Shown here: piece by piece, positions 1 to 64,000 of the stretch
Numbering within the stretch: the first letter of the stretch is position 1
How the letters are laid out: each line of letters begins with the position of its first letter
Assembly: GCA_001458075.1 (NCBI GenBank)
Contig: LN899469.1
Span: forward strand, 868,001 to 932,000
Reading direction: 5' to 3'
DNA from: Idiomarinaceae bacterium HL-53
Lineage (GTDB): Bacteria > Pseudomonadota > Gammaproteobacteria > Enterobacterales > Alteromonadaceae
DNA length: 64,000 nucleotides
The notes under the pieces: model-generated
What the model saw: only the letters and a program-made list of their open reading frames with translations
Databases searched by the model: none
What the model was told of the DNA's origin: nothing
Translations under genes and position numbers: made by a program

Positions 1-392
1 ATATCTATTGCGCGGACTGGAATGCGCTCGTTGAGTTGTATTTGATAGCGAGCGAGCCACCCCGTGTCGTTTTCGGTAAGTGTACTGTTTAGCTCATAAC
101 GGTAATATCCAAACGGGGAGAGTGCGCTGCGAATTTCTCTTTCTGCTTGGCGATGAAGGTATCGTACCCGACTCGCGCCGGGTGCCGACTGCTCATGATA
201 GGCATAAAGGCTCAGTAAACGTCTCACGTTCGTGAGAACATTACCTTCAACTCCTTCAATTTGAACTTCTAAACGCGTTGAATTAGAGGCTTCTTGTGTT
301 GCTTCTTGAGCAATAGAAAAGGGTGCCCACAACACGCCAATTGTGAGCAACAAGGTCCAGTAATTTTTCTTTCGATGCGGCCCATTGCGCAT
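1..392 (-). CDS. tamA: TamA, outer-membrane translocation and assembly module subunit (N-terminal part)
   Basis: The minus strand from 392 reads a start (MRNGPHRKKNYW), a hydrophobic signal peptide ending near SIAQ, then a POTRA-like segment (LEVQIEGVEGNVLTNV, later REIRSALSPFGYYRYEL) typical of the first TamA POTRA domain. TamA is an Omp85-family barrel which, with TamB, helps insert some outer-membrane proteins. The gene runs off the left edge, so only about 130 codons are visible and the barrel is not seen. It starts 11 bases after the hemY stop, with a GAGG-type ribosome site before the ATG, so it is probably the last visible gene of the hem operon. Confidence 0.8.
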   Translation of the reverse strand, partial: MRNGPHRKKNYWTLLLTIGVLWAPFSIAQEATQEASNSTRLEVQIEGVEGNVLTNVRRLLSLYAYHEQSAPGASRVRYLHRQAEREIRSALSPFGYYRYELNSTLTENDTGWLARYQIQLNERIPVRAID

Positions 393-403
393 GATGCCTC
401 AAC

Positions 404-1561
404 TTAACGTGTGCCGCTGGCTTTTCGGAATGCTTCCAAGGCACCTTGTGGCTGGTTGGCAGCCAGCAACGTTTCTCCAAGTAGTCGAAAGCTCGACTGT
501 TCTGGGCGTGCCGCCAGTGCTTCACGTAATGCTTTTTCCGCTAGCCCATATTCTTTCTGTATGAACCTTGTGGCGGCATAAAGTTGCAAAATATCGGGAT
601 TCTTAGGGTGTTGTTTCAATGCGCTCGCCGCCCAGTCGTGCAACGACTCGTCGTGTGCCCACTGTTCCGGTGAGAGGAGAAGTACCTCATGAAGATTTAA
701 GCAATTTCTCGCCAGCCCTTTGCTCGTTACTTTCGAAGCTATTTGATACAGGCCTTTACTCACTAGAACTTCAACATAAGCAATTCGAATCGCGGCGTTG
801 CGTCGGGCTTTGCGATCGAGCCGTTTCCAAAGCTCCAACAGTTTCTCACTGTCGGAGGTATGTTTGAAATAAGCTTGGTAACAAAGCCGCTTAATTTTGT
901 GGAGCCGGCTCTCTAAAAGTGCATGGCTCGCTTCAATTCTCGGCAGTAAATCGCGCAACGTATTCCAATGAGCAAAGCGTGTGAGTTGTTCGGCAATCGC
1001 GCGCCAGAGTGCGGGGTTCAGCTTCTTACGAGTCGTGAGTGTGCGCGCTAAAGTTAGTGCCTCTTCTGCATCTTGCGTGTTTAGCAGCTGCAGAATTTCT
1101 AGGTTTTCATCATCAAAGCCGGCAATTCTTGCTTCTGTGAGCATTCGGCGCTGCGCATCGAGGTTCCCACTTTCTCCATAAGCAGCCGCCGCTAAAGCAA
1201 ATGCGAGCTGCGGGTCGGGATGATCGAGTTTGCTTTGATCTGCTAATTCTGCGGCGGCTTTATAGTCCCGGTTGAACCATGCATTGAGTGCTAAACGGAG
1301 CTGGGTAACGGCTCGTTTCTCACGTCTACCTTGCAACCAACGACGCGTCCACAATTGGCCTGCAAATAATCTGGTAATTAAGGTCCAAACCAGCAAAATA
1401 GCTGCCCAAAGAAGCACTAGACATACGCTCGCAACCACGACACTGGTCTCTATGGTGTAACCAAAGGCTTCAATTAAAAGATAGCCGGTATGGCCACTCC
1501 ATACGGGGGCAATCAGAAGTCCGAGCAGCAAAATAACAATGAGTAGGAAGCTTTTGCGCAC
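404..1561 (-). CDS. hemY: HemY, heme-biosynthesis-associated inner-membrane TPR protein
   Basis: 385 residues. Two N-terminal membrane segments (about residues 4-22 and 40-62) are followed by a soluble helical region with TPR-like repeats (AFNRDYKAAAELADQS-type helices, and LYAATRFIQKEYGLAEKAL near the end), the layout of the proteobacterial HemY_N family. HemY of enterobacteria sits in the hemCDXY operon and is linked to coproporphyrin/protoporphyrin steps; it is not the oxidase of the same name from Gram-positives. It begins three bases after the hemD-hemX stop, so translation is likely coupled. Confidence 0.9.
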   Translation of the reverse strand: MRKSFLLIVILLLGLLIAPVWSGHTGYLLIEAFGYTIETSVVVASVCLVLLWAAILLVWTLITRLFAGQLWTRRWLQGRREKRAVTQLRLALNAWFNRDYKAAAELADQSKLDHPDPQLAFALAAAAYGESGNLDAQRRMLTEARIAGFDDENLEILQLLNTQDAEEALTLARTLTTRKKLNPALWRAIAEQLTRFAHWNTLRDLLPRIEASHALLESRLHKIKRLCYQAYFKHTSDSEKLLELWKRLDRKARRNAAIRIAYVEVLVSKGLYQIASKVTSKGLARNCLNLHEVLLLSPEQWAHDESLHDWAASALKQHPKNPDILQLYAATRFIQKEYGLAEKALREALAARPEQSSFRLLGETLLAANQPQGALEAFRKASGTR

Positions 1562-1564
1562 TGC

Positions 1565-3490
1565 TTACTCCTCAGTTCTAATGGGAGCGGTTTCTAATGC
1601 GCTGATATATTCTCGCAGCATCGCTCTCGATATCAATGAGGTGGGATAGTTCGTACGAATAGAGACTTCTTGTAGAGATGACAGAATTCGTAGCACATTC
1701 TGAACGTCGGCCTGTTGCGTGTCGAAAAACTCATTGATTAACCGATAACTTTCGGTGAGAGCAATCGTGAAAAGCTCTTGATCAGCGCGAATGACGGCTT
1801 GTTGTGCGAGTTGCAGTTGCATTTCTAAACGGCTATTTAAGCTCAGACGCTGTTCTTGATCGAGTCGAAGTGGAAGATCCGCCGTTTTCTGAATCCGGAT
1901 CAAATCTCGACTAAACGCTTCCCAAACCTTGCTCAGGTTATCGCGCCAATCGCTCGCCTCGGTGCTAACCTCGGCTCCTTGCTCCTCATCGCCCGAAGTA
2001 TCGGTCGATCGAATCGACAACGTTGGAATCTGCTGTTGCAAGCTTTGCAAAGTCACAATCGTTCCTGACAGATCGAGCTCGGGTAGGCTCGCTATGAAAG
2101 AGATATCAGACTGCAATTGCATACGAATTGTTTGGAATCGTTCTGGTTGTTCACTCAGTAGTTCTTCAGCCTGCTGAAGGAGTTGCAATGCAGCCGCAGG
2201 TGAGCCGTCAATGGCTAATCGCTGAGTGGCAGAAGTGACACGCTCATAGGCCTCATGTGCAAGCCACTGATGCGAATTACGTGCTTCGGTTTCACGCAAA
2301 CGCTGGCTGAGCCGCGCAAGTTCACGATCTTGTTGCGCCATTTGCTCTCTAATGCGGGCTGTTTGTGCTTCTTGGCGCTCCCGTAAACTACTGAACTGAG
2401 TTTGTTGCTCGGTTTCGGCCTGCTCAACTTCCTCAAGCATTCTATTTTCTAGGCGAGCCTGCAACCGGCGCTCAAATTCGGCGTCCCTTTGCTGTGCCGC
2501 ATTTAAAGTCGCCCGTACTTGCGCAATTTCTTCATTATTTTTTGCTTGAATCGCGTCTTGTTGCTGCCAAAGCCACCAGCCTCCGAAGGCAAGTGTTACA
2601 ACACATAGGGTGAGAAGAACGAACATGAGTACGGCCCATGCGCGTCCCGACTTTGACTTCGGCTCTTTGAATTCACGCTTATTTAAAGGCTCTGCGTCGG
2701 GTGCGGGTTTGTTTTCTTCTGTTTTCATAGTCGACTTAATTCTCGTCAATGCAGCGACCAAATCTTCAGGCATGGCGCTTGCGGCGAAATGAATCTGTGA
2801 TGTTGCAATGTCGCATGCTTCAAGAACTTGCGCCACTCGATCGCTCGGAACCACCCAGTGGCAGTTTCTCGCCCACTCGCTCAAGCCTTCATCGTTGAGC
2901 ATAGAACATAAAAGTTGCGCTTGCTCTCGGCTCGTTACCACCACTCGTTGAACTTGCGTGGTTGTATCAGATGTTAGTAAAGCATCCGCTGTTGATTTCG
3001 GCACACGTTGATAAATTTCAATCACTGAAACTTTTGCACCACGCTCACGTAGCGTAGACTCAACTTGTCTTCTGCCGTTCTTCCCCGTAATGATGAGCCA
3101 TTTTTCATCTTGTACTTGTTGTAAATCTGACAAGGCTAAAAGTGCTTCACTGTCATAATTCGCCGCAGGCCAAGTAATGGCCTCTTTTATTTCGGCCTGC
3201 AAGGCTTTTGCTGTACCTGGGCCAACCGTGAAATAGTGTTTCTGTGCGCGAGGCCAAGTAAGCGTATGAGCTTTCAGTGCTCTTTGAAAGAATCGCGTCG
3301 CGTTTGGACTTACTACAATAATGCCATGCCAATGAGCCGACGCGAGCTCGTTCAACTCATTTTCGTCGTGTGGAACCGCCTCAATGTCGACCAAGCTGTG
3401 AGAAAACACATTGAAACCTCGCTCTCCAAGCATGAGAGCGAGTGGTTGGTTTTCTGATTCAGCTCGAACCAGTAACACACCTTGGCTCAT
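1565..3490 (-). CDS. hemD: Fused uroporphyrinogen-III synthase (HemD) and HemX-like membrane protein
   Basis: 641 residues in one uninterrupted frame. Residues 1 to about 250 form a HemD-type uroporphyrinogen-III synthase, which cyclises hydroxymethylbilane with inversion of ring D (start MSQGVLLVRAESEN; IIVVSPNATRFF; FTVGPGTAKAL; LIITGKNGRRQ). From Met255 (position 2728) the protein continues as HemX: a charged cytoplasmic stretch, one membrane helix at about 285-308, then a long coiled coil of Gln/Glu/Arg-rich heptads and a C-terminal domain. In E. coli these are separate genes. No stop or good ribosome site is seen before Met255, so I read it as a true fusion, though an internal start could also yield free HemX. 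hemC ends two bases upstream. Confidence 0.88.
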   Translation of the reverse strand: MSQGVLLVRAESENQPLALMLGERGFNVFSHSLVDIEAVPHDENELNELASAHWHGIIVVSPNATRFFQRALKAHTLTWPRAQKHYFTVGPGTAKALQAEIKEAITWPAANYDSEALLALSDLQQVQDEKWLIITGKNGRRQVESTLRERGAKVSVIEIYQRVPKSTADALLTSDTTTQVQRVVVTSREQAQLLCSMLNDEGLSEWARNCHWVVPSDRVAQVLEACDIATSQIHFAASAMPEDLVAALTRIKSTMKTEENKPAPDAEPLNKREFKEPKSKSGRAWAVLMFVLLTLCVVTLAFGGWWLWQQQDAIQAKNNEEIAQVRATLNAAQQRDAEFERRLQARLENRMLEEVEQAETEQQTQFSSLRERQEAQTARIREQMAQQDRELARLSQRLRETEARNSHQWLAHEAYERVTSATQRLAIDGSPAAALQLLQQAEELLSEQPERFQTIRMQLQSDISFIASLPELDLSGTIVTLQSLQQQIPTLSIRSTDTSGDEEQGAEVSTEASDWRDNLSKVWEAFSRDLIRIQKTADLPLRLDQEQRLSLNSRLEMQLQLAQQAVIRADQELFTIALTESYRLINEFFDTQQADVQNVLRILSSLQEVSIRTNYPTSLISRAMLREYISALETAPIRTEE

Positions 3491-3492
3491 GA

Positions 3493-4431
3493 TTATGCTC
3501 CTGCTCGATAAACGGCGTCGAGAATGTCACCAGCTCCTTGTGCGAGCAATGCGTTCGCAACTTCCACACCAATTTGTTCTGCGTCCTGCACTGAGCCTCT
3601 CAGTTCGGCTCGTACAATTTCAGCGCCATTTGGGTTGCCTACTAACCCGCGTAACCAGAGCTCTTCGCCTTCTAAATGAGCGAATGCGCCGATTGGCACT
3701 TGGCAGCCGCCTTGTAAGGTTCTATTCATCGCCCGTTCTGCAAGTACACAGGCGGTTGATTCGGGATCGCTCAATGGGGCCAGCAACTGTTTAACGAGCG
3801 CATCATCACTGCGGCATTCAATACCCAAAGCGCCTTGTCCATTGGCGGGTAACGAATCCTCTACCTCTAAAAACGACGTGATTCGGTCATGCAGCTCGAG
3901 GCGTTTTAAGCCTGAAGCAGCTAACACAATCGCGTCGAACTCACCTTCGTCGAGCTTGCGTAAACGAGTTTGCACGTTTCCTCTGAGATCTCGAATTTCA
4001 AGTTCAGGATACCTTGCGGCGATTTGGCAGCGCCTACGTAAGCTGCAAGTGCCAACAATCGAGCCAGCCGGCAAATCTGCGAGTGCTTTATAATGGTTTG
4101 AAACAAAGGCGTCTCGAGGATCTTCTCGCTTGCAGATGGTATGGAGCTCTAAACCCGCAGGGAAATCGACCGGTACATCTTTCATTGAATGCACTGCAAT
4201 GTCGGCACGCCCTTCGAGCATAGCGGCCTCTAACTCTTTTACAAACAGGCCTTTACCACCAATTTTAGCGAGCGGCGTGTCTAGAATCACATCTCCCCGC
4301 GTGCTCATCGGCACGAGCTCTACTTGCAAGCCCGTATGTAATCGCTCGAGTTCCCTTTTGATATGTTCTGCTTGCCACAGAGCGAGTGCGCTTTTGCGCG
4401 TTGCAATACGAATCGTTTTAGTTGGGGTCAT
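3493..4431 (-). CDS. hemC: Porphobilinogen deaminase (hydroxymethylbilane synthase)
   Basis: 312 residues, normal for the family. HemC joins four porphobilinogen units into hydroxymethylbilane in the cytoplasm, the substrate of the HemD domain encoded next. Visible family motifs: [18 protein letters not shown] at the N terminus, [18 protein letters not shown], the [12 protein letters not shown] block with the catalytic aspartate region, [10 protein letters not shown] and [10 protein letters not shown] substrate-binding arginines, and Cys243 in [13 protein letters not shown], which carries the dipyrromethane cofactor. The ATG overlaps the stop of the upstream DUF2914 gene in an ATGA arrangement, so the two are translationally coupled. 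Confidence 0.97.
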
Positions 4432-4859
4432 TCGCTTCCTGCCACGTAAAAATTATACTCTAAGAGCATTTCTTGCTCACTATTCACCACTAACACTCGC
4501 CAGTCGCCGCTGTCTTGAGGACGAATAACCTTTGAAGAGTAGGTGCGCCAGTTCTCGCTACCAATGGGGAGTGCTACTTCTGCAACGAGTTCTCCACCAT
4601 GAAACCAAAGGTGAGCAATTTCCATATCGTTCTGTTGCAATACTTGCGTGAAAAAATAAACACGCCACTCCGCGTTCCCAGGGTGTACAGTTTCGGTGCC
4701 GAGGTCGTCGACTGGCTCTCTGTCTTCGATTCCCGAAGTAAGAATGCCTCGGGCAATGTGATCCCGATCCCAAATGCCATCTTGAGCATGGGCTGGAGTG
4801 TTGACTAGGCACCACGCCATTGTGGTGAAAAGTATGAAACGAGAAAGACTGATTTTCAT
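4428..4859 (-). CDS. Exported DUF2914-domain protein, first gene of the hem operon
   Basis: About 143 residues with a cleavable signal peptide ([11 protein letters not shown] to NTPAHAQ) and a DUF2914-type domain ([48 protein letters not shown]). The function of this family is unknown; the domain is probably periplasmic. An upstream in-frame GTG at 4871 exists, but that GTGAGG sequence is itself the Shine-Dalgarno of the ATG at 4859, so I chose 4859. It overlaps the hemC start by four bases, so its product is made together with the heme enzymes. Confidence 0.75.
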
Positions 4860-4950
4860 AACAGACCTCACGTAAATGATCCGAGATACTCACACGGGTT
4901 TGCACGCGCCAAAATGCGCAGAGCAGGTGACAAACTTCGCTATGAATGCG

Positions 4951-4956
4951 ATTATA
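4951..4956 (-). promoter_or_regulatory. Probable -10 element of the DUF2914-hemC-hemDX-hemY-tamA operon
   Basis: A perfect TATAAT is read on the minus strand about 90 bases before the DUF2914 start. The -35 region (around 4974-4980) matches the consensus poorly, so it may need an activator or be weak. The site lies in the 129-bp divergent region between this operon and lptM. Confidence 0.45.
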
Positions 4957-4988
4957 AAGCTCTTTTAACGCCTAGTGTAACGTGACTT

Positions 4989-5138
4989 ATGATAAAACGC
5001 ACGAGCAGAGCGATCTTCGTAATTGCATTCACCATAGGGCTGTTCGGGTGTGGTCAAAAAGGGCCTCTATATTTACCCGAACCGGCGCCTACGAATGCGC
5101 CGGCAGAGCCGGCCGAGACTCGTTATAAAACAGATTAG
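4989..5138 (+). CDS. lptM: LptM (YifL) small lipoprotein
   Basis: 49 residues. A short signal peptide ends in the lipobox GLFGC (Cys21), followed directly by the family signature GQKGPLYLP and a Pro/Ala-rich tail. LptM is an outer-membrane lipoprotein that stabilises the LptD-LptE lipopolysaccharide translocon and promotes its oxidative maturation. It is almost always encoded just before lysA/dapF, as here; lysA starts seven bases after its stop. Its frame overlaps a false long N-terminal extension of lysA. Confidence 0.93.
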   Translation: MIKRTSRAIFVIAFTIGLFGCGQKGPLYLPEPAPTNAPAEPAETRYKTD

Positions 5139-5145
5139 GAAACTC

Positions 5146-6390
5146 ATGTCAGGCTTTTATTTCCAGCAAGAACAGTTGTTTGCTGAACAAGTGCCAACAT
5201 TGCAGCTCAGCGCAAAATATGGCACGCCGCTTTACGTTTATTCACGCGCAGTGATAGAGCGCAATTGGCGTGCATTCACCGAGCATTTGCCGGCCCCTCA
5301 TCGTGCGCATTTTGCGGTGAAGGCCAACAGTAATCTTGCCGTGTTACAAGTGCTCGCAAAATTAGGTGCTGGTTTCGATGTGGTTTCAGGTGGTGAAATT
5401 GCACGTGTCATCAAAGCAGGAGGGCAAGCCTCTCGAATTGTATTTTCTGGCGTTGCGAAGAGTGACAGTGAGATTCGAGAAGCACTGACGCTAGGCGTAG
5501 GGCAGTTCAATGTGGAAAGTAAAGCTGAGCTCGAACAAATAAGTCGAATCGCGACCTCAATGGGAAAGGTTGCCCCTATTTCGTTGCGCGTGAATCCAGA
5601 CGTGGACGCGAAAACACATCCATACATAGCGACAGGTTTGGAAAAAAACAAATTTGGTATTCCTATGGCTGAAGCGGTGGCAACGTATCAATACGCTGCC
5701 GATTTAACGGGACTAGAGATTACTGGGGTAGACTGCCACATTGGCTCGCAGCTTACCGAGCTGAAGCCATTTCTCGATGCGATGGACCGAATGCTTGCGC
5801 TAGTAGAAGAACTAAAAGCAGTGGGTATTGAAGTACATCATCTTGATATGGGAGGTGGGCTCGGTGTGCGCTACGAGAATGAGACACCGCCGCCGGTTGG
5901 CGACTATTTACAAGGCATGTTAGAGAAACTCAAGGCTTACCCTAACCTCGCACTTTTCCTAGAGCCGGGGAGAGCTATTGTTGCCAATGCGGGCATCCTG
6001 CTAACTCAAGTAACCTCGATTAAAGCAAGTGCGAAGAAGCATTTTATTATAGTCGACGCGGGTATGAATGACTTGTTGCGACCATCGCTCTACCAAGCTT
6101 GGCACCGAATTGAGAATGTTGCGCCTGCTCAGGCGCCCGTGGTTCATGGTGATATTGTGGGGCCGGTGTGTGAAACAGGTGACTTTTTAGGACAAGATAG
6201 AGAAATCCTAGCAAAACCGGGCGACGTTCTCGCGGTGCACAATGCGGGCGCTTATGGTTTTGTCATGAGTTCAAATTATAACTCGCGGCCAAGGCCTCCA
6301 GAAGTGATGGTCGATGGTGAAACCTCATACCTTATTCGGGCGCGAGAAACGCGTGAAGATTTATGGAAAACAGAATCACTGCTTCCTTAA
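5146..6390 (+). CDS. lysA: Diaminopimelate decarboxylase
   Basis: 414 residues from ATG 5146, which has AGGA seven bases upstream; the frame is open back to 5050, but that part overlaps lptM. LysA is a PLP enzyme converting meso-diaminopimelate to L-lysine. Motifs: HFAVKANSNLAVLQVLAK with the PLP lysine, GFDVVSGGEI, GVDCHIGSQLTEL, HLDMGGGLGVRY (phosphate-binding glycines), LFLEPGRAIVANAG, and GPVCETGDFLGQDRE with the catalytic Cys-Glu-Thr-Gly. It forms an operon with dapF, which makes its substrate. Confidence 0.97.
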   Translation: MSGFYFQQEQLFAEQVPTLQLSAKYGTPLYVYSRAVIERNWRAFTEHLPAPHRAHFAVKANSNLAVLQVLAKLGAGFDVVSGGEIARVIKAGGQASRIVFSGVAKSDSEIREALTLGVGQFNVESKAELEQISRIATSMGKVAPISLRVNPDVDAKTHPYIATGLEKNKFGIPMAEAVATYQYAADLTGLEITGVDCHIGSQLTELKPFLDAMDRMLALVEELKAVGIEVHHLDMGGGLGVRYENETPPPVGDYLQGMLEKLKAYPNLALFLEPGRAIVANAGILLTQVTSIKASAKKHFIIVDAGMNDLLRPSLYQAWHRIENVAPAQAPVVHGDIVGPVCETGDFLGQDREILAKPGDVLAVHNAGAYGFVMSSNYNSRPRPPEVMVDGETSYLIRARETREDLWKTESLLP

Positions 6391-6434
6391 AACTATTTCG
6401 GGAGAAGCAGTGAGCGACGGAGCTAACAATTCGC

Positions 6435-7262
6435 ATGCAATTGTACTTTTCTAAAATGCATGGTTTGGGTAACGACTTTATGGTGGTGGATGCCCTCACG
6501 CAAAATGTATATATCAGCCCCGAGCAAATTCGGCACTTGGCCGATCGCAACAGAGGTGTCGGTTTTGACCAATTACTGATGGTCGAACCTCCATATGATC
6601 CCGACGTTGATTTTCATTATCGAATTTTCAATGCCGATGGTAATGAAGTTGAGCAATGCGGAAATGGAGCACGTTGTTTTGGTCGCTTTGTACGCATGAA
6701 GGGCCTTACAAATAAGAGTGAAATAGTCGTTTCTACAAAGGGCGGCAATATTAAAGTGAAGCTCGAGCAAGACGGTTCTGTGAGCGTAAATATGGGGAGA
6801 CCTAAGCTGGCGCCGCAAGAGGTTCCCTTTAAGGCAAATAAAGAAGAAATTACCTATATTTTGCGCGCAGAGGAGCAAACTTTCTTATGCGGAGCGTTGA
6901 GTATGGGTAATCCGCATTGTGTCATGCTCGTCGACAATGTGGACACCGCTAGCGTAGATGAAATTGGTCGTTTACTGACGCAGCATGAAAGGTTCCCCGA
7001 GGGCGCAAATGTCGGGTTTTTGGAAGTAATGAACGCGAATGAAGCACGTTTGCGTGTATTTGAGCGTGGGGTAGGAGAAACTCAAGCGTGCGGCACGGGG
7101 GCTTGTGCCGCGGCCGTTTGGGGTATATTACAAGAGAAATTAATTTCGCCTGCAACAATTCAGTTGCCCGGTGGATACCTCGTGATAGAGTGGGAACCGG
7201 GTGAAGTAGTTTGGATGCGTGGCCCTGCAGAACATGTTTATGACGGACAATTATTATTATGA
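6435..7262 (+). CDS. dapF: Diaminopimelate epimerase
   Basis: 275 residues. DapF interconverts LL- and meso-diaminopimelate for peptidoglycan and lysine. The two catalytic cysteines are visible: Cys75 in [17 protein letters not shown] and Cys219 in [13 protein letters not shown]. The start [15 protein letters not shown] is canonical. The stop overlaps the ATG of the DUF484 gene (ATGA), continuing the lptM-lysA-dapF-DUF484-xerC-yigB operon known from E. coli. Confidence 0.98.
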
Positions 7263-7960
7263 ATGAGCATAAATCAGCAGCATTAGAGTTGACCGAGAGT
7301 AGCGTCGACGAGGAACTCGTCACCGATTATTTAGAGCAAAACCCTGATTTCTTCGATCGTCATCCTAATTTGCTTGTGCGGATGAATATGCGCCATCAGC
7401 AGGCGGGGTCTGTTTCGTTAGTTGAGCGTCAGCAACGTATTCTGCGAGAGCAAATTAATGCGTTGCAGGAAGAAATTACTCAGCTCATGGGCAACGCACG
7501 TAGAAATGAACAAATTTTTCGCGGTTACAGCGCGTTATATGTTGAGCTGTTGAATTGTGAAACTTTAGAAGATGTGCTGCAAAGCCTGAAGAAAACCTTT
7601 CAAGAGCAGTTAGCGTTGCCGGAGCTCAGTTTGAAGTTTTTCGACAGCCCGGTCGCATTACCTGAGCAATATACATTTAGCTCCGACACCCACAAGCAAC
7701 TATTAAGTAAGCGTTTCGAGAAAAAGCATGTTTATTTAGGGCGTATTTCCAATGAAGAGCAAAAGCTACTCTTTCGTGATGAGCAGGTGGAGTCGGTTGC
7801 GCTTATTTTGCTTGGAAAAGAGCAGGAGCTTGGCATGCTTGCTTTCGGCAGTAAAGATCCCGCGCATTTCGATCCAGACATGGATTATCTGCTCATCACT
7901 CAATTACAGGCTCTGTTAAGCGTAATTTTGCCCCGCTTAATTTCGTCTCAGGACGCATAA
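7259..7960 (+). CDS. DUF484 (YigA-like) GAF-fold protein
   Basis: 233 residues matching the DUF484 family: an N-terminal conserved block ([19 protein letters not shown]), a coiled coil (about residues 50-85) and a GAF-like domain with [11 protein letters not shown]. Biochemical function is unknown; the gene is nearly always between dapF and xerC. It overlaps both neighbours by four and one bases, so it is translationally coupled to them. Confidence 0.9.
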
Positions 7961-8850
7961 TGCTGGCGCACGCTGTGAATACATATCTCGACTACCTAGA
8001 GCAGGTGCGAGGGTACGCAGCGCATAGCGTGTCTAGTTATCGACGCCAATTAACCCTCATTTGTGAGCAACTCCAAGCACAAGGGCTTGGCGATTGGTCT
8101 GAATTAACGGCTGCACAAGTGGAGCGCCTAGTTCTTTTGTGGCGACGAGAGGGAACAGGTGTTTCCTCTATCCAGCAACGGTTATCGGCCTTGCGCTCCT
8201 TTTGCGAAGATTTGCTTCGGCTTGGGCAACTCAAAAGTAATCCTGCAAAGCAAGTGCGGGCGCCGAAAGCAGGCAAACGCTTACCTCGAAACCTTGATGT
8301 CGACAGTATGATGCGGTTACTTGATATTCCTGCGAGTGATCCTCTTGCAGTGCGAGATCGTGCTATTTTTGAATTGTTTTATGGGAGTGGCCTGCGGCTC
8401 TCAGAACTTGCAAGTTTGAATTTAAGTGACATCCATCGAGATCAAGAATTGCGCGTGGTGGGTAAGGGCAGTAAAACACGCGTCGTTCCAGTGGGGCGTA
8501 TCGCGTATGAGGCGATCCAAGCTTGGTTAAAGTGCCGCTCAGAATGGCCCGGTGCCGCTGGGCAAGATGCGCTATTCCTCAGTAAACAACAAAAGCGCTT
8601 GAGTGCGCGCAGTATACAGCAGCGGCTTCGGCATTGGGCGCAACTACAGGGTATTCCAGACAACGTACATCCGCACAAATTACGGCACAGTTTTGCCACT
8701 CATGTATTGGAGTCGAGTCGTGATTTACGCGCTGTCCAAGAATTACTTGGGCATGCCAATTTGAGCACAACGCAAATTTATACACAAGTTGACTTCGAGC
8801 ACCTCTCTAAGGTTTATGACGACGCTCACCCTCGTGCAAAGAAAAGGTAA
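7960..8850 (+). CDS. xerC: Tyrosine recombinase XerC
   Basis: 296 residues. XerC works with XerD at dif sites to resolve chromosome dimers at division. It has an N-terminal SAM-like DNA-binding domain (YLDYLEQVRGYAAHSVSSYRR) and a C-terminal catalytic domain with the expected residues: Arg in GSGLRLSEL, Lys in VVGKGSKTRVV, His-x-x-Arg in HPHKLRHSFATH, His in LLGHANLSTT, and the nucleophile Tyr (about 273) in QIYTQVD. The position after dapF-DUF484 supports XerC over XerD. Confidence 0.96.
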   Translation: MLAHAVNTYLDYLEQVRGYAAHSVSSYRRQLTLICEQLQAQGLGDWSELTAAQVERLVLLWRREGTGVSSIQQRLSALRSFCEDLLRLGQLKSNPAKQVRAPKAGKRLPRNLDVDSMMRLLDIPASDPLAVRDRAIFELFYGSGLRLSELASLNLSDIHRDQELRVVGKGSKTRVVPVGRIAYEAIQAWLKCRSEWPGAAGQDALFLSKQQKRLSARSIQQRLRHWAQLQGIPDNVHPHKLRHSFATHVLESSRDLRAVQELLGHANLSTTQIYTQVDFEHLSKVYDDAHPRAKKR

Positions 8851-8856
8851 CCTGCA

Positions 8857-9558
8857 GTGCAATATCACCGACGTATTGAACCTATTCATGCCATTAGTTT
8901 TGATTTAGACGACACGCTTTACGAGAACATTCCCGTAATGCAGCGAGCTGAGCAACATGTGGCCGATTTTATTGCGAAAGAATGGCCACAAACAGCGAGC
9001 TTTGATCGCGCGGCTTGGCGTCAGCTAAGAGATCAAGTCGCAGCCTCCGACCCCGTGCTGGCGAGCGACATGACCGCACTTCGCCTTGCGACTTTAGAGC
9101 AAGGGATGTCGCGATTCGGAGTCGATGACGTAAAGGTGGCAGCGCAAGCGGCAATGGATGAATTTCTTGTGGCTCGGAATCAAGTTGAGATTGCCCCTGA
9201 AATACATCAGTTATTGGCTGATTTAGCGGCAAAGTACCCATTAGTTGCAGTGAGTAATGGCAATGCAGATATTCACCGTATTGGCCTCGGCGACTATTTT
9301 GTGGCGGCGTTTCACCCTGGCAATGGGTTACGCGGAAAGCCCTACCCCGATATGTTTCGGGCGGCTTATCAACGACTCGGTTTAACGCACCCGAATCAAC
9401 TGTTACATGTGGGTGACCACCCTATTAGTGATGTGCATGGTGCGCTTGAATTTGGAGCACAAGCGGCTTGGTATGTTCCCAGCGGCCATCGACTCCAAAC
9501 GGCTTGGTTACCGCATCTCTCAATACGAGAGGTCACAGCGCTTCGCGATTTACTCTAA
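8857..9558 (+). CDS. yigB: HAD-superfamily phosphatase YigB
   Basis: 233 residues starting at a GTG with AAGG upstream. HAD motifs: SFDLDDTLYEN (motif I, nucleophile Asp), VAVSNGNADI (motif II), GKPYPDMF (motif III Lys) and HVGDHPISDVHGA (motif IV). The E. coli homologue in the same xerC-yigB-uvrD order dephosphorylates the 5-amino-6-(phosphoribitylamino)uracil intermediate of riboflavin synthesis, so that is the best guess of role. Confidence 0.88.
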   Translation: MQYHRRIEPIHAISFDLDDTLYENIPVMQRAEQHVADFIAKEWPQTASFDRAAWRQLRDQVAASDPVLASDMTALRLATLEQGMSRFGVDDVKVAAQAAMDEFLVARNQVEIAPEIHQLLADLAAKYPLVAVSNGNADIHRIGLGDYFVAAFHPGNGLRGKPYPDMFRAAYQRLGLTHPNQLLHVGDHPISDVHGALEFGAQAAWYVPSGHRLQTAWLPHLSIREVTALRDLL

Positions 9559-9638
9559 TGACACCCGAAACACTGGTTGCATGTACAGTGAAACGTAAGT
9601 AGACTTCCTTCATTTAAACACGACCCAAGGTGCGCCCA

Positions 9639-11810
9639 ATGGACGTTTCTCACTTGCTGGATGGCCTCAACGATCGACAACGAGATGCAGTGAGCGCAGA
9701 TGAGCGCCATATGTTGGTTTTAGCTGGCGCGGGAAGTGGAAAAACACGCGTGTTGGTGCACCGCATTGCGTGGCTGATTCAGGTAATGCAATACTCTCCC
9801 ATGTCGATCATGGCCGTGACTTTTACGAACAAGGCGGCTGCAGAAATGCGTGCCCGAGTAGAGAAGTTATTGGGGCGAGACGTGCGAAAAATGTGGATTG
9901 GCACATTTCATGGTTTAGCACATCGACTTCTGCGAGCTCATTATCAAGACGCAGGTTTGCCGCAAAACTTTCAAATTCTCGACAGTGACGATCAAATTCG
10001 CTTACTCAAACGCACTATTAAGGCACTGAACCTAGACGAGAAGCAGTGGCCTGCGAAACAAGCGTCTTGGTATATCAACGCGAAAAAGGATGAAGGCCTA
10101 CGCCCAGCTCATATTGATGCTTTTGATATTGCCGAGAAAACACATAAAGAGATTTACACCGCATACCAAGAAGCCTGTGACCGAGCTGGGCTCGTTGATT
10201 TCGCAGAACTTCTGCTGCGTGCTCATGAATTGTTACGCGACAATAAATATGTGAGAGAGCATTATCAACGTCGCTTTCGGCACGTACTAGTGGACGAGTT
10301 TCAAGATACGAACCAAATTCAATATGCATGGGTGCAATTGCTCGCGGGTGCTCAGAATTATGTGACGATTGTGGGTGACGACGATCAATCTATCTATGGC
10401 TGGCGCGGCGCTCAAGTCGAGAACTTGCAGCATTTTTTGCGCGACTTTCCTGCGGCAGACACCATTCGGCTCGAACAGAACTACCGCTCCACCAGCACCA
10501 TATTGAATGCTGCAAACGCGGTGATTGCCAACAATGCGGGTCGATTAGGAAAAGAGTTGTGGACCGATGATCATGAGGGGGCGCCCATTTCTCTCTATGC
10601 GGCGTTTAATGAGCAAGAGGAGGCTCGCTACATCGTATCGCGAATTGCGCAATGGCAAGATCAAGGCGGCGCGTTGAGTGATGTCGCGATTCTTTACCGG
10701 AATAACGCGCAATCTCGTGTGTTAGAGGAAGGTCTTTTGTATGCACGTTTACCCTATCGCATCTATGGCGGCTTGCGCTTCTTCGACCGTCAGGAAATAA
10801 AAGATGCCCTAGGGTACTTGCGGTTAATTTCAAATCGTAATGACGATGCAGCTTTTGAACGCGTGGTAAATACGCCAACGCGTGGAGTCGGAGAGCGTAC
10901 ATTGGGGTTATTACGTGAAGCCGCCAGAAGCCTTCAAAAGCCACTCTGGAATGCTGCAAAGCACATGATAAGTGAGTCTTTACTTACGGGGCGGGCCAAG
11001 TCATCTCTTTCCTCTTTTATTGAGCTTATCGAATTGCTCGATGAGCAAACGCGTGACAAATCCCTTTCTAGCCAAACCGATACAATGCTTCATGGAAGCG
11101 GTTTGCTGGCAATGTATCAGGCTGAAAAGAGCGATAAGGCAGAGACACGGGTCGATAACCTCAAAGAACTCGTGAGTGCGACAGAAACCTTTGTCCCCAC
11201 CGGAGAGGAGGGCATGACGCCGTTAGCTGAGTTTCTTGCGCATGCTGCATTAGAGGCCGGTGAGGAACAAGCTGAAGCTCACCAAGATGCCGTGCAGCTG
11301 ATGACGTTGCATAGTGCGAAGGGCCTCGAATTCAAATTGGTATTTATGACAGGAATGGAAGAAGGCACCTTCCCTTCGCAACAATCAACAGCGGAGTCTG
11401 GACGTTTAGAGGAAGAGCGCAGGCTTTGTTATGTTGGCATTACCCGAGCAATGGAAAAGTTGGTACTTACTTATGCGGAAAGTCGACGCTTATATGGACA
11501 AGTAAATTACCATCGGCCGAGTCGTTTCCTAGCTGAATTGCCGCCCGAGGGTATTGATGAAGTTCGAGTGCAAACGAGAGTAGAAATGCCATCTTCACAG
11601 CGAGGGCGTTTTCATACCGGAGCCTCGCATGAAAGTTTTGTGGAAACGGGTTTTCGTTTAGGGCAACGCGTACTGCATAGCAAGTTCGGTGAAGGCACGG
11701 TGCTTAACTACGAGGGCTCAGGCCCGCAAAGTCGAATTCAAGTAAATTTCCACGACGTCGGCAGCAAATGGCTGGTGGTAGCGTATGCTAAACTGACTCC
11801 GCTCGAGTAG
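9639..11810 (+). CDS. uvrD: DNA helicase II UvrD
   Basis: 723 residues from ATG 9639 (MDVSHLLDGLNDRQRDAV, as in E. coli; AAGG eight bases upstream; an in-frame GTG at 9630 is less likely). SF1A helicase of nucleotide excision and mismatch repair. Walker A AGAGSGKT at 29-36, GTFHGLAHRLLR, VDEFQDTNQIQY, GDDDQSIYGWRGA, QNYRSTSTIL, LMTLHSAKGLEF and VGITRAMEKL are all present, and the C-terminal RNA-polymerase-binding Tudor-like end (GQRVLHSKFGEGTVLNYEG) is intact. Its last 23 bases overlap the convergent rarD gene. Confidence 0.98.
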   Translation: MDVSHLLDGLNDRQRDAVSADERHMLVLAGAGSGKTRVLVHRIAWLIQVMQYSPMSIMAVTFTNKAAAEMRARVEKLLGRDVRKMWIGTFHGLAHRLLRAHYQDAGLPQNFQILDSDDQIRLLKRTIKALNLDEKQWPAKQASWYINAKKDEGLRPAHIDAFDIAEKTHKEIYTAYQEACDRAGLVDFAELLLRAHELLRDNKYVREHYQRRFRHVLVDEFQDTNQIQYAWVQLLAGAQNYVTIVGDDDQSIYGWRGAQVENLQHFLRDFPAADTIRLEQNYRSTSTILNAANAVIANNAGRLGKELWTDDHEGAPISLYAAFNEQEEARYIVSRIAQWQDQGGALSDVAILYRNNAQSRVLEEGLLYARLPYRIYGGLRFFDRQEIKDALGYLRLISNRNDDAAFERVVNTPTRGVGERTLGLLREAARSLQKPLWNAAKHMISESLLTGRAKSSLSSFIELIELLDEQTRDKSLSSQTDTMLHGSGLLAMYQAEKSDKAETRVDNLKELVSATETFVPTGEEGMTPLAEFLAHAALEAGEEQAEAHQDAVQLMTLHSAKGLEFKLVFMTGMEEGTFPSQQSTAESGRLEEERRLCYVGITRAMEKLVLTYAESRRLYGQVNYHRPSRFLAELPPEGIDEVRVQTRVEMPSSQRGRFHTGASHESFVETGFRLGQRVLHSKFGEGTVLNYEGSGPQSRIQVNFHDVGSKWLVVAYAKLTPLE

Positions 11811-12729
11811 TTGCCTTCAGTGCTTTTGCTGCCTTGCGTGTCTGTCTGTGGGTGCTTACTGCGTCGATGGAGTAAATCACCAAGGCACTCCAGATAACAG
11901 CGAACGTAATGAGTTTATCGAGCGTGAGTGATTCCCCATAAAAAACGGTAGCCAAAATAAACATGAGGCTTGGGCCTATGTACTGAAAGAATCCCATGGT
12001 TGAGTAACGCAAACGTTGCGTCGCTGCGGTAAAGCAAAGCAGTGGGACTGTCGTGATCACGCCAGCCATCATCAAGAGCAAATTTAATTGCCACGTATTG
12101 AGCATCAGATTACTCGCGTCACTCTGCGCAAACATGCTGAAGTAAAATAACATGACGGGTAGCAAAATAGTCACTTCAAGCCAGAGCCCAGTCAGTGAGT
12201 CCACCGGAATTTTCTTACGCAAAGCGCCATAAGTGGCGAATGAGCCTGCTAACGCAAGTGCAATCCACGGAACAGAGCCAAAGGTGATTATTTGGACAGC
12301 GACACCGATCACGGCAAGCCCGACCGCAATAAGCTGCAACTTACGCAGCCGTTCGGCAAAAAATATCATGCCAATCGCTACATTGAGTAGCGGATTAATG
12401 AAATACCCAAGGCTTGCATCGAGCATGTAGTTATTCGCCACGGCCCAAATAAAGAGAAACCAGTTAAAAGCAATAAAAAAGGTTGCTAGTCCAAGTACCA
12501 TGAGTAGTTTAGGGGATTTCAATACGGCCTTTACCCGCGCAATTCGTTTCGTTGCAACAATGAGTATAAGCACCAACGCAAAAGCCCAAAACACACGATG
12601 TGCAAGAATTTCCATGGCAGGTACGTGCGCAACGGCTTTAAAATAAACGGGGGCAATACCCCAAATAGTGTAGGCAGCAATGGCGAAAAATACGCCTTCT
12701 CGTGTGCGAGCCGCTAAATCTTGAGTCAT
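11788..12729 (-). CDS. rarD: RarD, EamA/DMT-family transporter
   Basis: 313 residues with about ten membrane helices and the RarD-type beginning (EGVFFAIAAYTIWGIAPVYFKA, then PAMEILAHRVFWAF). RarD-like proteins belong to the drug/metabolite transporter superfamily; the E. coli member was named for a chloramphenicol phenotype and the physiological substrate is not known. It lies between uvrD and yigI as in E. coli. Its 3' end overlaps the uvrD 3' end by 23 bases. Confidence 0.92.
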   Translation of the reverse strand: MTQDLAARTREGVFFAIAAYTIWGIAPVYFKAVAHVPAMEILAHRVFWAFALVLILIVATKRIARVKAVLKSPKLLMVLGLATFFIAFNWFLFIWAVANNYMLDASLGYFINPLLNVAIGMIFFAERLRKLQLIAVGLAVIGVAVQIITFGSVPWIALALAGSFATYGALRKKIPVDSLTGLWLEVTILLPVMLFYFSMFAQSDASNLMLNTWQLNLLLMMAGVITTVPLLCFTAATQRLRYSTMGFFQYIGPSLMFILATVFYGESLTLDKLITFAVIWSALVIYSIDAVSTHRQTRKAAKALKATTRAESV

Positions 12730-12745
12730 TCGGTAGCCTGTTGGG

Positions 12746-13204
12746 TTAACCTACAATATATGTGCCGGTGCCGAACGCGATGAGCTCCCCGTGTTCGTTA
12801 TGCATTTCCATACGTGCCACTGCAACTTTATTGCCGGAGCGAATAATGGTTGCTGTGCAAATGAACTCCTCACCGCGACCAGGACGAAGATAATCAACGC
12901 GTAAATCAATCGTGCCGCACTTGGCCATACGCGCAATAACCTCCTCTGTCGGCGTGTTCTCTGCCAAACGTTCAATCACACTCGCAAGCACCACGGTGCC
13001 GCCCGCAGTATCGAGCGCCGTTGCGGTAACGCCGCCATGAAGTATGCGTTTTGGGGCATTCCCGATGAGTTCATCCTTCCAACGAAAACGAACTTCTGAT
13101 TGGTCCGCGGCGAAATGTGTAATTTCCAAACCGAGCAGTTGCTGGAATGGAATCTGAGAATTCATGTAGTGTGAAATTTGTGCGATTAAAGCTGAGTTTG
13201 ACAT
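12746..13204 (-). CDS. yigI: YigI-family hotdog thioesterase
   Basis: 152 residues from ATG 13204 (MSNSALIAQ); an upstream in-frame TTG at 13249 would add 15 unlikely residues. The hotdog-fold signature is clear: ILHGGVTATALDTAGG, then GTIDLRVDYLRPGRG, GNKVAVARMEMHNEHGE and a terminal TGTYIVG, close to what I recall of E. coli YigI, an acyl-CoA thioesterase. Gene order rarD-yigI-(pldA)-recQ is that of E. coli without pldA. Confidence 0.88.
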   Translation of the reverse strand: MSNSALIAQISHYMNSQIPFQQLLGLEITHFAADQSEVRFRWKDELIGNAPKRILHGGVTATALDTAGGTVVLASVIERLAENTPTEEVIARMAKCGTIDLRVDYLRPGRGEEFICTATIIRSGNKVAVARMEMHNEHGELIAFGTGTYIVG

Positions 13205-13281
13205 ATGCGCATGGTTATTCGTGGCCAGGGTGCTTACAATAGTGAGCAACCCATTTTAAGTCAACGAAAGGCATCGCATTC

Positions 13282-15135
13282 ATGCAGCCAATGAGCGCAC
13301 AAGAGCATTTGGAGCCAGAGGAATTAGAGGCACCTGCAATCGAGCAGGCACGAGCTTTGCTGGCGCGCGTTTTTGGCTACAAAGAGTTTCGCTTCGGGCA
13401 GCAAGAAATTATAGAGAGTGTCCTCGCAGGGCGGGATACGCAGGTGCTGCTGCCGACTGGAGGCGGGAAATCTCTTTGCTATCAACTTCCAGCCTTATTG
13501 TTAGATGGCCTCACGATTGTCATTTCCCCCCTCGTCTCGTTAATGGACGACCAGGTTGCTGCCCTTAATACCTTTGGAATTCCAGCAGCGGCGATTCATT
13601 CGGGCAAGCAGTCCGTTGACGTTCTCAACACGTTGAAGGCAATACAGGCAGGTGAAGTAAAGCTACTTTACTTAGCGCCAGAAAGAGTATTGCAACAGCA
13701 TTTTTTAGAGCGTCTGCAAGCGGTTCGTGTTTCCCTTATCGCGGTCGACGAAGCACACTGTATCTCGCAATGGGGTCATGATTTTCGCCCTGAGTATGGG
13801 CAGCTCGGAATTCTGCGACAGTGGTTTGCACGGGTCCCTTTTCTCGCACTCACAGCAACAGCAGACGATGTAACGAGAGACGATATCGCTGCGCGCTTAC
13901 AGTTACAAGATCCCACCGTGGTACAAGGCTCATTCGATCGGCCCAATATCCGCTACGTGGTACAGGAAAAGTTTAGAGGCCAACAGCAGCTGGTAGACTA
14001 TGTAAAAACGCAGCGAGGCACCTCGGGCATTGTTTATTGCGGCAGTCGTAAGCGCACTGAGGAGTTGGCTGAGCGGCTGATGCGCGAAGGTGTTAAAGCA
14101 GCGGCTTATCATGCTGGCTTAGGCCATGAAGTGCGGCATCGTGCCCTCACAAAGTTTATGAGTGACGACATTGATGTGGTGGTTGCAACCGTTGCTTTCG
14201 GTATGGGTATTAATAAACCCAATGTGCGTTTTGTTGTGCATTACGATATCCCTCGAAGCATTGAAGCCTATTATCAAGAAACCGGCAGGGCTGGGCGCGA
14301 CGGTGCTGCCTCAGAGGCAGTATTATTTTACGATCCGAAAGATGCGAGTTGGATTTGGAAGATATTGAATGAACACGATGAAACGCCGCAGCTCATTGTG
14401 GAGAAGCAAAAGTTTAATGCGATGAAGCATCTGGCTGAAGCGCAGACCTGTCGTCGATTAGTGCTCTTGAATTATTTTAGTGAATATCGCGAGCAAACCT
14501 GCGGGAATTGTGACTTATGCCTCAATCCGCCCAAGCAATACGACGGCACAGAAGACGCGCAAAAAGCGTTGAGTTGCGTATATCGAACCGGGCAACAATT
14601 CGGCGTTCAGCATATTGTCGATGTGCTGCGTGGTAGTCAGAATCAAAAGGTAAAGCAGCACGGGCATCACGAAGTGTCTACGTTTGCAATTGGGAAAGAC
14701 AAGGAGAGTGAGTATTGGATTTCGGTCATTCGCCAGCTCGTGCATCGCGGATTGCTGGTGCAAGATATCCGTTTTCATAGTGCACTACGTCTCACCGAAG
14801 CGGCACGGCCTGTGCTTAGAGGTGAAGTTGCACTGACGCTCGCAGAGCCGCGGATCGACATGATGAAGCGCACAGAGCTGGTTGAAGATCGTGGCCATCA
14901 TGACAAACCCTTATTTAGAAAACTGAAAGCGCTTAGAAAGGCAATCGCCGACGAGCAAGAGTTAAAAGCCTTTCAAGTGTTCAGTGACACCACATTACAA
15001 GAAATGGCGTTGCTATTACCTACGAGTGAATTTGAAATGATGATGGTTTCTGGCGTGGGGCAAGTGAAATTTGCTCGCTATGGTCAAGCTTTCATCGATG
15101 TGATTCTTGCACACTTAAATGTGACAAATTTTTAA
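13282..15135 (+). CDS. recQ: ATP-dependent DNA helicase RecQ
   Basis: 617 residues. 3'-5' SF2 helicase of the RecF recombination pathway. Walker A TGGGKS at 59-64, VDEAHCISQWGHDFRPEY (DEAH box plus aromatic loop), ALTATADD, RQ-type QETGRAGRDG, the zinc site (CRRLVLLNYF, then TCGNCDLC), a winged helix, and a C-terminal HRDC domain (LRKAIADEQELKAFQVFSD). ATG 13282 has AAAGG nine bases upstream; a second ATG at 13291 is possible. Confidence 0.97.
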   Translation: MQPMSAQEHLEPEELEAPAIEQARALLARVFGYKEFRFGQQEIIESVLAGRDTQVLLPTGGGKSLCYQLPALLLDGLTIVISPLVSLMDDQVAALNTFGIPAAAIHSGKQSVDVLNTLKAIQAGEVKLLYLAPERVLQQHFLERLQAVRVSLIAVDEAHCISQWGHDFRPEYGQLGILRQWFARVPFLALTATADDVTRDDIAARLQLQDPTVVQGSFDRPNIRYVVQEKFRGQQQLVDYVKTQRGTSGIVYCGSRKRTEELAERLMREGVKAAAYHAGLGHEVRHRALTKFMSDDIDVVVATVAFGMGINKPNVRFVVHYDIPRSIEAYYQETGRAGRDGAASEAVLFYDPKDASWIWKILNEHDETPQLIVEKQKFNAMKHLAEAQTCRRLVLLNYFSEYREQTCGNCDLCLNPPKQYDGTEDAQKALSCVYRTGQQFGVQHIVDVLRGSQNQKVKQHGHHEVSTFAIGKDKESEYWISVIRQLVHRGLLVQDIRFHSALRLTEAARPVLRGEVALTLAEPRIDMMKRTELVEDRGHHDKPLFRKLKALRKAIADEQELKAFQVFSDTTLQEMALLLPTSEFEMMMVSGVGQVKFARYGQAFIDVILAHLNVTNF

Positions 15136-15149
15136 ATAGAAATTCGTAG

Positions 15150-15177
15150 TTGTCATATTCTTGTCACGTTCTATATT
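15150..15177 (+). promoter_or_regulatory. Putative sigma70 promoter of the Oar-like receptor
   Basis: TTGTCA (15150-15155), a 16-base spacer and TATATT (15172-15177) form a near-consensus promoter in the 235-bp gap after recQ. It would give a roughly 190-base leader for the receptor gene. The same gap has an 8-bp inverted repeat, TGAATGAT at 15288-15295 and ATCATTCA at 15307-15314, which could be an operator. Otherwise the gap shows no small gene. Confidence 0.4.
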
Positions 15178-15370
15178 TAGCCTAATGCTCGAATTCTTGT
15201 CGATGAGTTCGTGAAGCGCATAGAGCTGTCATAAAAAGAACATGAAAGTGTTTAAAAATTGTCATAGAATATGTGCGTTTTAGTTCGTGAATGATATTCG
15301 GTGGTAATCATTCATAAACAACGAACTCTGAAGCAGTTAAATCTCACACACAACTATGCAGGTACATGGC

Positions 15371-18300
15371 ATGAATAAGACGAAACTGACCCGTATTGCA
15401 ACGGCAGTCGCGCTTACTTTGGGGATCTCTGGTGCAGCTATGGCGGAAACTTCTTCGTCTATGCGCGGTCAAATTGTAGGTCCCGCAGGACAAGTAGTCG
15501 CTGATACGCGCATCATCATTGAGCACGTTCCTTCGGGTACGCGCACTACAGCAACGACGAACAGCAGCGGTATTTTTTCTGCTTCTGGTTTGCGCGTTGG
15601 TGGTCCTTACCGAGTGATCATCGAAAGTGACACATACGAAGGCCAAACGCTAGAAGACATCTTCCTCCAATTGGGCGACGCATATCGCTTGAACGCACAA
15701 CTTGAAACTCGAGAAGAGAATTTCGAGCGTATTCAAGTAACGGGTCGCGCAATTAACTTCACTTCGTTACAAGCTGGCTCATCGAGCACTTGGGGTGAAG
15801 AAGAAATTCGCCGTGTACCGGCATTTGACCGTGACTTGAAAGACGTCGTACGTCAAAACCCATTAGCGACTGACTTAGGTGACAACAGCCGCTCACTCTC
15901 AGTTGCAGGTAACAATCCACGTTACAACAGCATCACCGTTGACGGGATTGGCCAGAACGATGACTTCGGTTTGAACTCTGGTGGTTATCCAACGAACCGT
16001 TCACCTATCTCGATCGACGCTATCGAGCAGGTTTCAATTCAATCAGTTCCGTTTAATGCGCGTTACAGCGGCTTTACGGGCGCGGTCATTAACGCCGTAA
16101 CACGTTCTGGTGGCAACGACTTCTTCGGTTCTGTGTTCTATGAATATGCAAGCGATGACTTAGCAGGTGACCCAGATCCTAGCCGTTATACTCCAGACGG
16201 GAACGCGCCGACACTAGACTTTAAAGAAGAAACAAAAGGTTTCAGTGTGGGTGGTCCAATTCTTCGTGATCGTTTGTTCTTCTTTGCGAACTACGAAACT
16301 TATGAAGAGCCAACTTCAATTGCTCAAGGTCCGCTTGGATCTGCTGCTGTCACTCAAAAAGATATCGATCCTTCAGTCATTGCTGAAGTTCAGCGTATCG
16401 CGCGTGATGTTTATGGTGTAGAAGCAGGTGATTGGAACGTTCAGCCGGATCAGAAAGATGAAAAAATGCTTCTGAAATTCGACTTGAACATTAACGATGA
16501 TCACCGTGCGTCATTCACATACCAGCGTGCGGAAGACGAAGCTGCGAACAACACCACGACTGGTGGTAATACCAACTTGAACTTGAACTCAACTTGGTAC
16601 ATCCGTTCACAGTTAATGGACAACTATGCTTTACAAGTGTACTCAAACTGGACGAACAATTTCAGCACTGAGTTCAAAGCATCTGTAAAAGACGTTACCA
16701 CCGGGCAAGATCCGGCGCTTGGCCGTAACTTCGGTCAGGTAACCGTTCAGTTTACTGATGAAGAAAACCCAGCCGGTGGTGAAGGTGAAATCAATATCGG
16801 TCCAGACCGTTCACGTCATGCGAACCGTCTTGAAACTACGACCACTGATTTCCAATTCCATGGTGAATATTTGTTAGACACGCATCACTTGCAGTTCGGT
16901 CTTGAAATGCAAGAAATCGACGTGTTCAACGTATTCGTACAAAACTCTCTCGGTGTGTTCGAGTTTGATAGCTTGGAGTCTTTCGAGAACCGTGAAGCCG
17001 CTGTTATTCAGTATCAAAACGCGTTCACAAACAATTCTGATGACGGAGCTGCCTCATTTAGCTACGGTAACACGGCGTTATACTTGCAAGACACGTGGGA
17101 CGTAACTTGGGACCTTACGTTAAACTTTGGTTTACGTTATGAGCGTTTCAATTCAGACGACCGTCCAGCGCTGAACGATAATTTCGTAGCACGTTATGGC
17201 TTTGAAAACACCAACAACATGGATGGCTTGGATTTATTGCTTCCACGCTTCAGCTTCAATTACACATTGAATGACCAAATCACTTTACGTGGTGGCGTAG
17301 GGCAATTCTCTGGTGGTCGCCCAAATGTTTGGATTTCAAATGCATACACCAACGATGGTGTAACTATTGTTGCAGCAGACGATTTGTTTGACGTGGCGAA
17401 TGCAGATATCGCAAATGTTCCTCAATCTATGAGAGATAGTTTGGCTGCAGGTGATGGTAACACGACGCCTATCGATCCTAACTTCAAAATGCCTTACGAG
17501 ACGCGTTACAGCTTCGCGGTTGATTATGACGGTCTTGATTTAGCATTCTTGGGTGAAGGTTGGTTCGCTTCTGCTGAGTTCATTTACGCCGAGAAAAATC
17601 GTGAAGTGGGCTGGGTAAACTTAGCGAAAGCGCCTTTACTTGACGATGCAGGTAACCAAGTGACTTCAGCGGGCGGACGTCCATTGTACGTGAGCTGGGA
17701 TCCATTAGAGGGTGAGCGTCCAACAGAGATTGGCGGTTTCAACACCAACCGTTACGATATCCTGTTAACGAACGTATCTGGCGGTGACAGCTTAATCTCT
17801 ACCTTTACCATTGGTAATGCGTGGGATAACGGCTTGAATTTCCGCTTCAGCTACACGAACCAAGATGTTCAAGATATCACCTCTGGTGGCTCTTCAACTG
17901 CGCACTCAAACTACAACTTCCAAACTGCTGTCGACAAGCAAGCGCCTGAAGTTGGACGTGCGTCGTATGAAATTGAGCATCGCTTCATGGCAACCTTAAA
18001 CTACACAACTGAGTTCTTCTCTGGTTATGAGTCTAAGTTTAGCTTCTTCTGGGATCGTACATCAGGTCGTCCGTACAGCTATGCGCTCAGTACATTCCGC
18101 TTCCGTGGCTTTGGTGACGCGTCTGGTAATAATTTGTGGTCTTCTACAAACTACCTACCATACATCCCAACTGGCGCAGACGATCCGAATGTAATCTACT
18201 CTGGCGACCTCACGTACGACGAGTTTGCAGGTTACTTACAAGCAGCAAACTTAACGCAGTTTGCGGGTGGTTATGCAGTGCGTAACGAAGGTAACAATGG

Positions 18301-18607
18301 TCCATGGAACACCAACCTAGATTTCCGCTTTGAGCAAGAAATCCCTGGTTTGTTTGGTGACCAAAAAGGTGCGGTTTACTTCGATATTCGCAACGTACTC
18401 GCGATGTTCGGTGATAACCAACGCCATACCGTCAGTTTTGCTGACACGGGTGTGCGTCTAGTTGATGTGGGTATCGACCCAACTACTGGCCAGTATATCT
18501 ATAGCCGTCCATTTGGTGGCTTCGATGAGACTCCACGTTCAGCAACGCGCTATAACGCTCGTGGCTCAACTTGGACAGCTAAAATCGGTGTTCGTTACGA
18601 GTTCTAA
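15371..18607 (+). CDS. Oar-like TonB-dependent outer-membrane receptor
   Basis: About 1078 residues from ATG 15371 (MNKTKLTRIATAVALTL, signal peptide to AAMA); AGGT lies upstream, and an in-frame ATG at 15356 would add five residues ahead of the signal. Order: signal, carboxypeptidase-regulatory-like beta-sandwich (about 30-105, GQIVGPAGQVVADTRIII), plug domain (EEIRRVPAFDRDLKDVVRQ; NSITVDGIGQNDDFGLNSGG), long barrel ending in aromatic KIGVRYEF. This is the Oar/OmpA-related class used for large substrates such as peptides. Codon choice is strongly biased (CGT, GGT, AAC, TTC), suggesting high expression. It ends in a strong terminator. Substrate unknown. Confidence 0.87.
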   Translation: MNKTKLTRIATAVALTLGISGAAMAETSSSMRGQIVGPAGQVVADTRIIIEHVPSGTRTTATTNSSGIFSASGLRVGGPYRVIIESDTYEGQTLEDIFLQLGDAYRLNAQLETREENFERIQVTGRAINFTSLQAGSSSTWGEEEIRRVPAFDRDLKDVVRQNPLATDLGDNSRSLSVAGNNPRYNSITVDGIGQNDDFGLNSGGYPTNRSPISIDAIEQVSIQSVPFNARYSGFTGAVINAVTRSGGNDFFGSVFYEYASDDLAGDPDPSRYTPDGNAPTLDFKEETKGFSVGGPILRDRLFFFANYETYEEPTSIAQGPLGSAAVTQKDIDPSVIAEVQRIARDVYGVEAGDWNVQPDQKDEKMLLKFDLNINDDHRASFTYQRAEDEAANNTTTGGNTNLNLNSTWYIRSQLMDNYALQVYSNWTNNFSTEFKASVKDVTTGQDPALGRNFGQVTVQFTDEENPAGGEGEINIGPDRSRHANRLETTTTDFQFHGEYLLDTHHLQFGLEMQEIDVFNVFVQNSLGVFEFDSLESFENREAAVIQYQNAFTNNSDDGAASFSYGNTALYLQDTWDVTWDLTLNFGLRYERFNSDDRPALNDNFVARYGFENTNNMDGLDLLLPRFSFNYTLNDQITLRGGVGQFSGGRPNVWISNAYTNDGVTIVAADDLFDVANADIANVPQSMRDSLAAGDGNTTPIDPNFKMPYETRYSFAVDYDGLDLAFLGEGWFASAEFIYAEKNREVGWVNLAKAPLLDDAGNQVTSAGGRPLYVSWDPLEGERPTEIGGFNTNRYDILLTNVSGGDSLISTFTIGNAWDNGLNFRFSYTNQDVQDITSGGSSTAHSNYNFQTAVDKQAPEVGRASYEIEHRFMATLNYTTEFFSGYESKFSFFWDRTSGRPYSYALSTFRFRGFGDASGNNLWSSTNYLPYIPTGADDPNVIYSGDLTYDEFAGYLQAANLTQFAGGYAVRNEGNNGPWNTNLDFRFEQEIPGLFGDQKGAVYFDIRNVLAMFGDNQRHTVSFADTGVRLVDVGIDPTTGQYIYSRPFGGFDETPRSATRYNARGSTWTAKIGVRYEF

Positions 18608-18640
18608 TGAACGGGTAACAAGCTGAAAAGCAATAAAGAA

Positions 18641-18668
18641 AACGGCTCCTTTTGGGAGCCGTTTTTAT
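18641..18668. terminator. Bidirectional rho-independent terminator
   Basis: Nine-bp stem AACGGCTCC (18641-18649) with GGAGCCGTT (18655-18663), followed by a T run on the plus strand and, read on the minus strand, by TTTTCTTT. It can end both the receptor gene and the convergent tricorn-like gene. Confidence 0.9.
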
Positions 18669-18691
18669 TTGCGCTGGGAAAGTATCTAAAC

Positions 18692-21600
18692 TTACCGGTT
18701 CACTGGGTCCGCCCCATATGGCGTCGATAAATCTCCAGGGTTTAACTCAGGGTATGGTGTTTGCTCTAAGCGTACACGTAACTCCTCTATCGCGCGTTGA
18801 AGCTGAGCATCAGCACCATTAAAGGTTGCATACGGAAGGTTATCTATTTCGATATCAGGCTCAACACCGAAGCCCTCAACCACCCAGGTGCCGTCCATTG
18901 CGTGTTGTGCTGTCTCGGCAACTCGTGCAACACCGCGATCTGCCAGCGTATTGCGACCCGTCAGCCATACACCCGCGCCCGTTGTACGGGTACCAATGAG
19001 TGGCCCTAATCCAAGACTTTTCACGCCTGCAGAGAATGTTTCGCCATCTGAGTAGGTGAGTTGATCCGTGAGAACGACGAGTTGTCCACGGAATGTCTGC
19101 TGCATGTTCGTGAAAGGCGAGCCGCTTGCTGCCTGCCAGAACATCCAAGCTCTGCGTAACAGTTTCTCAATAATCCAACTATCAATATTCCCACCGCGAT
19201 TTCGTCGCACATCGATAATAAGACCCTCTTTGTTTACATTGGTATAGAAGTCGCGAGCAAAGGCTTCAATGTCACCTGCGGTCATTGAATAGAGGTGGAT
19301 ATAACCAAAACGCCCTTCACTCTCTTGTTCAACCGCATCGCGAGTTCTGGCAACCCAATCTTGGTAACGTAAACGATGATCTTGCCATGTGGAGACAGGT
19401 TTAACGACTGTGGCCCATTCGTTCCGTCCACGTTTTAAGTCGAGACGAACTTGGCGACCCGCTTGGCCTCTTAGCGCATGTGTTAAATCCGCTATCGTTT
19501 CAACGCGCTCGCCATTAACTCGCAATATCTGGTCGCCGGCGCTTGCGCGAACGCCGGGCGCTGCTAATGGCGCGGCTGCTTCAGGAAGCTCTGGATCGGT
19601 ACGGTAAATATGCTCGATAAAAACACCATTGTCGCGCAACGCCAACGACGCGCCTAAAGTTGCCGCGTTCGGAGTTTCTTCTCGCTCTGGATACTCACCA
19701 CCCCGCACCTGGCTATGCAGGACACTCAATTCACTGAGTAATTGAGCTAACAAGTCGTCAAGTTCGTGACGATCTGTAAGGCGATTCACGAGCGGTTGAT
19801 ACTTCTCTCGCATGGCTTGCCAGTCGACTCCGCGCATATTGGCGTCGAAGAGAAAATCGCGATGCATCAACCAAGCATCATTGAACATTTGTCGCCACTC
19901 TTCCTGTGGTGAGAACGCGAGTTGCCATTGTGAGGTATTTAAGCGTGCCTGACTCAAGTCATTGGGCGCACTGGTTCCGGCAGCCACGACAAAGTGATTG
20001 TGATCACCAGGCTGGCTAAAATAGAGCCGTTTACGATTCAAAGAAAGCTCATAACCGGTGACATTGGCTGCAAATACTTCGCGCTTTATGTCGGTATTTT
20101 TAAAGGCGATTTGATGAAGTGTGCCAGAACCACCAGAAATTGCACGGCTCATAACGTAGAGCCGGTCGTCACTCGCACTCAGTCCAAAATAATTATCCGG
20201 TTCAACGGGCACATGCCATAACCGCTCTGCTAACCCATCCCAATCAATTGCCTTTGCATTTAAGAAGCGATCACGCTCACTAGTTGCTTCGTCATTATTG
20301 CAATGTTCGACTTCCGTCGGCTCTGCGAAAGGAAAACAGGCTTGGCGCTTGAGTGCAATGCCATAAATTCGTGTGCGACGGTCGAAAACAGGTCCCATAT
20401 TACGGTCACCCCATGGGCTTCCCGGGGTAGCATTGAAGTGGCGATCAGAGAGAAAATAAAGCCAGTTTCCGTCACTACTAAAAGTCGGTGCGTAAGATTC
20501 ATAGCGATCCGAAGTAAGTACTTCGCTACGCTCATCGTCTAGCGAGTACAATACGATTTGCGAACGCTCTGCGTCTACATGGCTTTGCGTGAAGGCAACT
20601 TTGGTGCTATCGGTCGACCAGGACACATCACCAACATTCCAATGCCCGGCAAGATTCTCTGCAACCAAGGTCGACTCCCGATCTTCGATATTCATGATGT
20701 ATAAATTGCCATGTTTATCGTCGTGAGCAAGATAGTCACCATTCGGAGAAATGAATAATCCCCAACGGAAAGTATCGCCATTGTTGGTTAACCTCTCCCC
20801 TTGATCCGTACCGTCTGCGGCAAAGCGCCAAATCTCATTCTCGCCTGAGCTATCGTTAATTGCATATATCCAGCGTCCATCAGGGCTTATGACGGCCTCG
20901 CGAGAGCGGCTCCCTGCGGGTGTGTCAATCTCAATCAATCGTTGCGGAGGGGTTGTAGCCACCGCAATTTGGCTTCGTGCGGTAAACACAACGCGCTCTT
21001 TTGAAGTATCGTCATGGCCTGTAAAGCTTATGTGCTGTGTGTAATTAAGAGGGTTCTCTAACCAACGTTCTTGTCGCTCTCGAAAATCACTTGTGAGATT
21101 CACAGCAATAGATTCCTGTGAACCACTCGCAAGATGGATAGCTAGCAAATCGGCTCCCTGCTGCACTACTGCATAGTCACCAGATACCGAGAGATCCCAA
21201 ATTTGCCAACTATCAAATTCAGTATGTTGTGTTAAATCCTCACCTTGTACATTCACTGACCATAAATTACGAGTACCGCTCGCATCCGAGGTGAAATAAA
21301 CACGGTTGTTGGCGTAGAACGGGTCTTCAATGGAACCTTCATGCTCGGGAATTAGCTGCTTAGCTTCATTTTCAGAGCCAACATCGAAACGCCAAAGCTC
21401 CCCCATCGCACCGCCGCGATAAACACGTGCGTTGTCGCCGGTTGTTTGTAGCCCAAAGCGCACAAAGAATAATGTCTCTTCGTTACTGTCGAGCGTTCCT
21501 TGAATTGCATCGGTTACTGGAAAAGTTTGAGTGGCAAGCGTGCTTGGATTTACAGATTTCAATACCCATTGGTTTGCTGGTCCCATCACATGGTCGGTTG

Positions 21601-21988
21601 CGAACAGAACGTTACCGTTTGGTGTCCAGCCTTGTAACCGCAGTCTACCTTGCTCGAAAGTAATGCGTTTCGGGGTTCCGCCAGTAACGGGCATTACATA
21701 AACCTCGGAAGCACCCTCATAATTGGCAACAAAGGCGACCCACTCACCACTCGGAGATAATTGCCCCTCGGTTTCCTCGGCAGCAGAGGTTGTTAGTCGC
21801 ACGGGCTGTGATTCTGAATTGAGGTTTTGTAACCACAAATCACCTTCAGCTGTAAAAACTAGCTGTGAATCTTGAAGCCCGGGGAATCGATAGTAGTGTT
21901 CTGGATTATTGTTTGTTGCAGCGATAGCAGCTGCAGTAGTTGAGATGGAAGTTACGGCTAGTAACCCCAGCAAGAGATGCTTTTTCAT
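18692..21988 (-). CDS. Tricorn-like exported S41-family peptidase
   Basis: 1098 residues with a signal peptide (MKKHLLLGLLAVTSIS to AAAIAA). The N-terminal two-thirds hold PD40/WD40-like propeller repeats (EGDLWLQNL, SPSGEWVAFVANYEGASEVYVM, SPDGRWIYAIND, SSDGNWLYFLSDRH). These are followed by a tricorn core helical part (FNDAWLMHRDFLFDANMRGVDW), a PDZ domain (GDQILRVNGERVETIADL) and a C-terminal peptidase S41 domain (IIDVRRNRGGNIDSW; LVVLTDQLTYSDGETFSAG with the likely nucleophile Ser; GTRTTGAGVW). Bacterial relatives are periplasmic peptidases thought to degrade oligopeptides. It converges on the Oar-like receptor, so the pair may serve peptide use, but this is inference. Confidence 0.88.
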   Translation of the reverse strand: MKKHLLLGLLAVTSISTTAAAIAATNNNPEHYYRFPGLQDSQLVFTAEGDLWLQNLNSESQPVRLTTSAAEETEGQLSPSGEWVAFVANYEGASEVYVMPVTGGTPKRITFEQGRLRLQGWTPNGNVLFATDHVMGPANQWVLKSVNPSTLATQTFPVTDAIQGTLDSNEETLFFVRFGLQTTGDNARVYRGGAMGELWRFDVGSENEAKQLIPEHEGSIEDPFYANNRVYFTSDASGTRNLWSVNVQGEDLTQHTEFDSWQIWDLSVSGDYAVVQQGADLLAIHLASGSQESIAVNLTSDFRERQERWLENPLNYTQHISFTGHDDTSKERVVFTARSQIAVATTPPQRLIEIDTPAGSRSREAVISPDGRWIYAINDSSGENEIWRFAADGTDQGERLTNNGDTFRWGLFISPNGDYLAHDDKHGNLYIMNIEDRESTLVAENLAGHWNVGDVSWSTDSTKVAFTQSHVDAERSQIVLYSLDDERSEVLTSDRYESYAPTFSSDGNWLYFLSDRHFNATPGSPWGDRNMGPVFDRRTRIYGIALKRQACFPFAEPTEVEHCNNDEATSERDRFLNAKAIDWDGLAERLWHVPVEPDNYFGLSASDDRLYVMSRAISGGSGTLHQIAFKNTDIKREVFAANVTGYELSLNRKRLYFSQPGDHNHFVVAAGTSAPNDLSQARLNTSQWQLAFSPQEEWRQMFNDAWLMHRDFLFDANMRGVDWQAMREKYQPLVNRLTDRHELDDLLAQLLSELSVLHSQVRGGEYPEREETPNAATLGASLALRDNGVFIEHIYRTDPELPEAAAPLAAPGVRASAGDQILRVNGERVETIADLTHALRGQAGRQVRLDLKRGRNEWATVVKPVSTWQDHRLRYQDWVARTRDAVEQESEGRFGYIHLYSMTAGDIEAFARDFYTNVNKEGLIIDVRRNRGGNIDSWIIEKLLRRAWMFWQAASGSPFTNMQQTFRGQLVVLTDQLTYSDGETFSAGVKSLGLGPLIGTRTTGAGVWLTGRNTLADRGVARVAETAQHAMDGTWVVEGFGVEPDIEIDNLPYATFNGADAQLQRAIEELRVRLEQTPYPELNPGDLSTPYGADPVNR

Positions 21989-22011
21989 GGCGTTCTCCGT
22001 CCATGTTTGAG

Positions 22012-22611
22012 TTAATCTTTTGCTGCGGCTCCTTTTCCTAAACCACCGGTTAAAACGAGCTGCAGCGCTTCTGCAGGTTTCATGTCAATATTTTTAGTAC
22101 AGCGTTTCGGCACAATAATGGTGTACCCGCCCACGTTATAGGCCATTGGGAGGAACACTGCAATTTGCTCTTCCGTCATGAGTGAACCCATACGGTCATT
22201 CTTTATACCGCCTTTCTTTGTCACAATGCCAATGAGTTCAACTTCACTTTGTGGGAGTTTAACGAGAACTACGGATTCGTCGGCGAAATTTTTGCCGGAC
22301 ATGACCTCGAATACCTCTTGAATCATGCCGTAGATTTGGCTGGCCCCGGGTATTTTCAGTAGTAGCTTTCCGGGCAGTCGCCAAAACCAACCAATCCCTT
22401 TATATTCGGCGCTAATCCCTACGATAAAACAAATAATGAGAAATCCGGCAATACCCATGCCAGGCACATACCAATTCGCGAGAAGGGGTTCAAGGAAGGG
22501 GGAGATCCAACCTTCTATGCTGGTCACAAACCATACGATCACAGCCAATGTGATAATGGCGGGAAGCACTACTGCTAGCCCGCGCAGAATGTGTTGAATC
22601 ACAGTTTTCAC
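22012..22611 (-). CDS. DUF502 membrane protein
   Basis: 199 residues matching the DUF502 family: two N-terminal membrane helices (about 9-32 and 49-66) and a soluble C-terminal part with PGKLLLKIPGASQIYGMIQEV and FLPMAYNVGGYTIIVPK. Function unknown. It lies 13 bases from the MAPEG gene with the same orientation. Confidence 0.85.
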   Translation of the reverse strand: MKTVIQHILRGLAVVLPAIITLAVIVWFVTSIEGWISPFLEPLLANWYVPGMGIAGFLIICFIVGISAEYKGIGWFWRLPGKLLLKIPGASQIYGMIQEVFEVMSGKNFADESVVLVKLPQSEVELIGIVTKKGGIKNDRMGSLMTEEQIAVFLPMAYNVGGYTIIVPKRCTKNIDMKPAEALQLVLTGGLGKGAAAKD

Positions 22612-22624
22612 AACGTTCCTTGCC

Positions 22625-23056
22625 TTAAGCGGCGGTTAAAAGCGCAACTAAGCCCATAATAATGAGTGCGAAATTCGCGAACCAAGCGAGCATGAAAAAC
22701 CAGCTCCGAGGACTCGGATTCTTCTCAGTGGCGATTCCGTAGTAGAGCACCATATGTAACAAACGCCCTAATACCATAATGGTCAGCATAACGTTCACCC
22801 AAACTGGGCTTGCACCGGCTAGAATAGCGAAAATTGCACCGCCGAGCATGGTGCCGAGGTTCTCTACGGTATTTTGATGCGTGCGCCAGGCGCGAAACAC
22901 AAAATTATGGTGGCCTAAATCGGCAGGAATTACACCGGGAATGGCTCCGGGCATTTTGGCTTTTGCATAGCTTGCGACAAGCCATTGCACCATGACCATA
23001 ACCAATAAAATACCAAGCCAAAGTAAGCTGCCGTAATATGCACTGAGATCTAACAT
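22625..23056 (-). CDS. MAPEG-family membrane protein
   Basis: 143 residues with four predicted helices and the bacterial MAPEG pattern (FRAWRTHQNTVENLGTMLGG). MAPEG proteins include microsomal glutathione transferases; the roles of bacterial members of this size are mostly unknown. Probably co-transcribed with the downstream DUF502 gene. Confidence 0.85.
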   Translation of the reverse strand: MLDLSAYYGSLLWLGILLVMVMVQWLVASYAKAKMPGAIPGVIPADLGHHNFVFRAWRTHQNTVENLGTMLGGAIFAILAGASPVWVNVMLTIMVLGRLLHMVLYYGIATEKNPSPRSWFFMLAWFANFALIIMGLVALLTAA

Positions 23057-23121
23057 GTTGAGCCTTATTATGGTTATTTTAAGTAGAAGCTTTCAGGTTA
23101 GCGCATTTTAAGGTTCGTTGC

Positions 23122-23802
23122 CTAGCTCTCTGAAGTTTTTCTCATTACAACTACATTGCCTTGAATAGACTCAAGCGCCAGCGAGAAATGCTTTGCAAGC
23201 CACTGGAAAGTCTCTTCTCGGTAAAACACAATGTGGGTGGGATCGTTCTTGTAACTCCAGTCGAGGAAATTTCGCTGCTGGCGCCAAAGGGTCGTCATGA
23301 CAATGAGATAACCATTGGATTTGAGCGTGTTTAAAAGTGCGCCCATGACTTCTGTCGGACGTTCGAGATGCTCGAAGACTTCGGTGCTCGTAATGAAATC
23401 GTACTGCTTTTGCCAAACTTCAGAATGGGGCGCGAAGAAAGGGTCAAAAATATCGCAAGCAAAACCAGCTTCTTGCAACATCAAAGAGAGCGTTGGGCCG
23501 GGGCCAGAGCCAAAATCAAGCCCAACGGCACGGGGCGGCAGGTGTCTTTTTACCACGGCAAGTGCGGGCCTCAAGAAATGGCGATAGCCTTCATCTTCTG
23601 GGCTATTTTCATGTAGTTCATAGATCGCCTTTTCCTTGGCCTTATCAAGGAGAAACTGAGGTGCTACGAAAACTAACGCACACTCAGAGCATTGCCAGTA
23701 CTCCCGGTGCTTTAACGCGACTTGTGGATCCGTGGCCATGAGCCGCACTTGCGCACTCTTACAAACTGGGCAAAACAACTGATTTTGTTGGCATTGAGTC
23801 AT
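23122..23802 (-). CDS. Class I SAM-dependent methyltransferase with N-terminal zinc ribbon
   Basis: 226 residues from ATG 23802 (MTQCQQNQLFCPVC). An N-terminal CPVC...CSEC zinc-ribbon-like motif precedes a Rossmann methyltransferase core (GLDFGSGPGPTLSLM; FDPFFAPHSE; FITSTEVFEHLERPTEVM; YLIVMTTLWRQQ). The ribbon plus methyltransferase_23-like core is seen in proteins modifying small molecules or sugars; the substrate cannot be named. The frame is open to 23868, but that extension would overlap the divergent crbS start; the 37-bp gap between the two genes must hold both promoters. Confidence 0.75.
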   Translation of the reverse strand: MTQCQQNQLFCPVCKSAQVRLMATDPQVALKHREYWQCSECALVFVAPQFLLDKAKEKAIYELHENSPEDEGYRHFLRPALAVVKRHLPPRAVGLDFGSGPGPTLSLMLQEAGFACDIFDPFFAPHSEVWQKQYDFITSTEVFEHLERPTEVMGALLNTLKSNGYLIVMTTLWRQQRNFLDWSYKNDPTHIVFYREETFQWLAKHFSLALESIQGNVVVMRKTSES

Positions 23803-23839
23803 TGCTGTTTCAGATATTCCATGCTTAACATAGGGCCTT

Positions 23840-26800
23840 ATGTTACCTGTATCTTTAGTGTTAATCACGGCGCTTGCATATTTGCTTGTGCTTTTCCTGA
23901 TTGCCTCACGCGGTGAGAAGAAACGCGTCGAGGGGCCACGCCCGTGGCGTTATACATTAGCACTTGGTGTCCACTGCACAACGTGGGCATTCTATGGCAC
24001 GGTCACTCAAGCTGCCCATTATGGCTGGGCATTTGCCCCCACCTATGTAGGCGCCATTATCGTGTTCTTGTTCGCGCACGCACTACTTATGCGCACATTA
24101 AACATTGTAAGAGAACACAACCTCACGTCTATCGCCGACTTAATGGGCGCGCGATATGCTCGATCTCACGGCATTAGTGCATTTGTAGCGATTATTGCGT
24201 TAGTCGCCCTCGTTCCATACATTGCGTTGCAATTGCGGGCGGTCACGGCGAGCTTCTCTGCCGTTACCGGGGTCGATGCAACCCGTATTCCCTGGTTTAA
24301 TGATGTGTCTGCAGGCGTTGCCGTTGCCATGGTCGGATTCTCTATTCTTTTTGGTGCGCGGCGTTTAAGTTTGGCAGAGAAACATTCAGGGCTTATGGAT
24401 GTAGTTGCGTTCGAGTCGGTAGTGAAACTCCTGGCATTTGCAGTAGTGGGTTTCTTTAGCTGTTATGTTTTGTTCGACGGTGTTGGCGATCTCTTTATTC
24501 AGGCTGCACAGGCTTCGGTAACAAAAGAGATATTGGCAGGAAAACCGGGCGGTGGTTATGTATTCTTAGTCCACATGTTACTCGGCGCGCTCTCTATGTT
24601 TGTGCTTCCTCGTCAATTTCACGTAAATTTCGTGGAGAATACACACCCTGAAGAACTAAAAACTGCTCGTTGGGGCTTTCCGCTCTACTTATTCGCGATT
24701 AATTTCTTTATTTTGCCCATCGCATTGGCCGGCGGATTATTGGTCCCTGAATTCCGTGCACAAGACACATTTATGTTGGCCTTACCGGTGCTTGCGGAAC
24801 GTCCCGACATCAGTTTGATTGCATTTATCGGTGGCCTATCTGCTGCCATTAGTATGGTCATTATGGCGACATTGGCGTTGAGTATCATGATCTCAAACGA
24901 CGTTATTACCCCTTTTTGGCTGAAAGCTCGCGCTCATAAAGATGCAGCGCTCGCACTCACACCGCATCGCGTATTAACGATTCGCCGTTTAACCATGGTG
25001 ATCATTATCGCCCTTGCCTACTTGTATCATTTAGCAACCCAAAACGGTGTGCCGCTGGTGAGTAATGGGTTAATTGCGATGGCGTTATTAGCGCAGTTGG
25101 CGCCTGGTTTAATTGGCGGAATTGTCTGGCGGAGAGGCCACCGTTGGGGCGTTATTGCAGGGCTCTCAGCAGGCACTGTGCTTTGGGTCTATGGTTTGCT
25201 ACTACCGTCATTCCGAGCTGGCTCCGATCTCACACTCTTGATGAATGACATTCAAATGAGTCATTGGATCATGGTGGCACTTTTTGTGAACACATTGCTT
25301 TATGTGATGGTGTCGTGGGGACTTCCACGGACACAAAAGGAGCAAGCAGCGGCTGGACGATTCATTCAGTCGCAAAGTGATCAAGGGGCGGGATACCGTC
25401 AAGAGGTGACTTGGGGCCGTTTACGTACCGTGCTCGCGCGGTTCATCGAACCGGGCGATGCGAATCGGCTAGATCAACGCTTAGGTATTGCAGTAGGTGC
25501 CGCACCGAGCGATGGTGTGGTGCCACATTCCATTCTTACCCGTATTGAACGAGAAATGGCCGGTGCGATTGGTGGAGCGGCAAGCCGTTTAGTAATCGAT
25601 GCACTCGCTAAACAGTCGCAAGTCAGTGTGGATGAGGTGGTGAACTGGGCATCTGAGGCTTCCGAGCTGTATCGTTTTAACCGCGAACTCTTGCAAGCTT
25701 CAGTTGAGAATATTCCACAAGGCATTAGCGTGATCGATAGCGAATTGAGGTTGGTTGCGTGGAATCGTCGTTATCTGGAGATATTTTCTTATCCGGAAGG
25801 CTTTATTCAGGCAGGCATGCCGGTGGTTGAGATACTTCGCTATAACGCGGAGCGCGGGTTATTTGGAAGACCATCTTTCGACATTGAAGAGGAAGTAGAA
25901 AAGCGGCTTAACTATTTGCGTTCAGGAAGCAGTTATCGCTATCAACGGAGCCAAACGGACGGCAAGGTGATTGAGTTACAAGGTAGCCCCATGCCAGACG
26001 GTGGCTTTGTGACCACGTACACAGATGTCACCCCACTTGTTGAAGCACAACAAGAATTACAGCGCATTAATAGTGAGCTCGAAGCGCGGGTGCAAGAGCG
26101 TACGCAGCAGTTGTCCCAAGCGAAACAAGCTGCAGAGCAAGCGCATTCCAGTAAGTCACGCTTTTTTGCGGCAGCAAGCCACGACTTAATGCAGCCTTTT
26201 AATGCTGCCACGCTGTTTTGTGAAATGTTAGAGAAGAGAAGCACTGGGGAGTCTTTGCAACTTGCTCGGCAAATTCAGCGCTCGCTAGAGAATGCTGAAG
26301 AACTGCTCACCATGTTACTGGAAATGACAAAGCTCGATTCTGGAACGCTGCGCCCAGAAATTAGAGAGGTGCCGCTACAGGAAGTGATTCAACCGCTGAT
26401 CGATAGTTTTCAAGTGTTGGCGAAAGAGAAAGGACTCACACTTCGAGTGCATCCGGTTTCTGCGGTGGTAAAAACAGACCGCAAACTGTTACGGCGCGTG
26501 CTGCAAAATTTGATCTCGAATGCTATTCGGTACACTTATCAAGGGCGAGTAGTGTTGGGTGCAAGGCGCCGTGGCGATGGCATTGAATTGATGGTGTGTG
26601 ATACCGGGCGTGGCATTCCGGCAGAACAACAATCGGCGATTTTTGATGAATTTCATCAGCTCGAACAACAAGAGCAGAATCCTGGTTTGGGGCTGGGTTT
26701 AGCGATTGTCGAACGTATGTGTCGACTCTTAGAAACTCCTCTGTCGCTGCAATCAGAGGTGGGTAAAGGCACCTGCTTTTCGGTCATGCTTCCTGTGACC

Positions 26801-27220
26801 GGTTGGCAAAAGCAAGCCGTGAGTGTGATGCCTGCATTGAGTACGGAAGCCGGCGCGTTGTTGAGAGGAAAGCGAGTTCTCGTGGTAGACAACGACCAAG
26901 CTGTGAGAACCGCCTTAGCCTCGCTATTGAGAGATTGGGGGGCAGAAGTAACGGCCGGTCATAACTTGGCTGAAGCGCTCTCCCTAGTAAATGCGCCCGA
27001 CCTGATGTTGATTGATTATCATCTCGATGAGGGGCGCGTGGGGGTTGAGGTCATTGAAGCGATTCGCGATAAATTTGAGCGTGCGATTCCTGCAATTGTT
27101 AACACCGCAGATCCGAACGAGTCGGTGCGAGAGGAAGTCGTAAGGGCGCGGGCTCTGTTCTTACCCAAACCAGTGAAACAAGCCGCGCTGAAAAGATTAA
27201 TTAAACGGTTAGGCGTCTAA
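23840..27220 (+). CDS. crbS: CrbS-type hybrid sensor kinase with sodium:solute symporter domain
   Basis: 1126 residues. Order: about 13 membrane helices of SSS/SLC5 transporter type (residues 1-500; HCTTWAFYGTVTQAAHYGW), a linker region, a PAS domain (about 620-730; ENIPQGISVIDSELRLVAWNRRY), a coiled coil, HisKA with the H-box FFAAASHDLMQPF (His about 780), HATPase_c (NLISNAIRYT; DTGRGIP; GLGLGLAIV), and a C-terminal receiver (VLVVDNDQAV; LMLIDYHLD, Asp about 1058). This layout is that of CrbS/MxtR, which with CrbR/ErdR switches on acetyl-CoA synthetase and acetate use in Vibrio and Pseudomonas. The 3' end overlaps the convergent crbR by 12 bases. Confidence 0.82.
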   Translation: MLPVSLVLITALAYLLVLFLIASRGEKKRVEGPRPWRYTLALGVHCTTWAFYGTVTQAAHYGWAFAPTYVGAIIVFLFAHALLMRTLNIVREHNLTSIADLMGARYARSHGISAFVAIIALVALVPYIALQLRAVTASFSAVTGVDATRIPWFNDVSAGVAVAMVGFSILFGARRLSLAEKHSGLMDVVAFESVVKLLAFAVVGFFSCYVLFDGVGDLFIQAAQASVTKEILAGKPGGGYVFLVHMLLGALSMFVLPRQFHVNFVENTHPEELKTARWGFPLYLFAINFFILPIALAGGLLVPEFRAQDTFMLALPVLAERPDISLIAFIGGLSAAISMVIMATLALSIMISNDVITPFWLKARAHKDAALALTPHRVLTIRRLTMVIIIALAYLYHLATQNGVPLVSNGLIAMALLAQLAPGLIGGIVWRRGHRWGVIAGLSAGTVLWVYGLLLPSFRAGSDLTLLMNDIQMSHWIMVALFVNTLLYVMVSWGLPRTQKEQAAAGRFIQSQSDQGAGYRQEVTWGRLRTVLARFIEPGDANRLDQRLGIAVGAAPSDGVVPHSILTRIEREMAGAIGGAASRLVIDALAKQSQVSVDEVVNWASEASELYRFNRELLQASVENIPQGISVIDSELRLVAWNRRYLEIFSYPEGFIQAGMPVVEILRYNAERGLFGRPSFDIEEEVEKRLNYLRSGSSYRYQRSQTDGKVIELQGSPMPDGGFVTTYTDVTPLVEAQQELQRINSELEARVQERTQQLSQAKQAAEQAHSSKSRFFAAASHDLMQPFNAATLFCEMLEKRSTGESLQLARQIQRSLENAEELLTMLLEMTKLDSGTLRPEIREVPLQEVIQPLIDSFQVLAKEKGLTLRVHPVSAVVKTDRKLLRRVLQNLISNAIRYTYQGRVVLGARRRGDGIELMVCDTGRGIPAEQQSAIFDEFHQLEQQEQNPGLGLGLAIVERMCRLLETPLSLQSEVGKGTCFSVMLPVTGWQKQAVSVMPALSTEAGALLRGKRVLVVDNDQAVRTALASLLRDWGAEVTAGHNLAEALSLVNAPDLMLIDYHLDEGRVGVEVIEAIRDKFERAIPAIVNTADPNESVREEVVRARALFLPKPVKQAALKRLIKRLGV

Positions 27221-27895
27221 GTTCACCGCTTCTTCATCGGACTCTGCGCGCAGCATTTCACGGAAAATAACACCGGCTTGAGTACGATTAATCACATGCA
27301 ACTTGCGTAAAATGGCAGACACATGCTGTTTGATCGTTGTTTCTTGTACATTCAGTTCCCACGCAATCTGCTTATTCAACAACCCATCGGCAATACAAGC
27401 CAGCACTTTGAATTGTTGCGGTGTCAGTTGCTCAAGCTTTGCAGCAAAGTCTTCGCTTGCGGCATCGGGCTCGGCTACTGGGGTTGCCTGCAGGTGCGGT
27501 GGTAGCCAATTATCTCCCCTCAATACCGCCTCAACAGCCTCCTTGAGCAGTGGTAACGGCGCCGACTTTGGTACATAAGCACTCGCACCGAACGCCATCG
27601 CTTTGCGTATCACCGCGGGGTTTTCATTTGCAGAAACGATCATCACGAGTATGTCAGGATAGGCGTTACGCACGGTGGTTAAACCCGTCAGCCCTTGGTT
27701 GCCCGGCATATTTAAATCGAGCAGAAGTAGTTCTATTTGCCGCTCTTGCAATAACAAAGCTTGCAAACTCGTGAAGCTCTCGGCCTCTAGCACATCGCTG
27801 CCGAGTGTTTCTATTAACGCTTGCTTTAAGGCAGCACGAAAAAGCGGATGGTCGTCTGCAATAATGGCTCTGGCCATAGTCTCGTGTTGTTGCAT
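27209..27895 (-). CDS. crbR: CrbR-type LuxR-family response regulator
   Basis: 228 residues (222 if it starts at ATG 27877, MARAIIADDH). N-terminal receiver with ADDH acidic pair, phosphoacceptor Asp60 in LLLLDLNMPG, and VPKSAP near its end; C-terminal LuxR/GerE helix-turn-helix (LTPQQFKVLACIADGLLNKQIA; ETTIKQHVSAILRKL). Convergent next to the CrbS-like kinase, so it is very likely its partner. In other gammaproteobacteria CrbR activates acs; no acs is in this window, but an acyl-CoA ligase cluster lies 3 kb away. Confidence 0.82.
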   Translation of the reverse strand: MQQHETMARAIIADDHPLFRAALKQALIETLGSDVLEAESFTSLQALLLQERQIELLLLDLNMPGNQGLTGLTTVRNAYPDILVMIVSANENPAVIRKAMAFGASAYVPKSAPLPLLKEAVEAVLRGDNWLPPHLQATPVAEPDAASEDFAAKLEQLTPQQFKVLACIADGLLNKQIAWELNVQETTIKQHVSAILRKLHVINRTQAGVIFREMLRAESDEEAVNLDA

Positions 27896-27953
27896 AGAAA
27901 AATGATACCTGTGTTGTAACTGAACACATTGAAAAGAACAACCTTACTGGCAG

Positions 27954-27984
27954 AAAAAAGCCACCGGCCGAAAGGCGCGGTGGC
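27954..27984 (-). terminator. Rho-independent terminator of the TonB receptor gene
   Basis: On the minus strand a GC-rich hairpin (GCCACCG... arms with a GAAA/TTTC loop and one bulge, 27960-27984) is followed by six T residues (27954-27959). It lies 34 bases past the receptor stop. Confidence 0.85.
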
Positions 27985-28017
27985 AATCAGATCACCAGAG
28001 AATGGCCTTTCTACTAC

Positions 28018-30312
28018 TTAGAAACGATAGCCAACCGTAAGAGATACTGTGCGAGGTTCGCCGTAGTATCCGATCAAGGTGGTATCGCCGCCTAATCCGG
28101 GTAGGAATTCCCCCGGATTATTTGGATCTGGAGACAAGAACGCATAGTTACCTACGAGAAACTCTTCGTCGGTTAAGTTCTTACCATGCAGGCCTACATG
28201 CCAAGTGCCGCTGGCGCTATACCAGTTCACACCTAAATTCACTAAGCCATAAGCGTCTTGAGTGAGTACGTTTCCTAACTCAGTTAACCCATAGTCACTA
28301 CGGTAGCTGTAGTTACCATTGAAAACTAAATCACCATTAGCGAGTGGCATTTCATAGCTAAAACCAAGGTTTGCCGTGGTTTCAGGTGTATTGGTAATCA
28401 CGAACTGATCAGTAATATCAATTTGGTTACCTTGCGCATCGAAGCTAATAACGTTGCTGAAGTCTGCGTCGATTAAGCCCAAGTTACCGTAAATTGACAG
28501 GTTATTGTTGGCTAACCAAGTGAACTCGAGTTCTAAACCGGTCGCCTCAGACTCGCCCACGTTTGCTAAGCGCTGATTGAGCACGGTCGCATCGTTTGGA
28601 TCTGGAATCACAGAAACATATTGACGGTCTTGGTGGTCGAGCATAAATGCGGTGGCATTTACACGTAAACGTGAGGTCACGTCGCTTTTCACGCCCACTT
28701 CATACGAGTAAACATCTTCGGGGTTCGCAGCAGGCTCTGCCGTTTCTGCCCGTGGGTTGAAGGTTCCAGATTTAAAGCCTTGGCCGAAACTTGCATAGAA
28801 CATCGTGTCACTACTGTAACGATATTCCACACCCAATCTTGGGGTGACTTTATTCCAAGTTTTGCTGTCGTCGAGCACAACGGGAGTACCGATCGCAGGG
28901 TCGCGAACATAACCGGGAATCCAGCCCGACTCAGGATAAACGGTATCGAAAATTAGACCGTTACGAACCAATGCGTCCTTTTCATCTTTGGTGTAACGCA
29001 AACCAGCAGTCATAGACCATTTATCGTCAAGGTAGTAAGTTCCTTGCGCATAAACCGCTTGGCTTGTGCTGTCCGAGCAGCCCGCAACTTCACGCGTGAG
29101 GCCTGGAGCTGATAATGATTTTCCGAGCTCTTCTAAGATCGCATCGAAAACCCCACAAGACTCTGCGTCATAGTAATAAATGCCAGACACAAGACTGAGG
29201 TTGTCGGTCCGATAGTTCAATTGGAATTCTTGCGTGAACCATTCATCTTCATAAATGGCAGGCACATCAAAAATTCTGAGTGACGTGTTGTCAAAATCGA
29301 TATTCACAGGTGAGTAATTTTCACGCTGTGCGGTGATTGAACGGAACGTCGTCGTATCACTTACCTCCCAATCTACTGTGAGACTCATCCCTTCCGTTTC
29401 AACTTTGGTCGAAGTTGGTAAGCTCGTATAAGAGTCGTAAATACTGTCGGGCACTGGCGCGTCAGTCAGTAAGCTTGGAAGAAGACGATAGCCGCCCTTT
29501 GAGTTCGATTCATCATCGGTTTGATCGTATTGAAAGCGCACAAATACGTTGTCTTGTGGATACCACTCAAGTGTTGCACGCATTGCTTGCACGTCTTTGT
29601 TGTAGTTTTCCAAGTCTTGGTTCGGTAAGTCGCTCGTGAGGAACTCGCCATAACCGTCACGCGTGAGGTTTGCATAACCGAAACCAAAATAGAGCGTGTT
29701 GTCGATCAGTGGCATTTCACCGGTTAATCGAATGTCTTGCTGACCATAGCTACCTACCGTACCGCGCAATGAGAACTCACGCTCGCCGGTCATTCGCTTT
29801 GTTACATATTTAACAGCGCCACCGATGGTATTCTTACCGTAAAGTGTGCCCTGCGGACCACGCAGTACTTCCACGCGCTCTACGTTCAAAATATCAAGCA
29901 CAGCCCCTTGCGGACGCGCTACATAAACGTCGTCAATATAAATACCAACGCCAGGTTCATAACCCCACAATGGATCTTCCTGACCCACACCGCGAATGAA
30001 CGCAGTAATGGTCGAGTTGGTGCCTCGGCTTTGCTGCAACGTAGTATTCGGTGAGAACTGAGCGACCTCGAGAATGGTAGAAATCCCTCGCTCTGTCAGG
30101 TCGGCATCGCTCACCGATGTGACGGCAACGGGAACTTCTTGAATGCTTTCAACCGTTCGACGGGCGGTGACTTCTATTCGTTCGAGAACTCGCTCTTCTT
30201 GTGCTTCTTCTTCACTTTCACTTTCTTGCGCCCATGCGGTGCTGGCCATGCTCGCCATGGCAGCGGTGACTGCTAACGCACAAAGTGACCGTTTAAATGC
30301 TGTTGTTTTCAT
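28018..30312 (-). CDS. TonB-dependent outer-membrane receptor
   Basis: 764 residues with a signal peptide (to STAWA), an acidic linker, a plug domain (IEVTARRTVESIQEVPVAVT; GVGIYIDDVYVARPQGAVLDI; VERVEVLRGPQGTLYGKNTIGG) and a 22-strand-type barrel ending in the aromatic VGYRF. The plug wording resembles receptors of the CirA/sphingomonad-type catabolic group rather than siderophore receptors of enterobacteria. It is divergent from a permease, acyl-CoA ligase and exported hydrolase operon, so it may import the substrate of that operon; the substrate is unknown. Confidence 0.88.
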   Translation of the reverse strand: MKTTAFKRSLCALAVTAAMASMASTAWAQESESEEEAQEERVLERIEVTARRTVESIQEVPVAVTSVSDADLTERGISTILEVAQFSPNTTLQQSRGTNSTITAFIRGVGQEDPLWGYEPGVGIYIDDVYVARPQGAVLDILNVERVEVLRGPQGTLYGKNTIGGAVKYVTKRMTGEREFSLRGTVGSYGQQDIRLTGEMPLIDNTLYFGFGYANLTRDGYGEFLTSDLPNQDLENYNKDVQAMRATLEWYPQDNVFVRFQYDQTDDESNSKGGYRLLPSLLTDAPVPDSIYDSYTSLPTSTKVETEGMSLTVDWEVSDTTTFRSITAQRENYSPVNIDFDNTSLRIFDVPAIYEDEWFTQEFQLNYRTDNLSLVSGIYYYDAESCGVFDAILEELGKSLSAPGLTREVAGCSDSTSQAVYAQGTYYLDDKWSMTAGLRYTKDEKDALVRNGLIFDTVYPESGWIPGYVRDPAIGTPVVLDDSKTWNKVTPRLGVEYRYSSDTMFYASFGQGFKSGTFNPRAETAEPAANPEDVYSYEVGVKSDVTSRLRVNATAFMLDHQDRQYVSVIPDPNDATVLNQRLANVGESEATGLELEFTWLANNNLSIYGNLGLIDADFSNVISFDAQGNQIDITDQFVITNTPETTANLGFSYEMPLANGDLVFNGNYSYRSDYGLTELGNVLTQDAYGLVNLGVNWYSASGTWHVGLHGKNLTDEEFLVGNYAFLSPDPNNPGEFLPGLGGDTTLIGYYGEPRTVSLTVGYRF

Positions 30313-30383
30313 GTGGAGATTTCCCCTAATTTTTTTGTTGTGCGAGCAAACCTTAGCCTAAAGTGAATAATTTGTGACCTGTA

Positions 30384-30397
30384 CCATAGTACTATGG
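30384..30397. promoter_or_regulatory. Perfect 14-bp palindrome, candidate operator
   Basis: CCATAGTACTATGG sits 71 bases before the TonB receptor start and about 100 bases before the permease start, in their shared 182-bp control region. Its symmetry fits a dimeric regulator such as a LuxR-type or TetR-type protein. No regulator is encoded inside the cluster; the CrbR-type gene 2.5 kb away is a possible one. Assignment is inference. Confidence 0.45.
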
Positions 30398-30494
30398 GTA
30401 TGTTTTTCATACTGGACGAGAATACGGAACACAAAGAAAAGCGAGTCTCGGTTTCTGATCGCCACTCGCGAACACAATAACAAGAGAGGTTTTC

Positions 30495-31790
30495 ATGTTA
30501 AGTATGCTTGGCTTGGTAGGTGGTTTGGTGCTGCTTATCATACTTACATTACGGGGCTGGAATTTATTTATTAGTGCACCCTTGTGTGCATTATTAGTTG
30601 CAGTCACAGCCAACGTTCCGATTTTTGTCGGTGATATCAATTACGTTGAAAGTTACATGAATGGCTTCTCGAGTTTTGTCGCCTCTTGGTTCTTCATGTT
30701 CTTACTCGGCTCGATTTTTGGCAAATTCATGGAAGACACGGGTGCTGCCGACAGTGTCGCGGATCTAATTATTTCCAAGCTGGGCAAGAAGCAGGCGGTG
30801 CTGGCGGTGGTGTTAGCATGCGCTATTTTAACCTACGGTGGCGTGAGCGTATTCGTGGTGGCCTTCTCGGTTTACCCGATGGCACTCAGTTTATTTAAAG
30901 ACGCGAACTTGCCCCGGCGTTTCATTCCTGCAGCTCTCGCTTTTGGCTCAGTAACCTTTACGATGACTTCGGCAGGCTCTCCTGAGATTCAAAACTGGAT
31001 TCCGATTGAATATCTTGGCACATCTCCATACGCCGCTTGGGAAGTCTCACTCTTTGTTGCGGTTGTTATGTTTATTATCGGGTACTGGTGGCTCACCCGC
31101 ATGATCACTAATGCGGTGAACAAAGGCGAATCATTTGCTGCAAGACAAGGGGATCCAGTGTTATTAGATCGCGCGTTGCCGCATCCAATTACAGGCTTCC
31201 TGCCACTTGTAGTCGTGTTAACTCTCTCTTTTATCTACCATGACAGCCTTGGAAAAATGGCACTTATTGTTGCGCTTGCGGGTGGCGTATTAGCTCTGAT
31301 GGCGATTAATTGGAAATTTTTCCATGATATGCAAGAGGCGCTTGCCCAGGCCACTACAGGTGCGCTTATTGCCATTGGTAACACCGCAGCGGTAGTCGGC
31401 TTCGGAAGCGTCGCTCGAGTCACCCCCGCATTTGACAGTGCGGTGGCGGCAATGACCTCTATTCCTGGTAATGAATTGGTTGGTGCAGCTATTGCGGTAA
31501 GTGTAATCGCGGGCTTAACGGGCTCTGCATCGGGAGGCCAAGCTATCGCATTGCCAGAAGTGGGTCCTCACTACCTTGATCAAGGGGTGAGTCCTGAAGA
31601 GCTGCATCGTGTCGTTTCAATTTCATCAGGTGCCCTCGATTCCTTGCCACACAATGGCTATGTAGTAACCACCATACGCGCGATTTGTAACGAAACACAT
31701 AGCGATGCTTACTGGGCTGTTGGTGCCGTGACCGTGGTGGTGCCGACGATTGGCTTAGCGATTGCAATCACATTGTTTAATTTCTTCTAG
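30495..31790 (+). CDS. GntP-family permease
   Basis: 431 residues with about 12 membrane helices and GntP-family sequence features (LTYGGVSVFVVAFSVYPMAL; ALAFGSVTFTMTSAGSPEIQNW; VSVIAGLTGSASGGQAIALPE). GntP transporters move gluconate, other sugar acids or hydroxy-acids with protons. Here it heads an operon with an acyl-CoA ligase and an exported hydrolase, so a carboxylic acid released in the periplasm is a reasonable cargo. A clear AGAGG ribosome site precedes the ATG. Confidence 0.82.
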   Translation: MLSMLGLVGGLVLLIILTLRGWNLFISAPLCALLVAVTANVPIFVGDINYVESYMNGFSSFVASWFFMFLLGSIFGKFMEDTGAADSVADLIISKLGKKQAVLAVVLACAILTYGGVSVFVVAFSVYPMALSLFKDANLPRRFIPAALAFGSVTFTMTSAGSPEIQNWIPIEYLGTSPYAAWEVSLFVAVVMFIIGYWWLTRMITNAVNKGESFAARQGDPVLLDRALPHPITGFLPLVVVLTLSFIYHDSLGKMALIVALAGGVLALMAINWKFFHDMQEALAQATTGALIAIGNTAAVVGFGSVARVTPAFDSAVAAMTSIPGNELVGAAIAVSVIAGLTGSASGGQAIALPEVGPHYLDQGVSPEELHRVVSISSGALDSLPHNGYVVTTIRAICNETHSDAYWAVGAVTVVVPTIGLAIAITLFNFF

Positions 31791-31804
31791 GAGTTGGGTT
31801 GTAC

Positions 31805-33466
31805 ATGAAACAGGTTACCAATGCACTCGTCCAACCCGGCAATATGATGCCAACACCCATGTTGGTGATTGACTTGTTAGCTTATGCAAGCCAGCGCTTT
31901 CCGCATCAGGAAATTGTGTCACGTTTGCACACGGGAGAGATACATCGAACCACCTATCGAAAAACGTGGGAGCGTGTTCAGCAATTGGGTAATGCGTTGA
32001 AAAAACTCGGCGTTACGCCCGGAATGTTCATTGCCTCCATGGCTTGGAATACGCATCGACATATGGAGCTTTATTACGGCATAGCAGGCCTCGGCGCAGT
32101 GCTTCATACGGTAAATCCACGCCTTTTCAGTGAACAAATTGAATATGTAATCAACCATGCCGAAGATCAATATGTATTTGTCGATCCCGGCTTTGTTGAG
32201 CAATTAGAACATAGTGCACCGCAGCTCAAATCAATTAAGGGTTATATTATTTTGTGTGCTCGAGAGGAGATGCCGAAGACAACCCTCTCGCCGGTGTATT
32301 GCTATGAAGACTTGCTTGGGAGCGCTTCAGCCGAGATAGAGTGGCCGCGATTCAATGAAAATGAAGCCGCCTCTCTTTGTTACACCTCAGGAACCACAGG
32401 CAACCCGAAAGGGGTACTCTACTCTCATAGAGCAACCGTGTTACATGCACAAGCCGCGGCTAGCCCGGCGTTACTTGATCTTAGGGAAGACACGGTGTTA
32501 CTGCCGATGGTGGCAATGTACCATGTGAGTGCCTGGGGAGCGCCGTATGCGGCGCCGCTTGCGGGCGCCAAACTGGTTTTCCCAGGTCACGGTATGGACG
32601 GTGCGTCCATGTGGGAGTTAATTCATAGTGAACGTGTCAATGTAGGGTTAGGTGTGCCGACCATCTGGCTCACGCTCCACAATCATTTACAGCAACAAGG
32701 GATGAAAAAAACGCCTCTAGCCCGTGTTTGCGTGGGTGGGGCCGCATCGCCCATGGGGCTCGTTAAAACGTACGATGAAGCCTACGGAATTTATTGGCAG
32801 CCTATTTGGGGTATGACTGAAACGGGGCCGCTCGTGACATCTTTGCCGCCCTCACCTTCGCTTCTATTGCAAAAAAATGCGGCGAGATGGCAGCGTCAGA
32901 CGACCGCTGGTAAGGCATGCTTTGGCATAGAAATGGAGATCTTCGACGCTGAGAATAAACCCCTTCCTCACGACGGTGAGCATTCGGGGGAACTGCGCGT
33001 ACGCGGCCCTTGGATTTGCTCTCAGTATTTTAAAAATGACGATTTAAGCTCGTTCCCAGACGGCTGGCTTGCGACGGGTGATATTGCGGTGATCGACGAT
33101 GAAGGCCATATGAAGGTAGTCGATCGCACCAAAGACGTCATTAAAAGCGGAGGGGAGTGGATTAGCTCTCTTGAAATTGAAAGTATCGCCAGCCAACACC
33201 CGGCGGTGAATGAATGCTGCGTAATTGGTGTGAAGCACGAGAAATGGGACGAGCGCCCTCTTTTACTGGTGGTCGTTAATCAAGGTGCGTCGCTCACAAG
33301 CGCAGACATGATGGCACACCTCTCCGGCAAAATAGCGAAGTGGTGGATGCCCGACGCAATGATATTGGTAGACACATTGCCGCATACTGGCACTGGCAAA
33401 GTTCTGAAAAAAGAGCTTCGCGATCAGTATTTCAATTACTTAGTAGAACAAAAAGAACAGGAGTAG
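31805..33466 (+). CDS. Acyl-CoA synthetase, AlkK/DmdB-like AMP-binding family
   Basis: 553 residues from ATG 31805; an in-frame TTG at 31799 is an alternative. ATP/AMP-binding motif YTSGTTGNPKG at 193-203, IWGMTETGPL, GWLATGDIAVID, VDRTKDVIKSGGEWISS (hinge), and the C-terminal lysine in GTGKVLKKEL. It activates a carboxylic acid to its CoA thioester. Sequence style fits the medium/long-chain and methylmercaptopropionate ligase group, but substrate cannot be decided. It follows the permease by 14 bases and precedes the exported hydrolase by three. Confidence 0.88.
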   Translation: MKQVTNALVQPGNMMPTPMLVIDLLAYASQRFPHQEIVSRLHTGEIHRTTYRKTWERVQQLGNALKKLGVTPGMFIASMAWNTHRHMELYYGIAGLGAVLHTVNPRLFSEQIEYVINHAEDQYVFVDPGFVEQLEHSAPQLKSIKGYIILCAREEMPKTTLSPVYCYEDLLGSASAEIEWPRFNENEAASLCYTSGTTGNPKGVLYSHRATVLHAQAAASPALLDLREDTVLLPMVAMYHVSAWGAPYAAPLAGAKLVFPGHGMDGASMWELIHSERVNVGLGVPTIWLTLHNHLQQQGMKKTPLARVCVGGAASPMGLVKTYDEAYGIYWQPIWGMTETGPLVTSLPPSPSLLLQKNAARWQRQTTAGKACFGIEMEIFDAENKPLPHDGEHSGELRVRGPWICSQYFKNDDLSSFPDGWLATGDIAVIDDEGHMKVVDRTKDVIKSGGEWISSLEIESIASQHPAVNECCVIGVKHEKWDERPLLLVVVNQGASLTSADMMAHLSGKIAKWWMPDAMILVDTLPHTGTGKVLKKELRDQYFNYLVEQKEQE

Positions 33467-33469
33467 AAC

Positions 33470-34654
33470 ATGAAAGGATATGTTGGTTACCTCATCGCGA
33501 TTGCCTTGTGCTTTGTGTTTAGCGCTGCTCAAGGCCAAGAGCAAACGCTCCCGTTGGTTGAAAAGCAAGTGTTTATTAGTGAGGACTTTGTCACTTTTGG
33601 CGGAGAAACCATTCCTGAAGTTCGAGTCGGTTGGGAAGCCTACGGTGAGCTCAATGAAGAGAAAGACAATGTCATTCTCATCACTCATTTCTTTTCAGGC
33701 ACGAGTCATGCTGCAGGTCGATATCAGGAAAGTGACCCCATGCCAGGGTATTGGGACGCAATTATTGGCCCCGGAAAGGCGATCGACACGAATAAATACT
33801 ATGTGATTAGCTCCGATACACTGGTGAATCAATCGCCTTACGACCCAAATGTAGTAACCACAGGGCCTGCTTCCATTAACCCCGAAACCGGCAAACCTTA
33901 TGGCCTAGATTTTCCCGTGGTAACGATTCGTGATTTTGTGAATGTGCAGAAGTTACTACTCGACAACCTCGGTATCGACAAATTACATGCGGTGGTTGGC
34001 GCGTCGATGGGCTCACTACAAGCACTTGAGTGGTCTATTGCCTATCCGGACAAAGTTGAACGTATGCTGTCTGTGATTGGCATGGGTGAAATCGATCCCT
34101 GGACGATTGCGACGCTGCAGCAATGGGCAAACCCAATCCAACTCGATCCCAATTGGAACGGGGGCGATTATTACGCAAGTGAGAAACCACAAGAGGGCGT
34201 TATACAAGCGCTTATGGCGATCACTTTACAAGCACAGCATCCACTTATCTTTAATCAAATTCACGCGCAGAGTTCAGCAAGAGAGTTGGCACCGCTAGAC
34301 GATATTCACGCCAACTTTTCGGTGGTAGATTCGCTAAGAACCATGGCAACACAACGGGCAACATACGCAGACGCGAATCATATTTTGTATTTAGTGCGCG
34401 CAAACCAGCTCTTTTTGGCAGGCCATGGTGAGAACTTAGAGTCTGGATTAGCGCAAGTGGAAGCGAAAACATTGTTTCTACCGGCTACGAACGACTTGTT
34501 ACTGCAGCCCTATTTAGCGCAACGAGTTTATAACATTTTAAACAGCCAAAATAAGCCAACTGCATATGAAGAAATAAACGGACCTTGGGGACACCTTGAT
34601 GGGATTATCTCAATAGGGACTAAGGCTGAAGAAATTCGTGCATTTTTACAATAA
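33470..34654 (+). CDS. Exported MetX-like alpha/beta hydrolase
   Basis: 394 residues. The fold is that of homoserine O-acetyltransferase (MetX) relatives: RVGWEAYGELNEEKDNVILITHFFSG, GKAIDTNKYYVISSDTL, a nucleophile elbow GASMGSLQALEW with Ser179, a late Asp in LPATNDLLLQP and His in GPWGHLDGI. Unlike biosynthetic MetX it begins with a signal peptide (MKGYVGYLIAIALCFVFSAAQG), so it acts in the periplasm or outside, where acetyl-CoA is absent; an esterase or hydrolase role is more likely than acetyl transfer. It is the last gene of the permease-ligase operon. Confidence 0.85.
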   Translation: MKGYVGYLIAIALCFVFSAAQGQEQTLPLVEKQVFISEDFVTFGGETIPEVRVGWEAYGELNEEKDNVILITHFFSGTSHAAGRYQESDPMPGYWDAIIGPGKAIDTNKYYVISSDTLVNQSPYDPNVVTTGPASINPETGKPYGLDFPVVTIRDFVNVQKLLLDNLGIDKLHAVVGASMGSLQALEWSIAYPDKVERMLSVIGMGEIDPWTIATLQQWANPIQLDPNWNGGDYYASEKPQEGVIQALMAITLQAQHPLIFNQIHAQSSARELAPLDDIHANFSVVDSLRTMATQRATYADANHILYLVRANQLFLAGHGENLESGLAQVEAKTLFLPATNDLLLQPYLAQRVYNILNSQNKPTAYEEINGPWGHLDGIISIGTKAEEIRAFLQ

Positions 34655-34680
34655 GTTACAAATTATTAATATTTTGTAAC
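34655..34680. repeat. AT-rich inverted repeat directly after the MetX-like gene
   Basis: GTTACAAA (34655-34662) and TTTGTAAC (34673-34680) with a 10-base AT spacer start at the first base after the stop codon. It may be a weak terminator hairpin or an operator; there is no T run. Confidence 0.4.
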
Positions 34681-34690
34681 ATCGGCTAGG

Positions 34691-34850
34691 TTGATCGCAC
34701 TAACTGTTATGCTATTATTCGTAACGTTCTCGTTCGTTGTGTTGAAAATGGACGAACAAGGTAGTTCTCAGTGGGTCACCGCTGTATTGAAAGGGCAATA
34801 CAGAACAAGAACACTTTCAATACCGATCGCGCACAAGGACGTGTGCAATT
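34691..34850 (+). ncRNA. Putative structured small RNA or cis element
   Basis: TTGATC (34691-34696), 16 bases, TATTAT (34713-34718) resembles a promoter. Downstream are several stems: GTTCTCGTTC (34726-34735) with GAACAAGAAC (34803-34812, one mismatch), an enclosed GTTCGT/ACGAAC pair, a perfect hairpin CTGTATTG/CAATACAG (34782-34803), a competing 10-bp pair GTATTGAAAG/CTTTCAATAC (34784-34793, 34814-34823), and a GC hairpin near 34832-34849. No ORF is present. No U-tract terminator is visible, which weakens the sRNA reading. Confidence 0.3.
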
Positions 34851-34852
34851 AA

Positions 34853-35809
34853 TTATCGGGCTTTTCTCGGCGTTCCGCCAAACCATCTTTTGTAAGCTTT
34901 TATGAATGCGCTCGCATCAGCGTAGCCAAGGTGCGTTGCAATTTCCTCGAGTTGTAAGTTTCGTTGTAAATATTTGCGTGCAAGTTGCTGGCGCGCCAAG
35001 TCACGTATTTGTTGAAATGAAGCCCCGAGCACTTTGAGTTTACGCACCAATGTACGTTCGGAAATACGCATGCGAGTCGCCACTTCTTGTCGTGTAAGTT
35101 GCGGCTCTTCACTAAGCCAATCGCTCAGTTTTTGCTCAAGCGAAACGCCTCTCAACATCCGCATTTGTTGCTCTAACTCTTGGGTTAACATGGCGAGTAA
35201 TCGAGCGTTCGCTGAGACAATTGGGAGGGTTAGCGCTTCTTTTGGGAAACGAATGCAGGGTGTGCTGCAGGCGACAGTAGGCTCTGCCGTAAAGTCTTTG
35301 AGTAACTGTAAAAAAGGCTTACTAGACGTATCATAATAACCCACTTGAACACCCGATAACCTGCCACCGGTAAGCCTTTTTGCTAGCGCTAAAATACAAG
35401 TGAGCACCGACTCCACTCGCAGTTGTTTAGCCACTTGGTAGCGTGGAAAGTATTCGAGAGCAAGTAGATTCCCCGTATGCATTACAAATAAGTCGCCGCC
35501 ATCGCCCACGAGCGGATAATAGCGTTGAATCAAGCTAATCGCTTCGCCCAGGGTTTGCGCGCTCGCAGCCGCATAGCCAAGCATATCTAACTCGGAAGGT
35601 TCGATAGTCACCGCAAGCGTAGGAAGAAATTGATGTACATTAGGCGAGTTGCTGAGTTGGGCCCAGAGCGTGTCTTGTTCGGTGATGCTAACTCGCACAT
35701 TCGGCCTTTCAAATCGCTGGCGCCAAGTTGTTTCGTCGCTCTGTAAAATATGAGCTTGATGAGCCGCTAGTAAAACAGCGCGTTGATAACTAAAGGATAC
35801 ACTCGACAT
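34853..35809 (-). CDS. AraC-family transcriptional regulator (OruR/ArgR-like)
   Basis: 318 residues. N-terminal ligand-binding region of the Arabinose_bd/OruR type (LGYAAASAQTLGEAISLIQRYYPLVGDGG) and a C-terminal double helix-turn-helix (TRQEVATRMRISERTLVRKL; LEEIATHLGYADASAFIKAYKRWFGGTP). It is divergent from the flavin-monooxygenase operon across 165 bp and is the likely regulator of it. Effector unknown. Confidence 0.88.
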   Translation of the reverse strand: MSSVSFSYQRAVLLAAHQAHILQSDETTWRQRFERPNVRVSITEQDTLWAQLSNSPNVHQFLPTLAVTIEPSELDMLGYAAASAQTLGEAISLIQRYYPLVGDGGDLFVMHTGNLLALEYFPRYQVAKQLRVESVLTCILALAKRLTGGRLSGVQVGYYDTSSKPFLQLLKDFTAEPTVACSTPCIRFPKEALTLPIVSANARLLAMLTQELEQQMRMLRGVSLEQKLSDWLSEEPQLTRQEVATRMRISERTLVRKLKVLGASFQQIRDLARQQLARKYLQRNLQLEEIATHLGYADASAFIKAYKRWFGGTPRKAR

Positions 35810-35865
35810 AAATAGCCCTTCGTTTAATTCGCTCCACTTTCGGATTTTTAGATAATACGTGACAT

Positions 35866-35951
35866 TAAGTGGCTCATATTAACGATTATTGCACAGAAGA
35901 ACCGTGAATTTTACGAATAAATCACTTAAATTCTTCACAATGAGTCGTTTA
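35866..35951. promoter_or_regulatory. Imperfect repeated half-sites, candidate AraC operator
   Basis: TAAGTGGCTCAT (35866-35877) and, inverted, ATGAGTCGTTTA (35940-35951) match at 9 of 12 bases; a CACTTA element lies between them. The spacing across the divergent control region fits AraC-type DNA looping or tandem binding. Suggestive only. Confidence 0.3.
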
Positions 35952-35974
35952 AATACCTAAAAAGGAGTCTGGCA

Positions 35975-37342
35975 ATGTCTCATGTGAGTAGCCGGCATGT
36001 GCAAGAAGCGTCGAATTTGCCATACGCAGTCATTGGTGCAGGCCCGATGGGACTCGTTATGGCGCGTGAATTACTTCGCTACGGCATTCCATTTCAAGGC
36101 TTTGAGCTGCACTCTGGCCCAGGTGGGCTTTGGGACATCGAGAATCCGCACAGCACCATGTATGAAAGTGCGCACTTAATTAGCTCCAAAACAATGACCG
36201 AGCTCAAAGAATTCCCAATGTCAGATTCTGTGGCAACGTACCCAAGCCATCGTGAGGTGGGTCGGTATTTCCAAGCCTACGCAGCGCATTTTTCTATTAA
36301 CGAACATTATCAATACGGCGCTCGCGTTCTCTCCGTTGAGAAGATCAATGAAACTCATTGGCAAGTGACGTGGCAACCTGAAGCAGGCGGAGAGCCTCAA
36401 GTTTTTGATGCGCGTGGGGTATTGATTGCCACCGGCACATTACATTACCCGAACACTCCTAATGTACCTGGCCATTTTTCGGGAGAGGTCATTCATTCAG
36501 CTGCATATAAGTCACCTACTTCGTTTCAAGGTCAACGCGTGTTAATCGTGGGCTGCGGCAATAGTGCCTGCGACATTGCGGTTGATGCAGTGCACCATGC
36601 GAAAGCGGTTGGCTTGAGTGTTCGCAGAGGCTATTACTTTCTCCCTAAATTCGTACTCGGCAAAGCGATTGATACATTAGGTGGTAAGATAAAACTGCCA
36701 AGAAAATTGAAGCAATGGGTCGACGGCTTAATTGTGCGCTCTTTAGTTGGGAAGCCGAGCCAATATGGTTTACCTGAGCCCGATTATAAGCTTTATGAGT
36801 CGCACCCGGTCATGAACTCCCTCATCTTGCACCATTTGGGGCACGGTGACATTACCGCGTACCGCGCAATAGAAAATACCGACGACCGTTGGGTGCATTT
36901 TAGCGACGGTACCAAGGCGGAGTTCGACAAAATCGTGTTCGCGACGGGCTACAAATTGAAGTTTCCATTTATTGAGAAGGAGCACTTGAATTGGCAAGGC
37001 GCTTCGCCGCGGCTTTATTTGAATGCAATTAACCCACATGAGCCGAATGTTTGTATGCTCGGTATGGTTGAAGCCACAGGTTTAGGCTGGCAAGGGCGTG
37101 CGGACCAAGCCAAGTTAATTGCACTTTACCTGCGTGCAAAAGACAGCGAGCAGGGCTTACCAACAGGGCTCAATCAGAAAATTCAAGCCAATAATACCGA
37201 TCTCACCGGCGGCATGAAGTACTTACAGCTTGATCGCATGTCGTATTACGTTCATAAGGAAACCTATTTGAACCTGCTAGAATCGCATATTAAGACATTG
37301 GAGCAACACGTGAAGCCGAATTCGTCGGTGCCGCATGCTTGA
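35975..37342 (+). CDS. Flavin-containing monooxygenase
   Basis: 455 residues. FAD-binding GAGPMG at residues 21-26, the FMO/Baeyer-Villiger fingerprint as FSGEVIHSAAYKS (FxGxxxHxxxY/FK), a second Rossmann site VLIVGCGNSACDIAVD for NADPH, and an FATGY-like VFATGYKLKF motif. Enzymes of this type oxygenate ketones, amines, sulfides or long alkanes (AlmA). A strong AGGAG precedes the ATG. First gene of a five-gene overlapping operon; its stop overlaps the transporter start by eight bases. Confidence 0.88.
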   Translation: MSHVSSRHVQEASNLPYAVIGAGPMGLVMARELLRYGIPFQGFELHSGPGGLWDIENPHSTMYESAHLISSKTMTELKEFPMSDSVATYPSHREVGRYFQAYAAHFSINEHYQYGARVLSVEKINETHWQVTWQPEAGGEPQVFDARGVLIATGTLHYPNTPNVPGHFSGEVIHSAAYKSPTSFQGQRVLIVGCGNSACDIAVDAVHHAKAVGLSVRRGYYFLPKFVLGKAIDTLGGKIKLPRKLKQWVDGLIVRSLVGKPSQYGLPEPDYKLYESHPVMNSLILHHLGHGDITAYRAIENTDDRWVHFSDGTKAEFDKIVFATGYKLKFPFIEKEHLNWQGASPRLYLNAINPHEPNVCMLGMVEATGLGWQGRADQAKLIALYLRAKDSEQGLPTGLNQKIQANNTDLTGGMKYLQLDRMSYYVHKETYLNLLESHIKTLEQHVKPNSSVPHA

Positions 37343-38261
37343 TCAGGTCACCATTCAATTTAATCCAACTAGTTTGGTGATTCTAAACGTCACCATGGCA
37401 TTTATGATGTTTGGTGTTTCGCTTGGGCTCAAAGTAGAGGATTTTAGGAATATTTTAAAATCGCCCAAGGCACCTATTTCCGGGCTTTTTACTCAGTTTC
37501 TGTTGCTACCCGCTGCCACCTTTGGCCTTATTGTATGGCTTCAGCCAGAACCGGGGCTCGCGCTCGGCATGATGCTGGTTTCGGCATGCCCAGGCGGCAG
37601 CTTCTCCAACATTATGACGTTTTTAGCTCGTGGCAATGTGGCCACATCGGTATCGATGACCGCGGTGTCGAGTGCTGCGGCACTTGTCATGACCCCACTC
37701 AATTTCTTGTTTTATGCGAATCAATACGCACCCACCGCGGAGCTCGTGCGCACCTTCTCGATTGATCCATTGCAAGTGCTTGGCTTGGTGTTTTTGGTAT
37801 TAGGTATTCCACTGTTACTCGGTATGTATGTAGGCAAGCGCTTCCCAAGCTTATTGCCCCGCATTGAAACCCCGTTTCGCTGGGTAGCCTTGGGTATATT
37901 TCTGCTCTTCGTTGCGCTCGCTTTTCAAGCCAATTTCTCACTATTCCTTGAGCATTACGCCGCTTTCGCTGGCTATGTTGTTCTACACAATGCGATTGCG
38001 CTGAGCTTGGGGTTTGGAATTGCGAAGCTCACCAAGCAATCACCAGCCGACGTGCGCGCGGTTACACTAGAGGTGGGTATTCAAAATTCGGGGCTAGGCT
38101 TGGTGATCTTGTTTACCTTTATGTCGAGCCAAGGTGCCGCCATTCTCATCGCCGCCTTCTGGGGTATTTGGCATTTAGTGAGTGGTATTTCGCTCTCAAT
38201 ATTTTGGGCAAAACGTCCGCTCCCAACGACCTCGCGCGGCCACGAAGTTGGAGTGAGTTAA
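37335..38261 (+). CDS. Bile acid:sodium symporter (SBF) family transporter
   Basis: 308 residues with about nine or ten membrane helices and SBF-family motifs (MMFGVSLGLKVEDF; LVSACPGGSFSNIMTFLARGN; VGIQNSGLGLVI). These are sodium-coupled transporters of organic anions (bile acids, pantoate, others). The gene overlaps both neighbours (eight bases and one base), so uptake or export of the operon's substrate is likely. Confidence 0.87.
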   Translation: MLDQVTIQFNPTSLVILNVTMAFMMFGVSLGLKVEDFRNILKSPKAPISGLFTQFLLLPAATFGLIVWLQPEPGLALGMMLVSACPGGSFSNIMTFLARGNVATSVSMTAVSSAAALVMTPLNFLFYANQYAPTAELVRTFSIDPLQVLGLVFLVLGIPLLLGMYVGKRFPSLLPRIETPFRWVALGIFLLFVALAFQANFSLFLEHYAAFAGYVVLHNAIALSLGFGIAKLTKQSPADVRAVTLEVGIQNSGLGLVILFTFMSSQGAAILIAAFWGIWHLVSGISLSIFWAKRPLPTTSRGHEVGVS

Positions 38262-39199
38262 TGCGTGTACTCATTACAGGGGCGGCGGGATACATTGGCT
38301 CTCAACTCGGTAAGCGTTTAGTTGCACTCGGTATTCCCGTGTTAGGTGTCGATTTAACGGCTCAAAGTTCAGATGCTCACGGTTTCGAAATTCGCACTCT
38401 AGACATTCGAAGCGCAGAGCTTGTTCAGCATTTACAAGAATTTGCGGTCACGCATGTGGTGCATTTGGCGTCGGTAGTCAGCCCAGGTAAGAACGAAGCA
38501 CTTGAGTATGATATCGATGTGAACGGCACCCGTAATGTACTCGATTGCTGTTTACAGGCAAATGTTCGCCACCTTACGGTTACGAGCAGCGGTGCTGCAT
38601 ACGGTTATCATGCCGATAACCCGGAGTGGTTGCGGGAAACGGATGCGTTGCGCGGTAATGATGCGTTTTCATATAGCAAACACAAGCGTTTAGTCGAAGC
38701 GTTATTAGCCACTTACCAACAGCAACACCCTCGGTTACAGCAACTTATTCTACGCCCAGGAACCATACTCGGTGCAAATACGAACAACATGATAACCAGG
38801 CTTTTCAACAAGCGTTTTGTGTTAAAAGTTCTTGGTTACGACTCCCCATTTGTGTTCATTTGGGATCAAGATGTCGTAGATATTCTAGTAAAGGGCGTAA
38901 CCGAAAACATCACGGGTGCTTTTAACGTTGCAGGCGACGGTGCCCTTTCTGTGTCCGAACTCGCAACCATCATGAATAAACCCGTGTTGAGTATTCCTGC
39001 AAAGCTATTGCGGTGGGGTTTGTGGTTTTGTAATAAGCTCGGTTTGAGCCAGGCGGGAGCAAATCATCTACTATTCCTGCAGTTCAGGCCGGTACTTGAT
39101 AACGCGAAACTCAAGAGTGAGTTTGGGTTTCAACCGCAAAAATCGAGCCGTGAAGTCTTCGAATATTATTTGCAACACAGGCACAATGATCATGACTAA
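38261..39199 (+). CDS. NAD-dependent epimerase/dehydratase-like extended SDR
   Basis: 312 residues from ATG 38261, which overlaps the transporter stop (TAATG). Extended-SDR Rossmann motif GAAGYIGS at 7-14, VVHLASVVSPGKN, TSSGAAYG and YSKHKRLVE (catalytic Tyr-x-x-x-Lys). Nearest families include 3-beta-hydroxysteroid/nucleotide-sugar epimerase types; the operon context with an FMO and an SBF carrier argues for a small lipid-like or terpenoid substrate rather than a nucleotide sugar, which is inference. Confidence 0.85.
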   Translation: MRVLITGAAGYIGSQLGKRLVALGIPVLGVDLTAQSSDAHGFEIRTLDIRSAELVQHLQEFAVTHVVHLASVVSPGKNEALEYDIDVNGTRNVLDCCLQANVRHLTVTSSGAAYGYHADNPEWLRETDALRGNDAFSYSKHKRLVEALLATYQQQHPRLQQLILRPGTILGANTNNMITRLFNKRFVLKVLGYDSPFVFIWDQDVVDILVKGVTENITGAFNVAGDGALSVSELATIMNKPVLSIPAKLLRWGLWFCNKLGLSQAGANHLLFLQFRPVLDNAKLKSEFGFQPQKSSREVFEYYLQHRHNDHD

Positions 39200-39995
39200 A
39201 AACGCCGTTATAACAGGAGCCGCGCAAGGGCTAGGATTTGCTATTGCAGAGCAATTGGCTGAAGCTGAATGGAATTTAATCTTGCTCGATATCGACGTGG
39301 TAAAATTGCATAAAGCAAAAAAAACATTGGAGAAGTTGGCACCCAAGGTTGAGACTTATGAAGTGGATCTCACCGATAGCGCAGATGTGATGAGCTGGTT
39401 ATCGGGCTTTAGCCTTGCCAGTGTTCCGGTTCATTTATTAGTGAATAACGCCGGTATTACGCACCGAAGTGCTACAAACCGCACCAGTATGGACGTGTTT
39501 GATAAGGTGATGGCATTGAATTGGCGAGCGCCAGTGCAGCTAACAAAAGGTCTTTTAACGCAATTACAAGAGGGCCAAGGCACGGTGGTTGTGGTAGGAA
39601 GCATGGCGGGCTGGCTGCCATTACCGGGGCGTGCGGCCTATTGTGCATCGAAAGCTGCCGTGAGCCAATTTATGGAAACATGGCGGCCTGAGCTGCTGCG
39701 CAGAGGTATTCGTTTACTCATGTGTTACCCAAGTTTCTTGCACACCGACATTACGAAACATGCGCTTGGAAGTGATGGTTTATACGCACAAACCGAACGT
39801 TCGACTGTGGGTCGCATTCAAGCGCCAAACGACATGGCAGAACGTATCATTCGCGCTGTGAACAAAGGAAAATCTCGAGTTTGGGGAACGCAGTTTATTG
39901 CGCGCTTAGGTTATTACGTGTGGCATTTGTTTCCGCAATGCTATCGAAAAATTACCTGGAAAAAGTTTAACGAGGATATTGTGCGTGGCGATTGA
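39192..39995 (+). CDS. Classical short-chain dehydrogenase/reductase
   Basis: 267 residues from ATG 39192; ATG 39186 is equally possible. The true start overlaps the epimerase stop, and the open frame upstream is spurious. Cofactor motif GAAQGLG at 9-15, NNAGI (as LLVNNAGIT), catalytic Ser region VVVGSMAG, Tyr150-x-x-x-Lys154 in AAYCASKAAV. An alcohol/ketone oxidoreductase of unknown substrate, third enzyme of the FMO operon. Confidence 0.88.
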   Translation: MTKNAVITGAAQGLGFAIAEQLAEAEWNLILLDIDVVKLHKAKKTLEKLAPKVETYEVDLTDSADVMSWLSGFSLASVPVHLLVNNAGITHRSATNRTSMDVFDKVMALNWRAPVQLTKGLLTQLQEGQGTVVVVGSMAGWLPLPGRAAYCASKAAVSQFMETWRPELLRRGIRLLMCYPSFLHTDITKHALGSDGLYAQTERSTVGRIQAPNDMAERIIRAVNKGKSRVWGTQFIARLGYYVWHLFPQCYRKITWKKFNEDIVRGD

Positions 39996-40734
39996 CGCTG
40001 TACTGCCGTGGGTGTTGCTCGGCGTGTTCATTTGGATTGCGTTTACGAGTGAGTCGATGACAGGCTTTGGGAGCATTGTTATTGCTTTAGCATTGGGCAG
40101 CACGCTCTTCCCAATTCCTACGTTGGTCACCATTTTAGTTCCGTTGAGTATTGTCATGACAAGTACCTTACTCATTAAACACTATCGACACATTAATTTC
40201 AGGCTCCTTTTTAGGACCATATTACCCGCGATGGGATCGGGCATGGTACTCGGAATCTTACTCGTGAATGTGTTGAAAGGTGACACGCTCAAAGCGATCT
40301 TTGCGGTACTCATTCTTTGGTTTGCAGGGCGAGAGCTTTATAAAATGTATCGTGGTTTAGCCATCACGCCCAAACCTCGTTGGTGGCAACCGCTCTGGAC
40401 ATTTCTCGCGGGCATCACTCATGGTTTGTTTGCCTCAGGCGGCCCATTGTTGGTGTATGCACTGAACACCAAAGGTATTCCAAAAGCGGAATTCAGAGCC
40501 ACGTTAGTGAGTGTTTGGTTTGGCCTCAACGTAAGTTACACCGTAATACTCCTAACCCAGCAAAAAATCCAGCCGATGCTACCCATTATCCTCGCGTACA
40601 TCCCTGTGCTTTGGCTGGCGCTCTGGGTTGGCAGCAAACTTCACGATCGTGTGTCTGATCAACAGTTCCGCACCGTCATTTATGTGCTGCTAATGCTCGC
40701 TGGAATCGCTATGCTGATGAGTACTTGGTTCTAA
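39985..40734 (+). CDS. TauE/SafE-family membrane protein
   Basis: 249 residues from GTG 39985, with GAGG nine bases upstream, overlapping the SDR stop. About eight helices with family features (TSESMTGFGSIVIALALGS; AGITHGLFASGGPLLVYAL). TauE/SafE proteins are putative exporters of organic anions such as sulfoacetate or sulfite. It is the last gene of the FMO operon, giving the operon two transporters. Confidence 0.82.
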   Translation: MAIDAVLPWVLLGVFIWIAFTSESMTGFGSIVIALALGSTLFPIPTLVTILVPLSIVMTSTLLIKHYRHINFRLLFRTILPAMGSGMVLGILLVNVLKGDTLKAIFAVLILWFAGRELYKMYRGLAITPKPRWWQPLWTFLAGITHGLFASGGPLLVYALNTKGIPKAEFRATLVSVWFGLNVSYTVILLTQQKIQPMLPIILAYIPVLWLALWVGSKLHDRVSDQQFRTVIYVLLMLAGIAMLMSTWF

Positions 40735-40878
40735 CTATCAGTTTGAAGTTCGTATCAAACGCCCTCTTTCAAAGTCTTCGTGTGTAAAACGAATCCTACT
40801 GCAAATTCATTGTTGCAACATTGTTTTTAATTTGTAAAGTTGCGACATAACAACAGTTTACCCCATCAAGGACGTTTT

Positions 40879-41253
40879 ATGCCACGGATAGCTTCGCTTT
40901 CTGTTTTACTGTTCTCTTTTGCTTGTCTTGGAACCTCTTTTAGTAGTTTTGAGCAGGTAAGGCCAGGGCCTGGAGGCGGAGCAACTCCGGTTGAACTCAC
41001 AGGGGCAATTGAGTGGGATAAGCGAACGGGCGTTGAAATGCGCTTAGCCGCTTATTCAAATACCCTTCTAGGAGATTCAATTGACCCGCACTTAGGCTCC
41101 CTTTCTTTTCAACATACAGACATTTCTTTGCTAGGTAACTCGGACTTGCCGGTTGAGCTGACGCGACAACTTTCGGCTGGGTATTTCTATGCATTTGGTG
41201 AAAACACTGAATTTGGTGATTGGAATTATGTGGTACCTCGATTAAGCGTCTGA
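40879..41253 (+). pseudogene. N-terminal fragment of an Rhs/YD-repeat protein
   Basis: About 124 codons from ATG 40879: a signal-like hydrophobic start (MPRIASLSVLLFSFAC), a Pro/Gly patch, and a conserved beginning of YD-repeat proteins (LLGDSIDPHLGSLSFQHTDISLLGN; FGDWNYVVPRL). It stops abruptly at 41253. The next block, two bases on and in another frame, is the C-terminal Rhs core, so the whole central repeat region appears deleted. Confidence 0.7.
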
Positions 41254-41254
41254 C

Positions 41255-41656
41255 ATGAGCGGTACGCTGGTTCACATCGATGAAGTGACAAGCGGCAAGG
41301 AAACCGATTATATCAGCGGCCCCAATGGTACGTTAGCGCGCATCACCAATGGCGTGACGACGTACCTACACCCTGATATCTTGGGCAGTGCGCAAAGCGG
41401 CACAAACAGCAGCGGCGTGGTGCAATGGCGCGAGCAATACACACCATTCGGTGAAGAAATACAAGGCATCGCCGCCAATGCAAACCAAGTCGGTTACACA
41501 GGACACATTCGGGACGATGACACCGGCCTAAGTTATATGCAGGCACGATACTATGATCCAGTTGTCGGGCGGTTTTATTCGAATGATCCGGTGGATATGT
41601 TAGGTCATATGCAGCCAAGCAATTCTGACAAGGTTTTGAACATCAAACGTGACTGA
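41255..41656 (+). pseudogene. C-terminal Rhs core fragment
   Basis: 133 codons carrying the end of the Rhs cage: YD-type strands (DYISGPNGTLARITNG), then the core motif QYTPFGEE, GYTGHIRDDDTGLSYMQARYYDP and GRFYSNDPVDM. After the core only about 20 residues remain, so there is no toxin tip. Together with 40879-41253 it is the shell of a deleted polymorphic-toxin-like gene. No immunity gene is visible downstream. Confidence 0.75.
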
Positions 41657-41658
41657 AT

Positions 41659-41700
41659 TTGATCTAGGTCAGAAAACCGGTGTAACTTTGGGCATAAACT
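41659..41700 (+). promoter_or_regulatory. FNR/ANR-type box with class II promoter spacing
   Basis: TTGATCTAGGTCAG (41659-41672) matches TTGAT-N4-GTCAA at nine of ten fixed positions. Its centre is about 41.5 bases before the expected start site, judged from a -10-like TAAACT at 41695-41700. This is the classical geometry of an oxygen-responsive activated promoter, placed 62 bases before the 41-codon gene. Confidence 0.6.
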
Positions 41701-41733
41701 ACGTTTATGGAATGCAAAATTAAGGAGTGCAAT

Positions 41734-41859
41734 ATGAACGTAGTCAGCAAATTCTTCAGCGATCCAGTGTGGTTTTTCTCTTTTACAGGTTTAGCCATAC
41801 TGATAGGTATGTTTATCTTTTTTGGCGTGTTCTTTTGGTACAAAGCCACGCATGATTGA
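41734..41859 (+). CDS. 41-residue single-span membrane protein (DUF3149-like)
   Basis: Reads MNVVSKFFSDPVWFFSFTGL, then a strongly hydrophobic stretch and ends WYKATHD. One membrane helix covers about residues 13-36, with a cytoplasm-style positive residue near the end. A strong TAAGGAGTG ribosome site precedes the ATG, and an FNR-type promoter lies upstream, so it is probably made under low oxygen. It resembles the small DUF3149 family, whose function is unknown; a microprotein partner of a respiratory oxidase or transporter is possible. Confidence 0.7.
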   Translation: MNVVSKFFSDPVWFFSFTGLAILIGMFIFFGVFFWYKATHD

Positions 41860-41920
41860 AATGCGCTGCAATATCCGCGACCATCGGCCTCTACCACCAA
41901 CGCATTTTCCACAATATTAA

Positions 41921-43114
41921 TTAAACCGACTGCCCCGCGACCCAGCCGGAGCTCCATGCCCATTGGAAGTTGTAGCCACCGAGCCAACCGGTTACGTCGA
42001 GTACTTCCCCGATAAAATAGAGTCCGGGTTGTAACTTACTCTCCATTGTTTTTGAGCTAACTTCGTCTACGTTTACGCCACCTAGCGTGACTTCTGCGGT
42101 TCGGTATCCTTCAGTTCCATTTGGCTTTATTTGCCATTTCGATAGTGTCGATCCGATCTCGTTGAGTAATGCCTGACTGCAATCAGCGAGGTTTTTGTTC
42201 GGCCATGCATGTCGTGTACACAAAGTTTGTGCAAGGCGTTTCGGAAACCATTGTTGTATAAGCGTATGCAAGCTTTGCTTCGGGCGTTCGCGTTTGGCTT
42301 GAGAGAGTTCGGCAAGTACGTCTACTTCGGGTAACAAATTAATGTCGATGGCTTCCCCGGGAAACCAATAGGAGGAAATTTGTAACATGGAGGGGCCACT
42401 AAGCCCTCGGTGTGTGAATAGCATGGCTTCTTTAAATCCAGTGCGTTTATTTTCAGCAATTACATCAACAGACAACCCTGACAATTCTGCAAATTGAGAT
42501 TTGTCTTCGTCATGAAGTGTAAATGGCACCAAACCTGCTCGCACAGGCTTGATTGAGTGCCCAAATTGTTCAGCAAGTTGAAAGCCAAGCGGCGTTGCAC
42601 AAAGCTTTGGCATCGATAAACCACCTGCTGCAACGACCAACTTTTGGGCTTTTATTTCGCCTTGAGATGTTTCTACGTGAAACAATTCGTTACGAAAAGC
42701 AATGCTGAGGATGTTGGTTCTCAATTGTACAACTGCACCTGCACTACTACACTCGGTGAGTAACATATTCACAACATCTTTAGCGCTGTCGTCGCAAAAG
42801 AGTTGCCCCAGTGTTTTTTCGTGCCACGGAATGTGATGTTTATCCACTAAGGCAATGAAGTCCCATTGGGTGTAGCGGCTGAGCGCTGATTTGCAAAAAT
42901 GTGGATTGGCAGAAAGATAGTTTTCAGGGCTGGCATAGAGGTTTGTGAAATTACAGCGCCCACCACCTGAAATAAGAATTTTTTTGCCCGCTTGCTTGGC
43001 GTGATCGAGCACAAGCACACGTTTACCGCGTTTGCCGGCCTCGATTGCGCACATCAGCCCAGCGGCGCCGGCGCCGATAATGAGAACGTCAAAGTGGTTC
43101 GGATTTGGGTTCAA
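41921..43114 (-). CDS. HI0933/BaiN-family NAD(P)/FAD-dependent oxidoreductase
   Basis: About 397 residues if started at the TTG at 43114, just before NPNPNHFDVLIIGAGAAGLMC; the frame is open to 43234, but the extra 40 residues overlap the divergent gene and do not look like the family. FAD motif GAGAAGL, GGGRCNFTN, GGLSMPKLCATPLG, and the C-terminal YFIGEVLDVTGWLGGYNFQWAWSSG. Flavoproteins of this family are widespread; most have no assigned reaction. The start codon is uncertain. Confidence 0.85.
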   Translation of the reverse strand: MNPNPNHFDVLIIGAGAAGLMCAIEAGKRGKRVLVLDHAKQAGKKILISGGGRCNFTNLYASPENYLSANPHFCKSALSRYTQWDFIALVDKHHIPWHEKTLGQLFCDDSAKDVVNMLLTECSSAGAVVQLRTNILSIAFRNELFHVETSQGEIKAQKLVVAAGGLSMPKLCATPLGFQLAEQFGHSIKPVRAGLVPFTLHDEDKSQFAELSGLSVDVIAENKRTGFKEAMLFTHRGLSGPSMLQISSYWFPGEAIDINLLPEVDVLAELSQAKRERPKQSLHTLIQQWFPKRLAQTLCTRHAWPNKNLADCSQALLNEIGSTLSKWQIKPNGTEGYRTAEVTLGGVNVDEVSSKTMESKLQPGLYFIGEVLDVTGWLGGYNFQWAWSSGWVAGQSV

Positions 43115-43151
43115 AATGCAGTTTCGCTCAGCAAAGCAAAAGGAAAAGGCA

Positions 43152-44081
43152 ATGATAGCAAATTTAAAAACTGTGAAGGCAATAATTCTCGCCCTTACTC
43201 TCACGAGTTTCTGCACTGTTGCAGAAGCCGACAATTCGACTTGTTCGAGTGATGAGTGCGGGAATGTAATTGAGGGCTTTGAGCGTTATGCGAATCGAGG
43301 TCATGTGGAGTCTATGGTGCTGCTTGCCGTGGCATATGCTAATGGCGAAGGGGTTGAACAAAACGATGAGAAGGCGAACTTCTGGATAAAAGAGGCGCTA
43401 CGGAACCGCTCAGCCATGGCTGCTTATGTAAAAGCCACTTGGCGTCGCGAGGGTAAAGTTGTGGAGCAAGATCTCGAACGTGCGGAAATGTTTATCGATC
43501 GTGCTATCGATGGCGGGCTACCGATTGCTATGTATGATCGCGCTGTGAATTTAATGCGTGATAACCGAGATATACCTGAGGCGCTTGAATTGTTAGAAGA
43601 GGCGAACGAACGAGATTTACCAGAGGCTGCGTACTTACTGGCGCGGCTCATTGAAGAGGGTCAATTCTATGAGCAAGACATCGTGACCGCGGGGTTGATT
43701 TACCGAGACTTAGCGCTGGTTCCTTATAAAGATGCTCGGAGCCGTTTAAATCGCATTGTCCGTGAAATTGAGGCTGCAGAAGAGGCGCCAGTACCAGAGG
43801 TTGAAGAAGTTGCACAGACCAAAGATGAAGTTTTAAGTCAGTTGCGTGAATACGACAACATGGAAGTGATTACGGTGACAGGGCAATATGAGTCGTTTGA
43901 AGATCAATTGGCCTCAATTCAACAGAATTTGAGAAGTAACGTGTTTCGAAATACTGGAACTCGTATGCGCCGTATGCGCCCTTGCGGCCCCCAGAGTGGC
44001 TCAGCATGTCAGGTCATTTTCGACCGAAACTCTGCGGCGGAATCCCCGTTTGGCTCTATTGCGGAGTTGTTAGGCCAATAA
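43152..44081 (+). CDS. Exported Sel1-like repeat protein
   Basis: 309 residues from ATG 43152 (MIANLKTVKAIILALTL, signal peptide to AEA) with AAAGG-type sites upstream; the longer open frame back to 43032 lies over the divergent flavoprotein start. Sel1/TPR-like helical repeats fill about residues 40-190 (VESMVLLAVAYANGEGVEQND; LPEAAYLLARLIEEGQFYEQD), followed by an acidic linker and a C-terminal part with Cys residues (RPCGPQSGSACQV). Probably a periplasmic protein-protein interaction protein; role unknown. Confidence 0.78.
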   Translation: MIANLKTVKAIILALTLTSFCTVAEADNSTCSSDECGNVIEGFERYANRGHVESMVLLAVAYANGEGVEQNDEKANFWIKEALRNRSAMAAYVKATWRREGKVVEQDLERAEMFIDRAIDGGLPIAMYDRAVNLMRDNRDIPEALELLEEANERDLPEAAYLLARLIEEGQFYEQDIVTAGLIYRDLALVPYKDARSRLNRIVREIEAAEEAPVPEVEEVAQTKDEVLSQLREYDNMEVITVTGQYESFEDQLASIQQNLRSNVFRNTGTRMRRMRPCGPQSGSACQVIFDRNSAAESPFGSIAELLGQ

Positions 44082-44102
44082 CTGTTAGTTGATTGTAAGA
44101 TA

Positions 44103-44130
44103 AAAAATGGAGGCCGCGGCCTCCATTTTT
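44103..44130. terminator. Bidirectional terminator, perfect 28-bp palindrome
   Basis: AAAAATGGAGGCCG and its exact reverse complement form one uninterrupted palindrome with A and T runs at both ends. It lies between the convergent Sel1-like gene and the YfcC gene and can stop transcription in both directions. Confidence 0.92.
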
Positions 44131-44139
44131 GTCTATTGG

Positions 44140-45534
44140 TTAGGGTTGAACGTCGAGCCCATAACCGAAGAAAACTGCGAGAACCAGCACCACGGCACAC
44201 ATCAGAAGAATTTTCCCCATGAGTGGTAAGCAGAATCTAAACCAACGGTCGTAAGGCACACCTGCAATACCGATAATACCCATGAGTACCGCATTGGTGG
44301 GCACGATCATGTTGGAGAAGCCATCGCCGAATTGGTAGGCGAGAACAGCCACTTGTCGAGGAACGCCCACTAAATCACTCAGCGGAGCCATGAGCGGCAT
44401 GGTAACAAAGGCTTGGCCCGAGCCAGAAGGTACGAAGAGATTCAGAATGGTTTGAATTACTAACATACCAACCGCAGAGATTGCCGCTGGCACTTGGCTA
44501 AGTGGTAATGACAAGCCATGAACGATCGAGTGTAGAATTTGCCCGTCTTCGAGAATTAGTGCAATACCGCGTGCAATACCAATGAGTACAGCAGTTGTCG
44601 TTAGGTCTTTCACGCCTTCAATAAAGCTCTCTGCTGCCTCGTCGAACTTCAAGCGGCCTAGCAAGGTAATGAGTAGTCCCCACCCCACAAAGCAGGCACC
44701 TAGTTCATACAAATACCAGCCGTACTGTGAAATTCCCCAAATGGCAATTGCGATGGTGCCGAGAAAGGTGCCTAAAATGAGTCGATGGCGACTATTGAAT
44801 TGCGGATATTCAGTTTGCGCTTCGCCTTTCAGTGGACATGGTAAATCTGCAACTAGGGAGCTTTCAGGGTTTTCTCGAACTTTTTTCGCATAAGACCAAA
44901 CATGGTGGAATGCGATAAGCACAAAAGGAACAATCAACGCTAAGCGCAGCCATAACCCTGAATAGGGTGGAATTTCTGCAATGCCTTGTGCGATCAATAC
45001 GGTGAACGGGTTAAATGCCGAAACACCGTAACCGACACCATAACCTGCGACAGTCATGCCCACTGCAGTCATCGCATCGAGGCGCATTGCCTTACACAAA
45101 GCCACGAGAATAAGCACAAACGGAATGTACTCACCTGCCGTACCAATAGCACCCGAGGCCAGTGCAAAGAAGAAAATTACCATGAAAATAAGACGTTCAG
45201 GCGTTTCGCGGTTGCGCTCAAGTAACCGGCCAATCAGCGCGTCTACAGTTCCTGTGCGTCGTGCGATGGCCAGTACGCCACCCACAATAAAGACGAAGAA
45301 TATAATGTCTTGTGCTGCTGCAAATGCCCGCGGCACGGCTGTTAATAATTGCCATGGCGTAAGTAAGCTTCGTTCGTCTACTTGGGTATAGGTGTTTGGA
45401 ATGACAACTTCTCGACCTGATTCGGTGAGTGCGGTGTCGAAGAACCCTTGCGGCACAATCCAAGTGGCAATCATCGCCACAATCATCATGCTAAACAGCA
45501 AGGTTAGTGTATGAGGTACTTTAAAAGATTTCAT
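44140..45534 (-). CDS. YfcC-family membrane carrier
   Basis: 464 residues with about 11-12 helices, matching the YfcC/DcuC-like ion-transporter group (VPHTLTLLFSMMIVAMIATWIVP; FIVGGVLAIARRTGTVDALI; NLFVPSGSGQAFVTMPLMAPLSDL; FGDGFSNMIVPTNAVLMG). Members are thought to carry dicarboxylates, peptides or amino acids; the substrate is not known. Confidence 0.87.
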   Translation of the reverse strand: MKSFKVPHTLTLLFSMMIVAMIATWIVPQGFFDTALTESGREVVIPNTYTQVDERSLLTPWQLLTAVPRAFAAAQDIIFFVFIVGGVLAIARRTGTVDALIGRLLERNRETPERLIFMVIFFFALASGAIGTAGEYIPFVLILVALCKAMRLDAMTAVGMTVAGYGVGYGVSAFNPFTVLIAQGIAEIPPYSGLWLRLALIVPFVLIAFHHVWSYAKKVRENPESSLVADLPCPLKGEAQTEYPQFNSRHRLILGTFLGTIAIAIWGISQYGWYLYELGACFVGWGLLITLLGRLKFDEAAESFIEGVKDLTTTAVLIGIARGIALILEDGQILHSIVHGLSLPLSQVPAAISAVGMLVIQTILNLFVPSGSGQAFVTMPLMAPLSDLVGVPRQVAVLAYQFGDGFSNMIVPTNAVLMGIIGIAGVPYDRWFRFCLPLMGKILLMCAVVLVLAVFFGYGLDVQP

Positions 45535-45668
45535 AAGCGCAATGCCTTTGTGATTATCATTGTTAGCGAGCTTCGGCTAAGTCTACCTGAAGCTTTACAT
45601 GCAACCAACCTTAACCTTTCGTTCGAATTCAGGTTACAATCGAAGAAAACCAATACGCAGACGGTACT

Positions 45669-46544
45669 ATGAAAAAACAGCGCGCGTTTTTAAAATGGGC
45701 AGGCGGGAAGTATGCACTGGTCGGCGATATCAAGCGTGTCTTGCCCGCAGGTGAAAAATTAATAGAACCGTTTGTCGGCGCAGCTTCAGTTTTTCTCAAT
45801 ACCGATTATGAACGCTACTTGCTGAACGACATTAATCCCGACCTCATCGGCTTGTACCAAACACTTAAACTGAAGCCCAAAACCTTTATTGAAGACGCTA
45901 AAACCCTATTTGTAGCGCGCAACAACGATAAAGATGCCTATTACGCACTGCGCGAGCAGTTTAATGCAAGTCTCGATGTGTATGAGCGTTCGCTTCTCTT
46001 TTTATACTTGAACCGGCATGGGTATAACGGGTTGTGTCGCTACAACAGCAAAGGCGGCTTTAATGTGCCTTTCGGGCAATACAAAAAGCCATATTTCCCT
46101 GAGGCAGAGCTAGAATACTTTGCTTTGAAGGCGAGGCGCGCCACATTTACTTGCGAGCCATTTCATCAGAGCTTTCGGCGGGCGCGTGAAGGGCATGTCA
46201 TTTACTGCGATCCGCCTTATTTACCCCTGAGCCCGACAGCGAACTTTACCGCTTATGCAATGCATGGGTTCGGTTTGGATGATCAGCAGTTACTTGCGAA
46301 AAAGGCAGTTCAGGCTGCAAAAAATAGAAATATCCCGGTGGTGATCTCAAACCACGACACAGAGCAAGGCAGGTGGCTTTATCGAGATGCACAAATTACA
46401 GCACTCCAAGTAAACCGATACATTAGCCAAAATGGTGCGAACCGAAATAAGGTGGGGGAACTCATTGCGTTGTTTTCACCACAGCTATTCGGTGCTCATG
46501 CTGAGAATGTGGTGCCATTGCAGCGTCAGGTAGGGCAAGGGTAA
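45669..46544 (+). CDS. dam: DNA adenine methylase Dam
   Basis: 291 residues. Methylates adenine in GATC for mismatch repair and replication control. FLKWAGGKYALV (SAM-binding), EPFVGAASVFLN, NDINPDLIGLY, the catalytic DPPY at 181-184 (YCDPPYLPLSP) and VVISNHDT. In E. coli dam follows damX in the aroK-aroB-damX-dam order; here it is on the opposite strand and separated from damX by elaA and rsmJ, a small rearrangement. The stop overlaps the GNAT gene start (TAATG). Confidence 0.96.
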   Translation: MKKQRAFLKWAGGKYALVGDIKRVLPAGEKLIEPFVGAASVFLNTDYERYLLNDINPDLIGLYQTLKLKPKTFIEDAKTLFVARNNDKDAYYALREQFNASLDVYERSLLFLYLNRHGYNGLCRYNSKGGFNVPFGQYKKPYFPEAELEYFALKARRATFTCEPFHQSFRRAREGHVIYCDPPYLPLSPTANFTAYAMHGFGLDDQQLLAKKAVQAAKNRNIPVVISNHDTEQGRWLYRDAQITALQVNRYISQNGANRNKVGELIALFSPQLFGAHAENVVPLQRQVGQG

Positions 46545-47002
46545 TGAGTGAACACAATACCAACTGGGAAGTGAAGCCTTTTTCTGAGCTGACTGCACAA
46601 GAGCTCTATGAAGTCTTTAAATTGCGTCAAGACGTGTTCATCGTGGAGCAAACCTGCCCTTACCCAGATATTGATGGGACAGATCGTGAGTGGCTACATG
46701 TATTGGGCTGGCAACACAATAAACTAGCAGCATACGCACGTATTCGCTGCCCAAACGACACTTACTCACAGGCACGCATTGGGCGTGTTGTGGTGGCGCC
46801 ATTTGCACGAGGGCAACAGCTCGGGCGGTCACTCATGGAATATTGTATGCAGTATATTCAGCAAGCGGCGCCAAACGCGGTTATAGCACTCGGCGCACAA
46901 ACCTATTTACTTAATTTTTATCAATCGCTTGGCTTTATCTCGGTCAGTGAAACTTATCTCGAAGACGACATTCCACATCAAAACATGGAGTGGACTCCCT
47001 GA
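46544..47002 (+). CDS. elaA: ElaA-like GNAT N-acetyltransferase
   Basis: 152 residues of the ElaA/GNAT group: ELYEVFKLRQDVFIVEQTCPYPDIDGTD, then ARIGRVVVAPFARGQQLGRSLM (acetyl-CoA binding loop) and LNFYQSLGF. Substrate unknown. One-base overlaps with dam upstream and rsmJ downstream indicate one transcript. Confidence 0.85.
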   Translation: MSEHNTNWEVKPFSELTAQELYEVFKLRQDVFIVEQTCPYPDIDGTDREWLHVLGWQHNKLAAYARIRCPNDTYSQARIGRVVVAPFARGQQLGRSLMEYCMQYIQQAAPNAVIALGAQTYLLNFYQSLGFISVSETYLEDDIPHQNMEWTP

Positions 47003-47805
47003 TGTCAACAGGTTTTAAACCGGTGTTGGTCACCGCGGTGCCAGAGCTTTCTGCTGGCGCTGCTCAGTTAGCTGCGCAATACCATATGTCTTCGGAATTA
47101 ACCGCCGAAACGCCCTTTTATCTCGAGCTCACACTCGATGGTTTACAACTCGTTTGGCAAGCGAGGCCTGAAGTGAAGCCTCTCACTTTAAGTTTTACCG
47201 AAGGCAAGCAGGCGTGGCGCCAACAGCAAGGCGGCGGTAAACAAGAAGCCGTAGTGCGCGCATTAGGAATCGCGAAAGGGCATCGCCCTTATATTCTAGA
47301 CGCGACCGCAGGCTTGGGCCGAGATGGCATGATGCTGGCACATGCCGGTTGCAAAGTCGATTTATTAGAGCGAAACCCGCTGGTACATGCGTTACTCGAA
47401 CAAGCCGTTATGCAAGCCTCGCAACATGAGAAAATTGGCGCTTGGGTACAAGAGCGCGTGCGTGTGTTGCCTCGAGGAAGTCTCACAGAAAACCTTTCGT
47501 CTTGGGTTGAAGGGCAATACGCGGAACAGCCAACGGCTGCGATTTATCTCGATCCCATGTTTCCGGAGCGCGGGAAAACAGCTGCGGTGAAGAAAGACAT
47601 GCAAATGTTACAGGCGCTCGTGGGCCCAGATGACGATGCTGATTTGCTGTTGCCAGCAGCACTCAGTATTGCGACTCACCGAGTTGTGGTGAAGCGCCCC
47701 GCAACGGCACCTTTTTTATCGGGGCAAACACCTTCAACGCAAATTACCACGAAGAAGCATCGCTTCGACATCTACATTAAAAAGCCATATAGCCAAAGCG
47801 AGTAA
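47002..47805 (+). CDS. rsmJ: 16S rRNA m2G1516 methyltransferase RsmJ
   Basis: 267 residues from ATG 47002, overlapping the elaA stop (TGATG). SAM-binding DATAGLGRDGMMLAHAGCKVDLLERNP and catalytic-type YLDPMFPERGKTA, GKQEAVVRALG, and the closing KKHRFDIYIKK match RsmJ (YhiQ). It methylates a guanine in the 3' region of 16S rRNA. Its stop codon lies in a perfect palindrome shared with the damX stop. Confidence 0.93.
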   Translation: MSTGFKPVLVTAVPELSAGAAQLAAQYHMSSELTAETPFYLELTLDGLQLVWQARPEVKPLTLSFTEGKQAWRQQQGGGKQEAVVRALGIAKGHRPYILDATAGLGRDGMMLAHAGCKVDLLERNPLVHALLEQAVMQASQHEKIGAWVQERVRVLPRGSLTENLSSWVEGQYAEQPTAAIYLDPMFPERGKTAAVKKDMQMLQALVGPDDDADLLLPAALSIATHRVVVKRPATAPFLSGQTPSTQITTKKHRFDIYIKKPYSQSE

Positions 47806-47822
47806 CTTAATTACTCGCTTTG
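47794..47822. terminator. Perfect 12-bp stem holding both convergent stop codons
   Basis: CAAAGCGAGTAA (47794-47805), five-base loop CTTAA, then its exact reverse complement (47811-47822). The rsmJ stop is in the left arm and the damX stop starts in the loop. It may act as a bidirectional terminator although the T run is short. Confidence 0.55.
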
Positions 47823-49429
47823 ATTAAATCCACCACGGCAAGCTCTTGGTGAATCCACTCATAAGGCTTTGCCCACGGAGAGAGAGCTTGCTGATTTGTG
47901 GGTAAATTATTAATTGCCACTCGGGCCTCAGCTATGGAGGCGTAATTTCCCGTGATCACAACAAACCAGTCACCGCCGTTTCGGAGCGTGTGATACACCA
48001 TAAGATTATCTCGGTTCGCTTGCTGCGAGAGAAATGTCTGCGTTGCAGACTCACTGCTAAAGGCTGCAAGTTGCAACGTCACCCGGTCGGCACTTTGGTT
48101 CACAACTAATGCATTGTCATGCGCTTCAAGCCATTGGTTGATTGCCGGTGCTTCTCTCACTTCTGATATCTGGGAAACTGCTGCAGTAGATGTTTCAGGC
48201 ACTGCTTCTGAAACTATTTCAATATTTTCTGCAGGAACTGAATTGTCCTCAAACCGATATAAGCCTATTTGTAGGTCACCTTTCTGAACGTATGCGCGTG
48301 CTGCTTCAGTGAGCCGCGGCAGTGCTTCTTCGTAACTCATCGTGAGTTGTGATTCGCCTTGCTCTAACACTGGATTTAGAAAGTCTGTTGGCTCAAACTG
48401 CCTGGTGAATTCGATAGGCGTTGCGGTTTCTTCAATCGCCGTTTCCGAGGCACTCTCAGTACGACTCTCCGTCCCGCTTTCCGTTGTTTCGGTGGCAAAA
48501 CGCTCCGGCATATCGGTAGTTGCATTTGCGAGTAAAGTTTCAAGTTCTCCCCGATACATCCATGCCGATGTGATTAGGGTCATAAAAATGGCCCCTAAAA
48601 GTATGATCTTGAGTGGTCGCTGTCCTTGAGGTCGAGCCTGAGTGCGAACGGCCTTTCGTTTTGCTTTAGAAGGCATTACAGGCGCGCTGTCGTCTTCAAT
48701 GTGGTAGCGGGTGGTTGGAATAGGAGCCACAAGCGCTTGTAAGCAGTCTCGAATGGTTCCTGGGTAACTAAGTGAGGTACCAAGCGCCGCCTGAACTCTG
48801 TAGGTGTCGGCAGCTAATGCTTTGCCTTTTTCGTGGCCTGTCAAAAGTTGTTTTGCAAACTGTAATGCCTCGGCATCGGTGAATTCAGGAATAGTGATAA
48901 TTTCCGGTGCGTCGGTTTGGTTGCTAGGCAGTCGCTTTTTCTGGCGTGCAGCCCATTCCATACTGCCACTCACAATCACACTGATACGATGGCGGCCGGC
49001 AGTAAAGCGACTGTGCAACACCAGTTCTTGTAACTCATCAAGAATCACGGGCGGAAGTTGCTCGGCATCGTCAACCACAATCATAAGGTGTTGCGGCTCG
49101 CTCGGGAGTGCGCGGCGAATCGTTTTGCTCAATGATGCGTCAGCGGGCATGCGCATGACCGAGGTAATCTGTTGCAGCAAGCGTTGCCGAATTTGTTCAA
49201 CTTGAAGCTTCTGAGGTGTATTGAGGTAGGCAAGGTTGGCGTAGTCTGACGCTTGCTCGAGAAACACTTCTAATAAGGTTGACTTGCCTGCGCCTTGAGG
49301 GCCAGCAAGAATCACCATCTGGTTTCGAAAAGTAGTGAGATAGTGTAACTGTTCCAATACTTTTCGTTGGCTCGCTACTACGTTAACCGGAATGGCTAAA
49401 GGTACCGCTTCTGTCACCGCATTTTGCAT
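47807..49429 (-). CDS. damX: DamX, SPOR-domain cell division protein with AAA ATPase part
   Basis: 540 residues. N-terminal AAA-type domain with Walker A GPQGAGKST at 43-51 and Walker B LMIVVDDAEQLP, a membrane helix near 275 (KIILLGAIFMTLITSAWMY), a Ser/Thr/Glu-rich linker, and a C-terminal SPOR domain (VTLQLAAFSSESATQTFL; WFVVITGNYASIAEA) that binds denuded septal peptidoglycan. Long DamX with an ATPase domain is usual in Vibrio and Alteromonadales. Downstream of aroB in the conserved aroK-aroB-damX order. Confidence 0.92.
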   Translation of the reverse strand: MQNAVTEAVPLAIPVNVVASQRKVLEQLHYLTTFRNQMVILAGPQGAGKSTLLEVFLEQASDYANLAYLNTPQKLQVEQIRQRLLQQITSVMRMPADASLSKTIRRALPSEPQHLMIVVDDAEQLPPVILDELQELVLHSRFTAGRHRISVIVSGSMEWAARQKKRLPSNQTDAPEIITIPEFTDAEALQFAKQLLTGHEKGKALAADTYRVQAALGTSLSYPGTIRDCLQALVAPIPTTRYHIEDDSAPVMPSKAKRKAVRTQARPQGQRPLKIILLGAIFMTLITSAWMYRGELETLLANATTDMPERFATETTESGTESRTESASETAIEETATPIEFTRQFEPTDFLNPVLEQGESQLTMSYEEALPRLTEAARAYVQKGDLQIGLYRFEDNSVPAENIEIVSEAVPETSTAAVSQISEVREAPAINQWLEAHDNALVVNQSADRVTLQLAAFSSESATQTFLSQQANRDNLMVYHTLRNGGDWFVVITGNYASIAEARVAINNLPTNQQALSPWAKPYEWIHQELAVVDLIKASN

Positions 49430-49465
49430 GTTCTTCCCCAGCGTTCACTTGTTCAACGTTGTTGA

Positions 49466-50569
49466 CTAAGCACCGCCGGTAGAATCGCCAGCGGTTGCAC
49501 TTGCAATGCTGGTGTGAATGAGGGTTTCAGAAAGTATTTCTTGGGTTACTTTCGCGCTTCCGATTCCAGTAGGCAAAATAAAACGAACCACGTTATTTTT
49601 CACTTTCTTATCGCGGAATAAACCGCTCGACCATGTGTCTTGGCTGAGTGCGGGAGCTTCTGTGGGGAGCCCCGCGTTAGCAATTAAATCTCGTATTCGA
49701 CGATATTCTGACACTTCACACCACTGCATTGCTGCTGCTAGGTGCGAAGCAATTACCATGCCAGTTGCAACAGCTTCACCATGTAACCATTGCCCATAGC
49801 CTAAAGCGTTCTCGATGACATGCCCGAACGTATGGCCGAAATTAAGCAGGGCGCGCAGGCCTTGTTCACGTTCATCTTGAGCGACAATTTCTGCCTTTAT
49901 TTCACAACTGCGCTGGATTGCGTATATCAGAGCCTGTTCTTCCCGCGCGAGTAAAGCTTGCATGTTGCTCTCTAACCACGCGAAGAACTGCGCATCGTAA
50001 ATCACCCCGTATTTAATAACCTCTGCGATCCCGGCGCGAAGCTCTCTGTCGGGCAAGGTCTGGAGCGTTGAAATATCTATAATCACCTGCGACGGCTGAT
50101 GAAAAGCGCCAATCAGGTTTTTACCTAACGGATGATTCACCGCCGTTTTACCACCCACCGAAGAATCGACTTGGGCGAGCAGTGTGGTAGGAATTTGAAT
50201 AAAGTTCACACCACGGTGCAGTGTGGCAGCAACAAAACCAGCAAGATCGCCCACTACGCCACCACCGAGTGCGATAATGACGCTATCTCGATGTAGGTTT
50301 GCGGCGATTACCTCGTTCATGGCTTCTTGAAACGTGGCGAGTGATTTATGCGCTTCACCATCGGGCATGAAGAATGTGCCCGCAATACGTTCCCCGAGCG
50401 CCTGCTGGAGCTTTTCGTAATAAAGAGGAGCCACCGTTGTGTTAGAAATAACAAACACGCGTTGTTTCGGCTTGAGGTGTGCCAGCATGGAATTCAACTG
50501 TTCAAGTAGTTGTGCCCCAATGAGAATTGGATAACTGCGTTCTTGAAGCGCTACATTCACCTGCTGCAT
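49466..50569 (-). CDS. aroB: 3-dehydroquinate synthase
   Basis: 367 residues from ATG 50569 (MQQVNVALQERSYPI, as in other AroB; AAGAGG upstream); the frame opens 18 bases earlier. Second step of the shikimate pathway, using NAD and a divalent metal. Motifs: DGEAHKSLATFQ, ALGGGVVGDLAGFVAAT, PTTLLAQVDSSVGGKTAVNH, GIAEVIKYG and LNFGHTFGHVIE with the metal-binding His. Directly follows aroK. Confidence 0.97.
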   Translation of the reverse strand: MQQVNVALQERSYPILIGAQLLEQLNSMLAHLKPKQRVFVISNTTVAPLYYEKLQQALGERIAGTFFMPDGEAHKSLATFQEAMNEVIAANLHRDSVIIALGGGVVGDLAGFVAATLHRGVNFIQIPTTLLAQVDSSVGGKTAVNHPLGKNLIGAFHQPSQVIIDISTLQTLPDRELRAGIAEVIKYGVIYDAQFFAWLESNMQALLAREEQALIYAIQRSCEIKAEIVAQDEREQGLRALLNFGHTFGHVIENALGYGQWLHGEAVATGMVIASHLAAAMQWCEVSEYRRIRDLIANAGLPTEAPALSQDTWSSGLFRDKKVKNNVVRFILPTGIGSAKVTQEILSETLIHTSIASATAGDSTGGA

Positions 50570-50591
50570 GGGGAAGCCTCTTACCAAAAAG

Positions 50592-51110
50592 CTAGAAGCC
50601 TAGCTTCTCGATTATCTCATTTGCGACAATTTTGGCACTTTGTTCGTCGGTTTGAATGACGATATCTGCAATTTCTTCATACAGCGGTTCGCGTTCGTCC
50701 GCCAATGATTCTAATACTGCCCGAGGATCGTCTGCATTTGCCAAAAGGGGTCTGCGTTTGTCTCGTTCTGTGCGAGCGACCTGCTTATCGATGGTGGTTT
50801 TTAGGTAGACCACAATGCCGCGTGCCGACAGTTTATTTCTATTTTCCTTGCTAACAATAGAGCCGCCACCTGTGGCGAGCACTATGCCGACGTTTTCAGT
50901 TAAGTCGCTGATCACTTTCTCTTCACGTACACGAAAACCCTCTTCTCCTTCAAGCTCAAAAACCCAACTGATATCGGCGCCGGTGCGACGTTCAATTTCG
51001 GTATCAGAGTCAAAGAATTCTAAATGGAGGGATTTTGCAAGTTGCCGACCAATCGTGCTTTTGCCAGCACCCATTGGCCCTACTAAAAAAATATTACGCT
51101 TATCAGCCAT
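50592..51110 (-). CDS. aroK: Shikimate kinase I
   Basis: 172 residues. Phosphorylates shikimate at O3. P-loop GPMGAGKST at 11-19, [13 protein letters not shown] (substrate-binding Asp), [20 protein letters not shown] and RPLL lid motif. First gene of aroK-aroB-damX. The 144-bp region between it and the ORF upstream holds an imperfect hairpin (GTGAAAAAAGACAC area) but no obvious promoter or gene. Confidence 0.97.
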
Positions 51111-51254
51111 AAGTTGCTTACGTCACTTCGTTTTTTATCGCATTAACACTAAAAGATGAGTGTCTATCCACCCCTGTACCTGTGAAAAAAGACACGGGAT
51201 TATCGCAATTTCACCGCACCATAGCAACCAATTAAGCCTTTTAGGCACTTTTCA

Positions 51255-52322
51255 TCAACTACTCATCTCCTGTTCAACGCTGCATTGAGACGCCGTATGG
51301 CTCCATACGATGCGCTCACTCTGTATTTCAGTGAGTTGCCACTCGGAAGAGATAAGGTCATGCAGATAGAGTTTTTTCATTTGTTGCTGAGTAGTTATCA
51401 CAATAAATGTAAGTGCTTCTTGGATTGAAGTTGCCGATTCGCGGTAAATGGCATTGATAGTAATGCTTTGTTGATCGAATTTTGGGCAGGGATTAGTGTG
51501 CTCATTTTTATCCAATGCAATCGTGTTATTGACCGATACCGCCTCCGTGGTTTCATTCGGCTTCTCGATCTCGATGTTCGCTAGCATAGGAGCGTGCTGA
51601 GGTGTTGGAGTCGAATCATGGTGATAGATCCACAGGGAGCAACATGTGCTGATTATTACTGCGGCAGTGAGTCCGCCTCGAAAACGACGTCGGCTCGCTC
51701 TTTCAAGCGGTGTTCGTTTTAAATTGAAAGTGCTCTTGGCAAAATAGAAACGTGTTCCGTGAATTGCAAGGTAGAGCGAAGTAAGGTGCTGTACTACGAA
51801 CGAGTCGCTGCACTCAGCGTCTGGAAGCTCTTCCGGTGTGAAAGGTTGGGTAGCACTCGCAATGTTCATGGGCGCCAATCGAGCTGCCTGTAATGGCGCG
51901 AGCAAGCGAAGAAGCTCTGCTCGATGCAGTCTGGCAATTTTCGCACATTGTTTCGACTCGATTTCCTCTTTTATGTCCCACTGCCAGTCTTCGGGAGACA
52001 TGTTCTTTGCGTGAAACCAATCAACTGGCCATTGTGGAGAGACGCGGAAACCTTGTGGGAGTGTTATCGAATCGAGAAAAAGTTGGTCGGTAGGGAGCAA
52101 TAACGTCCATTTTTTCAGTTTCAGGGAACTTATGAAATGGAGCAGACTCTCAGAAGTGTGTGTGAGTACAGGGCGCTGGCAAAACGAGTCGATAGATAGC
52201 TTGAATTGCCCGCCCTCTCTCTTTTTTTGGGGCCTACGGCTTACACAAATAGCAGTGAGCCAATAAGCCTCAACGAGGACAAACCACTGTTTTGTTCCTA
52301 ATTCCCAATTAGAAAACCTCAT
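51255..52322 (-). CDS. Unrecognised protein in the pilMNOPQ locus; possible condensed PilM-PilN-PilP (HofMNP) fusion
   Basis: 355 residues, no confident family by eye. It sits exactly where pilMNOPQ (hofMNOPQ) lies in relatives, between aroK and the divergent mrcA. Parts resemble pil proteins: residues about 70-165 recall PilM/HofM (TLLLPTDQLFLDSITLP; SPEDWQWDIKEEIE; LLRLLAPLQAARLAPMN); residues about 200-240 recall the PilN start (FNLKRTPLERASRRRF then one membrane helix); the C-terminal 70 residues recall HofP (LISSEWQLTEIQSERIVW and a Cys). Walker-like ATP residues of PilM are not visible. PilO and the PilQ secretin are absent. Function unknown. Confidence 0.7.
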   Translation of the reverse strand: MRFSNWELGTKQWFVLVEAYWLTAICVSRRPQKKREGGQFKLSIDSFCQRPVLTHTSESLLHFISSLKLKKWTLLLPTDQLFLDSITLPQGFRVSPQWPVDWFHAKNMSPEDWQWDIKEEIESKQCAKIARLHRAELLRLLAPLQAARLAPMNIASATQPFTPEELPDAECSDSFVVQHLTSLYLAIHGTRFYFAKSTFNLKRTPLERASRRRFRGGLTAAVIISTCCSLWIYHHDSTPTPQHAPMLANIEIEKPNETTEAVSVNNTIALDKNEHTNPCPKFDQQSITINAIYRESATSIQEALTFIVITTQQQMKKLYLHDLISSEWQLTEIQSERIVWSHTASQCSVEQEMSS

Positions 52323-52387
52323 TATTTAACCTCAATTAACAGAACGATAAGCTTTAACGGTTAAATTTAGTTCAGAAACTACATATA

Positions 52388-55042
52388 ATGCGGTTTAGTT
52401 TGCTAGGCGATCTCGGACTCTTATTTGTGCTGAAGTTTTTTAAATTTCTTTTTATCTCCATGTTCACAATGGGCTTCATCGGCTTATGCGCGGTGATTGG
52501 TTTGTATTTTTATGTGAAACCGGAGCTCCCCAGTGTAGAAACACTGCGTGACGTGACGTTCCAAACACCGATGCAGGTGTTCAGCGAGGACGGCAAACTG
52601 ATTGCTCAGTTTGGCGAGAAACGCCGCATTCCGGTTACCTATGATGATTTGCCTCAAGATTTAATTGATGCCGTGCTCGCCACGGAAGATTCGCGTTTCT
52701 ATGACCACTTAGGCGTTGACCCGATTGGAGTGCTTCGTGCGGTGCGCGTTTTGATTACCACGGGTTCCGCACGAGAAGGAGCCAGTACAATTACGATGCA
52801 GGTGGCGAGAAACTTCTTTTTGACTCGCGACAGAGTGCTGATGCGTAAAATTAAAGAAACCTTTATTGCACTGCACATTGAACGACTGTTGAGTAAAGAA
52901 GAAATCTTGGCGCTGTACATGAATAAGCCTGGATTAGGGCACCGCTCGTTTGGTGTAGCTGCGGCGGCGGAAGTTTATTACGGCCGGACACTCGATGAAC
53001 TGACACTTGCAGAACTTGCAACCATTGCTGGTTTGTTCCAAGCGCCTTCTGCGTTAAACCCGATTTCAAATCCAGAGCGTTCTGTACAGCGCAGACGCAT
53101 TGTTTTGGACCGTATGTTGGACATGGGGTACATTACCGAAGCGGAATACGAAGAAGCGTACAATGCCCCTGTTACCGCGCGTTATCACGTGCCAGAAGTT
53201 GAATTTAGCGCGCCATATGTGGCTGAAATGGTGCGTAGAGATATGGTCGAACGCTTCGGTGAAGACGTGGCGTACAACAGCGGTATGCGTGTGTACACCA
53301 CAATTAATTCAGAAATGCAGCAGGCAGCGGAAGCGGCGCTGCGCGAGAATTTACACGGTTACGACGAGCGCCACGGTTACCGTGGGGCAGTCAGCAAGCT
53401 CTGGGGTTACAGTACTCGCGAGGTGAGCAACCTGAGCGTCGGCGGGCCAATAACCGCGCCGATGTTAGAAGCAATTCTAGCCAACAACGGACAACCCTGG
53501 CCACACGACGTGATTCGTTTGCATTTGGAGCGTCAACCTCGTTATGGGCGGCTTATTGCAGCGGTCGTGTTGAGTGTGCAAGAGCAGACCGCAGAAGTCA
53601 TGCTTCGAACGGGAGAAATCGTCACCTTACCGTGGGAAGCGATGGACTGGGCACGGCCTTTTCTTGATCACGATCGCCAAGGACCCGCACCGCAAACCGC
53701 TGCCGAGATACTGACTTCAGGTGATCAAATCTGGGTGCGTGAAGTAAACGATGAATTGCGTTTAGCTCAACTGCCGGGGCCTAGTTCCTCGGTTGTTTCA
53801 ATGAATCCCAGAGACGGCGCAATTCAAGCGATTGTGGGGGGGTATAGCTTCAATGTAAGTCAATACAACCGCGCGACCCAAGCAAAGCGTCAGGTAGGCT
53901 CTACCATTAAGCCCTTTATCTATTCGGCGGCTTTAGATCAAGGTTTCACCTTATCAACCTTGGTCAATGACGCCCCTATTACACAATGGAATCCGAGCGC
54001 CGGCTCAGCATGGCGCCCGCGTAACTCTCCTGAGCAATATGATGGCCCGATTCGTTTGCGTGAAGCACTCGCGCGCTCTAAGAACGTGGTGTCAGTGCGT
54101 TTAGTTCGGGCTATGGGGGTCGACACTGTTGCGGATTATTTGCCTCGGTTTGGCTTTGCAGCGAATGATTTAGCGCGCAACGAGACCATTGCGCTCGGTT
54201 CAGCGAGTTTTACACCGCTGGAGATGTCTCGTGCCTTTGCCGTATTTGCTAACGGCGGTTTCTTAGTTGAGCCCTACTTTATTGACAAAATCGAAAGTAC
54301 TGAGGGTGAACTCATTTTCAAAACAGAGCCGGCCATCGGTTGTTCAGAGTGTGAGGAAGCGCAAGCAACGGTCGCAGAATTAGAGGCAGAGCAGGCGGAG
54401 CGCGACAATGAAGACGCGGCTCAGGTAGAAATTCCAGAGGAATTATTGGCACTCGCAGATGTGAAGCTAGCACCGCGAGTTCTGAGCGCGCAAACGGCCT
54501 ATTTAGTGTCGAATGCTATGCAATCATCCATTTGGGGTGGTGGTTCGTGGCAACATAACACGGGCTGGAATGGTACCGCATGGCGGGCTCAAGTATTCAG
54601 AAATCGAAATATGTCGGGTAAGACGGGTACCACAAACGATGTAAAAGACGCATGGTTTGCAGGCTTTGTGCGTGGGCACGTGGGTGTTGTTTGGGTTGGG
54701 TTTGATAATCTTGATGCCGAACTCGGTCGCACAACACTGAATCCAAATCTGGGTCGGCAACGGCAACCTATCGTGGCTTCAGAGTCGGGCGGTACCACTG
54801 CGCTTCCGGCTTGGGTTGAATATATGAGAACGGCATTGCCACTCGTAGAAAGCGGCGCTCAGCCTCTTCCTGAAGGAATTGTTTCAGCGCGTGTTGATAC
54901 TCGAACAGGGAAGTTGTCAAACCAGAGTGACCATACGAGTCTGTTCGAGTATTTTAAGCAGGGCACGGCGCCAACCGAGTTTAGCGAAGGCGACCGCTCC
55001 TCACCGCTCATTTTCGAAGATGTCGAAGAGGGTTTATTCTAG
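52388..55042 (+). CDS. mrcA: Penicillin-binding protein 1A, bifunctional transglycosylase/transpeptidase
   Basis: 884 residues. N-terminal membrane helix, GT51 domain (ATEDSRFYDHLGVDP; GASTITMQVARN; RKIKETFIALHIERLLSKEEI), an OB-like insert, and transpeptidase with SxxK at Ser505-Lys508 (GSTIKP), SKN (RSKNVVS) and KTG at 745-747. It polymerises and crosslinks peptidoglycan. Oddities: STITMQVARN replaces the usual STITQQLARN and YMNKPGLGHRSFG the usual YLNKIYLGYRAYG. The ATG at 52388 overlaps a TATAAT (52384-52389), so a GTG at 52427, which would match the E. coli N terminus better, may be the true start. Confidence 0.95.
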   Translation: MRFSLLGDLGLLFVLKFFKFLFISMFTMGFIGLCAVIGLYFYVKPELPSVETLRDVTFQTPMQVFSEDGKLIAQFGEKRRIPVTYDDLPQDLIDAVLATEDSRFYDHLGVDPIGVLRAVRVLITTGSAREGASTITMQVARNFFLTRDRVLMRKIKETFIALHIERLLSKEEILALYMNKPGLGHRSFGVAAAAEVYYGRTLDELTLAELATIAGLFQAPSALNPISNPERSVQRRRIVLDRMLDMGYITEAEYEEAYNAPVTARYHVPEVEFSAPYVAEMVRRDMVERFGEDVAYNSGMRVYTTINSEMQQAAEAALRENLHGYDERHGYRGAVSKLWGYSTREVSNLSVGGPITAPMLEAILANNGQPWPHDVIRLHLERQPRYGRLIAAVVLSVQEQTAEVMLRTGEIVTLPWEAMDWARPFLDHDRQGPAPQTAAEILTSGDQIWVREVNDELRLAQLPGPSSSVVSMNPRDGAIQAIVGGYSFNVSQYNRATQAKRQVGSTIKPFIYSAALDQGFTLSTLVNDAPITQWNPSAGSAWRPRNSPEQYDGPIRLREALARSKNVVSVRLVRAMGVDTVADYLPRFGFAANDLARNETIALGSASFTPLEMSRAFAVFANGGFLVEPYFIDKIESTEGELIFKTEPAIGCSECEEAQATVAELEAEQAERDNEDAAQVEIPEELLALADVKLAPRVLSAQTAYLVSNAMQSSIWGGGSWQHNTGWNGTAWRAQVFRNRNMSGKTGTTNDVKDAWFAGFVRGHVGVVWVGFDNLDAELGRTTLNPNLGRQRQPIVASESGGTTALPAWVEYMRTALPLVESGAQPLPEGIVSARVDTRTGKLSNQSDHTSLFEYFKQGTAPTEFSEGDRSSPLIFEDVEEGLF

Positions 55043-55065
55043 CTTGTGGTGTTAAATCACAAGCT
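55041..55065. terminator. Hairpin between convergent mrcA and metL
   Basis: AGCTTGTG (55041-55048) and CACAAGCT (55058-55065) flank a nine-base loop that contains the metL stop; the left arm begins in the mrcA stop. The T runs are weak, so termination strength is uncertain. Confidence 0.5.
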
Positions 55066-57508
55066 GTTGTTGAATAAGTTTCCCTAACAGCTGGTGGAGA
55101 TCAGATTGTACGCCGCCAGCAGTCACTTTCTTGCCTGCGCCAGGGCCACTGATCACCAAAGGCATTTCGTGATACCAATCACTGAAGATGACGAAAATGT
55201 TCTCGCCAGGTATCAAGTTGGTCAGCATGTCGGTGTTGTCGATGAATTCGATACCCACTTTGGCATGACTCCGCTCATCGCGCACTGAGAAACTCGCCAT
55301 GAGCCGTGGCAGCTTGTTTTCTGCTCGTGCTTCTTGCCAGAGTTTCTCCATGGGTGCATCAAGCTCATCTAAACGAGCCATAAACTCTTCAAGAGGTAAG
55401 TCTTTCAAGTGTTCAGGTACGAGTCCCTGAATTTCAACATCGCCCCAATCAAGCGAAGCACCGATATCGCGTGCGACAATTAAGAGCTTTCTAACTATGT
55501 CGTGGCACGACAAATCTTCTCGCGGATCTGGCTCAGTGAAACCTTCAGCCTTTGCTTGGCGAATCAGCTCACTAAAGCTCGCTTTGCCATGGTCGTAATG
55601 TTCAAACAACCAACTCATGGTGCCAGAGAAAATGCCAGAAATACTGCGAATATGATCGCCCGAGCGCATCAAGTCGTTGAGCGCATAATTGAGTGGTAGG
55701 CCTGCACCCACGGTGGTGTTGTAGAGCCATTCGCGCTTGTACTCATGTTGAATTGTGCGAATCTCTCGATACAGAGATTCTTGCGAGGAGCCGGCACGCT
55801 TGTTGGCACTGATAATGTGCATACCGTTCGCGAACAAACTCGGATACTGCTGCGCGACCGCACTCGAGTCGGTCAGATCCATTACAATCAATTCATCGCA
55901 AGGTGCGTTAGGTAATTCGCGCAAAAGCTCCGTTAACACATAAGGCCGTGCTAAGCGCTCGAAGCTGTCTTGCCAATCTTGCAAATCCACACCGTTGTAA
56001 TCCAGCCAAAGCCTTTTGGAGTTTGCGACGCCCATAATTTTCACATCGGCTGCTTCATTTAAGTTGTCGCGTTGTTGGCGGAACAACTGTAACCATTCGC
56101 TACCAATATTGCCGCGACCCAGCACGAGAATGCCAATGCTACGGCGGAAATTAAACAACAAACTATGTAACCGGTTTAGTAAACGATTATCGAGCTTTTG
56201 ACCCAAGATAGCGATCGCAGAGTTGTTGTTTTCTGCCACTGCAAAATGACGCAACTGTTGCTCATCAACCTCCCGCTTGAGTACCGCAAACTGGCGTGTT
56301 TCTTTAATTCTGGCACCAACCAATGCCACCATGCTGTAACCACTTACCTCTTGGGCGTGGTGGTCGGCGTCTTGTGCAGACAACCAATTGCGCACGTAAT
56401 CGAGATGATTTTGGTGAAAGGCGAAGTGTTGTGCTTCGTTGTCGGTCCAGCTCAAAAGGGGTTCGAGTTGGGTGCCTTCAAATGCTTTTAGTAATGCGGT
56501 TTCCCGCACAGGAATACTGAATAGTGTGACATCTTGGAGTGAGGTGAGCACTTTACCTTGTGCTTCAGTAAACTCATAAAGGCCAATGCGTGTTTGTTGG
56601 TTTTCAACCTTCAAGCTAGAACGCACACTAATCACCATGCGCTCGCGGTTCACAGGTTGGAAAGTTCTTGGATGTAATACTGGGCTGCCTAAGCGAGCAA
56701 GTTCCTCAGCTTCTTGCCAGTCGAGTGTGGGCAGGCTAACAACGCGCTCTACTTTTCGTGGATCGGCGCTGTAAACACCCGCAACATCCTTCCAAATTGT
56801 GGTTTGGCGACTATCAATGAGGCTTCCAATCAAGGTAGCTGAATAATCACTACCGTTCCTTCCAAGGAGGAGCGTGCGACCTGTGCCTGCTTCACTACAA
56901 ATAAAACCAGTCACAATAAAACGTGTGCCTGGGAAAGGAGCTATTCTAGCGATTAAAGCCTCACGCGAGGATTCTGTATGAATCACTGGCTCGGCGGCAT
57001 CGTCTGCAGATAAAAAGGTGCGCGCATCAATGTAGTCGGCCCGCGTCCCTTGTTTTTGCAGTAATGCGGCTAAAAGTCTTGCAGACCAAAGCTCGCCATA
57101 TGCACACAGCTCTGCTTTTTCAATTTGTTCTTCGCCAATGAGCCAGCGCTCCCAGCGCGCAAAGTCTTGATCTGAAAGTTTGCGGGTAGCTTCGAGCTGA
57201 CGACCTGCAAGAAGTTCGTCAATCAGGCCCTGTTGGTATCGTTTGAGTGCATTGAGCAAAGTAGCCGCATATTCAGGCTGCTCTTGGCGAGCGTCCCAAA
57301 TGGCGATAATTCGATTGGTGGTGTCGCCGGCTGCAGAAACGATCACTAGATCGGAATTCCCTGCATGTTCAGTCACAATACGAGCGACGCGACGATAACA
57401 AAAAGCGTCGGCGAGGCTGCTGCCACCAAATTTATGGAGACGCACTTCATTGGCAATACTTTCAATTCGTTCTGCACTAACTGCTGAAGGGCTTTGCTCT
57501 TGTGTCAT
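55052..57508 (-). CDS. metL: Bifunctional aspartokinase II/homoserine dehydrogenase II
   Basis: 818 residues. N-terminal aspartokinase (VRLHKFGGSSLADAFCYRRVA; GRNGSDYSATLIG), a central regulatory ACT-like region, and C-terminal homoserine dehydrogenase (GILVLGRGNIGSEWLQLFR; ANKRAGSSQESLYREI; VGAGLPLNYALNDL; GFTEPDPREDLS). It makes aspartyl phosphate and reduces aspartate semialdehyde for methionine/threonine. Divergent from metJ over a Met-box operator, so it is probably repressed by MetJ with S-adenosylmethionine. metB, usual between metJ and metL in enterobacteria, is missing here. Confidence 0.95.
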   Translation of the reverse strand: MTQEQSPSAVSAERIESIANEVRLHKFGGSSLADAFCYRRVARIVTEHAGNSDLVIVSAAGDTTNRIIAIWDARQEQPEYAATLLNALKRYQQGLIDELLAGRQLEATRKLSDQDFARWERWLIGEEQIEKAELCAYGELWSARLLAALLQKQGTRADYIDARTFLSADDAAEPVIHTESSREALIARIAPFPGTRFIVTGFICSEAGTGRTLLLGRNGSDYSATLIGSLIDSRQTTIWKDVAGVYSADPRKVERVVSLPTLDWQEAEELARLGSPVLHPRTFQPVNRERMVISVRSSLKVENQQTRIGLYEFTEAQGKVLTSLQDVTLFSIPVRETALLKAFEGTQLEPLLSWTDNEAQHFAFHQNHLDYVRNWLSAQDADHHAQEVSGYSMVALVGARIKETRQFAVLKREVDEQQLRHFAVAENNNSAIAILGQKLDNRLLNRLHSLLFNFRRSIGILVLGRGNIGSEWLQLFRQQRDNLNEAADVKIMGVANSKRLWLDYNGVDLQDWQDSFERLARPYVLTELLRELPNAPCDELIVMDLTDSSAVAQQYPSLFANGMHIISANKRAGSSQESLYREIRTIQHEYKREWLYNTTVGAGLPLNYALNDLMRSGDHIRSISGIFSGTMSWLFEHYDHGKASFSELIRQAKAEGFTEPDPREDLSCHDIVRKLLIVARDIGASLDWGDVEIQGLVPEHLKDLPLEEFMARLDELDAPMEKLWQEARAENKLPRLMASFSVRDERSHAKVGIEFIDNTDMLTNLIPGENIFVIFSDWYHEMPLVISGPGAGKKVTAGGVQSDLHQLLGKLIQQQLVI

Positions 57509-57571
57509 TGATTCGCCTAGGTCCTGTTGGAGAATGAGAGTCTTGCATCATAACGAAAGTTTTTTTCAAAT

Positions 57572-57587
57572 AGAAGTTTAGATGGCT
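57572..57587. promoter_or_regulatory. Tandem Met boxes (MetJ operator)
   Basis: Two adjacent octamers, AGAAGTTT and AGATGGCT, each match the Met box AGACGTCT at six of eight positions, the minimum MetJ target. They lie in the 141-bp metL-metJ divergent region and can control both genes. The same region also has ATAACGAAAG repeated at 57550 and 57629. Confidence 0.65.
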
Positions 57588-57649
57588 AAATAAATTAAAT
57601 TCAGGCATAATTCGTTTCGACATAACTTATAACGAAAGGTTAGCAAACA

Positions 57650-57997
57650 ATGAAATGGAACGGTGAATACATCTATCCTTACGCGGAGCACGGTAAAAAA
57701 AGTGAACAGGTAAAGAAGGTGACGGTTTCCATTCCGCTGCGTGTGTTGAAGGTGCTTACCGACGAAAGAACACGTAGACAAGTGAACAATCTGCGCCATG
57801 CGACGAACAGTGAATTATTGTGCGAGGCATTCTTGCACGCGTTTACTGGGCAGCCGCTGCCAACGGACGAAGATCTTAGAAAAGACAACCCTTTTAAAAT
57901 ACCAGCTGAAGTGCGTGCCATTTTGAGTGAGCAGGGGATTCATGTTGGGCCAGACGAGCTCCCAGAAGAGCTCGCTGACGACACAGACGAAGACTAG
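57650..57997 (+). CDS. metJ: Methionine repressor MetJ
   Basis: 115 residues, slightly longer than the E. coli protein because of an acidic tail. Ribbon-helix-helix repressor with S-adenosylmethionine as corepressor: [32 protein letters not shown] (DNA-binding strand KKVTVSI), [32 protein letters not shown]. Its stop overlaps that of the convergent malic enzyme in CTAG. Confidence 0.97.
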
Positions 57998-59265
57998 TCG
58001 GCCATGTAGTCGTCTGGCACTTCAATTCTGGCAACACCTGAAGCAACGGCGGCTTTTGCGACCGCTCTAGCGACTCGCTTACACAAGCGAGGGTCCATCG
58101 GTTTAGGAATAATGTATTCTGGGCCAAAAGTAAGCGAATCAACTTGCGCCGACTTAAGTACTTCGGCAGGCACAGGCTCCTTTGCTAAATTCCGAATGGC
58201 TTCTACCGCGGCTAACTTCATTTCATCATTGATCGTTGTCGCTCGTACGTCGAGTGCGCCACGGAATATGAATGGGAAACATAAAACATTATTGACTTGG
58301 TTCGGATAATCCGACCGACCCGTTGCCACGATCACGTCGTCGCGCGCTTCGTGCGCAAGCTCGGGCTTAATCTCCGGATCTGGATTCGAACATGCAAACA
58401 CCACTGGATTTTCGGCCATGAGTTGTAAGTCTTCTGCAGAGAGCAAATCGGGGCCTGAAACACCGACAAATACGTCGGCTCCGTTAATCACTTCTTGTAG
58501 GGTGCGTTTGTCGGTATTGTTTGCAAAGAGTTGTTTATATTCATTCAAATCTGAACGGCGCGTATGAATGACACCTTTCGAATCGAGCATGTAAATGTGT
58601 TCGCGTTGTGCACCACATTTAATCAATAACTCCATACATGCAATGGCTGCAGCCCCTGCGCCCATGCACACGATCTGTGCTTTCTCGATGGCTTTGCCAC
58701 GAATTTCTAGCGCATTGAGTAAGCCCGCGGCAGTCACTATTGCTGTGCCGTGTTGGTCGTCATGAAAAACGGGGATATCGCAGCGCTCAATAAGTGCTTT
58801 CTCTATTTCAAAACACTCAGGTGCTTTGATGTCTTCGAGATTAATGCCGCCGAATGTGTTGGCAATGGAAGCGACCGTATTGATGAAATCTTGCGTTGTG
58901 CGGTGGGTCACTTCAATGTCGATGGCGTCGAGGCCTGCGAAGCGTTTGAACAGCAGTGCTTTACCTTCCATGACAGGTTTCGAAGCGAGCGGCCCCAAAT
59001 TACCTAAGCCGAGAATGGCAGTACCATTACTGATCACGGCTACCAAATTACCTTTGGCCGTGTAGCGATATACGTCGTCAGCATTTTCTGCAATGGCTCG
59101 AACGGGCTCAGCGACCCCCGGGCTGTAGGCAAGCGCAAGATCTTTCACGCTGTTGGCTGGTGTTGATATTTCTACACTAATTTTCCCCGGTTTCGGAAAT
59201 TCATGATAATCGAGAGCTTGCTGGCGAAATGCGGCTTTGGGGTCGTGGCTCGACGAATCACTCAT
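57994..59265 (-). CDS. Malic enzyme (short form, no phosphotransacetylase domain)
   Basis: 423 residues from ATG 59265 ([13 protein letters not shown]); the frame opens 42 bases earlier. Oxidative decarboxylation of malate to pyruvate. Motifs: [58 protein letters not shown] (metal-binding Asp-Asp), [12 protein letters not shown] (NAD(P) site) and ACSNPDPEI. Unlike E. coli MaeB there is no C-terminal phosphotransacetylase-like part. A malic enzyme near rpmE/priA and mrcA is conserved in gammaproteobacteria such as Pseudomonas. Confidence 0.93.
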
Positions 59266-59409
59266 GTTATTTGAGTTCCTTAGCAATCGATGAGTTGAGA
59301 AGTTCAAAGAATATCTTTAACAGGGGAGCTAGTGTAAAGCTTTCCCAGTAAAAAACACATCTTACCAATCGCTTGTTTAATAATTGTAAAGAGAACATAG
59401 GCTGAGGCT

Positions 59410-59457
59410 TGCGAGATTGCCCACAGGCAGGTATTGTGAGCCTCTCGCAGTTGCCCA
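59410..59457. repeat. Interleaved inverted and direct repeats in a 246-bp divergent gap
   Basis: TGCGAGA (59410-59416) and TCTCGCA (59443-59449) form an inverted pair, each followed by a TTGCCCA copy (59417-59423 and 59451-59457). The element is 55 bases before the methyltransferase start and could be an operator or RNA structure. The rest of the gap between the malic enzyme and the methyltransferase shows nothing I can name. Confidence 0.4.
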
Positions 59458-59511
59458 AGCTGGCGAAGATCGGCGGGTATTAATCAACTCATAATGAATT
59501 GGAAGTAAACC

Positions 59512-60492
59512 ATGAAACATTGGACGCAATTTTGGCAGGTGAGTAACACATTAAGCAGTTTTGCCGAAGGCAAAGCCGCAAAAGGCTACGACAAAGAGGT
59601 GAAAGCCTACTGGGAAGCCAAGGCCGAGAATTTACCGAACAACGCAGTGATCGTTGATATTGGTACCGGTAATGGCGCATTAGCGGTTTTATTTAATGAT
59701 TTAAAAAAGCAGAAAAAGACCGATTGGAAGATTCACGGTGTCGATGCAGCTGAAATTTCACCCTTGCGTTTAGAGGAAGAGTCGCCCGAATTGAAAGGTC
59801 GTTTCGAAGGGATAGAGTTTCATTCTGAAACCGATATAACCACGATGCCTTTTGAAGACGAGTCAGTTGACCTCGTAGTAAGCCAATTTGCGTTCGAATA
59901 CGCTGAAGAGAAGCAAGCATTGAACGAAGTGTTGCGCATTCTGAAGCCTTCAGGCCATTTTGCACTTCTAACGCATCACAAGAAGTCGCAAGTACACAAA
60001 ACCACAGAAGATGGTTTTGAAGTGCTCGAATATGCGCTTGGCAGAACGCCTTTGTTTATGCAAGCCGATTTGTATCTGAGGTTCGCTGCACAAGGGCTTG
60101 CGAAGCTCGATATGAAAGCATTCCAAGCGACACAAGAAGCACAGGCCATTGGCAAAACTGTGGAATGGGTTGCTGAGCAAATCAAAGAGAAGTTCACAAA
60201 AGAACATTATCGCGTTTGGGTTGCCGACGTATTGCAGCGTGTTTTCGGAGTGTTACGCGATGCCCAGAGCCAAGAGGCAGCCATTCAAGCAGGCCGCGAT
60301 TTAACAGGCCATTATAATATGTTGCTCGGGCATAAGTTACGTTTGAAAGACATGTTAGAAGCAGCCAAAACCGAAGCGCAAGTGAAGAAATTCCTAACGG
60401 CAGCTAAAAAAGGAGGCGCCGAGGGAGAGCACCAGGCGTTTACGGTTGAAGATGAAGTGTTCGCTTGGTCGATTGGCCTCACGAAAGCTTAA
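59512..60492 (+). CDS. Class I SAM-dependent methyltransferase
   Basis: 326 residues. Rossmann motif IVDIGTGNGALAVL, then GVDAAEISPLRL, MPFEDESVDLVVSQFAFEYAEEK and LKPSGHFALLTHHKKS, as in methyltransferase_11/25 proteins, followed by a long helical C-terminal part (about residues 190-326) rich in Lys/Glu/Gln that I do not recognise. Substrate unknown. Single gene with its own terminator. Confidence 0.85.
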   Translation: MKHWTQFWQVSNTLSSFAEGKAAKGYDKEVKAYWEAKAENLPNNAVIVDIGTGNGALAVLFNDLKKQKKTDWKIHGVDAAEISPLRLEEESPELKGRFEGIEFHSETDITTMPFEDESVDLVVSQFAFEYAEEKQALNEVLRILKPSGHFALLTHHKKSQVHKTTEDGFEVLEYALGRTPLFMQADLYLRFAAQGLAKLDMKAFQATQEAQAIGKTVEWVAEQIKEKFTKEHYRVWVADVLQRVFGVLRDAQSQEAAIQAGRDLTGHYNMLLGHKLRLKDMLEAAKTEAQVKKFLTAAKKGGAEGEHQAFTVEDEVFAWSIGLTKA

Positions 60493-60506
60493 TAAATTAT
60501 AAGTAC

Positions 60507-60535
60507 AAAAAAACGCCGCGGTCGCGGCGTTTTTT
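60507..60535. terminator. Bidirectional rho-independent terminator
   Basis: A run of A (60507-60512), ACGCCGCG (60513-60520), a two-base centre, CGCGGCGT (60523-60530) and a T run. It serves both the methyltransferase and the convergent rpmE. Confidence 0.93.
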
Positions 60536-60553
60536 CTTAGTACAGGTTCGTAC

Positions 60554-60766
60554 TTATTTGCTCTTAAGTGAGCCGAAACGCTTGTTGAAGCGATCCACAC
60601 GTCCACCAGTATCCAGTACTTTCTGCTTACCAGTGTAGAACGGGTGACACTCAGAACATACGTCGATGTGTAAATCTTCACAACGCGTTGAACGAGTTTC
60701 GAATACGTGACCGCACGAGCAAGTTACTTTGATTGCTTCGTACTTAGGATGAATACCTTCTTTCAT
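60554..60766 (-). CDS. rpmE: 50S ribosomal protein L31 (zinc-binding form)
   Basis: 70 residues. [20 protein letters not shown], Cys16, Cys18, Cys37 and Cys40 give the zinc site of the C+ type, so this is the zinc-replete version rather than the Zur-controlled one. [12 protein letters not shown] near the end is typical. Divergent from priA as in many gammaproteobacteria. Confidence 0.98.
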
Positions 60767-60945
60767 GGGTAACCTCAGTTTCAGGCCGTATCGCCATCCG
60801 CGCTCTCCGCGAACACCATACGTTGTTTCATAATCTAGGCGCCTGAGCTTGCTATTTGTTCTGTAGATTGGCAGAACACACGCTCATTTGCCGTTCACTT
60901 ACAATTTGGAGCGCGGATTTTACCCTAGCTAAGATGAACGATCAA
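60767..60945 (-). promoter_or_regulatory. rpmE promoter and long structured leader
   Basis: On the minus strand TTGATC (60940-60945), a 17-base spacer and TAAAAT (60917-60922) form a strong promoter. It gives a leader of about 140 bases with a hairpin GTTCTG/CAGAAC (60858-60877) and a nested pair of stems, TCAGGC/GCCTGA (60781-60846) around CGTAT/ATACG (60787-60822). Such structure resembles the known autoregulatory L31 leaders in bacteria, where L31 would bind its own mRNA; that link is inference. Confidence 0.55.
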
Positions 60946-61042
60946 GCGGATCGCTGATACATTGTCGATTCCTTTCTGAACGAGAAATCGATAGCATAGG
61001 GCAGGTATTTCAACTGCATTTCTCGCAAGGATCGTAAGCATT

Positions 61043-63253
61043 GTGACATTGTCTGCCAGTCATCACAGATATGTTTCCGTTGCGTTGCCTGTTCCACTTC
61101 GGCAAACCTTCGATTACGTGTTACCAGGCCATCTTCCCGAACCTCTTGTGGGCGGGCGTGTGCATGTGCCATTTGGGCAGCGAAAATTGATCGGTTTTGT
61201 GTTGGCGGTGAAAGACACCGCGGAAGTCGATAGCGCTTTACTCAAAACGGTAGAGGCCGTGATTGATGACACACCACTCTGGCCCGAGTCGTTGTGGGAA
61301 ATGTTACATTGGGCTGCGAAATATTATCACCATCCACTAGGCGATGTGCTCCAACACGCCGCACCGGCACTGGTTCGTCAGGGGCAAATGCCGCGCTATG
61401 AAACGACGACGCAATACTCTCTTACCCCTGAGGGTGAAGCCATTTCTTTACATGAATTAAAGCGAGCGCCGCAGCAACAAAAGCTCCTAGCGGCATTGCA
61501 AAAAGCACCTATGACGGCAGCTGCTGTGCGCGCGCAAGACATTCCGACTGCCACGGTAAAAACGTTATTAGACAAAGGCTGGGTAGCGGCGACGGCGTTG
61601 AGTAATGCGCCCGGCGACTGGCTCTGCGAGGGTGCGAACGCGCCGCTGCGTTTAAATACGGAGCAAGCTGTGGTGGTGGCAGCTATCAATAAAGCGATTG
61701 CCGCTCATGAGCCGAAGGTATGGCTCCTCGAGGGGGTCACGGGCAGTGGTAAAACTGAAGTTTACCTGCAGGCGATGGAGCCGGTTCTCAAACGTGGTGA
61801 ACAAGTCTTGGTATTGGTGCCAGAAATTGGGTTGACACCACAAACTATCCGGCGCTTTTCTCGCCGCTTCGATGTGCCTATCGTTGTTCTCCACTCTCAA
61901 TTAACGGATAGTGAGCGCTTAAATTCATGGTTGCAGGCAAAAGATGGGAAGGCTGCCATTATTATTGGTACACGCTCCGCAATTTTTACGCCTTGCCGTA
62001 AAATTGGACTCATGATTATTGATGAGGAGCATGACACCTCATTCAAGCAACAAGATGGCTTTCGTTACAATGCGCGAGATTTGGCGGTTAAACGTGCACA
62101 TCAAGAGCAGTTTGGACTTATTTTAGGTTCCGCAACCCCCTCTTTAGAAAGCTTGGCGAATGTGAAAGCGGGTCGTTACCATCATGTGGAACTAACTCGC
62201 CGAGCCGGCGGTGCTGAGCTTGCGAAGCAGCATGTTATCGACCTGAAGCAACAGCGCATGCATCAAGGCATGTCGGATCAATTACTCACGTTAATGGCAC
62301 GGCACTTACAAGCGGGAAATCAAGTGCTCTTGTTCTTAAATCGCCGTGGCTATGCCAGTGCACTGCTCTGCCATGAATGTGGATGGGTAAGTGACTGTAA
62401 TCGATGCGAAGCGAATATGACTTTGCACCAACAAAGCCATACCTTGCAATGCCACCATTGTGGTTCACAACGCAGCGTTCCACGACAGTGTCAGCACTGT
62501 GGAAGTACACAGCTCATTTCACAAGGCTTAGGAACAGAGCAATTAGAAGAGGCGCTAGGTAAACAGTTTCCAGGTTATGCAGTGTTGCGGATCGACCGCG
62601 ATAGCACCCGTCGAAAGGGCCAATTAGAAACTGCACTAGATGCTGCCACTAAAGGTGAGTTTCCAATTCTTCTCGGTACGCAAATGGTTGCCAAAGGGCA
62701 TCATTTCCCAAATGTCACACTGGTCGCGTTACTCGATGTAGACGGCGCACTCTATAGTTCTGATTTTCGCGCACCCGAGCGCTTAGCGCAGCTGTATGTG
62801 CAAGTCTCAGGGCGAGCGGGGCGTGCAGAAAAGCCGGGCACGGTGGTGCTACAAACTCATCACCCTGAACATACCTTAATTCAAGAATTGGTGAATAATG
62901 GCTACGGGCATTTCGCAAAAGCCGCGATAGAAGAGCGAGAAGTTGCACTTTTACCACCCTTTTCAGCCATGGCGCTACTCCGCGCTGAGGCAACCTCGCA
63001 GCAGGCGGCCGAGGGATTATTAAGCGCTATGGTGCCTCATTTCGAATCCTACCCCGACGTAGCTGTGATGGGGCCGGTGCCAGCGCCCCTAGGAAGGCGT
63101 GCTGGAAAGTATCGGTTTCAATTAATCGTGCACGCGCAACAGCGTGGTCCTTTGCACCATTGTTTGCACAACTTACTGCCTTACTTCGAGAAATTACCGG
63201 AAACACGAAAAGCACGTTGGTCACTTGATATCGATCCGCAAGATTTTGCTTGA
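61043..63253 (+). CDS. priA: Primosomal helicase PriA
   Basis: 736 residues from a GTG start (VSVALPVPLRQTFDYVLPG is the family N terminus). Restarts stalled replication forks by loading DnaB. N-terminal 3'-DNA-binding domain, Walker A GVTGSGKTEVYLQ at about 233-245, DEEH box in MIIDEEHDTSFKQQDG, LGSATPSLESL, a zinc-binding insert with paired cysteines (CHECGWVSDCNRC; CHHCGS; CQHCGS), and QVSGRAGRAEKPG. The 276-bp gap to rpmE holds the rpmE leader and no small gene. Confidence 0.97.
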   Translation: MTLSASHHRYVSVALPVPLRQTFDYVLPGHLPEPLVGGRVHVPFGQRKLIGFVLAVKDTAEVDSALLKTVEAVIDDTPLWPESLWEMLHWAAKYYHHPLGDVLQHAAPALVRQGQMPRYETTTQYSLTPEGEAISLHELKRAPQQQKLLAALQKAPMTAAAVRAQDIPTATVKTLLDKGWVAATALSNAPGDWLCEGANAPLRLNTEQAVVVAAINKAIAAHEPKVWLLEGVTGSGKTEVYLQAMEPVLKRGEQVLVLVPEIGLTPQTIRRFSRRFDVPIVVLHSQLTDSERLNSWLQAKDGKAAIIIGTRSAIFTPCRKIGLMIIDEEHDTSFKQQDGFRYNARDLAVKRAHQEQFGLILGSATPSLESLANVKAGRYHHVELTRRAGGAELAKQHVIDLKQQRMHQGMSDQLLTLMARHLQAGNQVLLFLNRRGYASALLCHECGWVSDCNRCEANMTLHQQSHTLQCHHCGSQRSVPRQCQHCGSTQLISQGLGTEQLEEALGKQFPGYAVLRIDRDSTRRKGQLETALDAATKGEFPILLGTQMVAKGHHFPNVTLVALLDVDGALYSSDFRAPERLAQLYVQVSGRAGRAEKPGTVVLQTHHPEHTLIQELVNNGYGHFAKAAIEEREVALLPPFSAMALLRAEATSQQAAEGLLSAMVPHFESYPDVAVMGPVPAPLGRRAGKYRFQLIVHAQQRGPLHHCLHNLLPYFEKLPETRKARWSLDIDPQDFA

Positions 63254-63336
63254 ATCAGCGGTTTTTTTTGCAGCGCTGAACGATTAAACTAAGCGACCAT
63301 TTTGAATCATTATGTAATTGAGGTTTGGCTTTCGCC

Positions 63337-64000
63337 ATGAAAGAACACATTGAATCCCTTCTCGCGCAGGCGCTTGCGCAATTAAAAACTGATGGCACTT
63401 TGCCTGTGGAGTTAGAGGCACGCATTCAGTTAGATCGCCCGCGTGATAAGAGTCATGGTGACTTCGCTACGAACCTCGCACTCATGCTTGCGAAGCCCGC
63501 AAAGCAGAATCCTCGAGCGTTAGCAGAAGCGCTCGTTGCGGCAATTCCAGAGAATACGTGGCTTGCTAAATGCGAAATTGCAGGGCCGGGTTTTATTAAT
63601 TTCACGCTAAACCGCGCACAATTGATCGCTCAGCTCGAGCGTGCTTGGAGCGACGAAAAACTTGGTGTCGACGTAGCCGAGCAACCTGAAACAGTCGTGA
63701 TCGACTACTCATCTCCTAACCTTGCCAAAGAAATGCACGTGGGTCATTTGCGTTCGACCATTATCGGTGACGCAGTCGCGCGCGTCTTGGAGTTGCAGGG
63801 TCACAAAGTGGTTCGTCAGAATCATGTGGGCGACTGGGGTACTCAATTCGGAATGCTGCTGGCGCACATGGAAGACGAGATGCGAGATCAAGCGGCAGCC
63901 AGATTGCAGTTATCAGATTTGGAAACTTTTTATAAGGCAGCAAAGAAGCGCTTCGACGACGAAGCAGGCTTTGCAGACCGCGCACGCAATTTAGTCGTGA
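63337..64000 (+). CDS. argS: Arginyl-tRNA synthetase (N-terminal part)
   Basis: Starts [16 protein letters not shown] and runs off the right edge after about 221 codons. The N-terminal Add-1 domain ([20 protein letters not shown]) and the class I HIGH signature in [21 protein letters not shown], then [13 protein letters not shown], identify ArgS, which charges tRNA-Arg. argS after priA is a conserved order. Confidence 0.97.

Follow-up and report, generated by a model that had tools for sequence, protein, structure and literature searches.

A probable condensed PilM-PilN-PilP protein in the pilMNOPQ slot of an Aliidiomarina genome

The assembly core of type IVa pili consists of PilM-PilP together with PilD, a pilin, an ATPase and a platform protein, and type IVa filaments made without PilQ, i.e., in pilQ pilT mutants, stay trapped in the periplasm (review PMC10191384). 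PulL/GspL is known to be built as a fusion of PilM and PilN in a single chain (PMC10191384). E. coli without hofQ yields no uptake-dependent transformants (PMC3330819). Our search of the literature found no paper on the pilMNOPQ slot, which lies between aroK and mrcA, in Aliidiomarina.

The window is a stretch of 64,000 nucleotides (G000:C1:868001-932000) from Idiomarinaceae bacterium HL-53, the genome of which (G000) is a single 2.74-Mb contig. Amongst named genomes, its mrcA gene was best matched in Aliidiomarina sp. B3213 (80%), which places the window genome in Aliidiomarina. The first-pass annotation had described one intact 355-codon gene in the slot, in the same orientation as the set that it replaces, and this ORF was indeed the sole gene of the aroK-mrcA interval. 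The features are as follows.

51255..52322, minus strand: the ORF read here as an MNP fusion, stop codon included; 355 codons/aa, ATG start, no internal stop
50592..51110, minus strand: aroK, one flank of the pilMNOPQ slot
52388..55042, plus strand: mrcA (PBP1a), the other flank of the slot
52330..52333, minus strand: GAGG, a Shine-Dalgarno-like site 7 nt 5' of the ATG of the MNP ORF

A search for a CRP-S site 5' of the ORF gave none that was convincing. By eye, the encoded protein had been read as a PilM half devoid of ATP motifs, a PilN beginning and a HofP/PilP end. Pfam and NCBIfam profile searches returned no match on the 355-aa ORF itself. Specifically, the PilM profile TIGR01175 did not match it (there were matches elsewhere in the genome, none over the cut-off), nor did the PilP/HofP profiles (PF04351/PF10748) over the cut-off, sub-threshold HofP matches being obtained in congeners only. 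The three-part reading as a whole is supported via evolutionary intermediates and the predicted fold, which in the N-terminal half is that of PilM/GspL at E<=0.001, and not by direct profile matches. The parts of the protein are as follows.

51852..52295, minus strand: aa 10-157, PilM/GspL-type actin-like domain, corresponding to the first half of PilM (AF2 pLDDT mostly 73-96; Foldseek)
51756..51788, minus strand: aa 179-189, helix at the place of the last PilM helix (by eye; low pLDDT)
51684..51728, minus strand: aa 199-213, PilN-type N-terminal motif FNLKRTP and basic stretch (by-eye sequence comparison)
51627..51677, minus strand: aa 216-232, single predicted membrane helix, at the hydropathy maximum of the protein
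51267..51488, minus strand: aa 279-352, PilP/HofP-like periplasmic beta domain between Cys279 and Cys347

When the predicted model of aa 10-157 was submitted to Foldseek, 12 PDB structures matched at E<=0.001, every one of them a GspL cytoplasmic domain or PilM (E values from 1.8e-7 to 6.4e-4). As modelled, the N-terminal half has the actin-like PilM/GspL fold. The M part is about 195 aa long versus about 355 for PilM, and the second, nucleotide-binding half of PilM is absent, both as sequence and as a modelled domain. The helix at aa 179-189 (LYLAIHGTRF) corresponds by eye to LLGLALRGF in the sister genus. The PilN-type motif, INLLPWRE in PilN itself, is LNLLQWRE in the sister genus, LNLxRP in congeners and FNLKRTP in the window; although degenerate, it is followed, on a by-eye reading, by a basic stretch and the helix at 216-232, positioned as in PilN. 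This helix is predicted to follow the positive-inside rule, which would leave the N-terminus in the cytoplasm. The ferredoxin-like periplasmic domain of PilN was not found in the protein, aa 233-275 being devoid of predicted structure (pLDDT <50). Finally, intact PilP proteins of the family carry two cysteines about 79 residues apart, a trait of PilP in this lineage and not of the whole PilP family. This pair is kept as C279/C347 in the window protein and is present in all forms that join a PilN start to a PilP end (NP); in forms where O and P are fused (OP), C190/C252 are the only near-invariant residues apart from the start.

Comparison of the locus amongst relatives, suggested by the first-pass annotation, uncovered a series of stepwise condensed forms. 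The genus was represented by 17 Aliidiomarina genomes, including that of the window, plus the named strain B3213 (18 in total). In 28 loci of other genera (21 from the family/order and seven more), the slot holds a complete five-ORF set in pilMNOPQ order and the interval measures 4.5-5.5 kb, versus 1.3-2.3 kb in 17 of 17 Aliidiomarina genomes. The whole set is still full length in genus g51, while the slot of the sister genus g53 contains M (259-274 aa), N, OP as one fused frame and PilQ shortened to 422-427 aa; g53 and g51 are probably Idiomarina and Pseudidiomarina. Within Aliidiomarina, M-like, N-like and fused O-P frames are kept in 13 of the 17 genomes, two of which have M and N fused (377-389 aa); this M-N fusion, in the clade of A. 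maris, would have arisen independently. The four other genomes, including that of the window, have only M and an NP frame, and the window genome alone has M fused to NP (MNP). The locus series accordingly runs from M-N-O-P-Q through M-N-OP-Q with a short Q (sister genus), M-N-OP without Q, and M-NP to MNP. In a tree of mrcA and aroK, the sister genus, Aliidiomarina, the M-NP sub-clade and the window genome are nested in that order, such that each loss or fusion is needed only once.

In the nearest relative, B3213, M and NP are ORFs of 202 and 170 aa that share a reading frame, with a single TGA between them, and the 30% identity to the window ORF runs across this stop. As there is no in-frame start codon at the M/NP junction in the window, the ORF should be read as one chain. 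A fusion created by sequencing error was considered; the junction without a start codon and the single-contig genome, both properties of the assembled sequence, argue against it. Two further genomes merit mention. In G001 (L049 818-1435), the OP ORF is cut to 205 aa by another, different reduction that removed most of the P domain, hence the P part can be dispensable. G003 (L126), titled in its record as a MAG of Idiomarina sp., is placed inside Aliidiomarina by mrcA and aroK.

Direct comparison of M, N and NP from the genus with PilM, PilN and PilP of the family was not significant, and intermediates were required. In profile-profile comparisons, the sister genus matched the family at E values of 9.9e-8 for PilM, 4.3e-8 for PilN, 3.2e-5 and 2.9e-6 for PilO/PilP and 8e-127 for PilQ, with the expected family partner of M, N, OP and Q far ahead of other candidates. 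OP of the genus in turn matched OP of the sister genus over its whole length (E 1e-4 over 236 columns) and family PilP (E 4.8e-4). NP matched both OP (E=1.5e-5) and N (E 1.3e-6) of the genus; since the two matches share overlapping NP columns in hhalign, one may be spurious. The cysteine pair and the C-terminal pattern favour the match to OP, and the match to N may be the spurious one. For M, the match of the genus profile to PilM was no more than suggestive (E 0.007-0.01), and the GspL cytoplasmic domain scored similarly (E 0.0017); the predicted structure of aa 10-157 of the window protein fills this gap. A model of OP from a congener showed weak matches, though of high probability, to PilP (3jc8_Pa, probability 0.99, E 0.022) and PilO (2rjz, probability 0.93, E 0.034) of the type IVa machine, and no structure match at E<=0.001. 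The top Pfam matches of members of the OP alignment were T2SSM, HofO and HofP. An hmmsearch of PDB sequences yielded only sub-threshold GspM for this alignment and nothing for that of M.

Both PilO and PilQ had been described as missing. No PilO-like ORF is left in the aroK-mrcA slot of the window genome, and no PilQ-family secretin scored over the cut-off in that genome, its four secretins being read as GspD, MshL, RcpA (Tad) and a BfpB/TcpC type. Of 59 relatives searched with the PilQ profile (TIGR02515), 39 had a match over the cut-off, and no Aliidiomarina was among them. In a sample of 158 genomes of the family, PilQ was present in 152; those lacking it were four Aliidiomarina and two incomplete genomes of another genus. 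The BfpB/TcpC-type (type IVb-like) secretin lies at G000:C1:2489800-2496300 (L004) with pilin-like genes and a nearby 524-aa ATPase, and would represent an extra pilus system. A Tad/Flp cluster with an RcpC-like protein, the RcpA secretin and a TadA-like ATPase is found at G000:C1:1868067-1871525 (L003).

The pilin, extension ATPase, platform protein and prepilin peptidase of the type IVa system are all present in the window genome, as are PilT and minor pilins. The pilABCD and minor-pilin loci are as follows.

G000:C1:327357-330867 (L087 5358-8868): pilABCD, in its usual place between nadC and coaE
G000:C1, about 107.1-108.5 kb (L161 5143-6493): reduced minor-pilin operon after ispH, with a PpdA-like, a PpdB-like and a third small gene

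PilA has 154 aa and a prepilin motif, PilC has 410 aa and PilD, named from position and similarity, has 285 aa. PilB, at 327 aa, retains Walker A, Walker B and the His box, and has lost the N domain and the Cys4 motif; it is short across Aliidiomarina, and 439-461 aa long in g53. The first-ranked NCBIfam families were PpdD for PilA and HofB for PilB, HofC ranked third for PilC, and two of the minor pilins had PpdA and PpdB as top families. No PilY1 was seen beside the minor-pilin operon. In the nine Aliidiomarina genomes examined, including that of the window, pilABCD was intact with Walker A and B present. PilT was full length, and ComEA and ComEC were present, in every Aliidiomarina genome searched; no PilU-type second match was seen in these. 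Judged from its genes, the remaining machine is miniaturised in the style of E. coli Hof, yet present.

Descent of the MNP ORF by stepwise condensation of pilMNOPQ in place is well supported and in our judgement very probable; the first-pass annotation had favoured descent over chance. The reading rests on the series of congener and sister-genus loci, the PilM/GspL fold of the N-terminal half, the in-frame two-ORF state of B3213, the apparent junction of a PilN-like motif and helix, and the PilP cysteine pair; the combination of a complete pilMNOPQ elsewhere with relatives lacking any ancestor at the slot was not found. In a first step, O and P would have fused while Q and PilB shortened, the state of the sister genus. 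Q would then have been lost throughout Aliidiomarina, followed in one sub-clade by loss of the N periplasmic domain and O, joining the start of PilN to the end of PilP, and finally, in the window genome, by fusion of M to NP. The product would be a bitopic inner-membrane protein comprising, in order, a PilM/GspL-like cytoplasmic domain without its second half, a PilN-type motif, one helix, a linker and a PilP-like periplasmic domain presumably closed by a C279-C347 disulfide.

Whether the protein still works as a pilus scaffold is a separate question, on which our judgement, again not a computed value, is at or slightly above even. As such a scaffold, its M domain would face PilB/PilC, the PilN-type segment would cross the membrane and the PilP-like domain would lie in the periplasm, forming a one-piece platform for a miniaturised type IVa pilus of the Hof (DNA-uptake) type. 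PilA would be assembled by the short PilB, PilC and PilD, and retracted by PilT. The fusion is mechanically plausible by analogy, as PilM-PilN fusions are known from PulL/GspL. Without a secretin of its own, the filament would be either a periplasmic endopilus or one using another secretin; periplasmic trapping in the absence of PilQ (PMC10191384) and the need for hofQ (PMC3330819) make the favoured reading a secretin-less or secretin-borrowing one. The hofQ requirement also renders a role in DNA uptake without a secretin questionable. For the whole of this explanation, i.e., a condensed MNP protein serving as the one-piece scaffold of a secretin-less Hof-type pilus, we estimate a probability of about 0.6. 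We propose more tentatively that the genus as a whole relies on a miniaturised type IVa pilus without a secretin of its own, either an endopilus or one borrowing GspD or MshL, in which the scaffold was reduced from four proteins to two, and here to one, with a GspL-type fusion arising twice independently (M-N in the A. maris clade, M-NP here).

The main and strongest rival is slow decay, in which the common ancestor of Aliidiomarina lost the secretin of the DNA-uptake pilus and all remaining parts have been eroding since, MNP being a relic with no essential function under weak and vanishing selection. In favour of this, domain loss is monotonic across the series, PilB is truncated and PilU was not found, and uptake in E. 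coli requires the secretin (PMC3330819). The ORF changes very fast, which counts against the favoured reading: between the window and B3213, dN is approximately 0.86 versus 0.14 for mrcA, with synonymous sites saturated. In G009 and G010, a single pair from a sub-clade other than that of the window and with unfused M, N and OP genes, dN/dS was 0.27 for M+N+OP (bootstrap 0.18-0.39), a value that shows purifying selection in these two close congeners, and 0.24-0.31 for the separate genes, versus 0.033 for mrcA. A close sister-genus pair gave 0.27-0.29 for N and OP, 0.08 for M and 0.06 for Q. Nevertheless, open orthologous ORFs were found in 18 of 18 genomes despite saturated synonymous sites, most of them with Shine-Dalgarno-like sequences, whereas a neutral ORF of equal length would remain open with a probability of 0.0015 at 0.2 substitutions per site and in 0 of 2000 trials at 0.3. 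The ORF is thus not there by chance, and, given that a neutral ORF would be interrupted long before such divergence, the proteins appear constrained, though loosely. Intact pilA-D genes with their ATPase motifs in every Aliidiomarina genome examined and the near-invariant cysteine pair likewise count against decay, which we consider unlikely. As to the alternatives originally offered, an eroded locus or a scaffold retained for another job, the data tilt towards a protein that has been retained and evolves fast.

If retained, the protein might have left the pilus for another envelope function, serving, e.g., as an additional GspL/GspC-like component of the T2SS or MSHA. Its M part fits PilM and the cytoplasmic domain of GspL equally well, GspL is itself built as a PilM-PilN fusion (PMC10191384), and the T2SS and MSHA clusters of the window genome are complete. 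These clusters are separate, however, and have scaffold genes of their own, the T2SS already possessing GspL, GspM and GspC; moreover, it is PilP, not GspC, that the P part matches. The protein is also retained together with pilA-D and PilT genus-wide, including in genomes without MshE: no MshE-like ATPase was found in G005, G009 and G010, which keep full-length PilT, so PilT is not retained solely for MSHA. Re-use of this kind therefore seems improbable to us. An origin by duplication of GspL/GspC, which the fold cannot separate from PilM, was rejected on the basis of the slot, the series and the P-domain match. That an unrelated or newly arisen gene sits in the slot by accident, as the lack of Pfam and NCBIfam matches might suggest, is already contradicted by the continuous locus series, the in-frame two-ORF state of B3213 and the PilM/GspL fold, and can be given hardly any weight.

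Should the condensed MNP protein be functional, it would show on how small a part of the PilMNOPQ apparatus a type IVa machine can run. It would also provide a naturally occurring diderm system in which pilus assembly and DNA uptake could be studied where no secretin is dedicated to them, and would document a gradual route, ordered along the phylogeny, that leads from the PilMNOP complex to a GspL-like fusion.

Set beside known systems, the window locus is closest in position to PilMNOP, the inner-membrane complex of type IVa pili, and to E. coli HofMNOP, with which it shares slot and gene order as well as the PilM first-half fold, a putative PilN-type motif with its membrane helix and the cysteine-bounded PilP domain. 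It differs in having one 355-aa chain instead of four, no PilQ/HofQ, and neither the second half of PilM, the periplasmic domain of PilN nor PilO. GspL (PulL/EpsL) of the T2SS, which supplied the best Foldseek matches, is also a single chain that joins an actin-like cytoplasmic domain to a membrane segment of PilN type, as the window protein appears to be; the latter, however, ends in a PilP-like domain in place of the GspL periplasmic domain and is encoded outside the T2SS operon, in a genome with a separate GspL. The E. coli HofB/HofC/PpdD type IVa pilus, which functions in DNA uptake, has in common a short PilB without the N domain and Cys4 motif, and PpdD, HofC, PpdA and PpdB are amongst the closest named families of the window pilin, platform and minor pilins. 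Unlike that pilus, the window system lacks the HofQ secretin and separate HofMNOP proteins, and its PilB is even shorter. Finally, the monoderm Com pilus shares the absence of a secretin and a short extension ATPase, the ComGA family being among the matches of PilB, whereas the host of the window locus is a diderm that has PilT and a putative PilMNP-derived scaffold.
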